A stretch of DNA of 64,000 nt, taken from Ectocarpus siliculosus. Taxonomy: Eukaryota; Sar; Phaeophyceae; Ectocarpales; Ectocarpaceae. A model generated the notes under the pieces. The model was not told where the DNA came from. It saw nothing but the letters and a program-made list of their open reading frames with translations, and did no database searches. Where the stretch lies: NCBI GenBank assembly GCA_000310025.1, contig FN649740.1, forward strand, positions 5,439,326 to 5,503,325. Reading direction: 5' to 3'. Position 1 is the first letter of the stretch, and each line of letters opens with the position of its first letter. Below are positions 1 through 64,000 of the stretch, piece after piece. The position numbers and the translations under genes are program-made.

Positions 1-3000
1 CCCGGCCGTCATGTACCGATCTCCTCATGCGGCCTGAAAACCCAACCCACTTCTCGCCTCTTAAAAGGGTTGGATGAAGGCCCCGACCCCCGACTGCTCG
101 GTGGGTCCAAGGCTTCTACCGATTACGATGGAGACGAAGGGCGTGACAACGACGGTCGCGGTGAGCCGAGCTTGCGCGAGTCAGCGGCAACAGCCAATAG
201 CGCAGAGTTATAGTTCGTTGAGAGGCAACGCCGGCATGCCGCCGTCTGATTGATGTACTCGCCGGGGACACCTTGGTTCCGAGGAACTGCTTGATGTGAA
301 GCACGCCGGGAAATGGCCGAACCCTGGACAGAGGAGGACGGCTAGACCAGCAACAAATGGCGTTGGTCCAACATAAAAATAAGCATGGCAGGGGCTGGAC
401 ACCGTGGTCAAGATAAAGCAATGGCCGAGGAGCCAGGTGCTTGTTCGGGCGTCGAAAGCTTGTTTTACCTCGCCTGGGTGTGCGTGCCTCAAAGTACTGC
501 AGTTTTGACTTTTTTTGACTGTTTCAAAATCCTCGCTGCCGTATTGCCTCTTCCGCAGACTTCGACGGTGGCCATGGTCGAAGACTCAGCGCGTCCGTTT
601 CCGACAACGCACTACCGTCGAGCTTAAGATCACGTGGGGCAACAGGTCCCGATGGCGGCGACGATAAAGGAGGAGTCCCGCCGATTTTTGCGGGGGAAGA
701 CATCGGCTCTTCCTCGATCCCAGGGGGAGGGAGCGGATTGAAGCCGCATGCCTTGATGCCAAGGGTGAGCGGAGACATTCTGTCGGTCCTCGGACCCGAG
801 TTGCAGGGATCGGATGCCGGCACTATTTATTCCTTGAGCTGTAGTTTGCAAAATGCTTGCCCGTGGGCTCCATGGGGTGGAAGTTTCGTGCTTGCAGACC
901 TGGCTCGTCACTCCATGGCAGGTATGTTCCATTCGCAATTGGCCGAGTTTCGTCGACAGTGTGGTCAGTCCGAGCATGAGAGAGTTAACCCATTTTGTTG
1001 TGCTGCAACATACATCAAGAGGAACAACTATTCATCGCGGTCGGAAACGATTCGCACGCAGAAGCATCGAAAACAAGCGTCATACCCGGCTGCCGCCTTC
1101 TACACAGAACGAAACATAGCGGCATGACAGCCGCCACTCCACAGGTAGAGTTGCTGCTACCCCAGCCAGCACACCGCAACCAACCGCCCCTCTGTCACTG
1201 TCCTCCGTCCCTTTCGACTCGCGATAACCCATCTACGCCTTCACGGCAGAGTGCCCGGCCGGCGTCTCACGCGAGCGGTGCCACGAGGGCTCGCGTATCA
1301 TCACCCGGAGTGGGTGTCCGAGGGGAGAAACGAGGGGGGAGGGCCGTTGCCGCATGGTAAACACGAATCTAGCTACACCGAGGCCATTATCCACGTAGTC
1401 TATCTGTTGCCTTGTTATCGAAGCCTTGGAAGGGGGTCTGCGTCCGAAACAACGTTGTGTGCTGGCGTCTCAGGTTGCTGCCTAGCCATTGGAAAACCTC
1501 GGTTCGGAGGGTTTGAGAAGGAGGGGGGTTGCGTCGTCGACACTGAACAGTAATCGGCAGTGTTCTATGGGTTAAGCAATGCCGTCCTCTCCTTTCGACG
1601 CTGCCCCTATGGTGCCCGCGTCAAGAATGGTTCCCGTGCTGTATCGGTATCAGGCAACCACAGAAGCAACGGGTGTAGAGTCCTTGCGTGTTTTGTGCCA
1701 AGAGGATGTAGCAGGCGGCCAGAGCTTCGTTTGCGGAACGGAACCCATACCCACGTTGAGGCGATGCGGCCTGTCTTGTGGTGTGTGATGCTTGCGTGCC
1801 TCCCAGCAGCTTCCAGGTCGACCCCATGCTGCTGCCTGTATGGTATCAATGTGGCGTGATATCCTGTATACTGTGGGCATTGGTTCGCCAGTTCCAACGT
1901 GTCGAGAGAGACGTTCAAGGGTGAATTAACGTTAGCGGTGCAAACCAAGAATGGGAGAACCGCTTCCGAGAGTGACTTTCAAAGACTTTCAGCGTCCACA
2001 ACAGTGCTTATTACGCTTCGCCAACTAGCGCGACAGCCTTTTAATTTCTTTGGTCGAGGACGACGTCGAGCTCCCAAACACGTATGCCGCGCTAAATAGC
2101 TTCTTGCGTTGTCGGTTCCTAGGAAGAACGTGCTTCCTATCGTGAATCAATCGGGGGTTTTGTCTCAGCACTACATGTACTCCGGTAATATACTCGGGCA
2201 CTGAGCTCGATATATGCTGCGATGCCGGTGTCAAGAATGAAGGCGAGCGAGAGCGCGCCTCGACTGGAGGAATCATGAATGATACCCACCTGGCATCTGG
2301 CAACACGAAGGCGGGCATGTACCGAAGGAATCCAGTGCTCGAGCATTTTCTCGTCGGCAAACCTTCCCCAGTTAGTGGGAAATTGGTGTTTGAGCTGCCA
2401 CAAATGAGCACTATCCGTTTTCGTGACAGACGACCAGTCTTTAAACGTTGTCAAAACTGCAATGCAAAATTCACTCTAAACCGATACTGTATAGCCAAAA
2501 AGTGACACTTCGAAAACATTTTTTTTTATGAAGCACCCCCTGTTTCGGACAACACAGCGAGGGGACGACGCATGCATCCCCGCCTTCCAGCCCTGTGATG
2601 ACATCTAAAACAGCCTCCACGTTTTTGTTTTCGCTGCTACTCAGAACGCCACGAGATTTTCAAAAATATAAACAAACCACCACATCTCGTCTGGGCTTTT
2701 TTCCTTGGCAGCGTGCCAAATCCAACTCGATACCTAGGCCCTATCGACTTGGCCATGCGCAGAGTCTCCCACTACCGTCACTGCAGATGACGGAAGAAAT
2801 TTCTAGAAACGAGCCTTATCTGTTCCGGCTGTACGGGCCGACCCGTGGGAAGCAGAAGGCTGCATGGGTATCATCCGCGACGACTGATAGAGAAGTGATC
2901 GCCAAGAGCACCTACCCCTGCTAGTGGACCTCCAGACCTTTTGACTACCCGAGGAAAGCGGTGACAAGGAAGATGGCAAACGGTTGAGATACATCACTCC

Positions 3001-3113
3001 ACCTTGGGAAAGCTCACCACGACCAAGCAGAGGGCATTAAGAAGTCAACAACCAACGGCGTCCAAGCATCTCAACGCCCGACCGTAAGACAAGAGCCACG
3101 AGCAGACACGCTT
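1..3113. other. No recognisable gene
   Basis: Reading both strands I found only short open frames without family motifs or matched splice signals. The stretch probably is intergenic or holds exons too divergent to recognise. Nothing in it is supported as a gene. Confidence 0.4.
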
Positions 3114-3254
3114 GAAAGCAGCTGAACCTGATTCAACCAATAAAATACATGTACGGAGATCAGGACTGATCGAGGCAGGCGTTCAAAGTAGCTGAACCTG
3201 GTTCAACCAACAATATACATCTACCGAGATCAGGACTGATCGAGGCAGGCGTTC
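3114..3254. repeat. 70-b tandem duplication
   Basis: Two adjacent copies of a roughly 70-b unit share GCTGAACCTG at 3121 and again at 3191, and both end with the same GATCAGGACTGATCGAGGCA stretch. The copies differ at a few positions. No coding function is apparent. The unit sits about 400 b beyond the stop codon of the minus-strand gene at 3637-6450. Confidence 0.8.
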
Positions 3255-3636
3255 GCTGGATGAGTAACTACCCGTGGTGCCATGACCCTTTCACCGAGAT
3301 TAAAGGCGCCGTACCCAGCGGATGATTTCGCCGAAGTGTTGCCAGCCGTGGCCACCGTGCTCGCGCGCCCTCCCTCTGACCGTTGTTCCACCGATTTTTT
3401 TCGGGGGGCGTGTGTGGCCGTCTGGGGTCTGCAGGAAAGTAGGCGATTTTGGTGAGCACAGTTTCGGGTTGAGATTCTCTCCGTAATGTTTGTTCGCTCT
3501 CTGAAATGCTTGTTCCTGTTGTTTGACGACCCACCTCACCTGCTTGCTCGAATGTATCCCACACATGGCAGGGATTCCGGCGAGTCGCACCCGCAAAAAA
3601 TAACTAGTTACCTGGTAGTTGGTACATTTTCTCCTC

Positions 3637-6450
3637 TCACACGAGGCAATCTTCGTCAAGAGTTTGGCTGTCTCGCCTTTGCTTTGGACGCGACCTGTCG
3701 ACCTCCCGCAGCAAGCCTTCCGCGTCGTGCATTCGCCTTCGAAGGACTTCCAACTCTGCCAGCAGCCGTGCTCGCCTCATCTCGACCGGTTCGTCGCCCG
3801 ATACCGACGTGCCGCGACCACTGTTGCACGCGGAGGACCCGCTGAAACCGGTTGGTTGTCGCATCAAAACGATCGCGAGACGCAGGCGTGAGTAGTAGAT
3901 AGGGACTACAAGTTGCGGATAGGGCTAGAGGCACCGCTGTTGCACTTGGAGCATCATCAACGTGACGTTCACCAAGATCATTTCCTACGACGCCATGGCA
4001 CGAGCTGCGTACGCCTTGCACCTTCGAGCTTAGCGTTTCACAATCTCTGAGACATTCCCTGCCCTTGAGTACTGAAACTCGTGTCACATTCCGAGTCCGG
4101 ACGTTTGAAAAAAAATCAGCCCTCTATCCTCTCCCACCCCGCTTTGAAGGTGGGGTTACGCACATACACTCCAGACCGACCGCTCGCTCTCACCGTCGTG
4201 ACGAAGGGCAGCGGGAAGAGCGGCTAGTCGCCGTAGACGTCCGTGCAGTGCCCCACGTGTGCATAGGATTTGTCTCTCTCGAGGAGCCGCTCGCCGAACG
4301 TGACTTGGAAGTCTTGATTGACCCGCGTGATGGGCACGACCCACCCTCGACGGCATCACGTTTCCTGGTGCTGAGATCGTTTGCGCCAGCGGGGGTACCT
4401 CCCACCGCGGGCTTGGAAGGGGCCCCGGCACCGTGCACAATCCGGCTTCCTCCTATCCTCTCAACGGCAGCAACAGTCCGAGCGAGTTCAGTTCTTGACG
4501 GCTCCCTGCCTCGAAAGGATTGGTACATCGGGTGGCGTACGCGAAAAAAGCAGTATTTTTGATCGGTGTAGGCCGGACATCGTTCCTGGTGTTACCTGCG
4601 ATAGATGGCCATGTTAAACACGCTTGCACCTACCTCTGTATCAGACTCTCTTTTCACCTTCTGGCGTCCCTTCTCAAACCACGGGAACCGCACCAATCGG
4701 CATCGCTCTTGCTGTCGCCCAAGCTCCCTCCCCTTCCAACAGCCCGTTCAGCCGGACCACCGACTCTTCGTGCAGAGGAGCACTTTCTTGCTCCTCCTAC
4801 TCCACCTCCCCGGTCGCTGCCGATCCCGCCAACTTTGTGTTCTGTTGTAGTTGTCGCTGCTGCCTTAGTCCCTGGTGCTTTGCGCGGCCGACGGCGAGCA
4901 GGAGCTGCGGCCGGCATTGTTTCTCCGCTGTTGGCCCTAGTTCTTCCCAGGAGGGCTCGTCGAAGCATCTTCTCCGCCCTTTCGGCACGGACGGCGGCTG
5001 CGGCAAGCGGGTCCCATGCCTGCACCGCCGCCAAGCGACGACCCTTGAAGGCCCGGTGGAGAGCCCCGACGGGCATGAGTCGAGTCTCCGCTGCAACGTC
5101 TTCCCCAGTGGGAAACTTGGCGCTAGTGGCTGCGTTGGCAGTGGCGGTAGCAGCGTTGGCGCTTTTGGGTCTTTGGTCGCCCTTTCTAGGCACGGTGAAG
5201 GAGCCGTCGCCTTTGGGTCGAAGGTCGTACTCTGCCAAGGCGCGCGCGCTGTTCAAGACGCTTGCGGCGAATGATCCTCGTTCCGTAGAGTAGCAGACGT
5301 TTGCTGTTTCACGCCTTGCTGGATCGTCCTTCCCATCGAGGCTACGTGCAGGAGAAGCTCCACTGTCACCGCAAGGACGCCTAGCACCGCGGCCAAGTCC
5401 ACGACTGTCGACCCCTCGACGCGCAATGGTGGCCGGGCTGCTGTTCACACCTCGCCGCGCTTTTCTTGCTCTCGCCCCTTGCTCCAGCACTCTCGCAGAT
5501 GCTGGACGAGGAGGCTGTAAGGCGGGCGGTGATGCTATACCACGATGCGCTACGTCCTTGGCCAGGGGTGTTGTTATAGTTGGACCGACTTGAAGCGGAA
5601 CATCTCCCGCCGTTTCGGCCCACTTGGTGCTGATATCGGGGTTTCCCGAGCTGAGCATTGCGACTCCGGGTGAGCGAGACCGGTGTCCCCTCGTGCAAGC
5701 AGACCGAGGGCGGCCGCGGCCGTGCTGCCGAGCTCTGGGTGACGGACAACCCAACTTACCCGAGGACGCTGCCCTTGCGCCAAGGTTCCCTTCAGTGGGG
5801 CCCTTCGCTGGCAAAAGGTCGTCACCACCGTTGGAAATACCGTGGTTTCTGGGATGGGAGTCAGCGTCTTGGTCGTTGCGCTTAGCAGTAGGTGACAACG
5901 GCCGTGGAGGTGACCATGCCGGCGTGCGGAAGCCCTTACGGTCTCCCACAGCTTTGCCGCTGTTCATGTGCTTCACGCCTGGGTTGTCGCCAGGCCAATC
6001 TGAAGCTCTTCCCACGGCAGCAGCACCGCGGGTCTCTGCGTACTGCACAGGGGCCGAGACGCCCTTGACTACGGCTTCATTTTCGATATTTTTGACACTG
6101 TTGGTCTGGTGTTTTTCGGTGGTCTTGGGAATCCCTGGGTCTGCCACAAGGGCTGCTGTCGGGTCAGCCTCGGAAGAGCAGGACGAGCGCGGAGTCTCCT
6201 CTGCAGCGATGGTATTCCGTGTTCGTTTGTGCTTGAGTCGTCCCATGGAAGCCAGGAACATGATCCGCTCTCCGGAGCGGATGTGGTCTCGGAAAGCGGC
6301 CTGCGGAAATGATGTACAACCGGTATCAAGATTAACAGCAGCAAAGGGTTCGATTCGGTGTAAATCGAAGGGTGAGAACCCTTCGAGAGGTTGAAAGGCA
6401 AAACATACATGGCGTTTCCTTTTCGAATCGTTGTTACTTGTATATACCAT
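3637..6450 (-). CDS. Basic, disordered protein with C-terminal helix, two exons
   Basis: I do not recognise the family. The large exon runs 6450 to 4658 and ends at an AAG|GTGAAA donor in phase 2. The last exon, 3841 to 3637, follows a TTTCAG acceptor that restores frame exactly. The join gives about 665 residues. Most of the protein is rich in Arg, Ala, Pro and Ser with short RPKSA, RPRSA and RPASA motifs, as in some cytoskeletal or ciliary scaffolds (weak analogy). The last exon adds a charged helix (EMRRARLLAELEVLRRRM) likely to form a coiled coil. The start is uncertain: the frame stays open to a stop near 6529, and a second ATG sits at the MFLASMGRLK segment. The phase match between two independently coding-looking segments is the main support. 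Confidence 0.6.
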
Positions 6451-8484
6451 GGTGCAGCAGTGGATGCAGCGGTGCAGCCGACGCGAGAATGAAGAGATAT
6501 TCGCATAGAGGAACCCCGGTGATTGTCAACAACGATGCGCTACACACAGAGCAGAGGCGAACAGCAATGTGTCTTGGGTTTGTTGGCCAGCGGATTCGTG
6601 GTGATTACGAGTACGTACGCAAGTGGTAAACCATAATCGTTGTGTGGCGTAAACGCCTTCGTCTTCCTGTACGACAAGACTAAGTTGCACTGCGCGAGTG
6701 ATGGTCTCAAAGCTCGTGTCAAACATGACGGCCGCAGGGGCCACCGTTGGAAATACACAGCAGGCCAAAAAGGTCCCTGGAAACTTGTTTGTAGGTCGTT
6801 GACTCATGGTCTTGCAGTTGGATACACACCTTTCAGGCGATAACTCACCAGTACGGTTCCGCTAGCGGCTCATGTGTTTCGAAACAACAGCAGGTACGCA
6901 GCATCGGGTCGCCCCCCTGCGGCTTCGTAGAATTGTTGAGCCCGACACTGCCTAAACAGAGCAGCACTTGGTCATGCATACGGTCCTCTTTGCTGTATGA
7001 AAGCCATGATGCACTGTGCTCGTGGGGAAAGCTACTGCTTGATCGGATGCTGGCCAACGGATTCGCACACGATTGGTCTGCATGATCATCTTGCCTGCTG
7101 GAACGCGTCCATCGTGATGTGTCCATCGCCCAAGTCCTTGCCAATCTGGCCAAACTTTCCCCGAAGCATGGCTATCACACCACCTGGAGCCAGCAGCAGC
7201 CAGAGGGAGCGCGAGTCGTGCCACCGCTGTCTGTGTCTAGGCAGGGGCCGCCCATTCTGAAAACACTCGGCGGAGTTGTACTGGCCCGGGGAAACTAGAA
7301 CAGTCCACACGAACGGACACAAAACAAAACTGAACCCGCCGCACTTTTTGAATTGGTTAGAGAGAGTGAGGAGTGAGAGAGCGCGCCGGCACCCCGGAGG
7401 TACACAGGCGAGAGGCGAGAGACGCATAAAACGCTACCCGGCTGCTGTTCCCGTTTTGTTTTCTGCGAGAGGTGGCGAACGCGATGGACCCAACCGCGTA
7501 TAGACCAGAAGAGAACGTCAACCGAGTGGCTTGCCTGGATGCATTTCTCCAGGTAATGGGTATTGTAGTGCCCTTGGTTCTGGAGGTGGTGTGACGGAAG
7601 TAAGCACCCCCCCATTTCACCCCCCCCAGCTCAGTACACATCCGCCTCCCACGTATCAGCTAGGAGGAGTCAATGGCGAACGACCATCTACTAGGGATTT
7701 GCTGCGGAAGATGGTTGATCGTCATCCGAGGTCTGGTATCTCAACAGAAGCACTTGACACCCGAAGTGCCCCTTCAATACAGCAGTGTTGGCTATTTACA
7801 GCAGTAAGGCCATCAACCCACTCTGGTTGAGAAAAAACCGAACAGTCCGTCTGTCTGTCACATGGTTCTTACCTCTCAAACAATATCTTGAGGGGTTCTC
7901 AATTATTGCTTGGCCCACCTTGTAGGCTCGGAGCGACTTCTAGGCTAAGCTCTACAAGTATGGCACACTCCACAACGAAGAGGACGAGCCAAAATCAAAC
8001 GAGAATACGTACGTGATGAGACGGTTCCAACGCCAGTATTTTCGGCACCCCCACTGTGCTTTTGCTGCAGAGCAATCGAGCTTTGAAAACCGGCCCAGGG
8101 TGTGCGGTATCTTATGCAGCCTACGGTGTGTCCCATGCGTCATCCGGAACGAACGGTGATCCCAACGAGCGAGAACAAAAACCTGTTCTAGGCATAATCT
8201 AGGCCCGTCGACCACGGACGGTGATGCGATATCTTATGGGATACATTTACGGACACGACCGGAGTATCGACGAGACGTGTTAAGGCCGGGGCCAGGGTTC
8301 AGTCCGAAAAACTACTGTATATCACCAACGATGATGATCTCTGTTCTGAGGAGGACACGTTTGTTTTCCGATGGCAGTGCCCAACGCAAGGCTTGTATAA
8401 AACTAACGGTGTTGTTTCGGTGGTGGCCTGAGCTACTGCTGTTTCATTGGTCTGCAACAACATGTCAATCAATCATCGTGAACA
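6451..8484. other. Intergenic, no gene seen apart from a foldback relic
   Basis: This lies between the divergently transcribed minus-strand basic-protein gene and the plus-strand SWS1-like gene, so it should hold both promoters. I see no TATA box or other element I can defend. Short open frames overlap on both strands without conserved motifs. A degraded foldback element lies near 7955-8126. Confidence 0.4.
7955..8126. mobile_element. MITE-like foldback relic (family 1)
   Basis: The segment carries the family-1 core GACGGTTCCAACGCC near 8021 and the right arm CGAGCTTTGAAAA followed by GGCCCAGGGTGTG and a GGTATCTTATGC end. The left arm is much eroded. The better copies at 19437-19663 and about 52700-52940 share the same order of motifs. 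No transposase is encoded, so the element would be non-autonomous. Confidence 0.55.
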
Positions 8485-10465
8485 ATGGGAGATACATATA
8501 TCGGCGATCCATCTCACTTCCCCACTCCACTCCACTCCAAACCCCAGCGCTTCTCCGGCGGCGCTGGCTCCGGCTCCGACTCAAGCGACGATTTCACCCC
8601 GCTGACAACGGGAAACAACGCCTCTTCAACACCAACAACTCCGAGGACTTCCGATCGAAACGGCACTCCGAGTGGCGTTAGGAATGATGGGGCGCTGGCC
8701 GTGGGCGAAGAAGGAAGTGACGGCGGCGACCTTCGGGCCATGACCAGCGGTATCGCCGGGGGGGACCGCGGTGGTGGCGGCGGCAGCGGCGGCGGAGGCG
8801 TCGATAGCGGTAGCGCTAGTGGTAGCTGTGGCGGCGTCGGAGCGGCGGGCTCTACAGGGATTGCCAGGGGCCGAGATGCGACCGCAGTAGCGGCAGCAGC
8901 GCAGGCCGAGATCTTGAAAGTGCTGGACTTCTTGTTTTGCTCGGATTGTCCGCTGGTGGAAAGCACCATCCAGGCAAGAAGGCAACACTTACCACGGGAA
9001 CCGCGGGACTAGAATACAAGCACAGAGCGCGAAACGTCGCGAAAATTGCACCAACTTTAGGCAAAAACATGAAGGACAACACTATTAAATAGAGTCGTGC
9101 TCTTTTAAGCCTAGGATGGCACTGTACGGTTCCTTGAACAACCACCGCTGGTGTGGACGTTGCTTCTGCCGAGGTGTTTACTGCTTAGGCCTGCGGGTGT
9201 GTGTGTTCTGGTGCGCGATTCCGACACAGGTGCTGGATAAGTCTCGAGTGGTAAAGGTGGTGGCGAGAAACACGGGCAGGAGCGTGTGGCTCGTTCAAGG
9301 AAGCCGAGGGGCTCCGTACCTGTGCCTTAGGGAGTACTGCTCCTGCAGGTGATGCTCTCTTTATTGTACTCCACGCGGATCGCGGGCGATTATTTCCATT
9401 CCCGGCAAAGACAGGAGTACATATGCACACACTGGTGTTTTTTTTTTTAAATGGTATTACGACGAGCTTTTGCCAGTGTTTCGTTTTCGAAGCATAGGAG
9501 CTACGCCCGCGCGGGATCGAGAATCTGTCATATGATAGACATATCGCCACTGTTTTCCTGGAGTTGCCGTACTGCTGACTCCGTGACTAATGCTCGTTGT
9601 TTTGTGACGAAAGTATGCGGACTTCCACAATCAAACATGAACTGGGTTGCTTCGGGTGGAAACAGTTCTTGTTGGTAAGGGATGCTCGGGGGGAAGACTG
9701 TCATCGACACAACAAGGAGCGAGGAGGGGGTCGGCGGATGGGCACGTTCCATCTGCCTCAGAGAACACTGGCACCTACCGGCTGGCGAACGAAGGAACAG
9801 TGGCCTTTGTCGACGTCCGTCAAAGGTACTCTGACAGACGTTTCGCTGCCTGTCCTTGACCCCACCGTCAGCGCCATCCTTGGCGCGGTACATCCTCCCC
9901 TCACCGGCTCATCTTCTCTCTCTCTCTCTCTCTGTCCGTCGGTCTCTCTTTCTCTCTCTCTCTCTCTCTTATCTGTGTGTGTCTCCACTTGCCCGCGACG
10001 GCTTGGTTGCCGCGGTGCGCTGTCGTCGATACGAACATTCCTGGACCCTTCGTTCTCCTTGGTTCCGGGGACATTTAAACAAACCGAACCGAAACAACGC
10101 GTGACGTCACGTCCAAGCAGGAGTTTTCAAGAGCTTGTTAGAAGAGGCGCGCCTCATCCCGTGCTGGTGAGTGTACGGGGCGCGGACAAAACAGTGGGAG
10201 AGATGGAGGGGGTGTGCTGGGTGGCGTTCAGTGCTTGAGGCTTTTACTACTAGCGCATACGGAAGGCCTCTCCAGCGCCGCTTTTGACTGTCGTGTTACA
10301 GTTGGTGGTCGGTTGAGGTGCTTCTTCTCTTCTTTTTGGTCCAGCTGAGCAGCGTCATTGATCGCAGAATATGTTTGACTGGAGTCGTGTGGACAGGTCG
10401 TCTCGTCCGTTCATTGCTTGGTCGTGGTGAGAGGACTTGCTACAGTACCACTCCATCTGTTGATG

Positions 10466-10513
<48 letters not shown>

Positions 10514-10841
10514 GAGTGGAGCCCCTCCAGATTTCATCCTCAGAACCTCAAGAACCAAACCATCCGGTTGTGTTGTCCTTTGACTCGCCTTCCGCACATG
10601 TGATATTTTAACCCCGTATCATCCCCCCCCCCACGCTCGCTTGCTTTCGCGTGGTTCTCGCTTGCGCGTGGCCAAAAAAACGATATTTGTTTGGTGATTT
10701 TTCTGGGCGCACGAATTTGCGGTCCAGTGTAAGCATTTGTTGGCCGTACGACTGGCACCCGCGTTGGGACTGTCGATGTCGGAAGAGGTGGACGACGACA
10801 AGTTGGCAATGCGAATATCCTCCTGCGATTACGGTGGCTGA
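8485..10841 (+). CDS. SWS1: SWIM zinc-finger protein, SWS1/ZSWIM7-like
   Basis: Four exons: 8485-8973, 9230-9348, 10121-10166 and 10728-10841, giving 255 residues. In other eukaryotes SWS1/ZSWIM7 forms the Shu-type complex with a RAD51-paralogue-like partner and promotes RAD51 filament formation in homologous recombination. The SWIM signature is complete only after splicing: C-S-C at residues 200-202, sixteen residues, then C-K-H at 219-221 followed by LLAVRLA. The segment before it (EILKVLDFLF, then VLDKSRVVKVVA and TGRSVWLVQGS) matches the family core. Phases agree at all three introns. Intron 1 has a GC donor (CAG|GCAAGA). The first 140 residues are a Gly/Ser/Thr-rich extension absent from the about 140-aa animal proteins, so the true start could lie downstream of 8485. 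Intron 3 holds a CTG microsatellite. Confidence 0.85.
8974..9229 (+). other. GC-AG intron of the SWS1-like gene
   Basis: The donor reads CAG|GCAAGA and the acceptor CACAG|GTG. No GT donor nearby preserves the family alignment between FLFCSDCPLVESTIQ and VLDKSRVV. GC-AG introns are a known minor class recognised by the major spliceosome. Confidence 0.7.
9917..9970 (+). repeat. CT-rich microsatellite in SWS1-like intron 2
   Basis: An interrupted run of CT dinucleotides lies about 150 b before the exon 3 acceptor. It may add to the polypyrimidine content of the intron. Confidence 0.85.
10467..10511 (+). repeat. (CTG)15 microsatellite in SWS1-like intron 3
   Basis: About fifteen uninterrupted CTG triplets lie inside intron 3 (10167-10727). 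In one frame they would encode poly-Cys, poly-Ala or poly-Leu, but the flanking exons place them in non-coding RNA. Confidence 0.9.
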
Positions 10842-11753
10842 GAGAATTGTGCTGGGAATTTGGGGATCGTTCGGTGGATGTGTGGGTGTTGATTGATGTG
10901 GGTTATGTTCACATTTTAAATTGAGTCAGGCACTGTTCCCGCGTCTGGTCTGCAAGTTTGGTAGGATGTTACATTTGTTTGCTCGATATCATCGTACATG
11001 TAATAAAGATTCCCCGCTTCCAGTGACGATTAATTCCGGCTCTAGAAACTGTTCTGTGTATTCGGTGCGTTGTTGCACCGTCGTCCGTACAGCTTGTGAG
11101 GAGCCGAGTTGTGTAGTCCAAGCGATGGTGCTCGTGTGGGAGGTTCGGTAGAGGTGCGGGGTTTGGGACGGTGTTTTCGCGGTGCGTTTGGGTGTTGACC
11201 CTGGGGTTGTGTTATTTAGTTGTGAGCGCCACGGTTTGTGCACGGCAAGTCTGTAGAACGTGTCGTTTGATGTTGTTTGGTGACGATTAACTTGTGCCTC
11301 CTTTCTGCATCCGAGTTACTGATCTTGACTTGATCTGTATCCTCGTGTTTGTGCATCGAGATTACACGTCCACGCAGACATTTGCTTTTTCCCGGCTGTG
11401 TCGACAAGTCCGTGATTTCACGTTTGTCATACTCTTTTTCTTGAGCTGTCGGCGGAATCTGGATGTGCACACTGACAATGAAGAAGCAAAGGCGGTTTGA
11501 TCGTGCGTTTTCGCAGGTGACAAAAGGTGGCCCATGTACTGTTTTACTTGTGTACCCCTTCTTGCCATCGGACCGTCAAAACCATCTCTCGCCTACATTA
11601 TGCTGGTGGTCGCGACTTTCTAGTTACAGGTCTCGGCTAGGGGGCACACGGAAGACAATGTTTTTGTGCCCGTCCAAGCTTAAGAATGTAGTTCGAAGTA
11701 TTGCCTGTGCAGCTTTAACGTTATCGGGGGCAATATGTCCAGGCTAGGCTATT

Positions 11754-11841
11754 GTAGTAGGAGGCTAACCCGGAGAACACGGGGTTGATGTCCGGGCAGA
11801 ACAACCCGAACCGGCCAAAGGTCCCGTGTCGATCCTACTAC
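11754..11841. other. Nested-stem structured element, tRNA-sized
   Basis: A perfect 9-b inverted pair (GTAGTAGGA at 11754-11762, TCCTACTAC at 11833-11841) closes an 88-b segment. Inside it ACACGGG can pair with CCCGTGT (7 b), and inside that CGGG can pair with CCCG. The overall size resembles a class II tRNA, but the T-loop consensus is not present, so I do not call it a tRNA. It could be a structured RNA, part of a 3' UTR, or a short inverted-repeat element. Confidence 0.35.
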
Positions 11842-12278
11842 GTGTAGAATAAGACCTCTGTTTCACTACGCGCCCGCGATTTTCTCCGGGCGAAAGGAGG
11901 TTGAGGTAACTCCTGTAATCTTTCCAATGCTTCAACGCAGTACATGCAGCACACGTTTGTTTGTCGTCGTTTTGTCATTGAAGAAGAGAAGCATTCGAAC
12001 GAGTGTGTAGAAACGCTTGCTGCCACAAAGAGAGAAACAGCACCGCGGGCCGAACTGCCCTCGAGGCAACCCGAGGAGTAATTGCCAGCCCGCCTGACTG
12101 GACATCAACAATAACCCCCTCTTAGCACACCGTAGACCTTGGGAAGGGTTAAGTCTGTTAGGGTGTGCCCTTCCGTCATTCCACGGCCCGACTCTCTCTC
12201 GCAGACCGTTGCGCGGCTTCCGAAACTATCATCCGTTAGTTCCAAAGTAAGACATGCACCAGCCGTGCTACAGCAGTT

Positions 12279-12319
12279 GGTATCATATGGTATCATATGG
12301 TATCATATGGTATCATATG
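12279..12319 (+). repeat. TATCATATGG decamer repeat, four copies
   Basis: Four consecutive near-identical TATCATATGG units, the last ending in GC rather than GG. The unit is partly palindromic around CATATG. No function is apparent. Confidence 0.9.
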
Positions 12320-13204
12320 CGTTTAGCAGTCTGGTATGTATGTATGCGTTTGGCTCGCAAAAAGGACACATACATGCGAGGCCGATATTCTTGGCTTGGG
12401 CTTGGAGTCGCGGGGAAACACGCTACTGCTGCCGGGCAGCTCACACCATACCCTCTCAAAACGAAGGTGGCGTCGCTTTTGTTCAAACGGCGTCGTCCTA
12501 AAAAAGGAAAACTTGGAGCTTTCCATTGCAAACACACTTATTTGCTACTCTAGACAGCAGCCACTGCACTCAGCTGGGGTCGTTCACACTTTCTGGTTGT
12601 GTCCCTTGGGCACGACACGTTTCGTATTCAGCTGTTGAAACCGCAAAACACCATCATCGAGAAAACGCTCGTTCTCCTGTCAGGGTGCGTCATCGCGTCG
12701 TACGAGTCGCGATATATATCGATGTTCAAAATGAAATGTAAAGGTGCCGTCTGCAAACATGGGGCGTCAAAAAAAACTACTGTAAGCTCCGGGGGTCAAA
12801 CCAGACCATACGAGAAAGTTATACGTAAGGTAGGAATACTTTGCTTTGGCCACATCATACAAGCCGGGCAGCCTTCTCGAGGATTAAAAATTAATTTATG
12901 AGAGTAGAGGGGGTTTCGTATCCCTATCCCTTACACTTAACCCTAACCCCCCTACTACTAAGACCAAGATACATACCCTTGCGAAGGCTACCGGAGGGCA
13001 CCCTCCTGCCTATCGCGAACGCCTCTTACGACTTGTGCTTGCGCTTTGGTGGCGGCGCCCACTGTTCATGACACCTTTGGGTCGCCCTCAAGGCATCTAA
13101 GAAAACACCCCACCCCGCGCCCGGTGACTACCACTCGGCCTGCCCTTGGGCGGGACTCAAAAACCACACCATAGTTCAAGCCATCAGACCGATCGCCTGA
13201 TGGC

Positions 13205-13266
13205 ATGGTATGCTATGCTGTGCTGTGCTATGCTATGCTATGCTATGCTATGCTATGCTATGCTAT
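13205..13266 (+). repeat. TGCTA pentanucleotide microsatellite
   Basis: About a dozen TGCTA/TGCTG units run in tandem. One frame is open through it only because the repeat lacks stops. Confidence 0.9.
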
Positions 13267-14028
13267 GGGTGTTGCGCCCCATGTGAGGGTGGGCCAAATT
13301 CCATCGCCCCCCGAATACAATCATTCAAGGACAGCAGACAACGATAGGATCTCGGCAACCAACAACAACAACAGTCCCACCAACCCGATCTCGGCGACGG
13401 GTCTGAACTGCCGTGGGTCGCTATCCAACGTCCGATGGTAAGACTTCAGTTCATAGTTCAGGTCTCACCGAGAATCCCCACACACCCTCCTCGGCCTCCT
13501 GGCGGAGGAAGATCACCATAGCTGCAGCTCGCTGGACATCTCTCGCAGAGATTCATGCTTTGGAGGAGGAAAGCAACAATTCCCGTTAATCGACGAAAGC
13601 GCCTCGTCTCGGCATTTCGGCCAGGTAGGGATGCTAAGGCGTGGCAAGACTCGGTATCCCGTCCTCCCCGAGTGATGTCCGACTCACCCACCCCACCCAA
13701 GCTAGGGCAAGGGTGGACACACCACGGTGCGAACGGTCACAACGCGAGCTTCACAAAACCAACACGTAAAACAACTCCCAACTCTTCCGGACAAACCACA
13801 ATCACATGCGGCGAGAGGGGACGCTTTCGCGAACCGGAAGTCCTTCACACCGTGGTTCAACTTCAACTATCACGCCGCCCTATCTGCTCGTGTAGCTGAA
13901 AAAAACAAAATAACAACGCCACCAAAGAAGCTCCACCTGTCAAACCACTCTTCACACGCTACACACTATCGTACCCAAAGAACATTTCATCTATCACAGC
14001 AGGGACAAAGGGGGCCTGAAGCTTGCTC

Positions 14029-17000
14029 TCAATCGTCCCCCCAAGACCCCGCGAAGGGGGCCGAAGCCACGGATGACCACGCCGGTGACCCCCCCTCCTT
14101 GACAACACGGACCCCCCTTGTCGCAGGAGACGCCGAGGAGGCGTTTTCATCTTCGTTTTCATCGTGTTGGCTGCGCCATCGACGCCCGCCCCACGCGATG
14201 CTGCCCAAAGATCTCCCTGACGAGCCCCTGGTGGCAGCGCTGCCAAAGTCACCGCCGCCGCTCGTACCCGTGCTGTTGTTGCTGTTCGTTGGTCGCCGGG
14301 AGGGCCACGCGGCATCTGCCCCAAGTGCCATGTTGTGCAGGTTGGCGATCGAGCCATTGCTCCCGCCGCCGCCGCCGCTGCTGCTGCCGCTGCTGCTGCT
14401 CATACTGCTGCTGCTCATACTGCTACAGTCAGTGCTGCTGCCTGTGTGAGCTTGATCATCCTGTGTGGGTCGCCGGCTAGGCCACGCGACATCCGCCCCG
14501 AACGCGGCGGTGTGCATGCTCGCAATCGAGCCTTGGATGCCTCCACCGCTCTCCCCCCCCTTGTTTCTCGCGGCACCGGAAAGAACAGACGACACATCAC
14601 CACCAGAATCGCACGACAAGTCGTCATTGTCCCCAAGTTCCATCACAACGACATTGTCGCCAGCCGCCCTGATCTCCGCTACTATGGTCTCGTCAGGGAT
14701 TGCGCCGGAGCCCTGCATGTCCTCCACGAGCGCGGCCGCACGGCCCCACTCCCCCGCCCCTGCGCACGCCTTCAGGGCGACGTTGTACGCCGACGACCCG
14801 GGAGCAACGCCTCCCTTGCGCATGTTTCCGAGACAGATTAGCGCGCTCTTCCACCCCTGGTAACAGGCGACGGCGGTAAAATGGTTGTCACACAAGCAGG
14901 GGCAAAGTGTTGGGCAGGGTTGGAGAGGACTTTCGGGAGGCAATTGAGAGCGCACGGCATCCGCGCCTTTCGACGGCATCGAGGCGATGGCACATTGTTC
15001 CACGAAACGTAGGGATCTTGAAAGGTGAAGGGTTGGCGGTGAGAATCTCATTTTATGATCATTGTTTGCAGGTTCAGATGTGTTGAACGAACTCGCTACC
15101 CCAAACCTCAAGGGGAACAGAAATACTGTGTGCATGAACACCAGGACGTAGGCGGTGTATCATTGTGTTTCATTTTTTATTCCCTGGCGCGTTGGACGTT
15201 GTCGTCGACACACATCGGACGTTCGGCCCACAAAAACGACCATGACGTCATAGAAAACGAACGCCACCCGGTCATCAGAATTTGTAGCCACGCTGTAGCT
15301 GCACAACCGTATCTAGCTACAAAGGCTGGCAAGCGCCGAGAGCCGGCCCGTCGTGCACAAAAAATACGAGACTATTTGCAATCGTCGAAATAATGCGCGC
15401 GGAACGTGTCGCTGTGGCAACGCGAGAACCTAAAGTCAGACCGAGAGGTGGAGCCAACGTATGCGCATCTCTTGCTCCACAGCCATGAGGTGCACTACAA
15501 TATCATACATAGTCCCTTCTCCCGTTGGGATGCAGGCGGATCGGGTACGCGCTAATTGTTTTCTTTTTTGCGCCGCTGCCGCTGACTCTTCCGTCCGTAC
15601 GGCGTCATGTGGGAGGCCGGCGTTTAGAGCACTTGGCAAATCTCGGCTTGGTTGCCGACGTCAGATACAGATAAACTACTGCTGTAAGATAACGTGAAAC
15701 CACAGAATTGGTTCTACCGTTTTCTAAGACCTGGTCACGATTGTGATAGGACTACAACGCGGGCGAAAGATAGAAAACATCAGTGGACACCATGAGGTGA
15801 TACACCAGGCAGGCTCAAAGTCTTCCGTCCAGAGAAGACCGGAGTACTATATAGGGAGTGTTATCTACCGTAGACCAACTACATACAAGTACAGCAGTGA
15901 ATCGTACCCACCTTATCGGCGCACTTCTGCACCTCCGCGGCCCGCTTTAGCTCCATCGCCGCTGTCGGCCGCCTGGCATCAACGCCGTCCTTCTTCCTCC
16001 TGTCTACGGTCGATGCGAGCGAGAGGCCTCCCATACGCCGTCGCCCACCAACCTGCTGAACGTCCACCTAGGCCATGTCAAGGGATGTCAAGGGATGTCA
16101 AGGGAAGTCAAGGAATGTCAAGGAATGTCAAGGAATGCTAAGGCCGATGTCATGGAATGACAAGGCAGAGAGAATAGAAGAGGTCCTTGTTTAGGCCGGT
16201 TCGCCACATAGTGCCGGTAAGACGCCGGTCATATCTCTGGGCACGAGTGTCCACTCCAATACTAAATCCTAGATATCCCTGTTCTGAATAGTGCCCGGGT
16301 CCGGTATCGTGCCGGTGAATTATCTGGGCGCAATCCGGTATACTACAACACAGATACTGGTACCTCGACTGCTGGATGCGAACAGGGTACAGTAGTGCCA
16401 TACAAAGATTGATGAGCCGCATCTACAACCGTGTGCCATGCAGTACACTGCATAGGTTGCTTCGCCATCCGTCGCCGTCGCCTGCAGTACACTGCTGTGA
16501 GGCTGACGGGAGGAAAATACGCCAGGTCTTCCTTCGAGGGCAGAGGTACAGTAGTACGTCAAGCATCATCGCACGCACACGGCCCCTCGCTTGCCCATCA
16601 ACAGCGGTCTATGCACATGCATACGTAGGCATAAATTACCGTAAGTGACATGACGTAAGATACCACACACAGAGCAGTAGTTTGATGTACGTATATTCTT
16701 TTTTCTTTTCGTTGGGTATGCATAGAAAAACAAATGCTATAAAAAATGCATGCATGCATTAAATTGTTTTTGGGTTTGGGGATTAATTGTTTGTTTTTTT
16801 TTTCTCAATATGACACAACGAAACCATCTCTATCATAGAAAAGAGTCTGAGACAGATTAGCAATGGATTCATAGCGTCAGAAAGTACCTGTATGTCTACG
16901 ATTTCCCAGACAGCATATAGGGACATCTCCCCGCTGTTTTTGGGTTTGGTGAGTACATAAATTGTCCGCCCATTTTTAATATTTTTTTTCTTAATATGAC

Positions 17001-18112
17001 ACAACGAATCCATCTCTATCATAGAAATTTGTTTTTTTCCTTGAAAGGTGTACCGCTCCGTTTGGTGGGGCAGTTGGCTTGTGACCACGGAAGGCGTCTG
17101 CGTCAGTTGGACTAGTATAGTATGGACATTAGAAGGTACTGAGCGGGGACCGGAACGGTTTTTTAATGTGAAGACAACAACAACAACAATCTGTGCCACC
17201 ATCAAAAACGAAGAGGAGTGCCAAATCACGTGGGTACATTTTTGTCGGAACGCTCTCAACGCGCGGATGGCTCCAACACCGCTATTCTGGGCGCGGTCAT
17301 TTCGTTTTCTGCATACAAAGCAGTATGCATATAAAACTGAGCCTATGTATGAAATTCGGTCCCGGGGGTGTGGTATCTCATGTCATGTCAACTACAGAAG
17401 CACGGCAGCTGCGTTGGTTGATCGATTTGTGTGACAGCTGACTTTGGTGCAACTTGAAGATTTCTGTTTTTTTCTCAATTCGGATGAAAACCAGAGAGCT
17501 ACAACTACAATATTTCTGCTTGCTCTTTTCTGCGAGAGCCGCACGCATGAGGTGCGTCATGGATCATGGATCCCCGTCCATCGAGACCCTCATTCATCCC
17601 TCCCGCCCCTCTCTCTCAACCCAAACTACGTGCCCACATCTCCCGCTGTCCCTTGTCATCGGCGTGTGTGGATGCTGCTATTGTATCAACATGAGCGCAT
17701 CCATCCACAGATATTTCTATCAGAGTTCAGAATTGAGAGCGAATCTTGCCGAGGAATGTCGGTGAAGCACAAACAGCCAATACTCGGGGAGCACGAGCAT
17801 AGCATCGTAGAATCGGGGCAACGGCCTCCGTCACATTGAGGCTCCACCCCCCCCCAACAAGGTCACAGGACTCACAGGGACCATCAGCCCCTACAGACTG
17901 GTGACGCATCTGAACAGATCGATGACGAGGCAAAACATGAAAACTTTCGTTCACACACATCCAGGGTGCTACAGAACCAGTTTTTGTAGCTTTTCTCCGG
18001 TCTCTCTGCTTCCTCTCTCTCTTACCTTCCCGAAACGCACCACCTCGCGAATGGCGTGATGGAGAGGTCTCATGTCTGTCGAGTTAGAGATGGCGTACGC
18101 GTGGTAGAATGC
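14029..18112 (-). CDS. Pentatricopeptide-repeat (PPR) protein, 5' end unresolved
   Basis: Two exons are supported: 18112 to 18026 (CAG|GCATTC acceptor, AAG|GTAAGA donor) and the last exon 14856 to 14029 (TTACCAG acceptor). Both are phase 0. The junction makes one continuous PPR helix pair, ending VVRFGK and resuming GWKSALICLGNMRKGGVAP. A second repeat follows (YNVALKACAGAGEWGRAAAL, then VEDMQGSGAIPD). PPR proteins usually bind organelle RNA, so plastid or mitochondrial location is likely but not shown. After the repeats comes a Ser/Gly-rich tail holding two copies of a GSIA...GAD.AWPSRRPT motif. Upstream, an Arg/Ser/Ala/Thr-rich open frame at 18361-18771 could encode a transit peptide, but I could not find a splice link. 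The 3.2 kb intron carries foldback elements. Confidence 0.6.
14288..14538 (-). repeat. Internal duplication in PPR protein tail
   Basis: Two copies of a 24-residue coding motif, ending GAD(V/A)AWPSRRPT, lie at about 14538-14466 and 14358-14288 on the minus strand, roughly 176 b apart. A poly-Ser/poly-Gly linker separates them. A third partial copy (LGSIAWGGRRW) follows. This suggests slippage-driven growth of the C-terminal tail. Confidence 0.75.
16072..16160 (+). repeat. AAGGGATGTC minisatellite in PPR intron
   Basis: Seven or eight units of about ten bases (ATGTCAAGGG and variants with GGAATGTCAA) run in tandem in the large PPR intron. The last units decay to GGAATGCTAA and GGAATGACAA. Confidence 0.85.
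16647..17389. mobile_element. Foldback element (family 1) carrying a nested repeat
   Basis: The ends are inverted: GACATGACGTAAGATACCAC at 16647 and the complement of GACATGACATGAGATACCAC ending at 17389. The right arm also carries the family-1 CGGTCCCGGGGGTGTG block, and GGATGGCTCCAACACC lies inside near 17270. The 743-b length, against about 230 b for other copies, is explained by insertion of the family-2 repeat at 16809-17030. It lies in the PPR intron. Confidence 0.6.
16809..17030. repeat. Family-2 repeat, left pair of copies
   Basis: Two direct copies share TATGACACAACGAA(A/T)CCATC followed by TCTATCATAGAAA, at 16809 and about 16995. The first is longer and continues with GAGTCTGAGACAGATTAGCA and ATGGATTCATAGCGTCAGAAAG. 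The same sequence appears inverted at 20152-20431. Confidence 0.75.
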
Positions 18113-19436
18113 CTGCTGCTGCGTGCCAGCCCCTCTCTCGATGCAACTGCTGTGTGCAGCTCCGGGCCGGGGCTGGTTTGGGGGGGCCGCAAGAAATATC
18201 CTATCGTAGGGAGCACCGTGAATCATCGCAAATGTCGGGGGCGGGTGGAGAGAAGAAGACGGAAGACAGCGTGGACAGGGCAGCGACCAACCAACCACGG
18301 ACGCCGGTTTGTGTCACCAGACGGAAGAGAGCAAGCCTCCGGAGTAACGAGCAGCGAGGATCACGCCGGAGATTTGTCGGTTGCGACCGGGCATAGAAGA
18401 AAGCAAGAGATACGGGGTGCAAGGAGCGGACAGGGACAGCGGGGAAGGAAGTGTGCGACTGGTTGGCGGAAATTGCTGCCGCAGCAAGGAGCAGCAGCAG
18501 ATTTTGCCGTGGCTCTGGCGAGATAAACGCAAGCCTGCTTGGTTGGCGCCATTGGAGTGGACGGTGAGCCTGTTGGGCGCTTGGATTTGGCAGGAGCAGA
18601 AGCAGTAGTGCAGGTGCTCCGGGCCAGAGCAGATGCTGTGCCTGTGCTCCTCCACGCACGCCGCATCCAAGCAAGAACGGTGGGAGCAACAATCGCCACG
18701 CGCAAGTGCTGCATACGGACAGCTGTGTGTCTGCACAGCAGCAGCACAGATTGTTGCTTCGCTGTAGGCATGACTGCCGTGCTGTAGCCCTGAGCTGATA
18801 GCCCTTGCGTCCGACGCGTCGCTTACTTCGAAGCGTTGTTGTCGTTGTCGAAAAAAATCGCAAACACCGCAAAAACCGTCTGGAAATTGTAATGGAAATG
18901 GGAAAACGTAGGGTTTGACTTGGCACGCGGGGCGGTTGTATCACAGCAGTACATGCAGCCGTAGCCGTGCTGGCTGCTAAATTGCTGTGATGTGCTTCCC
19001 CCGCCAAGCCCCATCCTCGTGCAGTGCGAAGACGCCCTTGCAGCGACGACACAATCAAGGTTTTATTTAGCCATCACCTCGGAGAGCAGTGTTTCGTTTA
19101 TTTCAAATGTCGGGTACTGCTGTGCGTGCGGCGTGTGCGCCACGTTTTTGCCGCCACGACGATGGGGGGTATTGTACAACGGGCGTCTACATTAGCCCGC
19201 CTTTACCCAATCGCCGACCGATTGCCCGGGTGTGCCCCCATCCCTCTATATGGCACGCCATCCCGTCCCTTTGCGTATGCCGCGCGGTGTTCGTCCCCAG
19301 TCCCTACGTTTGAGTTTCTCTAGCGGATGATGCGCGGGGATTTTATTTACCTCTCACAACATTATAGACTACAATATATATATATATAGAGTAGCAGTGG
19401 CACAACTCCCTGCTTGCTGCGGAGGAAACCCTTCCT

Positions 19437-19663
19437 ATACCGTATACGACACAAGATAACACACCCCGTACACCGATTTTCAAAGCTCGATTACGCCACG
19501 ACGAAGAGGGTGCATAAACGAAACGAAACGTTTTCGGAAAGCTCTCGACGAGACAGCTTCAACGCCGCCGCCGTCTTCGGCGCTGTGACTCTTTTCTACT
19601 GATGAGAAATCAAGCTTTGAAAATCGGTCCAGGGGGTGTGTTATCTTGTGTCGTATACGGTAT
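19437..19663. mobile_element. MITE with 55-b terminal inverted repeats (family 1, best copy)
   Basis: The left arm starts ATACCGTATACGACACAAG and runs through GATAACACACCCC and CGATTTTCAAAGCTCGATT. The right arm (19608-19663) is its near-perfect reverse complement. The 227-b element has a short core with GACGAGACAGCTTCAACGCC. No coding capacity is present. The long matching arms suggest a fairly recent insertion. Confidence 0.8.
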
Positions 19664-20151
19664 GTACTGGTGTTTTTTTCGGCGCTTTTGAGACGAACGC
19701 TCTCTATCTTTTCGCAGACCGACAGAGAGGGTTATCGTTTTTTTCCCATCCGGGTGATGTACCACCATCACCTCCCTGGCATTACCGCTTGCATCCTGCT
19801 GCAGCGTAGCGTTGGGGCCCAGTGTCGTGGTTTCTGAAGAATGAACCTGGTGTCGTCCACCTGAAGAGATGCCACTTTTTCGCGTGTGCGGCGCATTACG
19901 CGCTACCTACCGACGGCACGACACGGCGGTTGTGCCGTACATTGTACATTCATCCGTGACTCGCTACTGCTGTACTTCATTTTTTGCATCCGCTGCTGCC
20001 ATACCTACAGCGCTCTATGCTCGAGAATATCGTTGTCGGAAGGAGGCGTGTCTCCCTCCCCTCTGCATCTACGTATATGTCATTGAATTTGCGGTGGATC
20101 TCGTTCCGGTTCACATGTTCCTAAATGGTGGAAAAACAGAACTTCGCTAAC

Positions 20152-20431
20152 TCTATAGATTCGTTGCTAATCTATCTTAGACTCTTTTCTTCGATAGAGA
20201 TGGATTCGTTGTGGTCATACTGATTATATACAAAAAGCAAATGAAGACGTATCGGCCGAGCATGCTTCCGCACGTTGAAGATTAAAGAACATAAGTTGGC
20301 TGTGTTTATTTTCTCAAAAACCAGTATCAAAAACCGAAAAACAGGTAGCTTTCTCTGACGCTATGAATTCATTGCTAATCTCTCAGACTCTTTCCTTAAA
20401 GATAGAGTGGATTCGTTGGGTCATACTAAGA
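20152..20431. repeat. Family-2 repeat, right pair of copies (inverted)
   Basis: Two direct copies (20152-20220 and 20355-20431) contain ATTCGTTGCTAATCT or ATTCATTGCTAATCT, then GACTCTTT and GATAGAG.TGGATTCGTTG. They are reverse complements of the pair at 16809-17030. The two pairs thus flank about 3.1 kb in inverted orientation. Confidence 0.75.
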
Positions 20432-21213
20432 AAATACTAATAAAGCGAAAAACCTTTTCACCGCCAACACTAGCGCGCCAAAATTCGATTAAATTGTCGG
20501 GTTTGGTTTGCGTATACTATGTATGGCAATGGTGCATGTCAGTCCGCTTCTCCCGGGTGTTGGGGCAGACCACCGACAAAAAGTGCCACTCGCACCACCC
20601 AGAAGAACATCCTGACAGCTAAGGCCTTCAGGTTAAAGAGGCTCGAAGCGTAAGAGCTCGGCCATTACAGACAGGGGCTCGGTGAAGAATAAGAACTACA
20701 CGGTCGCTGTTTGGGTAGCTTGAGGAGCTGACCACACCCACTTGTGCTCAGGTAAGCATAAGCATTCCTGCACCCAACCCTATGCATATGAAGTCACTGA
20801 CTGTTGGGGTACCGCAAAAAGGAATTTTTGCTTGTTGAAACGAGCCCCGAGCAAAGCAAGAGCTTAATTTCTTGAGTGGTATGATAACGCCCTCGGTACA
20901 TTGTACAATGGGTGGGTCATCAATACAAGATCAAGATGAAGATACGAAAACATCCTGGGTGATTGATCCTGGCTGATGCCCATGTACACCGAAGGCAAAT
21001 GCAGACAGGGACAAGAGTTGATGGAACGAGCACTCACCCGCCCCACACACATGCCCACAACTTTCGTCCCGCTGGATGGAATCGCGCTCCGTCAGGCCTG
21101 GCGTTGTCTTGACTTGGTGATCGGTGAAGGAAATTGACAGTAAATTCTTCCTCTAGTTGCGGCGGGACTTGTGGGCGGCGAAATCAACGACCGAGCTCTT
21201 GGGAGGCGGCGAA

Positions 21214-24200
21214 ATGTCTACCGTCAGCGATCTTGACGAACAGGTGCGGTGAATCGAAGCCGCAGGGCGCCTTTCGCTGCTGGTTAGGCTCTCAAGTTTT
21301 CGATCAGCGTGTTGGCCGTCGCGGGTGTATCGGCTGCACGTGCTTCGGCTGTAGCAGCAGAGTTTGAGGAGTGGTTTTGGCTGATACTGTTCCTAAATAG
21401 AAGCCAACGGCGACCCGATGTTGACCGTTGGCTAACTCATCCGGAGGGTTGGTTGTATGTTTTGCATACGGCAAGCCGTTATATGGCGTTTGGGGGTTAG
21501 ACCCTGCCACATGCACTTGTTTGCAAAAGCCTACCGCGGCACCTCCGATGTTGATGTACGGTATGACGTGTGTTGCGGTTTGCTGTTGCTGTCGCCTGCT
21601 GTTGCTGATGGCGGTGTAGGTGTTTCTCTTGCGAATCAGCTCATCATCACCATCTCATCATGGGAGAACCTTGCCCGTCATATCCAGCAAATCAAAGGCA
21701 GGGGTTAGCGGCCCAAAGTAGAAACAAGAGTAGCTTCTGCTTGCTGCTTGCTGCCTGCAGCGCTTCTGTGCTGTCGACTCGAGCACGGGCTTGATGACGA
21801 TATCGAACCCGAAGGTAGCTATAACAGGCCAAGAGCGGACAAGATTACAGCCGTTGGTATGTTTCTTTAAGGTAACGCATTCTCGACCGGTGTGTGGGTT
21901 GACACCACTATTCCTGCCACTGGCTGTGTCGACACCCCGCGCCGAATGACACCGGCCTAACCGATGCCACGGTCGAGCCGACCCCTTGGCTGCAACCCTG
22001 GGTCAACTAGCACGTCGATTGACACATCAGCTGCTTGGAAATGTTGGTTTTTCGTGATAAGGTCGGTGACTCTTCAAACGTTAGCGTTTGGTGCTTTCGG
22101 CGGGGGGCGCGCGGCTAGCCGAAGGGAAGGGTACCACTAGGGCGGGGTTGGCGGTGGGAATATCCGTGCTAGCCGTTCTGATCTCTCTCTCTCTCTCTCT
22201 CTCTGACGGTGTGATGGTCGCCGTCCCGATTGGCTCGTTTGGGTGAAGAAGTCAGCCTTACCTTCCAAGATGTTCTGAAATGACAACACATGGGCGTTTT
22301 TATGGCCTTTCCCTTGACCTCTCTCTGTTTCTCACTCTCTCTGTTTCTCACTCTCTCTCGCTCTCTCTCTCTTTCGCTCTCTTTCTCTCTCTGGCTGTGT
22401 GTGCTGGTACTGTAGATCGAGCGTCTGAAGCGATGCGAGTACCTGAAGGAGAGCGAGGTGAAACAGCTCTGTCAAAAGGCCAGAGAAATCTTGGTCGACG
22501 AGAGCAACGTGCAGAGGGTCGATGCACCTGTCACAGTGAGCATACAGTATAGTACAGTAGAGTCGAAGATCAGATGGTCGATGCGCCTGTCATTGTGGGT
22601 ATACCACATACAGTGTGCAAGTAGTCGAAGAACCAGATGGTGGATGCACCTGTCATAGCATGCAATATACGACAGTATTTATTGCCTAGTATGAAGCGTT
22701 ACATGATCATCGTACGAGTGCTCTCATGCGTTGCGGAGAACCAGCGAGAAGCGTGTGTGTACATAAAACATGAACATATGGGCGCAACGAAAGGACGACC
22801 ATACGAGAATACGTCGCAAACGTCCACACGGTCAGGCTCACGATGTATCGGGTGGATCGTCCACATGCTCTTGTTGCTCACCTTGCTGAGTGCAGATATA
22901 CAGTGTGAGCGTCACTGTAGACATGCTGAGACGTCGGCTGTTATTGCTGACCGTTGCCGGAGTCCTGCCGCTGTTGCAGTAGTGCCCCGTCATCCGTTGT
23001 GTTTTTTCACAAGCTACCAATGTCGCCACTATCCACCATCCCCACGGATGATGATGCGTCCAGGACAAACTAGAGAAGAGTTCGAAGTGGTCCTGGTGTC
23101 TGCCCACACATGCGAGAGGAGAGAGTGCAGGAAGACGTAGCTCATCTCTTCTAACCCTATCCAAAGAATCCATGTGAATATGCGGTGACTTCACAACAGT
23201 GTTTTTTGCTTGCCTTGCCTTTCGCAGATATGCGGGGATATCCATGGTCAGTTTTACGATCTGGTGGAGCTGTTCAAGGTGGGGGGCGAGTGTCCAGACA
23301 AGAACTACCTGTTCCTGGGGGACTTCGTGGACAGGGGCTACTACAGCGTGGAGACCTTTCTCTTGCTGCTCGCGCTCAAGGTGCGGTAGTTTCCTCCTCC
23401 TGTGTGGAAGGTTAGGCTTAGACCGCGAAACCCTTAACCAACGCTAACCTACCGCTAGCCCTACGCGTGAAAGGGCGTGAAGACTGTTTGGACCATTATA
23501 CCGTAGCACATTTTCGTTTTTTCTAATGAACGGGTTTGACCGCGCTTTGTTTGTGTTCAGGTGCGATACCCGGATCGGATCACGCTGATTCGAGGCAATC
23601 ACGAATCGAGGCAGATCACCCAAGTCTACGGCTTCTACGATGAGTGTCTCCGGAAGGTGACTACAACATGCATTATACCACATGCTGGTGACTACAACAT
23701 ACATAATACATAATACCACATGCTGGTGACTACCACGTCAACATACATAATACCACATGCTGGTGACTACAACATGCATCATACCACATGCTTTGACCTG
23801 CCTTTTCTGTTTTGTTTTATTTTGGTCCATGCCACCCTCGGTAAAAGTGTTGGGCTATGCGGTATCAAGTGCGTATGTGGTGCTCTTGTGAGGCTACAGC
23901 GTCCGTGCGGGTTTCATGTGCATAGAGCAGCTGTTCGGAGGTAGTAACCCTAAGGTTTGGTCGGCAAGGTGTTTTCTCACCGCTCTTCATTTTCGACGAC
24001 ATTTCGCGTCATTGTTTTTGTTTGCACGCAAACCGCTTGCCAATATCGCGACGTGAGACTCGGACTCCTGACGATGACCTAACGTAGGGTAGCGAGCTGC
24101 CTGTACGCCAAGCTATGTTGCGTGATCATCGATTATTTTGAATGCTTCAAGTCGCACGCTCCTCCTCGGACACGGTGTACAACATGCTGCTATCTCTCGA

Positions 24201-26248
24201 AATCAACCCAGTTGCTGTTTCGTCGAACGATTCCGATTCCACCGATTGAAAGTAGTATTGCCCTCGGTCGAATCGGACTTTTGCTCGATGACTATTAGTG
24301 CTCCGTTTGTCCGTGGTATCTGACACTTGCTCTCGTTTCGATGCGATACCGTGTTGGTGACCCTGTTAAACCGTTAAACTTGCCGTCATCAGTACGGGTC
24401 GGTGAACGTGTGGAGGTATTGCACCGACATCTTCGACTACCTTAGCCTGTCGGCCATCATCGATGACAAGATTTTTTGCGTTCATGGGGGCCTCAGCCCT
24501 AGCATCAACACATTGGATCAGGCGAGTTTTTTGTTTTTTTTTTCCTTGTTGTTCCTTTTCAGCAAGAATGTGATCCAGGTGCTACGTTACAGTAGCAGCG
24601 GAGTGATGGAGTAGAGTGGTGTACGCAACAGGGTCAAGCGAGAGTCTTGTGGACGTGACTGGTATGGTACACCAAGCCATGATGTGCTTGGCGTCTCTGA
24701 TACACCGGATCAACCCAATAGCCCTATCCCTAAGTTGAAGGCGAGCGTCTTGTAGGCGTGACTGCCTTGACACCCCACACCACGAGGTGCTTGGTGTCTC
24801 TCATACACCGAACAACGCCGCATGTGACCCTTCAGGCCTGATGCTGCGTTAGTCGGCCTCAAGTGAGACTGTTGAAATTTTCGGAAGACCTAACAATGAG
24901 CTTACAGACGACCCGGTCGACCTCGACTTGCGGGTTGGTTGTTCCCGAATTTCGCTGTTGAGCTAAATAGCTGTGTTGTGTCCCCGAAAGCTCGTTCAAA
25001 GTGGCTTGGTTTTGCTAACGACCGCAGCGCTTTCTGTCCTTCTTGAACACCGCCCCGCGCTGTTGGTTGCACAGATCCGAGTGTTGGACCGGAAGCAGGA
25101 GGTACCGCACGACGGGGCAATGTGCGACTTGCTGTGGTCGGACCCGGAGGAAATCGACGGGTGGGGGCTTAGCCCGAGAGGGGCCGGCTACCTCTTCGGC
25201 GGGGACGTTGTGGATAAATTCAACGAGACCAACGACTTGCAGCTCATCGCGAGGGCGCATCAGGTGATTTTGTTGTTGTTGTTGTTGTTGCTGTTGCTGT
25301 TTCTGTTGTTGTTGGTGGTGGCGGTGTTGTTGCTGTTGTTGCTGCTGCCGCTCTGATGTTGTTGTTTGTCGGTGCAGGTGCGGCTGCCGCGTCCGTGCAG
25401 CCAAAGCCCGTGTTTATGCTCGACTTACGGGCCAGCATGGATTTTAACCATGGATAGAGTACGGAGTGTGGCGGGTGCTCCATTTGAGATTAGTGTTTAG
25501 TTTTGTTTTGAGTACTTCGAAGTAGTTTTTATTTTTCAGTTCTGGGACGCAATATTGACATCCATCCGCTGTCTTGTGTGCGGTTTCTGCACTTGGACGA
25601 AACTCTCCCGTGTCGCTCGTCCGCAGCTCGTGATGGAAGGTCACCGGTCGATGTTCAACTCCCTTGTTACTGTGTGGTCTGCACCGAACTACTGCTACCG
25701 CTGCGGGAACGTTGCTGCTATCCTCGAGCTCGACGAGAACCTGAACCAGGTAACCCTATACTTCCATGCCCTCGCCCAAGTTCTACGACATCTACGAGAT
25801 CTACGAGACCGACCAACGGTTTACGAAACGCTTATTTTATTCAATGCCCTCGCCATGTCTACGAAATCTACGAGACTCAGCATAAATGATACAGCAAGTA
25901 CGAAACTGGTATAGGCTAGTTTGTGAAGCTTCGAGACCTTAGACATCCGTCGACGATAGTCTCAACTACTTTTCCACTGTGCATATTGTAGACCAGTGCC
26001 CTTGGCGTGCGGAGTTTTTTTCTTTTTTTCTTTCGTGGGCAAGAGCTATCTTCCATCTTGTTACACCCCCTATTTTTCTAAGAGTATCGCTCATGCTCGT
26101 GGAGTTATCATCAACGTTCGTGGCGCCCTGTCTGCGTGCCCCCCCCCCACACTTCGGTATGCAGAGCTTCAAAATCTTCGAGGCGGCACCGACGGATGTA
26201 CGGGGGGTACCACAGAAGAGCCCTGCACCCGCGGAATACTTCCTGTAG
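21214..26248 (+). CDS. PPP4C: Protein phosphatase 4 catalytic subunit (PP4C/PPX)
   Basis: Complete in eight exons: 21214-21243, 22416-22535, 23228-23380, 23561-23656, 24393-24521, 25075-25263, 25627-25749 and 26165-26248. All junctions are phase 0 and the product is 307 residues, the same length as the human protein. PP4C is a metal-dependent Ser/Thr phosphatase of the PPP family; with its regulatory subunits it acts in DNA-damage recovery, centrosome function and signalling. Metal-site motifs are intact: GDIHGQ (53-58), GDFVDRG (81-87), GNHE (113-116), then FCVHGGLSP and RAHQ. The segment [20 protein letters not shown] and the C-terminal YFL, whose Leu is carboxymethylated in relatives, identify PP4 rather than PP2A or PP6. 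The N-terminus [10 protein letters not shown] fits the family. Intron 5 has a GC donor. Exon 2's end is repeated downstream. Confidence 0.97.
22181..22394 (+). repeat. CT-rich tracts in PP4 intron 1
   Basis: Two CT-dinucleotide runs, 22181-22204 and about 22318-22394, precede the exon 2 acceptor at 22415. They extend the polypyrimidine tract of the intron far beyond the usual length. Confidence 0.85.
22519..22670 (+). repeat. Tandem triplication of the PP4 exon 2 / intron 2 boundary
   Basis: The last codons of exon 2 plus the donor (GTCGATGCACCTGTCACAG) recur at about 22576 as GTCGATGCGCCTGTCATTG and at about 22641 as GTGGATGCACCTGTCATAG, spaced about 60 b apart. The second copy keeps a GTGGGT donor-like sequence, the third has lost it. 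Confidence 0.8.
23657..23795 (+). repeat. Short tandem repeat in PP4 intron 4
   Basis: Units of GGTGACTACAACAT followed by GCAT.ATACCACATGCT recur about four times, starting exactly at the GTGACT donor of intron 4. The donor-containing sequence itself is part of the repeated unit. Confidence 0.8.
24522..25074 (+). other. GC-AG intron of PP4, with internal duplication
   Basis: The donor reads CAG|GCGAGT and the acceptor CACAG|ATC; the family alignment (NTLDQ, then [14 protein letters not shown]) fixes both ends. Inside, a unit of about 100 b beginning GGCGAGCGTCTTG or AGCGAGAGTCTTG and ending GTGTCTCTCATACACCG is present twice (about 24640-24825). Confidence 0.85.
25263..25352 (+). repeat. 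GTT/GCT triplet microsatellite in PP4 intron 6
   Basis: An imperfect run of GTT, GCT and GTG triplets starts a few bases after the exon 6 donor. It has no coding role in the spliced message. Confidence 0.85.
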
Positions 26249-28373
26249 CTGGTTAGACCCCCCCCCCCCCGCCCTCTCGCTGTCTCCTTTCCCTCGCTCG
26301 GCTGGAGGAGGTGGGAGTCCCCGTGGTTCTCTGTATGTAGAGACGGTTTACGTTGTGCGCTAGTGGTTTGCATGCCTTTCGGGAGAAGTAATAGGTGAGA
26401 CAAACACCCGGGTATTTATTCGATTTTTGGTTGTTGGTGATTGATCGCCCTTGGAGATGTGGGGCAGACAAGACGGCTGCTGTTTTTTTCGATCTGCTTT
26501 GTTTTTCTTAGTTGTCCTATAGATGCCTCTGCTGCGGCTCCTGCGTTTCATCAAGGAGTCCCGTCGTCGCATGCACGTTGTTCAAAAGTTCCGCCTGCCT
26601 TTTTCTGCTTGGGGCGGAGTGTCCTTTGCTGGGCACATTGTTTGGGTGAGTTTACGGGAAGCGAAAAACACGGACGGAGGGTTGCCAAGTGCTGCTGAGC
26701 CTGTGTTGCTGCTGTCCTCCTTCCGGTCTCTTCGGTTGGGTAGTTGCACCCGCTGTTCGCGCGTGCGGGCGGTGTTGGTTCTCATATTTTGCTTTTATTG
26801 CTCGTTGTTTCGCACACTACGCTAGGTTGCTTGTTGGTTGTTTGGTGTTTCTCTCTACACGTAAGGGTCGTGGTCGTAGGTTGGAGGAGCCCTTTCGTTG
26901 ATTGGCTTGATGTCCACGAGAGCCGAGCTCGGGATAGGATTGATATCTATCTCCTTTGCTGGTGTTCCTTGGTGGGGGTCCTGTATGTGGCTTAGGGTTA
27001 GAGATGCACAGTGACACGGCGATCTGGTGGTCGAGTTGAATACTGTACTCTAACAAGTGTCTACCATACGGGCTGGCTTGTTCGTCCCCTAGCGGATGAT
27101 ACAACATTCATAGTGGGGACACGTTTTGTGAGTGAGTGATTTGATCGAAGACCGGCTAGTGTGGTCACCGTCGCGGTATTCGCCCGCTCTATTCATACCA
27201 CCTGGCAGGTTTTTCGTCCAGATGCGTGTGTTGAACATGAGCGCCCGTTATGAACCGTTAAGACCCCGTCCAAGGGAACAACGCTGAGAGAGGGCCGACC
27301 TTGAAGCAACCGGACAATCACCATCTGGAATTTGTGTCGTGTTGTAGAATGGGAAGACAACTTCGGAGAATGGGAAGAGGTGCTGCCACCACAGCGGCGA
27401 GAGTATCTATTGTAGCTGTCGTTGGGTCACCGGGGTGTCACTCTTCGTGGTGGGCACGACATAAGAAGGCCTGAGTTTCCGCAAACCAGCAAACCGGGTT
27501 CGATCGAGTTAACCGCAAAGGCGTGCTGGCGAACCGATCGGTGCGCGATCGGCTTTTGAGGATCGATTGCTCCGTATCCAGGAGGGAGGACGCGGAAAGA
27601 GCAGTGCAGTGTTAGGGTTGACGCATAGCCATGTCCTCACTCCGTTTGATTCTCTTTTATTCTCGTTTACCCTCGACGCTTTGTCGATGGTAGTCTTTTG
27701 TTTTGTGACGTCGTTACCGCTCGTCTCGACTCCGCTGTCATACCTCCAGTGTACGTACTCTTAGTACTGCGCGTACCACCGAGTCTCCTCCAAAACTCCA
27801 ACCAAGTTGTCCGCACCATGTCTTTGCTTGTCCGGCGAAGTCTCTCAGGCTGACCTCATCCAACTACATACGTCCTCCTACCGTCTATTCGAAGGCAAGC
27901 CAGCCACTACAGTCCTAGTTCCGGAAAGACGGAAACAAGAGTACCCGTTCGTCGTATCGAATGCAAAAAAATAACAAGTGAATCGATTCTGGCCGCCGCA
28001 AGAAGAAACGAAATCACTGATATTTCCATTCCAAGTAGCACACAGACTGCTAGACTCCACGCCCAACTATTCACAAAATTCGTCTTCCACGTGTGATTCA
28101 AAGTTCTCCACGCGGAATAGTCTCTCTTGCTCCGTCGCTAATGCAATTGTGTCAAGATCTCTCTAAGCATTCCGCGAAGTTGCTTCGGCCAATTCTGGAC
28201 GAAAGCGCGCCACACGTCCATGGAGGCTCCTACTACATAAATCTCGATGCATGCGTGTCCCCAGCGGTACTACATGTACGCAGCCAGCGAGTGCCTCTTG
28301 CGCATGATCTGGTATATCCTGTCGTCCGGCGTCATGTCTCGCCATGAGTTTTGTGAAGTTTGCTGGCCGGATT
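26249..28373. other. Intergenic between convergent PP4 and PARP-like gene A
   Basis: It should contain the PP4 3' UTR and that of gene A. Apart from the orphan exon candidate at 26523-26645 and a block near 28000-28345 that resembles sequence after the stop of gene B, I see nothing defensible. Confidence 0.4.
26523..26645 (+). other. Orphan exon candidate downstream of PP4
   Basis: A 123-b open segment (41 codons) is bounded by a good acceptor (pyrimidine-rich, CCTATAG|ATG) and a strong donor (TTTGG|GTGAGT). It would encode a basic peptide starting MPLLRLLRFIKESRRR. It could be a 3' UTR exon or alternative exon of PP4, or part of a separate gene. I do not recognise the peptide. Confidence 0.3.
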
Positions 28374-29355
28374 TTACGGAAGGCTGTACACGATTAGATG
28401 GGTCGGTAGGGCAGCGTCTTCGTTGTACACAACCAGCTCCTCGATGGCGCCCTGCCGACCGTTGTTGCAGGGTGCCATTAGCCATGTCAGTGTACACAAC
28501 CAGAGGGAAGCTCTACGTGTACCTTCATCTCAATATATTTTTGGATATGGCATTCCTTCGTTGGCCATGTGGGTTGTCGTCAGGCTGAAAACCATTATTT
28601 TCCCGCATTTTCTGTCGAATCGACGGAGTTCGTCGTACATTGACAACCTGAAACTGCAAAGTTACGTTCGCGACGTCAATTGCTTCACATACGGAGATAG
28701 CCCAAAATGGTGTGTGTAATTGCTTGTTCCCGCCGACAACATTTGTGTGCAACACAACACAACGCCCCCTTTTCACCCACTCCGAGCAACTCCGAGTCAC
28801 AAATGATGTCTACTTGAGGCGCAAAAATGGGATCTGTAGGTGCAGTAGTGCTCATTCCCTGTGCGTGCGGGAGTACTGCTGTCAAAGGTGGGAACATACA
28901 CTGGCTCATCCCATAACACAAGCTGAGCGGGTAACGGTGTCTTGTCTACGGTCTTGATAGAGCTTGCAAAGCCTCCCCAAGGTTAGGGTGAAATGGGTGG
29001 GGTTAAGGCTAGGGAAGCATGAGCCCGGTCCGCGAACAGTAGCCAATATTGAACGAATGGAGCGTTCGGACGAGGTAACCTTCAATCCAAAACTCCATCT
29101 ACCCGGGGAGGCGATCTGCTTCCTTGTACAGATAGTGTTGCCCTCGTCCTCTTTTTGCCTGTCTGGACTTGGTCTGAAACTTGGGGGCCGTCCTTGGCGA
29201 GTGACGGAACGATCTCTGCGCCGTTGGACGATGCTTTTCTGCACCTATTGGCGTCAGCTTGAGTGAAGTGTATGGCAGGGGCGGTGTCGGACCGACGGAG
29301 GCCAGATCGGCGTTAAAGTAAGAAGAACAGGACGACGACGACGACGTCGGCGACC

Positions 29356-29388
<33 letters not shown>

Positions 29389-32300
29389 CCGACAACTAAA
29401 GCAACAACAGCTAAAGCACCGACAACCAAAGAAACACTAAACCAAAAAAATAATGCGCATCAATTCTCCTCACCTCAGCCTGGACGGAATTATAGCCTGG
29501 TGGTGGGTACGTGCCACCGTCAAACCCTTTCTTCTTGGTGAGGAAGACTGACCCCTTCGCCACGTCGGCCACAAACATGCATCGCAACCTTTTCCCGTTT
29601 TCCTTTGTGATCAAAGCAAAGAAGGCCACAAGAGGGTATGATAGGAAATAAGTGGATGCAGGGCCGTAAAAATGCATATTGACGGTTCGAGCATCGTTGC
29701 CAGGGGGGGGTTGTTGACGTGTCTTTCGGGGCACTCCCAACGGTACACAAGATCCGCTTCACGTGTCGGCTGAGCTTGTTGCCAACGGTGTCGTCGAGAT
29801 GCCCCACAAACAAAAGGTCGAGGCCGTCCTTACTACTACGTAGTTCAATATAGGCACCTTTTTCTCGGTCGCCGGAGCGTAGGCATTGGCTCTACCAGGT
29901 TTTGAACTGAAGTAAACCCCTCGTCCGAACCGCGTCGAGCGTTTTCCGAGTTTGAAGCCTTGCAAGCAAATGTTGCAAACGTTGCAGAGCTGCAGCCCGC
30001 ACGGGGAAGCTTTCTGTTTGGACGGCGAAACGGCAGCGGAAGCGCTCAGCTCTCTCTCGTGATTGTTTACGAGGGCATGCATGCATACGGCTTCATGAGC
30101 GGGCGAATGCCCTCAAGTGACGTCTACATTTGCAGCAACTGGAGAGGTTGGATGAAGGGCACTCACTACTGCTGCCACGAGGCTGCAGTAGCGGGTCGGC
30201 ACCGTGTGGTTGGGTTCTTCATATGCTCGTATTCGTGCTGGGTGTGGAGCGATTCACACTGATCTGGTAGGGGGGGGGGCGGTGTTGGGAAGGACTTGGC
30301 GTGGAAGACTACCTTGGTCATGGTGTGTGGTGAAGTCGATTGGGGTAACCAATACGACAAGGAACAACATACGACGAACACAACATACATCATCCCGAAT
30401 ATATTGAGATTTCACTGTTTAACATTGCAAGAACTGGGACTCCGGCAAAGAGTCATTCGCCAGCCCAGCCCACCTTCGGGTCGAGGACCAGATTGCACGT
30501 GCTTCCGCAAGAGGTTCCATGGAAACGCCCGACAACAGTCCGATGACTCCGTGCGTACTTGTCGTGCTTCGCGCGAATATCTGCGGGAACCTTGAGGAGA
30601 AGTCAGGCCGCGAGAGTTCAAATTTGGTCAGCACCCCGGCGTTGGCCGAACGGACTGACAGGTACTTTCGGAGCATCGGTCTGCTGCTGCAGTCTACTGC
30701 ACTGCGAATCGCCCACCGAATACCGATACAAGTCTTGATTTCGACGTCAGTCGTCGTCACACGACGACCAAATACGTATTCAACCTCCGACCACGTGCCG
30801 TCGTTATGCCGTCTAGAAAACGACTAGGGATAGCAGGGCACACCAGCCAAGTGCTGCGTCATCCAAACAGCCCTCCTATTCGATGCGCTTTGACCTTTGG
30901 CGGGACAAACCCCGAGGGATATTTGTGCCGGGGTGCAAGATGCTAATGTTTCTTCGAGCACCCTTGAAGACGGGGTCAAACACATAGAGCTGGCACCTTG
31001 CTACCGTACGATTTTGCTCAAGCGGCACACTCTTTGTAGTGTAGCTGTTCAACGTATTTTATCATTTGGGTCCAGAGAGGTACACACCGTGATCCTCAAG
31101 ATTCGCTCTATTGCGAGCCCGTTTAGCCTCCAAGCGGACAAGAAGTCGTCGCGCAGCCTCGTACAATCGGGATTGCCGTCATACAGGGCACTAAGCGTGG
31201 CACCCTGGTTGTTCCCGACTGTGAGAATCCTGTCGAAGTGCGACCCCCCATTCCGCTGCAGAACCTGGCGTTTGAATCGTCCGTTACAGATAAGACACGG
31301 AGGAGGTTTTACCATCCTTTCGGACGTCTGAAGCTGGGGGGAAGGCAGCACGCTTCATGCTACAGCACTACGCTCGGTCAATACTTCTGCCCCATCAAGT
31401 ACTGGTAACTCTTTTTCCTTTTGTCCAAGAACACGAACGAGGTTTCGGGTATTTGATCCGAGTACGCAGGGCCGAAGGAGAGACCTTCGACAAGCGTCGT
31501 CAACGGCAAACCACAGCAAGGTCTGAGAGAGTCACGTTGGCCCACCAGTCCAAAGTCTGGGTCCCTCCGCGAGCGGGGGGGGTGGTTTGGGGGAGCACGG
31601 GCGGAGACACATATCCATGAATCCTGGGGGCATATGCTTGAGCGTTTTAGCTGAGGCTGCCGCTTCTCTTGTCGTGCACAGTATACCATCTGGGCCTGGA
31701 GACCAACGGCGGGTGGTGGATGTGCCGCGACACCCAAGCTTGTCTTCGGAAACTTCTCACAAAACACCCCCATGCACGTTCTGGGGTATCAGGCCTCAAG
31801 CCCGCCTGTGGCCAAGTGGTCAGAGAAATATGTCTTCAACTTGCTTGTCCTAACTTGCGCGCCCACCATTCCGGCAAGTCTGTTGGCAGGGAGTAGGAAG
31901 CGTGTGCGTTCTCTTGTGCAACAGAACTACACATGCCCAACCCGCTGGCTACGGCACCTACCTGTACACCTGCACGTTTCTTCTTTGCAGAAAGGGCCAA
32001 TGAAACGCACGTCGAACTAAATGTCCTGGAGCGCTAAAAATGAATTTTTCGAGGTATGCCTACGTACAAAAGAACAGAGTAGGGGTTGCGTGCTCATAGA
32101 TACACTCGTGTTGTCGTGCCACATGCGCCTGCCGACAAGCTCCTTATCGAGTAACGTTATACTGTGGTACGGTTTATTGTTGCCTTGAGCAACGAGACAT
32201 GAACGTCCGAAGGTCACAAGCCCTCACCGAATGGCATGTATCCTTTTGGTGGCTCCTTTTGGTGGCTCCTGACAACTCGAAATTTCTCCCCACGGGTGGC

Positions 32301-33465
32301 CTTCATGCCGTACCCGAATTGTTCGTTCGGGCGTATGTATACCCGTTGGCACAACAAGAAACGTACACAGTGGTGAAACTGACTACCGTATGAACCTCAC
32401 ACTTAGAGCATGCTGACGATTCCTGTTGACTTCCCCTCAGAGGGAATGACGAGGGGATCACGCATAGCGTCCTTACCTGAACCATGCGGTTGAAGGCCTG
32501 CACAGACCGGTACTTGTTCACTATCACCGACCGCAGGTACAGCTGGTCGTTGAGCTCGGAGCACTTCAGGTCCGCGATAGGCATGTATAGTATCTGCAGC
32601 ACTTGTTTCGTAATAATTCGCTGTGAAGAAATCAAGCCTTGGTTTGTGATAACGTCTTTTTTTTATTTATTCTTATTCAATTTCTAACGGCTCCGATGGG
32701 GCACTGTTCATTAGAACAAAGCGAATTCGTATGTAGCTAGTTCACCTGCAGCGGAGTCAAGAGACTTCGAATTTCGCCCACTTGTTGCCTCTGGGACTGC
32801 TCTAGCACGGCCACCCGCTTCCGCAGGTCCTTCTCCACCAGCCGTGCCAATCCACGCCGCATCTTCTCCTCCTTTGTGTCAGAATGCCCGTTGGTCCCTT
32901 GGCTCTTTTCGTTCTTCAACGTCTGCAACTCGTTTCGTAGCTGAGTCTCCACAGATTGCGCCTCGATACTTATCTGCCGAAGAAAATGCATGGTTTTTTG
33001 CTGCATTGCCGTCTTCGCTCTCTCAGCTTGTATGGCCACCTCCAAGGCAGCCTTTTCGCCCTCAACTGCCTTCAACCGGGCGGCGGCTATCTCCTCGCTT
33101 CTCCGGCGGTCATTGTGCAGCTGCAGCAGGGAGGCACACAGTTCCTGTATCTCCTCCTTATCGCTATTGCGCACCAACTCTTCTTGCTTGCTCAGCAGTC
33201 TCTCGTCGGCATTATCTTCACCGTGGCGTTGATCTTCGGCGATCAACTGGTTGGGTCCGTAGGAGTGTCCTGGTGCATCAACCTTTGTCTCCTCGCCCTC
33301 TTGATGGCCATTGGGTTCAAGTTGCCCGACCGGCGGGCGATTGCCATCAAGCGAGCGTACGGCAAGTGCATCTTTGGCCTGCTCTGGCTCTTCTGGCGAA
33401 GTGTTCGACTTCGAGCTTGTGGAGCTGCGCCAACGCCAGCGGGTTACTCTGTGCAGAGCTTTCAT
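28374..33465 (-). CDS. PARP-type ADP-ribosyltransferase with N-terminal coiled coil, copy A
   Basis: Seven phase-0 exons: 33465-32746, 32593-32477, 31264-31088, 30590-30474, 30013-29858, 29602-29474 and 28451-28374, giving 497 residues. Residues about 85-240 form a long charged coiled coil (RRSEEIAAARLKAVEGEKAA). The C-terminal half is a PARP catalytic fold: FHGTS (His362), GRGVYFS (Tyr411), ADVAKG, PPGYNSV and EELVVYNEDAALPTHLIVY (Glu477). These H-Y-E positions bind NAD+ and in PARP1 support poly-ADP-ribosylation. Four Cys (382, 387, 390, 393) lie between the first two, as in some fungal PARP-like proteins. The substrate is unknown; the coiled coil suggests oligomerisation. Exon 2 (LYMPIADLKCSELNDQLYL) has no counterpart in copies B and C. 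The 31264 acceptor could instead be 31255, and the last acceptor is the least certain. Confidence 0.83.
29350..29400 (-). repeat. CAA microsatellite in PARP-like copy A intron
   Basis: CAA triplets run between the sixth and seventh exons of copy A. A similar run lies at the corresponding place in copy B (36090-36123) and a broken one in copy C (about 42262-42292), so the microsatellite predates the duplications. Confidence 0.8.
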
Positions 33466-35053
33466 TTCGTCGCGACCACGGGCCGTTCCTATCGTACGCC
33501 TCAATCGAAGGTTGCATGCATATGCATCACGTGGTATGCATCGAGCGGCGGAACCTACTTGAACGGCCCCAGGAAATTTCTTTGGAGAAAAAGAATTTTC
33601 GCTGGCCTACTGGCAGGCCGTCGACAATTGGTCAATCAAGCTTCCACGTTGTACCAGGCACCATGTTGCCAAATATACGGTCCCCGATACCAGTAGGTGG
33701 TAACGGTACACGACCGACAGCAGTACAAACTCATACATGCACATGCATGCATGTACAGTAGCTTGAAGGAAATATGGCAACCTTTCATTTAAGTTAAGTG
33801 TGATCATCATGGTTCTCCAGATCCCTACTGCTGTACCACCACGTTACCGCCGTGTCCCATCCACAGCAACCACAGCAGTGATTGTGTGGACTCACTGCGA
33901 TGTGTTCCTGTGAAGGGAGAAATCATACACAAACGACCGAATAACGGTCCCAGGGAATTAATGTCGTTGAACCCACCACCGAAACCTTGCATCTTCTGTA
34001 GAACCGACGTGTACCTGTCTATTAGTCTAATCATAGTATAGATATATTCACATTTACCGTAGACCAGGCTTACTTACTATAGCAGCGGTGCATTATCCTG
34101 TGAGAACACTGCATAACGGAGGGAAGAAGTGCAGTAGTTTATGTCCCGTATCCAGGGTTTGATAGACATGCCGTCACCCTCCGGCGACCCGAACAATTTG
34201 TTTTTCTCTGCTCTCTTGAGAGTGAAGGGTGTGGTGTCTGATCGAGCCCGAAGTACTAGGGGACCCATCCCCAAGCCTCGACGTGAGTAGAATAAAATGC
34301 GGCAAACTACTATACTGTAACAGAAGCCGAAATCAAACCCATGTTAGTCGCGGGATGGCTTGTTTGATGCACCGGAGACCGTGGATACTCTTGCCTACAG
34401 ACAGCATGTGATTGACGGCATTACAAGACGGAGACCAGCAATGCCGGATGTGGGTAGTGTAATGGAGCAACTAGTGTATGAGCATTGTTCGAGCGTTTCA
34501 TGAACGTTGTATGAGCGCTTATTGGAGAATTTGAAGCGAAGTGCAAATTGGATAGCAGTCCTGGCGAAGGAGGTCAGGCTCCTCGGTGTGAACGTATCGA
34601 GACAATCGGCACGAAACCTGAAATACAGCCTAGGTTTCGAACCCATGTTAAACCTTCATCGGAACCGAAACGATACCATTAGACTGAAACAAGGTATCGT
34701 AATCCCCGGAAACGACGGAAACAACGTAACCGCTCGCCCCATCGAGTGCTAAGAAACGTCATCTATCAGTGAATCGATGGGCTGCCACAAGGTAAATCAC
34801 TACAAATCGCCTATACATTTCCTAGTACGCACACCAGGCTGCCAGACTCCACGCCCAGCAATTCACAAGAATTGTCTGCTCCCACGCGTGATTGGGACTT
34901 CTCCGGATTGAGAGTGAGCTCTCCCGTATCACCGGCAGATTGATTCCTGTGCCCCGAAGTCGCTCAATTCTGTGCCAATGCACGCCACGAGTCCGTGAAG
35001 GCTTGAATCCTGTCGTCCGGCGTGAAGTCTCGTGATGAGTAGTAGTGGCGGGT
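33466..35053. other. Intergenic between PARP-like copies A and B
   Basis: This holds the promoter of A and the 3' flank of B. A 5' flank block similar in all three copies (CGGAACCTAC, then CCCAGG or CCCAGC) lies near 33550. An 81-codon plus-strand frame at 34507-34752 has no recognisable motif. No core promoter element can be defended. Confidence 0.45.
35007..35040 (-). other. Conserved block after the stop codon of the PARP-like genes
   Basis: The plus-strand sequence CCTGTCGTCCGGCGTGAAGT, followed by CTCGTGATGAG, lies just beyond the stop of copy B. Close matches occur after copy A (about 28317-28348) and after copy C (about 41134-41163). It is probably 3' UTR retained through the duplications. 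Confidence 0.6.
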
Positions 35054-36094
35054 CTACGGAATGGTGTAGACCACTAGATGGGTCGGTAGGGCGGCCTCCT
35101 CCTTGTACACAACCAGCTCCTCGAAGGCCAGCCCTTTTCCAACCTGCCCACGATTGTTGTTGTGTTGTTGCACGGTGCGAAGAACGGTGGTGTGAGTGCA
35201 GTGCACAACACACAGCCAGAGGGAACCTACAATACCTCTTGGATGGGATTCATTCATTCGACCTTTCGTCACGCTGAAAGCAATATTCGCCCACATTTTT
35301 TTCTGTCGAACGGACGGCGTTCGTTTTGCCCTGGGAACGCTGACACTTGACTGAACGCTGTGTGTGAGCGACGTCAGTTGCTTCAGCTACGATGAAGATA
35401 ACCCGAACACGTGTCGCGTTTTGTTGCTTCCTTACCGCCAACATTGCGCGCGCACAGCACCATGTACCCTTTCGCCCACTCCTTACAGTAGTCGCGAACG
35501 ACTGCTATCCCAGGAGACACGCTAAAGTACGTTGGAGTCTTCACTCGGAATGGTCGGGGCGCGTGGGAGTGCCGTCAAAGATGGGAACATACAATTCCAC
35601 GTAACGTATTAATATATTAGTCTATTTCTGTCTCGTCGGCGACGCCTTTGGTAGGGCTTGTAAAGCATCCCCTAAGGGATAGAGCCAGGGTAAGGCCTGC
35701 AGGGCAAGGTGTAGGAGAACCCGGTCGGCGAGCAGTGCACCAATATTCATTACCGCTTCCCGGCTTCGATGAAGCGTTAGGACGAGAACAGCTACATGTG
35801 GTTGTTATCTTTGGAACCGCTGTGGTTTGTAAATGAACTGCAACACTCATCCGGTGCGGATTGAAGCGATCTGCATGTACATTTGTGCGTGTTTGGTTTT
35901 GATCATTTCTGCTTCTTGTCTAGCATCTAGGTTTGTGTTGAAACTTGGGGAGTTCTTCTTGGTGAAAAATGGGACCAGCCCTCCCTGTTTCCCACGTTGA
36001 CTTATCTGCTCAAGTTTGTGGTTAGCTTGAAGTGCACGAAAAAGGACGTGTCGGAATGAGTCAGCGTTTAACGAGAAGAAGACAGTGCCGACAA

Positions 36095-36125
<31 letters not shown>

Positions 36126-39100
36126 TACTACTGTACAGCAACAACAAACTGTAAGAGTGAAATGACGTCTCCTCACCTCTCCCTGGACGGAGTCGTGGCC
36201 TACGGGCGGGTACCTGCTAGCGTCAAACCCTTTTTTCTTGGTGATGTAGGCTCTCCCCTTCGCCACCTCTGCCACGAAGATGCTTCGCAACTTTTTCCCG
36301 TTCTCCTTTGGGACCAAAGCCAAGAAAACCGCAAGAGGGGTGTGATAGGAAAGTGAACACGGGGTCGAAAAAACGCATCTTAGCGGTTCGAGCATCGCGT
36401 CCAGGGGGGGTTATCGAGTTCTCTTTTGGGGCACTCCCACCGGTACTCAAGAACCGTTTCATGTGGTGGCTCCACGTATTGCTGGGGGCGTCTACGAGAT
36501 CTACGAGATGCCCCCACGAACGAAATAGGTACCTGGAAACATGCGTACCTTCTTCTCAGTACCCAAAGCGTATGAACTGGCTTTGGTAGCGGCCTTGCTG
36601 AAGTACACTCCCGGCCCGAACCGCGTCGAGGTTTTCCCGAGCTTGAAGCCTTGCAAGCAAATGTTGCAAAGGTTGCAGCCCTGCTGCCCGCATGGGGCAG
36701 CGTTCTGATAGGACGGCGAATAGGCAGCGCGGAAGAGTTCAGCTCTCGTTTTTGTTTACCACGGCATGTATGCATAGGGTTGCATGGGCGGACAAATACC
36801 CCCCCGCGGCGTCCACCTGCAATACGTGCCGTGCCGGAGAGGTTGGATGATAAACACTGCATATGGTTATCTCCACACGCTCGGACACGTATTGGGTGGG
36901 AGCGAGTCACACTGATCTGGTGGTGAGGAACAGCATTCGCAACGTCTTTCGAAACAGCAAAAAAGGAGTCTGCGCGGCTGCGGCCATCAGCAGCATGTTG
37001 GACATGATGCGTAGCGCAGTCATTTCAAGCAACCAATACGAAAAGGAACTGCATACGACTTCGACAAACACCATCGGGAAAATCCTAAACGGCGATTCGC
37101 CAGCCCCGCCCACCTTCGGGTCGAGGATGAAGTTGCATGCGCTTCTGCAAGAGGTTCCATGGAAGCGTTGGACGACATTCCCCAACCGCCGTGCGTAGTT
37201 TAGATGCTTCTGACGAACACCTGCGGGAACCTTGAGGAGGAGGCAGGTAGCGAGAATTCAAATTTGGTCAGCACCCCGGCGTTGTTGGTCGAACGGACAG
37301 ACAGGTACTTTCGGAGCATCGGCCTGCTGCGGCCCTCTAGTTTGCATTGCCCACCGAAGGCCATTTCACTGTGTCTTGACGCCGCGTCTCTACACTGTAG
37401 TCGTCACACGAACAACAAGGAGGCACATCCACCTCCGACAACGTGCCGTCCTGGCGCCACCTAAATAGAAAACAACTACGAATTGGAGGACTCACTACTC
37501 TGAAACAAGGTTCTCCTCCAACAAAGATGAAGCTTTGTTGAAAAATATTCTTGTACAACCTTTCTGATGAGAAAATCCGAGGGGTGTGTACGTCTAGCTT
37601 CCCGTTTCTGCGATCAGTACTGAATACGGGGACAAGAACACCGACAGACTTGACACCGTGCTACAGCACACAACATGCTCAAGCGTAGCACAGCCAAGCT
37701 GGTCAATATCAATAACCTTTACCACATGATTTCGTCTGGAGAGGGCCGCACCGTGATCCTGAACATTCGCACTATTGCTACCCCGCCTGGCGCCTCCCAA
37801 CCGGGGTAGAAGTCGGCCCGCAGCCGGGAGCAGTCTGGATGGGCGTTACCTAGGGAGGTAAACGTGGCACTTGCACCCTGGCTGCTCAAGACGGTGATGA
37901 GACCCCCAATGAGCGGCACCCTGTTCACCTCTAGACCCTGGCAATACGAGCGATCGACACATCAGCGACCACGAAGGTTATCCCACCTTACAGGCGTCTA
38001 ATAAAGTTGGGGGGAAGGCAGCGCTATTGATGGCACTATCTACTTCTCGGTCAGCGCTTATTCTACCCCCTAAATTGGCTCTTCATCTTCTTCCTCTGTA
38101 CAAAACGAACGAGGATATGGGTGTGCGTTCGTTCCGAGTGCATAGGCAGGGTCGGTCGAGCGAGAGACCTTCGACAGCGCCGTCTAACTTGTACTTTGTA
38201 CAGCAGTACTACTGTACCTTCGGGGTACGCCATCCTTTTTGCTTGTTTTTCTACCGATCAAGCGGGTGGGGCTCCTCCCATCCTCCGAAGAGCGGATCGG
38301 TTGCAAGCCTACTAAATAATACAGTACTCCATTATTCACCATCCCCCAACCCCCTTGGGTGTTGCTGCACATGCATTTCAGGTCCAATAGTAAGTTCACC
38401 TGCAGCTGAATCGAGAGACTTCGAATTTCGTCGACTTGTTCCCTGCGCAACTGCGCTAGCGTTGCCACTTGCTTCTGCAAGTCGTTTTCCACCAGTCGTG
38501 CCAACCCGCTCCTGATCTTCTGCTCCTTTGTATGGGACAGCCCTTGGCTCTTCTTTTCTTTTTGCAACGTCTCCATCTGATTTCGCAGCTCGATCTCCAC
38601 GGATTGCGCCTGGATATTCGTCTGACGAAGGAAATGCATGGTTTTCTCCTGCATCGCCGTCTTCGCTCGCTCTTCTCTTAAGGCCACCTCTAAGGCCGCC
38701 TTTTCGTCCTCAACCGCCTTCAACCGGGCCGCGGCCATCTCCTCGCTTCTCCGGAGGTTGTCGTGGAGCTTCAGCAAGGACGCATGCAGTTCCTGTATCA
38801 TCTCCTCTTCGTTGCCCGTGCGCACCAACTCTTCTTGCTTTCTCAGCAGTCTCTCGTCGACAGGGTCTTCACCCGGGGACTCCTTAGGTCCGTAGGATTG
38901 TCGGGATGGATCAGCATTTGTCTCCTCCTCCTCCTCTCCATTGCCGTTGGGTTGAACCTGCCCGACCCGCGGCAAGATGCCCTCAAGCTCACCTGCGAGC
39001 AAGATCATGTGTGCTGCCGCCGCTTGTGCTGGTGGCGTCGTCTCTTCTTCGGCCTGCGCCGATCCTTCTGGCGGCGGAGTCTTCGACTTCGACCATTTTG

Positions 39101-39143
39101 AGCTGTGCCAACGCCAGTGGGTTATTTTGTGCCAAGCCTTCAT
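35054..39143 (-). CDS. PARP-type ADP-ribosyltransferase with N-terminal coiled coil, copy B
   Basis: Six phase-0 exons: 39143-38400, 37937-37752, 37230-37114, 36704-36549, 36305-36177 and 35143-35054, giving 473 residues. The start aligns with the other copies (MKAWHKITHWRWHSS). The N-terminal half is a charged coiled coil (RRSEEMAAARLKAVEDEKAA). The catalytic half has QRFHGTS (His334), GPGVYFS (Tyr383), AEVAKG, YPPVGHDSV and EELVVYKEEAALPTHLVVY (Glu453), so the H-Y-E residues are intact. The four-Cys segment reads CGQQGCNLCNIC. Splice sites mirror copies A and C. It diverges most just before the catalytic core: exon 2 starts GLEVNRVPLIGG where A and C have VLQRNG. The Tyr region (KAATKASSY) also differs. 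It lacks the extra exon of copy A. Function in vivo is inferred only from the fold. Confidence 0.83.
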
Positions 39144-41193
39144 TCTGTCGCGACCAGAGCCTTTCTCGCTACAGCAGTAGTACCTACTCTAAGGACAGCG
39201 TGCATTCGAGACACGAGCGGCGGAATTCGGAACCTACCGAATGCCAGGACCGTTCCCAGGAAACTTCTTTAGGAGTAGGAGATGAGAATTTTCTCTGACG
39301 ATCTTACAGCAGTGTACCGTTTATTATGTTGTATCAAAGACTTTTACACATTTTCTATGTATGCATACCTTGTGCGCAAAGGAGTGGCTGCTAATACGAG
39401 CGATGAAACCTACCGAATGCCACGGCCACCCCAGAGGATGTCGTACTGCTGTGGAAACAATGCGCGTCTGTACTTGACGTACATACTTTTTTTGTATGTT
39501 GCTGTCTACAATCGACCCGTTTGACAAGGTGACGGTTAACGTTGTAACCTGGTATATTGTAGGTCACGAATTTTCCCATCACTTACGCATGTGTGTCTCA
39601 AGGCAATTAATGGCTCAGGTGAAACCTTCTGTCCATCATCGTATGTATGTCTGCACATCACCTTCTGACAGAAGGGTGTGGTGACGGTCTTGTCAAAACA
39701 CCTTGCTTGTTCGTGCGAAACTCGCACGGAGACTCGGGTTGTTGGGAATGCATCCTTTCTGAGTCAGTCCGAGAGAGGTTTTCCCTTTTTTTACCAGAAC
39801 GTTTGTCCATGGTGTTGAGAAGCACGATAACCACTAGACCACTGGTCAGCCGCTGACTAGTGGTCTAGTGGAGTGGTTATCGTGCTCCGCAACAGATGGC
39901 AGTCTTTCGCTTTGTGATGCGTTTCGACTCCACCATCCCCGGCGTCCTCGCATTGTGCGATTCGTGCGCTTTCTGTAAGGGACTACATTAGAGCGTCCGA
40001 TGACTTCTTTTCCGATGGACTCCAAGCGATTGTCATCACATTTGTCGTTGTTTCCGCCCGGTGAAAAGAACCATTTCATTGGAAAGAAAGCCAGTCTCAA
40101 CTTCCTCTCGACAACAATCGTATGCAGACATCGAGTTAATCCCAGACCTATAATGCGGGTAGCGGCCAAACAAGAGCAACCCAATGAACTATATTTTCCA
40201 ACCCTAGATGAGACGATCAGAGTATCCCAACGAATTGCCCGACTCAATAGGAGACGACCAGCTGTAGCAAGGCGTACCACGACTGTTATTTACCCTCCTT
40301 CCTCGCGTCCGAGTCGCGTACAGTATGGTGCGTATGATTCGCAACACAACAGCCACTAACTCTCATGGATTGGCACGTGTTTTGCGGGAAACAGCAACAA
40401 CCATGTTCTAGGCAAACACGGCTCGTTCATCACCGTCCATAGCTTTCTTACATGCATCGACGGTACCCCAAGGGGAAACACGTTGACGCACAACCGACTG
40501 CACAGCCGACACCTCACCGGTGGGTTCTCTACAAAAGAGGCGTTCCCGGTTTTTCCCCGGCGTTTGTACCTGGAAAGTCTTGCGTATGGTGATGGCGTTA
40601 ACACTTGTCTCGACTCCACAATCTCCAGCGTACTCAACGCGCGTTGGGGAATTTTCTCCCTCCCTACGGGGCTCAAGAGTCCCACGAAGTCATGTCACCC
40701 AAACTAAGCTGCCGTCAACACATCTATCTTAGGGTTTCGTTCGGCTAAGACTCTGCCGACCTCCATCATTCAACCAATCTTGGAAAACAAGCCAGCCAGA
40801 AATGACCTCGAAACACCAGCGTGCTACAACAACGAATGCTAAACCCATCAGGAAGTGGTTGTGGCCGCAGCAAGTCAGACACAAAATCCCTGACAGCTCG
40901 TATGCGCCCCGAACTTCACGAACTCGTTTTCCACATTCGGGTGAAACTTCTCCCGGTGAACTACAGCTTCTCTTGTCTTGTATCCTCACTCGCTCATGTG
41001 CTAGGTAAAATCTAAAGGTGGCTTCACAACAATTCTGGAAAATGGCAGTCCGTCCAGGCACCCATCAGTCTCGGTGCGTGTTTCCAGCGGCACTACGCAA
41101 CCGACGAGTTATCCCGCGCATGGTGGCTTGAATCCTGTCGCCCGGCGTGACGTCTCATGATGAACACTGTATTGTAGAGTGTAGTGGCGGGGT
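39144..41193. other. Intergenic between PARP-like copies B and C
   Basis: The 5' flank of B near 39210-39265 resembles those of A and C, and a shorter echo (GAAACCTACCGAATGCCACG) recurs at about 39405. The tRNA-like inverted repeat lies at 39831-39935. The rest shows no recognisable gene. Confidence 0.45.
39831..39935 (+). repeat. tRNA-like inverted repeat, possible SINE head
   Basis: AGCACGATAACCACTAGACC at 39831 is repeated inverted as GGTCTAGTGG, GTGGTTATCGTGCT at 39859-39887, with a 5-b insertion in the right arm. The right arm resembles a tRNA 5' half with an A box (TGGTCTAGTGG). About 40 b further on, GTTTCGACTCC near 39921 resembles a B box (GGTTCGANTCC). No full cloverleaf forms, so a tRNA-derived SINE fragment is more likely than a tRNA gene. 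Confidence 0.4.
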
Positions 41194-44100
41194 CTACGGA
41201 AGGCTGTAGACGACTAGATGGGTCGGTAGCGCGGCCTCCTCCTTGTACACAACCAGCTCCTCGAAGGCCAACCCTTTTCCAACCTGCCCACGATTGTTGT
41301 TGTGTTGGTGTTTTGTTGCAGGGCGCGAAGAACGGCGTGAGTGCAGTGCGCAATGCACAGCCATAGAGGGAACCTACCTCTAGGCGTACCGTCATCGTAT
41401 TATATCTTGGATGTCGCATTGCATGCCTTCATTCGACCATTCGGCGGCGGCTACGCATTTTTTTTCGCCCCACACGTTTTTCGTCCAAGCGGCGGCGTTC
41501 ACCTTACTCTGGAACCCGAGCGCTGACGGTTTTCTGTGACGAACAATGGTTGTACCTACCACATGCTGTAAAGCGTGCGAAGATTCTCCCACGGCCAACC
41601 TCGCGAGGAACAGCATACTGCAACCCTCCTACTACAAGCGTCAAGATGCTATACGAGACGCGCTACCATAGAAGAAGAGTGGGGTAGTTGGCCTCGTTGG
41701 TATTGAAACTCCTGAGGGCGAGATTACTCGCAAACTTGGGGTGTATTCATTACTGTCAAAGATGCGAACGGACTATCCCATGCGATAAAAATATGTGGAT
41801 ATTTCTGCCTTGTTACGATTTATATGGCCTCCCCGTGCAGCATCTTCGGGTCTCGACGGGGAAGGATGATACTGGTCGTCGGCGAACGCAACATAGCATC
41901 GGTGAACAGCAACATAGCATCGAGCGCCCCCCGCCTTCGATCGGGCTCTGACAAGGGTTGTCCAACTTTGTCATGGTACATGTTCAATACGTGGCCTACC
42001 CAGTGAGGCTATCCTCTCCCTTCACGGATTGTGCTGCCATTTGATTTTTGTTTTTCTTCGTATATCTGGATTTTGGTCTGACAACCGGGAGCATTTCTTT
42101 GGCGAGTGATGGAGCCAACACTGCGTCTTAGCACTTTTTCGTCATCTGCAACTATTTGGGGGTAACCGGTGACCACGCGGCATGGTTCCTTTTCCTTACT
42201 GGTTGCGAGACAGGACGTGTCCAAGCCGAGGTTCGATCAGCTTTTTCGTCAGGAGGCAACAACGAACAACGGCAACCAACAGCAAGCATTGGCACTATGG
42301 CCTGCACACCGGTTCTCCTCACCTCAGCCTGGACGGAGTCATGGCCTACTGGCGGGTAGGTGCCACCGTCAAACCCGGTGTCCTTGGTGATGAACGACCT
42401 CCCTTTGGCCACGTCGGCCACAATGATACATCGCAACTTTTTCCCTCTTCCCTCTGCCTGAAAAGAGCACAGGCGGCGATGCGACGGAAAACGACACGAA
42501 AGTATGCATTAATGACGAGCAGGACAAGAACTTCGCGGTTCGAGCATCCGATCCGGGGAGGGGGTGTTCGAGATGGTTATTTGGACACTCCCGGCAGTAC
42601 GCAAGATTATCTTCCATGTGTTGGCAAAGCTTGTTGCCGAGGAGTTCTAGGAAATCCCCCAAAAAACCAACGACTGAGGCCGACCTTTCTTCTTGAATAC
42701 ATCGGACATTTTCGCACCTTTTTCTCTGTCCCCTGAGCGTAGCCATTGGCCTTGGCGGGCTTGGTACTGAAGTACACACCCTGTCCGAACCGCCGGGAGG
42801 CCTTGCCGAGCTTGAAGCCTCGCAAACAAATGTTGCATAACTTGCAAGCCTGCAGTCCGCACGGGGAAGCTTTCTGGATGCGACGGCGAGGCAACAGTGG
42901 GAGAGAGGTCAGTTCTCGTGAGTTTCGACCAGGGCGTGCACGGCCGTACAAGCGGAAAAACACCGCCCACACACACGACGCCAGAAAACTTGTTGTAAAA
43001 GTTGTTTGAGGAGCACTGCTATCACAAGGCTGCAGCAGGGGACGGGCACCATGTGGTTTATTTCCACATGCTCATGCCACTCCTTCTGTACGAGACGTTC
43101 TCGACAAGACTCCGCAAACGTGATAAGTAACAAGGTACCGGCGCCGACACCGCCAACAAGACCACCCCCCCCACCCCCCACCTTCGGGTCGATGATAAAG
43201 TTACACGTGCTTCTGCAAGAGGTTCCATGGAAGCGCTGGACGACATTCCCGTGACTCCGTACGTAGCCGGCGTGCGTTTCGCCAACGCCTGCGGGGACCT
43301 GGGAGAGGGGCCAGGCCGCGAGCGTTCAAGCTTGGTCAGCGCACCCCAGCGTTGGTCGAATGAGCACACAGGGGTTTTGGGCATCGGTCTGTAACTAAAC
43401 GCGCGGCACTATGCTTGTAACCGGCCCGCGAAGGCCATCACTGAGTGTATTATTGACACCGCATCACTTGCCGTCACACGCAGAACAAGGAGGTATCCAA
43501 CCTCGAATCGCGTGCCGTTCGGGCGGCACCTAGCAAGCAACAACGGTGAGGAGGACACGCCGGCCTAGTGCTGTGTCCGGACAGCCCTACTTTTCGATGC
43601 ACTTTTGACCCTTGTGGGGACGAAATCCGAGGCATGCGTGCGTCTGGCTGCAACCTGCTATTCAAAGTTCTGCGGGCAGCCTTGAAGACGGGGTTAAGGG
43701 CGCAGGGCCAACACCATGCTATACAAACTGCTCAAACGGCACACACACGAGCTTTCAAAGATATTCATCGCGTGCTTTCCTCTATTGGTACTAATAGAGA
43801 GGGGCGCACCGTGATCCTGAAGATTCGCTCTATTGCGAGCCCAGTCAGGGTTCTCCAGCCGGATAAGAAGTCGGCGCGTAGCCGTGGACAATCTGGATGG
43901 CTGTCACCTAGAGCACTAAGCGTGGCATTTGCACCCTGGGTGCTCCCTACCGTTAAGACACTGTCAATGTGCGGTTCCCCGTTCCGCTGCAGAACCTGGC
44001 ATTTCAAACGATCGACACCGAAGAAACCACAAAGGTAAGCTTAGACCACCTTGAAGGGTGTCGAATAGTTGGGGGAGAGGGGCGAGACAGCGCTAGTTTT

Positions 44101-45614
44101 GCGTGTGTCGGTCGAACTCTTCGAATCACGCATCGGGCCTGTACTCCGTAGGCGTTTTTTTTTCGCCATGTAGGTTCACTAACATTCATTCCACACTATT
44201 TTCAGTACAATAGTCATCAACGAAATCGACAACGAAAATACGAGGCGATCACCTACGGAGTATACGCCTGGCCACAACGGAACTATTGGCGCTCCTTCAC
44301 CTTCCTCGAACACGAAACAATTTGTCTTTCTTGTGACTCTTGTGGCTGTTCGTGCCATGCCGAGTAGACAGCAGTGGTACGTACCGAACGAGAGACAGAC
44401 ACTGATGCCTTAACAAAAACAATCCGAAAACAAATTTGAGAGAGTCATGCGCACAGGTCTCGAGACCGGCCTGTTGATCATGCAGAGGAAATCACGTAAG
44501 AGCAGTACTTCAGTAATGGGGGTGGCCACAAAGCCATTGTCACAGGCAGTAAATGAACCCCATTTCGCAGATTCTTCCTACGCACAGCAGTCGATTTCTA
44601 CCGAGTTCCTGCCTGTTGATTTGCCTGCTGACTGAGAGGAGAATAACGGTCGAGACGGGATTCTTGAGTGAGGACCACCTCCAAAGAGTCTACTTGCTAT
44701 CTAGTCCCACAACTTGGTATTTTCGTTGCTGACGTTTGCTGATGCAGACATGCTCAGGTTGTTGAGTCCACTACTGGTGCGGAACAGATTGCATGGCCAA
44801 GCCCGCGATTTCGAAGATGGGCACCGAATTCGTATGCATATGTACAAAATACGCGCAGCAGTAAAAGTTTCACCTGCAGCTGAGCCAAGAGAACTCGAAT
44901 TTCGTTCGCTTGCTGCCCGGTTGACTGCTCGAGCGTGGCCACCTGCTTCCGCAAATCCTTTTCCACCAGCCGTGCCAACCCGCTCCTGACCTTCTCCTCT
45001 TTCGTTTGAAATCGCCCTTCGCCGTGGCCACTTGCTATCTTCAACGTCTCCACCTGGTCTCGCAGCTCGGTCTCCAACGACTGCGCCTCGATATTTGTCT
45101 CCCGAAGGAAATGCATGGTTTTCTGCTGTCTCGCGGTCTTCGCCCTCTCCGCCAGTAAGGCCACCTCCAAGGCAGCCTTTTCGTCCTCAACTACCTTCAA
45201 CCGGGCAGCCGCCATCTCCTCGCTCCTCCGGAGGTCATCGCGCAACTGCAGCAAGGAGGCACGCAGCTCCTGTATCTCCTCTTTGTCGCCAGCGCGCACC
45301 AACTCTTGCTTTCTCAGCAGTCTCTCGTCGGCATTGTCCCCACCCCGGCGCTGCTCTTCGGCAACGAACCCCATGGCTCCGTAGGAGTGTCGGGATGGAT
45401 CAACCTTTGTCTCCTCCTCCTCCTCTTGGTTGACATCGGGTTGATTCTCGCCGATCCGCGAAGTGTTGCCGTCAAGCTCGCTTACGAGCCAAACGATACT
45501 CTTGCTGTTGTGGTTTCCAACTGACTGTACCGGTGCCCTCGGTAGCGGAGACTCCAACTCCGAGCATTTGGAGCCGCGTCTTCGCCAGCGGGTCGCCTTG
45601 TGCCAAAGCTTCAT
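41194..45614 (-). CDS. PARP-type ADP-ribosyltransferase with N-terminal coiled coil, copy C
   Basis: Six phase-0 exons: 45614-44874, 43995-43810, 43298-43182, 42873-42718, 42457-42323 and 41283-41194, giving 474 residues. The N-terminus (MKLWHKATRWRRRGSK) is followed by an acidic linker and a charged coiled coil (EEMAAARLKVVEDEKAALEV). The catalytic half carries QRFHGTS (His333), GQGVYFS (Tyr382), ADVAKG, YPPVGHDSV and EELVVYKEEAALPTHLVVY (Glu454), so the NAD-binding H-Y-E set is complete. The Cys cluster reads CGLQACKLCNIC. Splice sites match copy B in number and phase; the fifth exon is two codons longer because its acceptor (TTTTCAG) is shifted. The 3' end is very close to copy B over the last exon, suggesting recent duplication or gene conversion there. 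Likely mono- or poly-ADP-ribosylation of unknown targets. Confidence 0.85.
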
Positions 45615-47101
45615 TTTGTCGGGGCCGGAGCTTGCTGTGTAGATGCTCGCCCGTCATGCCAGCATCGCCTGCAGACGACAACATTCAACCAACAATCTGA
45701 GGCGGAACCTACCGACAGATCAGTGCCAGGAACATTCCCAGCAAGGGATGGACTTTTCGAATTTTCTGGAAATTTCTTTGGTCGGAGGTTTCACACCTCT
45801 GCTTGGCAGCAGTAGCCACAACGTCCTGGTCCTGTTTGACAAGCTGTACAAATACAGAGGATGCCATAATGAAGTGATGCTTGACGAGACGGCTCCAACA
45901 ACCAATGAATACTGCCGTAGTCGAGCTTTCGTTTGTGGTATCTTGGCAGCATACAGCCAGTGCATACTCAGTCATCCCGCCCTCCCTCTCTTGCGGCAGA
46001 GAAAGCACGGTGGGCCGGAATACTCGGGCCGAGTAACCCAGCAGGTACAGCAGTAGCACAGCAGTATCGGTGCTTCTTCTCTCCAGGATACTGCTGCTGT
46101 ACAACAGTGCTGATTCAATGGATGGAGCAGAGAGAAGGGTGGTGTGATCGACGTTGAATGATTGCTGCGAGAGGAGAGGAGCACACCATGCAGCAAGTGG
46201 AGGGATACTACCATCAACGGGAGCTGGCAGCGAGTGCAAAAATAACCCGGGAGCTTTGACGTCTACCTTCAACGGAATCGGACTACAGTAGTACCGTGCT
46301 GCCGTGCGTGGAGGGTTGCACAAAAAAATTGAGTATTATTGTATTTGTTCTCTACAGACTGACTCCGATCCTATCGACCCGTGGTCAGATGTTTGACTTG
46401 TGCAAGCACGGCACTCGCACGATTAAGTGCCAGAGTATTCGGTTCAACATGATAAAAGGGTCTGGTCGAGTTGGCGGCCCTCTCCCGTTAAACATTTTCA
46501 TCTTCAGGCAAAAGAAAGCAAAAAAGTAGCATCATCGAGGTTTCTTTGTTGTTGGCGTTGCCACGTGGGCAATCCGCCGTCTAGGTTGAACACCTTGCGA
46601 CGCCAAGTGTCTATTTCCTACAAATGCAAAAAAGCCTAACCGATCCAAAGAACGCGTCCTAAAACTGCTGACACAAGGTACCTGAGGCAAAATTCTCAGA
46701 CCCTCCCGATTTAACTATGTACAAGCATCGCCGTCGTACCGTATCAAGTCGTCGTTATCGTCGTCGACGGTCACCAAACTGACCATACATAGATACGTGA
46801 AACTTGAAATAACTGCAAACGTCCCCCCTTTCGTCACCCGACCATCCCGCTTCCTCTATATTCGAGCCTACATAGCATCGAGAATTTTCCACCTACAACA
46901 TCGCCGTATTGGCCGTTATTTAGTGCCAAACTTTCTCGCGCTGCCGCCGCAAAGAACGGTAGAATACATATTTACAGTGGCAGGCACGTTTTAGCGACCC
47001 CCTTGTTTAGCGACACATGCCCTGAAAGTGACCACACTCCCTGCCGACACTACCAGGCGCCGCAAAAAAACGGCCCCACCATTGTATCATCATGAACATG
47101 C
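45615..47101. other. Intergenic between PARP-like copy C and the TIGR01589 gene
   Basis: The region holds the 5' flank of copy C (GCGGAACCTACC near 45702), a family-1 foldback relic and the 3' flank of the next gene. Open frames of 70-200 codons overlap on both strands without motifs. Confidence 0.45.
45870..45955. mobile_element. Foldback relic (family 1)
   Basis: The core CTTGACGAGACGGCTCCAAC and the right arm GTCGAGCTTTCG followed by GTGGTATCTTGGCAGCATAC match the order seen in the copy at about 52700-52940. The left arm is not recognisable, so this is a fragment. Confidence 0.5.
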
Positions 47102-48322
47102 TCAAGGCTTTATAACCTCGTTGCCGATGTGGACATCGACGTCCATCGCCTCAGCACCCGGAGCTGCCGCAGCCCCAATATCCGCGGTCGGATGAGCGGA
47201 GGCGCCCTGTGATGCAGGGGCAGGACCAGCGGCAGCCATGGCAGCGGTAGCAGCAGCTGACGATGCGGGGTCCATCGCGCCTCCTGCATCCATCCGACCA
47301 GTCTCTTCCGTCGTCCCTTGTGGGATACCTGATCCCAGAGAGAGAGAGGCGTCACGTATCACAGCGTATGCAAGAGGGTGGGGTACTCATACATATTCAT
47401 TTTCCCATACCCGCCATGCTATCGCTGGCTGCGAATACCATTCGCGATGAAGGCTTCACTACTGCCGAGAGTCGATGTTCGGGCGCGGGGGGGGGGCGTC
47501 TCTGATAAGGGACGCATGAAGGGAATCCTTGCTTACCCACTCCCCTTCCCCTCCTGACGCTTGAGGGGATAGTGAGTCTCCAAGCGTAGCGACCATGTCC
47601 AAGCCTCGAACGCTACCGGTTCACTAGAGTTAGCGTACGACCTCCTGGCACCCAGACCCAGTCTGTATCCGGCAACACCTTCCATATCCTTTCCTTCTAC
47701 AACTTGCGCTCATCATCTCGCTCTCAAGGGCAGAAACCTCCCCGTAGCCCTGCCGCCACGCCACCAACTGCTAGGTCTCACCTGCTCCGAGCCCCAAGCC
47801 CTCTCCGCTCAGCGGCTCGAACCCGGCCACCGCCGCCGCAGCCCCTGCCTCAACTGCCGCCGTCGCCGCCGCCTCCATCGCCGCTGTTGCTGTGATTGCG
47901 TTGTCTTGCGGTGCCGCTATCGTTTCCGGCTGCGCAGGTAGCCGCGGTTCGGCAACGCCAGCGGCAGAGCCTGCAGCGGGTTTGCTAGCGGCAGCAGCAG
48001 GGCCAGGACCGGGCTCACTAACGGTAGCACCGGCAACGGCAGCAGCGGCACTAACGGCTGCACCAGCATCAGCATCAGCGAGAGGGGCGGGAGAAGAACC
48101 AGGGGCCGTTACGACGCATGCCTCTGGCGGTGGCACAACCCCGCCCACGTTCGCTGCCCCTGCCCCTGCCCCTGCCCCTGCCCCTGCCCCTGCCACCGCG
48201 GCCTCTTCTGCCGCAGAAGAGAGAAACGGGGGGAGTGGCACACTGCCGGCGATCACGGGAGCAGCAGTAGCAGCAGTAGCAGCAGTAGCAGCAGTAGCAG
48301 CAGTAGCAGCAGCAGTAGCAGC

Positions 48323-48386
<64 letters not shown>

Positions 48387-50800
48387 GCTTCACCGGCAGA
48401 AGTAGGCGAAGGCGCGGCCGCCAACCCATCAGACATGGGCAGAGTCGCCATCACCGGTGCAGTAGCGAAACCAGCCTCCTGTGCCGGTTCAGGCAGGGGA
48501 TACTGCACACCGCAGCCGGCCGCCCCACTGCCCCCCGCTGGAACAGCAGCAGTGGCAGTATTCCTGCTGGCTTCTGCACTCGACACCGGGACTGGTGCCG
48601 ACGCCGCAGGGGGCACCGGCATTTGAGGCGGTGGCGGTGGCAGCGGTTCCTGTCGTTGATGCTGGAAAGCCGGTGCTCCGGGAGGCCCTGTAGGCAACAA
48701 CAACAACGGGCAGAGGTGTAAATTTCATGTTACGGTCCACACGTGGCACCTCCCTCTGCACCTTTGGGTTCGTGCATCCTTCGCAAGCTGGGGCTGAGGA
48801 AGCACGCAGGGTATTCATGAAAACACACAACACTCGATGTAACCAACGCACCTGGCATAGCCCCTGGCATACCCCCCGGTGCCGGCACCGCCTGCGGAAT
48901 CCCTTGAGGGAACCCCGGATGCTGCGCCAGGGGGTGGTGGGGAACCATCCCGGGCTGTAAACTGGGAGGCATCCCGGGGGGCAGACCTGGCGGCATCCCT
49001 GGAGGCATGCCCGGGGGCATCATCCCCGTGGAAGTGACTCTGATGAGGTACACCTTCATTTGGTCAACAACAAAATGGGAACGGGACACACTTGAAAAAA
49101 ATATGATGGGGTGGCATTTTGGGGCGCTTGGTGTTGCCAAGGACGGGGCGACAAGGGGCCCCGTGTTGTCATACACAAAGACCAAGAGGTATGTAGTAGC
49201 ATCAATATCTTTCATGTTTGGGGGGGGGGTCCGTCAACTGAAATCAAGCACCTTCCTGCCGTATGCTCGAATATAGGTAGTTGAACTCCCGACGCGCAAT
49301 ATGTTTTCGATTGAGAAACCACGACAACAATACCCGACCAATCAACAATATGGGCAAGATGCAAAAACTTGTATCAACATGCAACATTTCATGCTGGAAC
49401 CATTTCTCGTTGAAATCTCGACGGCAAATACTACGGCGTGCCAAAAAAAAAATCGCACCCGTGTTGGCAATTATCACTACAGTTTCGTTTCGCCCGTTTG
49501 ATAAGACTATTTGTTGAGTAATGGTGGTCTTGGTTGGCTTGGCGACCATGCCAACAACAACAACAACAACAACACGATCACCGCCACCACCACCAACAAC
49601 ACCAACACCAACAGCGATGATGACAACGATCACAAAGCCACCGTTGAACTCCTCGTATTTCTTCTGTTCTTGCCCGTACCTGCTGGTCCACTAGGTAGTT
49701 AAAGGCTACAATCTGATCCCGCATCTTCAGCCGCGCGTGGTACGAAAAAAAAAACTCCGGGTTCTGAAAAAGCGAGAGCAAAAAAATAAACATGGGCACA
49801 CAGGGCCAGTGTGGAAAGTTGTGCGTGTGGGGGATAACATGCACACGGAGTGGGTCAAGCCGATCGTTTATGAACCTCGACGGAGGTACATAGAAGCCTT
49901 ATGTTTCATTCCTCTAAACACACGAAGACGCCGGGACAAGGCAGACGGGGGCTTACAGGAGCTTCCCTTCGGCGATCAAGAACGACATCATCATTCATCC
50001 CTCTCGAGCAAGGCCACGGCCCGCTTCAACACAGGTATAATACTCATAGAAAGAAAGACACGTGCAAAATAAAAACGAGCTAACTTGTCTGCGACAAGCA
50101 TCGACGCACATACGTACGAAACTTGGCCATGGTTAGACGTCAACGGGCACGAAAAGCACGGAAGGTTCACTGCTCCTCACCTGTTGCTCGAGCTTTTGCC
50201 AGACGAGGCACGTAAAAGAGGGGTCCACATTTGCTTCGACCTGCCCAAATAAGGTACGCATGTTTCGAGATGCATCACGAGGATACTGTATTGGAGCATG
50301 CGTGATGGACGCTAAACGCATACCGTTGGGCGCGGAGAAGCACGGGACCGTGTGCCACTGGCACTTTCTGTCTATTGCAAACGGAATATACCAGGGGGGT
50401 TGTTTTCCAACGGCACCGCTGTCGGTTGTACGGTAGCAGGTCGTGAGACGGATGAATGCATGATCTCACACACCTGAAGAGCCGCGATGATCTCCGTCTG
50501 GGTCATGAACTTCTGCAAGCAACGCTCGATCAGGTTCTGCACGCTCTTGATGTCGTTCCACGAGACGTTGGAGTCATCCTCCGATTTGCCTGCGGAGGCT
50601 GCCGGATGGGGGGCTGGTGCGGGAGGAGGAGCACCAGCAGCACCCGCGCTCCCGCTGATGTCACTGCTGTTTTGGTTTGAGGGTGGAACCGGCGCGGGAA
50701 CAGCCGCGGCAGGTACTCCTGGTTGCGGCAACGCTACCACTGGAGTAGTACTTGGCTCTGCTGTCGCGGGGGCTACCTCCATAGCCACGGCGTCGCTCAT
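47102..50800 (-). CDS. TIGR01589-domain protein with Pro/Ala-rich tail
   Basis: Six exons: 50800-50474, 50240-50181, 49763-49680, 49053-48852, 48687-47782 and 47328-47102, giving 601 residues with matching phases. Residues about 81-157 match the domain first described as plant-specific (TIGR01589): VQNLIERCLQKFMTQTEII, then FTCLVWQKLEQQ, then NPEFFFSYHARLKMRDQIV with FNYLVDQQ. Its biochemical role is unknown to me. The rest is low complexity: an acidic, Pro-rich N-terminus, a PPGM repeat (MPPGMPPGMPPGLPPG), a long poly-Ala segment with AGAG repeats from GCA/GTA triplets, and a short end (EAMDVDVHIGNEVIKP) resembling plant homologues. The acceptor at 49053 (ATGAAG|GTG) is weak but is the only one I found that keeps frame with the PPGM exon. 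Distance to the next gene is large. Confidence 0.82.
48157..48384 (-). repeat. Coding microsatellites: poly-Ala and Ala-Gly runs
   Basis: GCA/GTA triplets (plus strand GCAGCAGTA) at about 48259-48384 encode an almost pure poly-Ala stretch interrupted by Thr, and a CCCCTG repeat at 48157-48192 encodes alternating Ala-Gly. Both stay in frame in the fifth exon of the TIGR01589 gene. Confidence 0.85.
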
Positions 50801-52140
50801 GTCTTCTTGTTACTGCACTCTCGCCCGCTCCAAGGGCGCTTTCCTACCCGCAGCGGCGTATCGCTGATTTTTCCGTCCTGAAAACCAACGTCGCCTACGC
50901 TATTCGGGTGATCAGCATCCGCGCAGCAGCGACAAGATTCCCCTCCTGTCGAATCCGTCCTCCTGTGTATGCTACCGCAACCCCAACACCCCAAACCTCT
51001 GCACTGGAACAAGATCGATCCTGGCGTTTGTTCCCTACCGGGAGGGGACCCACGGACAGGATTCTTTGGTTGCTGCTGTCTGTCGTGACTCTTTTTCCGA
51101 AGCTCCGCGTGCGGGGTATCTATTTTGGATATTCCAGCGAACCAAACCAAACCTTGTCATCCATGTTGCATGTTGCATGTGTCGTTGTCGTGTCGCAGAA
51201 TACCGTCCTGCCTGCCCCCTTCCACATTGACCAAGTAAGCTGTCGGTTATTGAGACCAAGGATAGATTGGAAGAGATGCAAACACCAGAGAGGAGGTGTT
51301 GCGGATACTCAAATGAGCAAAATAGCTGAAGCAGTTCCATTATTGGCAGGGAAGATCCGTCGGGCATATCGCCCAGAGGGCACACACGCACATCGCACCT
51401 GGTGCTGTTTATCGAACACTCTTGGGGTATCTACAGACCGGCCCTCATTTTCCATTCTGAAATTAGACACGTCAGGCGAGAGCTTCATCGATGTGTGCAG
51501 GCTGGCGGGAACTAGTCTATCCTCGTGTCGCTTTACGTGATTGTTCGGGTCCTCGACGTGATGGTCAGATGCTGCATGGGTGCTTTTCCCGCCGAGAGAC
51601 CCAGCCCTACGCCCAGCTTACCAGGGAGCAGTCCAGGTATGGGAGGGACAGAAACACGCCGTAGACATCCTCGAGGGAAGGAAGTTGCTGCAAGCAAGAG
51701 GACATATGCTCGTTAGAAGGTTAACCTACAGCATGTATGTATCTACCTCGCAGACTTACAGCTTCAGTTGAAGAAATACTATATGCAGCGATTGCTGTGG
51801 AGTAGTCAATTAATTTGAAGGTCATCATGTGGCAAGTGGAAATGGTCGGTTGAGCCAGTTCGTACCGACATATTACGTAGTCTACCAACATTCGGCGGGG
51901 ACAAATAGACAAAATGGTAGCTTTTGCACACAGAATTGGTTGTGAATACTGCTTCAACCGTTCTTACTAACCGTAGCATTTTTTCCTCTATCTTCGTCGC
52001 TCCCAAGATAATTACCCTGTGTGCGATTTCTCCAAACCTAGCACCCACCGGTCTAACTCCTGTGGTTGACGGATGCGCGCGCGTGTGCGTACGTTGCGTG
52101 TGGAGCCTGCAACCGCAGCACAACTGAGTACCAAACATAC
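50801..52140. other. Upstream region of the TIGR01589 gene, no gene seen
   Basis: A 210-codon plus-strand frame (50908-51540) and others overlap, but none carries motifs I recognise or splice partners I can match. The first few hundred bases should contain the promoter and 5' UTR of the minus-strand gene ending here. Confidence 0.35.
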
Positions 52141-52243
52141 CGGAGTTGTCGCCCAGGGGTGTGCGCCGTATCAAAACCAAATGATTTATTTCGATGTCCA
52201 CACAGGGTCCGGAGTCATCGCACGGTCCGCATTCATCACACCC
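52141..52243 (-). other. Candidate Cys-rich exon
   Basis: A 103-b segment between CGCAG|GGG and TCCG|GTATGT encodes a peptide beginning GCDECGPCDDSGPCVDIEIN. Composition and both splice signals look real. I found no neighbouring exon with matching phase, and a plus-strand frame also crosses it, so the strand is not settled. Confidence 0.25.
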
Positions 52244-52699
52244 CTGCGCGCTGGAAATTATGTGGCGAAAACGTTTAAGAAAACGACCGGACGGGGGTGC
52301 GATGACTCTCAACCTTACGCCAGTCTGCGGTTCGGGCAAAGCTGAGGGAAACCACGACGCGAATCTCACGTTCGGGCACCACGTGATAGGGAATGATGCA
52401 CTATAGACTAGTGGCAGATCGGAGCTCTCTAGAGTAGGATGATGAGGCGCGTGTACGACTGCGGCTCGCGCTACGGGCGGGTGCGGGTGCTTCTTTCGTA
52501 TTTGGACAGTTCTAGTAGCAGTGCACAATACGCACAGAGCTCCTGCTCTAGCATGTGTTCGTTCATCATGCGCACCTACGTTTAGCCTACGCCCATAACA
52601 CCAACATAGGTGTCGCTCCGATCATCCACTCGCCCAATAATCGATGCCTTCGCACGTGTACAGTAACTGTAGTCCCGCTACTACCTTCGTGGCTCGTCC

Positions 52700-52940
52700 G
52701 CCGCAATACGTTGCATGACGTAAGATACCACACACCCTCGACCGATTTTCAAAGCTCGATAACTCCGCGACGAAGGGGATTTCGAAATCAATTCATACGT
52801 GTTCGGAAAATTCTTGACGAGACGGTTCCAACGCCGCCATCTTCGGCACCGTCACATGTGTTCCTGTAGTAGTCCTGACGAGTAGTCGAGCTTTGAACGT
52901 CGGTCCAGGAGTGTGATACCTTTTGCAGCCTACGGTAGCA
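52700..52940. mobile_element. MITE, family 1
   Basis: The left arm (ATGACGTAAGATACCACACA, then CGATTTTCAAAGCTCGAT) and the right arm (GTCGAGCTTTGAACGTCGG, then GTGTGATACC) are inverted. The core GACGAGACGGTTCCAACGCC sits at about 52817. The arms have diverged more than those of the 19437 copy, implying an older insertion. Confidence 0.7.
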
Positions 52941-53460
52941 TGTGGGGCCGGCTTAAGTAGCTCACTTTGCGGTTCATGCCTTCGTTCTTTGCACGAAAAG
53001 AGTCGAGCAGATTCTTCCCGCAAGGACAATGAAAAATTGGTATCCCAACCCCCCGTCGTCCTAGACTGCCATCGCGAATTTATCCTCGGATTTGAGCTTC
53101 ATAGGGATCTGCCGGTGGAAACGAGGAGGAGAAAGAACAAAGGTACGTTGTTGTCACCTCCGTACATGTGGTAATTTCCGAACCACTGGTGTTACCAATC
53201 AACCAATCAGTTCTTTACGACCATGGATGACGTCACCAATCGACCATGACTTATCAATCAAGCAGAAATTTCCTTTCGAAACAAAAGTGGCCAATCTGAA
53301 AACTGCGGGCGCCTTCGTGTGCCTGTCTCTTCATCAGGACGGCGGTGGGGGAAGACAGCCCCGAGTTAGGGATACCCGCGGATGCGAAGCCAGGAGCATC
53401 GGGCCAAGATGGTGGCTGTCGAGAACGCTACAGCCCGGTTGGCGTTTGCAGTCCAAGCCT

Positions 53461-53622
53461 CAAGAAGTCAAGGGCTGGAGTAGCCGCGGCAACCGCTGAG
53501 TTGAAGGCTGTGACGGAGACTATGTAGAGGGAAGGAACCATTGCCGCCACCACCACCACCACCACCACCAATGCTTCGGCTGGTGGTAGAGAGGAAGCCG
53601 TGACAGAAGCTAACGAGAGGTG
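53461..53622 (+). pseudogene. Degenerate open frame with one stop, unknown origin
   Basis: The plus-strand frame reads GVAAATAELKAVTETM, a TAG stop, REGTIAA, a poly-Thr run from a CAC repeat, then GGREEAVTEANER and a stop. The composition on both sides of the TAG looks alike, as in a decayed coding region or transposon fragment. I do not recognise a family. Confidence 0.2.
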
Positions 53623-54630
53623 AGGTTACATACCAGCGTGGCCGTGGAATAAAAAAGTTGCTAGAAATGGGATGTCGTTGTTGTAGCTATGCTTTTCCGT
53701 AGGAGAGTGAATATGGTTCTAACGGACGGCTATCAAAGCTTGTGAAGTAGGCCACCTCGACCGTGGCCTACGCGAGAGAGAGAGACCAGAGTAGGCCGTG
53801 GAACACGCCCCGCCCACCCAACACTCCAATAAAGTGATTAGCACAAGTACAGGATGTACGACTACCACAGCAGAAACGGAACGCGCCACCTCATGTCTCC
53901 TACAATATATTGTCCGACGCTCGCTTATTTTTTTCTGGTGCGGAGAAATTAATGGGGACCATGTGGGATTTTAAGAGTAGAGCGGGGTTGTCAACTTCTC
54001 ATACTTCGAGGAACCTGGAACCCTGACGTTCTAGGCTCTTCTTTATTCCTTAGGTGATGGAGCGTTCGGAAACCGTCTAGGGACACATCACCAGGCAAGC
54101 TATAGTTGGAAACGTTCGAAAGCTGACGGCTTTCATCTACCTCCTTTTTCTCTATTATCGCGGGGGGCGACTGACGCCCAGGGTTGTTCACCGCGAACCA
54201 AGCGGAGTCCCGCTGCAGGAAGGCGGTTACAATGGCTGCAGCTAGGCTTCAGTCCGCACGAGAAGCCGTAGGGCAGGGCAAAGGGGGAATACTTCCCAGG
54301 GGACCAGACCTGCACAGAGGACTGATGGTGGTGATCATGGCGATGGCGGTCGTGGTGGTGAGGCGTCTACAATGACGGAGGGTAGTGGTAGCATGACCTC
54401 CAGCGCTGGCAAAGCAGCCGATCCGACAGAGAGTCCGGGCGGTGGCGACATCGAGATGGGGAGGCGCTTGTTGTAGTCGCGGCTCCCGCGCCTGCCCCCG
54501 CTGGCCGCCAACGCAACCCAACTTTTGGGTGGACTCGGCCCGGTTAATTTGTGCTGCTAACTGGGAGGTCCCTCCTTCACTTGGTGGGTGAGTTGACAGC
54601 TATTGCAGATCACATCCTAAACACACGCAG

Positions 54631-54690
54631 GTGTTTGTGCGAGTGGAGTACGACGATGCCGACAGTTTCGACAACATCGAATCCCACGCG
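54631..54690 (+). other. Candidate acidic exon
   Basis: After a CACGCAG acceptor, 20 codons read VFVRVEYDDADSFDNIESHA and end at GCG|GTTTGT, a possible donor. Composition looks coding. No flanking exon could be matched, so this remains a guess. Confidence 0.22.
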
Positions 54691-55281
54691 GTTTGTTCAT
54701 AACGAGTCGACCGAGTGCCCCCTCCCCCAGAAACTGCCAGAAGGAAGAACAAGAGATGTGTATTGGGCCTCCCTCACCTCGAAACGCGAAGGAAGGGCAT
54801 GTATCGAATTTGCAAGTATGCTTGTGGCGTGCTAAATCTCATGGTCGGAACGTCATTCGACGCGAGGGTTACGATATTCTACTAGGGGGAGCCGGGGGAA
54901 TTAAGGAAATGATTACAGCTATTGTAGCATCGCTAGCAAAGGGTTTTGTGATTTTGTTGTGTGTGTTTTTCATTGTCTTGTTCTGTCTCTTGTAGTTGCG
55001 TGTGTTGCTGGCCAAATCTTGTTCCGAACAGTTCGGGAAACAAGCAAGCAACGGCGTGGGACTCCAACCCGTGGTACTTTGTGGCTAATAACGTTCTTTA
55101 TGTAAGAACTCTGGTACATTGTCATTGTGAATTTTTGAAACCAATGTGTATGTAGACACGACGGAAACCATGGCCGTGTTTGTCGGCGACTGAGTTATCG
55201 TGGGGGTACTATCAGGCCACTCGTATGAATTGTACCGTACGCTGTGTCAACGAGCACAGATTGTTGCCACGCTAACGTGTG

Positions 55282-55695
55282 TTAGTACCGGCAGATGCGC
55301 TCAGTTAAGGATAGGGCCAGGTACATTTTCTTCTTCAACGATCTGGGCCCGGGTTTGTTCTCGAGAGTGTATTTATTGTGATAGACCGGCACCACTGTAT
55401 GATGTTCACGGGACATAGATCTCTTGCATGACACCCAAGGGTACCATGTGTCGGACAATGTGTTTGCGATGGATGGATAAACACTGGGTCTCCTGCTGAA
55501 TACGAGGGTGTCGTTGGTGATGGTGGCGTGGCTGGGATCGGGGAGTGCTTGGAGGTGCCTTGACAAGGCCGGAGCGGGGGTGCCTATTGCTGTCGTGAAA
55601 GGTCGGGGGACCGGGCGGATGGGTGCTCGGAAGAATTCCTCCCCCTCAAGGTACTCTGGGGGGAAGTGGAACGCCGTTGCGATTAAGAGAGCCAT
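55282..55695 (-). CDS. Uncharacterised 137-aa open frame
   Basis: An ATG-started frame begins MALLIATAFHFPPEYLEGEE and is rich in Pro and Ser at first, with a basic end. It has no motif I recognise. A plus-strand frame of 92 codons overlaps. At this length in DNA of this composition a chance frame is possible, so it is listed only as a candidate. Confidence 0.22.
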   Translation of the reverse strand: MALLIATAFHFPPEYLEGEEFFRAPIRPVPRPFTTAIGTPAPALSRHLQALPDPSHATITNDTLVFSRRPSVYPSIANTLSDTWYPWVSCKRSMSREHHTVVPVYHNKYTLENKPGPRSLKKKMYLALSLTERICRY

Positions 55696-55939
55696 CTCCG
55701 TCCAGAAGCATACAAGTCACTTGACAAAGAAACATGGCCTTGTTATGCTTGAATCCCGCGGTGGACGTGTAGTGGTGAATGTGTAGGGAAAAAACAATGA
55801 GTACGCCTCTCTTTTCGCATCGTGCTGAGCCGACTTGAAACCCCCAAGTTGAATTCTCTACATAGTACATGCCAGATATGCAGCACGCCACAGCGATCCC
55901 CTGCGTAGCCGGGCCATGTACATTATTTTGAAAAGGAGA

Positions 55940-56270
55940 CGCCTCACGAGGTATCATGGGGCGTTTCTAGAGGTCTCGTGAGCTACCATGAGGTTTCATG
56001 AGATGTCATGACGCATCATGAGTTCTCACGAGTTGTCACAAGGTTTCATGATCCTTCATCATCTTAGGTCTCAAAAGGTCTTTTCATGGGGTATCATGAG
56101 ATATCGTAAGATTTCATGAGGCATCATGAGGTCTCATGAGGTATCCTATGGTGCTATGAGAGGTCGCATGAGACTCCATGAGGTCTGATGAGGTCTGATG
56201 AGGTCTGATGAGGTCTCCTGAGCTACCATAAGGTTTCATGAGTTCTCGTGGGGCGTCTCATGAGGCGACT
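55940..56270 (+). repeat. Degenerate CATGAGGT short-unit repeat
   Basis: Some 25 to 30 units of about ten bases, variants of TCATGAGGTC and TCATGAGATG, run in tandem, with three perfect TGATGAGGTC units near 56185-56215. The CATGAG core is close to palindromic. No coding frame is supported. Confidence 0.85.
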
Positions 56271-56399
56271 CATCCTGTGTACAAGTAGTGTGCCCTGTGG
56301 TACGGTTCATGCAGCCCTTCTCGCTATGATGCGATTGCCCCTAAATCCCAGCTCCTGACAGTAGATGTGTTAGGCCCAACCCCGCCACATCTCACATCC

Positions 56400-59300
56400 C
56401 TCTAATTTGCGTGGTGGCACCTGATAGCGTTCCTTGCTGTACATCCATCCCGTTACCCGTTATGTCCACACGCCTGGATTCATGCTCCACGCCTCCAACC
56501 CACGCAATGTTCATTCTACGATATCACATCTGTGTTACTTCACCCTACTGTACGTCGCTCGTCGCCATACACATCTCGCGACCAGCCCGCACAGCACACT
56601 CATCACGCCCTCTCGCCTCCATTCGAGCTCCTGCCACAGCACGCATCCCTCGCCCCTCACGAACGGCCTTTTCAATCCGTCTAACCTGTGTCGTTGCACC
56701 TTCCAGTGCTCGTCGCCACACACCCTGCCGTTGCCTTCATCACGTCATCCGGCCCGCCTAAGCCGCACTGTGTTGCTCACCGGCGTGGTTGCATCAATCA
56801 GTTATCCTTACCAAACACGCCCCCCCCACGACATACTGTACCACGCCTATTTTTCGAGTTCTCATTTTCCCCCAGCCGATCCCATTTCAATTCCAGTATC
56901 GCAATTCCATCCGAGGTACTACGGTTCATTTGTCTATGTGCTGCACCCGACATCGAGCCTCGCCACACTCATTCCTTACCGATTTTTGTCATGTCGCCTA
57001 TTTTCGAGTTCCTCGATATACCGATCCTGTGAGCCCCATCCGAACTCATTTCATTACAACATCCGTGGCTGCAGCTGGCATTGCGCGTCACGAAATACGT
57101 ACCTTGTGATCCCCCAATCATGTGAATGTGCCTCCATCCGGGCTACAGGCTGCTCACATCCCTTACCTCCCACCACCACTACTGTAGGCGATATATTGCT
57201 TCTAACCACACCGATGCTGTCCGGTCCTCCCATCTCGCCTCCGTTCGAGCTCCTGGCTACAGTAATCCCTTTGCCTCCTAACATCGCTGCTTGCTCCACC
57301 AAGACAATTCCATATGCCTCCGCACTGTCATCAAAGCTCCTGGCTACAGCGATCCCTTCCGGACCCCTTGTCCCGCCCGCGAAACCGTATACTTTCTATT
57401 CTGCCTGCATGGGTGTACCCCCCAATCGTCGGGTCTCGCCAATCCCAAGCCTTGCCTAGCCCTTGCATTCAGTATGATATCGGCTATGTCCGAGCTCCTG
57501 GCATTTCCTCCTTCCTACGTCCTCTAAACTCTTTTCACGCTGTGTGGGTGCACCCACGTTCAATTTGGGCTATGTCCAAGCCCTTGCCCCACCCTCCTCC
57601 TCATCCTATTGTCTCCCCTGCGTGCGCTCGCAGAGCTACTGACTACCCTGATCCACCGCTCGCCGCTCCCTTTCCACTCGACAATTCATTTCGAGCTGTT
57701 TGATTACACCCGTCAAGTTAACCCTCACCCCCTCGCCATCCATCCCGCGTCTATCCGAACTCATGGCTAGAACGATTCATGGCCTCCCAACTCACGCCTT
57801 TGTAGACTCACTCACACCTCCGTGGCGTCGTTACTCGTCGAACCAAGTCCTTCCCCAGAACACGTGTGGTGTCATAACATCTGGCGTCAGCCCGAGTTTA
57901 TCGCTTCAATACACCGATCGGTTACCTCTCAACCCAGTGCCGCTTGTTCGCCCCGTTCTGACTTGGATGGCATCGCCCCTCACCGGAAGAACTCCTTCGC
58001 CGACCCTTCCCCCGAACGTCATCTCCTGCTCGTCCGATCTCCTTGCTAGACCGATTCCGTGACTCCTCACTCACTCACTCACTTTCCCTATCATTTCATG
58101 TGATTGGGGCCGCCGACCATCGAATCACCATCTCGCATTCATCCGAGCTCCTCGCTACACCGATGTTTGATCCAGTCCCCATGCCGCGTATTCACTCAGC
58201 GGTATTGTTCGTATTGTTCCTTTCCAAGTGATTGCCTTCCGAGGCCCGTTTCCCGTCAAGTAATTTCGCGTCCAGTCGAGACTTGGGGTTGATCCGTGAC
58301 TTGCCTCTCGGTGCATGCCACGTTCACTCACTTTCGTCTTCGTGGCAACTCTTCTCGCAAGCCGCTTCCCAGACCCTTGTCCGTCTACCGTTTCGCCGGC
58401 CAATGCGAGCTTCTGGCTAGACCGATGTGTTGCCTCCCCACTCACTGGTTTCTCGCATCCTATATCCTGGATGGCACCGTCGTGATAACATTAGTAATCC
58501 CGTCCCCAACTCTTCTCCCTCATGCCGTCTCGCGTTCATCCGAGCTCCTGGCTAGTCGATTTCATGCCTCTCACCCCACGGCATATTCGTTCAATAGCTC
58601 TACGCCGAATCCGCCCCGTCCCCGACCCTTTTCCAGCCGTGCCATCTCGCGTCCAGCTAAGCTCTTGGCTTGCTTACCTCCTGGTTCATGCCACGTTCAC
58701 TTACTCTCGCCTCTTAGGCGAATCTTCTCGCCGAACCAACCCCTCCCCAATCCCTCTACCTCGGTGCCATCTCGGACCCACACGAGCTCCTGGCTACGCC
58801 GAATGCTGGCGACCTGGTGCATGCCACGTTCGCTCGCTCTCGCCTTCATGGCATCGCTTCTCGCCGAACCAGCCCCTTTCCCGACCCTTGTCCGTATATC
58901 TCATCTCCGGTTCATCCGAGCTCCAGGCTAGACCAATGCCTTGCCTCTGCACCCACGCACTTTCCACACGCTTTCACCTCCGTGGCGTCACTGCTCATCT
59001 GGCGTTCATCCGAGGTCTCCTGGCTATACCAATTCCTTGCCTCACATCCGACACCATATTCACTAACTCTTACTAGAGCGGCGTCGCTCCTCGTCAATTA
59101 TTTCCCTTCCCCGATCCTTCTCGCGCCGTTCCATGTATCTTCCATCAAAGCTCCTAGGTGACTCATTCTCGTATGAGTACCATGTCTTCCCGTCAAACAC
59201 GTGTAAGCCCTTTCGTCCGCCATGACATCTCGATTGCAGCCAGGTTCCAGGCTAAATAGCTTGCCTGGAAACTCACGCCTTCTTCACTTGCTCATTTGTA

Positions 59301-61000
59301 TTGCATCCATGGTCGCCAAACAAACCCCTTCCCCGACCTCTCTCCGACCATGCCGTTTCAAGTCCAGAAAAGCTCCTGGTGTACGGACAATCTTTTGCGT
59401 GGCATCCTTACCGACCTGCCCTCCGATCTCTTAACATGTATTTTGACCCCGAACTGAGCTCCAGCAAATTCCCTCTCATCTGTCGGCATCGTTTCTATGC
59501 AAGCTATTTCATTCCCCAACCTGTCCCCTTCGACGGCACATATTCCCTTCGAGCCTGCAGAAGAGCCTTCTTGCTCCAATTTGACCTTCATGCAATCCTT
59601 CCGCGCCACACCAATCAATCCCTTTTCCGATTCACCTCCCGCAATGCATTTTCGCGTCTAGAAGACATTCTGCTGTACTCCTCACTCTCATTTACGCGAC
59701 ACTCCCGATCGCCGAATGAACTTCTTGCTGGGCCTTGTTCAAACATACCATCTCGCGTTCAGCCAACCACCGGACTAAATCGACCCCGTCACCTGGCTAC
59801 ATCGACCTCCTCACCTGGCCAACCACACCTTCTTCACTTACTCTCACCTGCGTGGCACCCCTGATCGCCAATGCAGTATCAAGATCCTTGCTCTGCCGTG
59901 TCCTTTCGCTTTCGACCGAGCTCCAGGTTGACATACTCCCACGTGGGGGGATCCCTCTATGTCAAGTGAACCCCTTTCCGTCCCTTCTGCCTCCATGCCA
60001 TCTCACGCCCCACCCCGAAATTCCCGCGACGTCGATTCCCTGCCTGACCACCTACGCCTTATTCACTCACGCTCACTTGCTTGGCACGCCTGGTCACCGA
60101 ACAATATATACCCCCTGCTCGACCCATTTTTCGCCATGCCACCTGGAATCAAGCCGAGCTCCAGATGTTCTCACCTTTGACTACGTGGCATCGTGGCATC
60201 GCTCCTTGGCAAACCACCCCTTTCTCCGATCTGGATGGGACCGCAAAGTTCTATTACCACAGGCACTTCCCCCTCATCATGCCATCTGATAGCCTCCTAT
60301 CGAAAGTGTCTCGAAGCACCGATCCCTTGCCCCTCGCCCCTCCTCAATGGCGTTGTTACTGCATCCACCACCACACTCTGGCTACATCCGTCTCCTGCCT
60401 AGACCTTCGTCCCGTCATTCCATCTCGCCTGTGTATCCAAGCCCCATCCTTCTCAGATAAATGTACTGACTCCCTCTTCCCCATCCCATTCTTTGTGTGT
60501 GGCTGTACTCATCGTCGCTGCTCGCCACACCCATCCCTTGCCCCTCCCGTAACCTCATCCTGCAACAGTACTACGTATGAGCAACAGTAACGCGTACACC
60601 AATCCCCCATCTCCTAGACCAAGGCAGTCTCACTGCAACCAACCTGCCCAGCACAGACCGTCGGTCCTCGCCAAACTCTTCCCTTGTCCGGCCCCGTGCC
60701 ATGCCGTTGCGCTTATTCCCGAGGCCCTGGCTACATCGATCCCTTGTTCCCCGACGATTTCGACTCACGTGTGTGACTACTTCCACTACCGCTCCTCGCC
60801 GCAGAACATCCGTTGCCCGGTATTCCCATCCATCACGCGAACGCGCCTCCGTCCTGGCTTGCTAACACCGATCCCTTGCTCCCAACCCCAAAACAGTTTC
60901 ATTTCGACTCACCTGAATGACTGCCACCATCACCGCTCCTCGCCACACCGCATCTATCGCCTGGCGCTTTGATTCATCATGCAATCGCGCCTCCGCCCTA
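56400..61000 (+). repeat. Pyrimidine-rich degenerate satellite-like array
   Basis: CATCCGAGCTCCTGGCTA(C/G)A followed by CCGAT.CCTTGCC recurs, more or less altered, some twenty times (for example near 57243, 57332, 57499, 58143, 58538, 58785, 58913, 59008, 60724). Between copies come ACTCACTCTCGCC, GGCATCGCTTCTCGCC and CCCTTCCCCGACCCTT elements in similar order. Spacing varies from about 90 to 250 b. Long plus-strand frames, the longest 341 codons, follow from the scarcity of A in the repeat and are not supported as genes. Confidence 0.75.
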
Positions 61001-62110
61001 GCTCCGCGCTAGTCGATACCTTGCGTCTGACTCAAACCTGAGTCCGTGCAATTCAAACCATGTGGCTGTACCGAAATAAAACCCCGCAAAGTGACCGGCC
61101 AAATAACCTTTGTCACATACTACTGCGTACAGTAGATATTCGCCGAGATCAATCGTTCACCACGCGCACAAACAATTTTGTTCCATCGCTTGATGTCGCC
61201 TAACGAAAGGTTTTCGCAGCGAAGTCGACTGCCTCATTTGTCTGTGCACATTCTCTCCCTCCGTGTTCTGTGTATCTCCAGGCTCACGTTCGTTCTAATG
61301 TGGTCTACAGGCCGTAGAATGAAACAAACACACCATCGATGTTTGATGTTTCATGGGGCCCCACGGTGCAAAACATATCTCTGGCTTGAAGACGAGGAAT
61401 TTCCTGTCAGCGAGCGTCAATATTCCGTATCGTACATACATCCAGCAGGCATGCCGACGTTCTTTCGTCGTTGTCATATAGACAGAAGATTCATCGGATG
61501 TGTGAAAGTTGTAGACGTCCTTCGATGATGTCTCACATCCAGCGCGTAAATTGTACATGTAAGACCATTGGCTATATGTAGGAAACAATGTACATGTGTG
61601 GAGTATTCCTCCGCAAAGTAATCGTTGCTGGGAATTGTTCTGCACCAGACACTCCCGGCGGCCTATCAAACCAGACTAGCGAGGGTCTCTGTTACTTCAG
61701 CACCACTCGTCGTACACTTTATACACTCACCTATACTTGCCCCGGAAACGGCGAAAGTATGGTCATCACCAGATGGTTGCGCCACGAAGAATCCAAGATC
61801 GGCACACGTTCTTGGCCAAAACGTCAAGGCCAGCTGGGAGCGGATGGGCCCAAGAAGAGACTACTACTTCGGAGCATCCGTTGCAGCCGCGTCGTGCGTG
61901 TCAACACTTTTTTCCCCTGGCAACACTTCACGGGACCTTGCATGACTGCGCGAGGTGTCTGTGGACGAGGCGCGCGTTCACGCCATGAATCACCTCAACG
62001 TGTCGTACTGTCTTTTTTGCTCGAACACTCGACATGCTGACACGAACACTGCCTGCCATCTTCCGTCCTCCATGCGGGAAGCTGGGGGGGGTGTGACGGC
62101 AGTGTCACGA
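61001..62110. other. No supported gene
   Basis: Overlapping plus-strand frames at 61178-61528 and 61588-62040 have partly protein-like composition but no recognisable motif and no matched splice pairs. I leave them uncalled. Confidence 0.35.
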
Positions 62111-62111
62111 A

Positions 62112-62400
62112 TGAGGAGTTGCAAGATCGTCTTCTACAGCGGAAGATCGTCCTCAACAGTCGGTGATCGTCGGTCAAGATGCAAGATAGTCGTCATAGTC
62201 GTGGGTCTGTGGAGACTGTTGGTGGAAGAACATCTTCAACAGTGGAAGATCACCTGAGGAGTTCCAAGATCGTCTTCTACAGCGGAAGATCGTCCTCAAC
62301 AGTCGGTGATCGTCGGTCAAGATGCAAGATCATCGTCATAGTCGTCGGTCTGTGGAGACTGTTTGTGGAAGAACGTCTTCAACAGTGGAAGATCACCTTC
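62112..62400 (+). repeat. 143-b tandem duplication
   Basis: TGAGGAGTTGCAAGATCGTC at 62112 recurs with one change at 62255, and the two units match along their length, through GTCGGTGATCGTCGGTCAAG and TCTGTGGAGACTGTT. Each unit contains shorter AAGATCGTC-type repeats. A partial third start follows. Confidence 0.85.
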
Positions 62401-62499
62401 TTCAGTGGACGATCGCCTTCTTCAGTCCAAGATCGTCATCGTCAAGGAGTCCGGTATACGCCGGCCAAAGTACTAACGGCCGTCATTCGGGGTCGATGA

Positions 62500-64000
62500 T
62501 TTCAGCAATGTAACATCGACGTCGAACACACCGGCATCCGTCCTCTCGAGGTTAAAATCCATTTTTTGTGGTTTAACCTGGGGGAGGGCGGCATCCTCCC
62601 TTTTCAGATCTATATTCCCGGCGTGGTTTGATCTGAGGAGGGAGAAGAGCACGTTCTGCTACCTCCTTAGCATTTTGTGTTTTTCAACACATATATGCTG
62701 GGGGGGTGTCACGGTAGCATGAACGGGCGCTAAATACTGAGAATCATTCCATTTCACGATGGTTTGAGGAGGGCTAGGGTATACCCCCGGGTGTACCTGA
62801 ATCATTGGCGGAGCCCCTCTAGAGCTCCGCCTCAACACGTGTTTTGGGTGATCGCTCACTGTTAACACGGCCAATCTCGGAAGAGGAACTTTGACCCACA
62901 TCGCTAAGCAGCAACCAGTTGTGAGTCAATGCAGGAGGTAGACCCCCCTTGCTAGCCCCTCCTTGATTAGTCCCCCCTTGTTAGTCCCCCCTTGACTTAA
63001 ATGGTAAGAGACCATGAACGTGACCATGAAATGGATGAACCTGACCATGAAATGGAAGAAACTAATTGAACCCTGGCCAGTGCTTGTTACGCTAACACAT
63101 GAGTGAACTACCTTACGCAATAGCGTGATAACCACTGTGACAAGTACACTAGCACCGTATGGGAGCTTCGGTAGATCGTTCGTTCGACGAATTCCCGTCA
63201 CCAACAGACCTTCCTTGCCCATGGCATCCGCACGATGGCACACGACTACAGTAGACGTGTTTCGGCACTCGATGTGTGATACAAGAAGAGCGCTTGAAAA
63301 CGCGCGCGAGTGGGTGCCTTGCGTAATAGCGCTTCCGGCTTGTGGAGAAGCAAGAATGAATCTAGTGACCCCAACAAACTGACGTCTATTCTCATTTTGT
63401 AACGCCTGCGTATTGCAAGGTAGCATTCGTCTATTCTATGGAAACCAGAGTCTCGAAGAATTGCCCCACGTACCCCTCATAAAATGTCAACGAGGAGACG
63501 AAGAGGTAGCAGGATAACGTTACGCTCAAGAGCACGAGGGGGGACTACGAACTACAGTAGTATACGTAATCATGCCGAAGGATAGCGGCGGTGGCCAACA
63601 CTGGCTGCGATATAAATAAATGTGAAACTGTTTCGACATCGCAGCCGCAGAGGGTATACCGCCATGCGTGAATAGGGCAACCTATTTCACTGCGCAACCT
63701 TCTTTTTCATGTAGAGTCTGAGCAGCGCAAACACGAATGACGCTATTTATAGCGGCTTTGAAACAACGTGTCCCCGTCAAGTACTGCTTTTTCAGCCTGA
63801 GGCAAGACCGGAAAAGGGTGTGCTATCGAAACGAACATGGCTTCAACCTGATCCTGCGATAAGTCTGTACGGAACTCGCCTAATCTGTGGTTCTTGCCGT
63901 TGGTTGTGATTTGTTTGTGTGAGTTCTGGTGTTCATGTGTTGATTGGGCGGCACACAGAGAAGAGTGAGAATGGATGTTTGGACTATTCTGCAACAGGGA
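62500..64000. other. Window end, no supported gene
   Basis: Short tandem motifs occur at about 62940-62995 (TTAGTCCCCCCTTG) and 63013-63060 (GACCATGAA.TG.A). Minus-strand frames at 62926-63426 and 63743-63994 (the latter with QDQVEAMFVSIAHPFP) could be fragments of a gene or element running off the window, but I cannot identify them. Confidence 0.3.

What the first reader, a model, noticed from the sequence alone, without database searches (positions are those of the whole stretch)
28374..45614. Tandem triplication of a coiled-coil plus PARP-type ADP-ribosyltransferase gene
Seen: three minus-strand genes in a row share exon phases, a charged coiled-coil first exon and a catalytic half with FHGTS, GVYFS and ELVVY motifs. 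Known: these motifs define the PARP catalytic fold. Inference: a lineage-specific expansion of an undescribed coiled-coil-PARP architecture, perhaps a self-assembling ADP-ribosylation enzyme used in stress, DNA damage or defence. No domain other than the coiled coil and the PARP fold was recognised.
Basis: partly seen in the sequence, partly recalled or inferred. Interest (0 to 1): 0.8.

Follow-up and report, generated by a model that had tools for sequence, protein, structure and literature searches.

The report
Tandem trio of coiled-coil PARP genes
Three neighbouring, intact genes in a brown alga encode predicted ADP-ribose-transferring enzymes joined to a coiled-coil stalk, and their enzyme part carries a strictly conserved four-cysteine loop, probably metal-binding, beside the active site, at a place where the related enzyme tankyrase has none.

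Summary
It sits between catalytic H and Y; the tankyrase zinc site lies elsewhere. Zinc binding is inferred.
The coiled-coil form is one 100/100-supported clade; of 21 stalk hits 20 are named Ectocarpus, one is unnamed. The A/B duplication predates the split from E. fasciculatus. Most likely: an oligomerising, metal-braced ADP-ribosyltransferase. Self-assembly, chemistry and any stress or defence role are untested. New variant of a known kind.

The parts
28374..33465 (-). gene A, 458 aa: exons 33465-32746, 31264-31088, 30590-30474, 30013-29858, 29602-29474, 28451-28374
   Evidence: open, GT-AG, phase 0; PF00644 40.8 bits
35054..39143 (-). gene B, 473 aa: exons 39143-38400, 37937-37752, 37230-37114, 36704-36549, 36305-36177, 35143-35054
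   Evidence: residues 115-473 identical to public P0010; PF00644 38.2 bits
41194..45614 (-). gene C, 474 aa: exons 45614-44874, 43995-43810, 43298-43182, 42873-42718, 42457-42323, 41283-41194
   Evidence: 100% identical to public P0001 over 474 aa; PF00644 29.2 bits
44874..45614 (-). gene C exon 1: disordered N-terminus (residues 1-93, pLDDT under 50) and helical coiled-coil stalk (helices 111-194 and 203-252, the latter running into exon 2)
   Evidence: AlphaFold2; heptad bias p 0.019 for the first helix, 0.24 for the second
38400..39143 (-). gene B exon 1: stalk, homologous to that of gene C
32746..33465 (-). gene A exon 1: stalk, homologous to that of gene C
43182..43298 (-). gene C exon 3: catalytic His (FHGTS, H333) and first Cys of the C4 motif (C341)
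42718..42873 (-). gene C exon 4: C353, C358, C361 of the C4 motif and catalytic Tyr (GVYFS, Y382)
41194..41283 (-). gene C exon 6: catalytic Glu (E454 in FEELVVY)
   Evidence: aligned with YAEYVIY of tankyrase-1
35050..35170 (-). 3' end of gene B, 95% identical to gene C 41190-41310 but 62% to gene A: probable gene-conversion patch

Best explanation
The three genes are intact, constrained paralogues encoding PARP-type ADP-ribosyltransferases. Shown by sequence or prediction: an unstructured N-terminus, a roughly 140-residue two-helix stalk and a C-terminal ART domain with H-Y-E; no WGR, regulatory helical, ankyrin, SAM or WWE domain was found. Between the catalytic His strand and the helix that ends in GF, ahead of the GxY strand, lies an insert of roughly 20-35 residues that brings four conserved cysteines. 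Inferred mechanism: the cysteines bind a structural zinc that fixes this insert beside the nicotinamide pocket, shaping NAD+ or acceptor binding; the stalk pairs subunits (self or A/B/C mixed), concentrating catalytic domains; the enzyme transfers ADP-ribose from NAD+ to proteins, mono or poly undecided. The catalytic module is widespread and has been fitted with different N-terminal parts (Cys/His repeats, RanBP2-type finger, TPR repeats, coiled coil); the coiled-coil version arose in or near Ectocarpus and was duplicated in tandem.
Against: No metal, oligomer, enzyme activity or transcript was measured. The heptad signal is not significant in the second helix. Conserved cysteines could be redox-active instead. 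pTM of the whole model is 0.56, so stalk-to-ART geometry is unknown. The family was collected with profiles that contain the motif, so relatives without it would score lower and could have been missed. A few relatives are annotated without the catalytic Glu or Tyr.
Confidence: 0.72

Rival explanations
1. Pseudoenzymes: the ART fold is kept as an NAD- or ADP-ribose-binding scaffold, with the coil as the working part, as in catalytically dead PARP homologues such as RCD1.
For: Some relatives are annotated without the catalytic Glu or with an altered Tyr (P0015 Q, P0042 A, P0055 H). RCD1 is described as enzymatically inactive (PMC2964712, passage seen).
Against: Genes A, B and C keep H, Y and E. 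Among 89 aligned sequences Y is kept in 87 and E in 79 of the 80 with a letter. Exons 2-6 are under purifying selection (dN/dS 0.34-0.57, upper limits 0.49-0.79).
Confidence: 0.15
2. The four cysteines are a redox switch (disulfides) that turns the transferase on or off, not a zinc site.
For: The motif lies next to the active-site His in the sequence; an intertidal alga meets strong redox swings (general knowledge).
Against: Fixed CX4C and CX2C spacing, kept from brown algae to basidiomycetes, looks like metal ligands; the tankyrase zinc in the same fold shows that metal braces occur (PMC4188013, passages).
Confidence: 0.15
3. The tandem family is a stress or pathogen-response effector in which coils and TPRs are recognition arms. 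This is a statement on role and can hold together with the best explanation.
For: Same module joined to TPR repeats (P0020-P0025); TPR exons of Ectocarpus NB-TPR candidate immune receptors are said to shuffle (PMC11378527, passages seen); tandem copies with a stalk seen almost only in Ectocarpus.
Against: No expression data found. The Ectocarpus-Eurychasma cDNA paper (PMC3174193) holds none of the terms PARP, ADP-ribos, poly ADP or NAD. No dN/dS above 1 over whole halves (single sites not tested). PMC11378527 has no occurrence of PARP or ADP-ribosyl.
Confidence: 0.25
4. Degenerate or misjoined ORFs, not real genes.
For: One alternative seven-exon model broke gene C.
Against: Six-exon models are open in all three copies; C is identical to a public protein; dN/dS limits are below 1.
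Confidence: 0.02

Closest known systems
Tankyrase-1/2 (PARP5A/B) ART domain
   Different: No ankyrin or SAM domain found; tankyrase's zinc ligands lie after the GxYF strand, about 20 A from the active site (PMC4188013; order also seen); here four Cys lie before it; the stalk is a coiled coil
PARP3 and PARP4 catalytic domains
   Different: No other Pfam family above cut-off in A, B or C, so no WGR, regulatory, VIT or vWA domain
Uncharacterised 'PARP catalytic domain-containing' or unnamed proteins of brown algae, Chrysophaeum, Polarella, Emiliania and basidiomycetes
   Same: Same catalytic module with the C4 motif
   Different: N-termini seen are Cys/His repeats, RanBP2-type finger or TPR instead of the coiled coil
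PARP6/8 cysteine-rich region
   Same: A putative zinc motif in a PARP
   Different: [quoted passage not shown] here CX8-13CX4CX2C inside the ART domain

Membership tests
PARP/ARTD (PF00644) | score above Pfam's curated cut-off | tested here: met
   40.8, 38.2 and 29.2 bits, cut-off 26.7
PARP/ARTD (PF00644) | ART fold | tested here: met
   [not shown]
PARP/ARTD (PF00644) | H-Y-E catalytic triad | tested here: met
   H333, Y382, E454 of gene C; FHGTS, GVYFS and EELVVY in A and B
PARP/ARTD (PF00644) | ADP-ribosyl transfer from NAD+ | not testable with these tools
   needs an enzyme assay
Tankyrase | ankyrin repeats and SAM domain | tested here: not met
   no such Pfam match listed at E up to 1 in A, B or C (HMMER's filters drop most matches above 0.1)
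Tankyrase | three Cys and one His zinc site after GxYF | tested here: not met
   no cluster of three Cys and a His at that place in A, B, C or in the 22-row alignment by eye; site described in PMC4188013
DNA-dependent PARP1/2/3 | WGR and PARP regulatory domains | tested here: not met
   no match listed at E up to 1
RCD1/SRO (plant clade 2) | WWE domain; catalytic residues not conserved | tested here: not met
   no WWE match listed; H-Y-E kept; features from PMC2964712 passage, where clade 2B lacks WWE
Published PARP clades 1-6 | position in a tree with human and plant PARPs | not tested
   no reference PARP sequences were brought into a tree
C4-ART subfamily (defined here) | HGT-x3/5-C-x8-13-C-x4-C-x2-C | tested here: met
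   genes A, B, C; 99 of 103 proteins found by the two catalytic-domain searches
C4-ART subfamily (defined here) | zinc bound by the four Cys | not testable with these tools
   needs metal analysis or a crystal structure
Coiled-coil proteins | long helices with heptad pattern | tested here: inconclusive
   helices 111-194 and 203-252 in the model; heptad bias p 0.012-0.033 in the first, 0.24-0.72 in the second

The most novel reading that the evidence does not exclude
A so far unnamed branch of PARP-type enzymes, shared by brown algae, a pelagophyte, a dinoflagellate, a haptophyte and basidiomycetes, carries its own metal-binding C4 module next to the NAD site. It works as an exchangeable catalytic head on many adaptors. 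In Ectocarpus it was put on a coiled-coil stalk and triplicated, giving potential hetero-oligomeric ADP-ribosylation complexes with no animal counterpart.
Probability: 0.5. Interest if true: 0.62.

Novelty: new variant of a known kind. Interest (0 to 1): 0.48.

Why it matters
[quoted passage not shown] PMC2964712); the other noted homologues in Ectocarpus and found no obvious PARG there (PMC4245714). A conserved four-cysteine module beside the NAD pocket would be a new regulatory or specificity element in a heavily studied, drug-targeted enzyme fold. The same head on coils, TPRs and Cys/His repeats gives a natural series for testing how an N-terminal adaptor steers an ADP-ribosyltransferase. 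The gene trio spans 17 kb, with clear orthogroups in other Ectocarpus species, so it can be studied by gene removal.

Tried and rejected
Seven-exon model with a 44-49 nt exon 3: rejected because it puts gene C out of frame; an acceptor 10 nt further upstream of the following exon, with that small exon left out, gives phase 0 in all three.

Extra exon in intron 1 of gene A (32593-32477, open, AG/GT flanked; my reading): not adopted. BLAST of intron 1 gives no A/C match, and the A/B match lies elsewhere (about 31501-31304). It was not searched for in the genome.

Genome-wide paralogue count: the PF00644 family search of the own genome gave four exon-level matches, one of them gene A; I did not study the other three. 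The protein search did not complete. From public records alone, nine proteins labelled E. siliculosus are listed (P0001, P0010, P0025, P0026, P0044, P0045, P0050, P0053, P0056). Records are clustered at 90% and names of cluster members are not shown, so this is a lower bound, and I cannot say whether gene A has a record of its own.

Prior description of a C4 ART subfamily: none seen in the listings of ten paper searches (two searches asked mainly about Ectocarpus immunity genes and Ectocarpus PARPs). Several listings were cut (20 of 213, 12 of 15, 12 of 300, 8 of 45), and the library holds open-licence papers only.

A role in infection: PMC3174193 searched for PARP, ADP-ribos, poly ADP and NAD, no occurrence. 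PMC7955679, on another ART-like family, searched for stramenopile, zinc, cysteine, coiled, fungi and brown: its protein is LRRC9. No tRNA and no Rfam match in the window. Folds absent from the Foldseek and VIA lists are not evidence of anything; only residues 268-474 were well covered there.
Full report
What is there. On the minus strand the window carries three head-to-tail genes: C 45614-41194 (474 aa), B 39143-35054 (473 aa) and A 33465-28374 (458 aa). Each has six exons; all 15 introns are GT-AG and every junction is phase 0. The genome is a 189 Mb assembly; gene C is identical to a protein labelled Ectocarpus siliculosus.

Are the genes real. Gene C matches P0001 at 100% over 474 aa; gene B residues 115-473 match P0010 at 100%, the public model lacking the first 114 residues; gene A's nearest relative among the fetched proteins is P0015 of another Ectocarpus, 92.6% over 433 aa. 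Pairwise dN/dS over 449 shared codons is 0.53 (A/B, bootstrap 0.42-0.68), 0.43 (A/C, 0.33-0.57) and 0.42 (B/C, 0.31-0.51); stalk codons give 0.48-0.52 (upper limits to 0.76) and catalytic codons 0.34-0.57 (upper limits to 0.79). 51% of 231 stalk positions and 55% of 218 catalytic positions are identical in all three. The six-frame PF00644 search of the own genome listed only gene A's exon 4 of the three, as expected when short exons are scored apart.

In an alignment of 89 family sequences (89 of the 103 proteins returned, gene C's and gene B's own records among them) C341, C353 and C358 are present in 89 and C361 in 88, the remaining row (P0061) having a gap; spacing is HGT-x(3 or 5)-C-x(8-13)-C-x4-C-x2-C in the 88 complete rows. 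Over all 103 the motif is found in 99; P0027, P0061, P0100 and P0103 lack it and look incomplete there, and of the four further stalk-search hits P0104-P0107 none has it; three of these show no HGT and P0107 ends near it. In the 89 rows the catalytic His is in 89, the Tyr in 87 and the Glu in 79 of the 80 with a letter; nine rows have a gap at the Glu. 87 of 89 rows have 42-57 residues between HGT and the following RxG, the outliers 23 and 63; tankyrase-1 has 22 on the alignment (my count). So the cysteines sit on an insert between the catalytic His strand and the helix ending in GF. Tankyrase has a zinc site as well, but after the GxYF strand, called unique to tankyrases, function unknown (PMC4188013, passages read). 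The PARP6/8 motif of PMC4245714 is different and precedes the PARP domain (passage). That the four cysteines bind zinc is my inference. The search profiles contain the motif, which favours finding members that have it.

Where it occurs. Profile search found 86 proteins, only the 7998 candidates sharing most words being scored. Names given there include Pylaiella, Scytosiphon, Hapterophycus, Laminaria, Choristocarpus, Chrysophaeum, Polarella, Emiliania, Lactarius, Daedalea and Phanerochaete; that these are brown algae, a pelagophyte, a dinoflagellate, a haptophyte and basidiomycetes is recalled. N-termini differ: Cys/His repeats that match no Pfam family (P0017, P0018), TPR (P0025, TPR_12 144.5 bits), a RanBP2-type finger (precomputed in P0083; sub-threshold in P0028). 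The stalk as query gave 21 proteins, 20 named Ectocarpus and one unnamed, again with a capped candidate list of 7999. In a tree of 89 rows (87 of the 89 aligned sequences, P0014 and P0016 being too short, plus genes A and B) the coiled-coil form is one clade of 16 rows, 100/100, on a long branch, with the Cys/His protein P0017 as sister at 96/88. Inside it A, B and C each group with relatives from other Ectocarpus species; E. fasciculatus has an A-type (P0009) and a B-type (P0012) member, so the A/B duplication predates that split; A and C join at only 95/63. A fourth group with longer coils (P0003-P0006) has no locus of its own in the window.

Against the literature. [quoted passage not shown] Lactarius, which I recall as Russulales, has the C4 type. 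PMC4245714 reports PARP homologues in E. siliculosus and no obvious PARG there (passages and the first part of section 3.1). No paper describing this subfamily was seen in the listings of ten searches of an open-licence library, which is weak evidence of absence.

How it most likely works. Shown or predicted: intact constrained genes, ART fold, triad, C4 motif, helical stalk. Inferred: zinc, NAD+-dependent transfer, coil-driven oligomers, perhaps mixed among paralogues. Open: mono versus poly, targets, and biological role. The lack of a detected PARG (PMC4245714) mildly favours mono-ADP-ribosylation.

Limits. No transcript, protein or metal data. The own-genome protein search never ran (eleven unanswered calls), so the paralogue number is a lower bound from public records. 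No tree against human and plant PARPs was built.

Noticed in passing
35050-35170 against 41190-41310: The last exon and its upstream intron end of genes B and C are 95% identical over 121 nt while gene A is 62%; exons 1-5 of B and C are 72-79% identical. Looks like recent gene conversion at the 3' end.
   Followed up: partly
29257-29099 (minus): In intron 5 of gene A an open stretch (LTPIGAEKHRPTAQ...) matches the C-terminus of the public protein P0015; used as a last exon it would remove the catalytic Glu strand. Possible alternative ending or annotation error.
   Followed up: no
29356-29436 and 36091-36125: Triplet (ACA/TTG) repeats lie early in intron 5 of both gene A and gene B.
   Followed up: no
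32593-32477 (minus): Open, AG/GT-flanked, phase-0 stretch (ILYMPIADLKCSELNDQLYLRSVIVNKYRSVQAFNRMVQ) inside intron 1 of gene A without a BLAST counterpart in intron 1 of B or C.
   Followed up: partly
14032-15159 (minus): 376-aa ORF with a sub-threshold PPR_2 match (21.8 bits, cut-off 30); the other eight flanking ORFs tested there had no Pfam match.
   Followed up: no
62112-62398: Two 143-nt tandem copies, 95% matching.
   Followed up: no
P0003-P0006 (other Ectocarpus strains): A fourth group of coiled-coil PARPs with longer coils; no separate locus for it in this window.
   Followed up: partly
P0029, P0085: Two relatives carry two full copies of the C4 motif and two PF00644 stretches: double-headed PARPs.
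   Followed up: no
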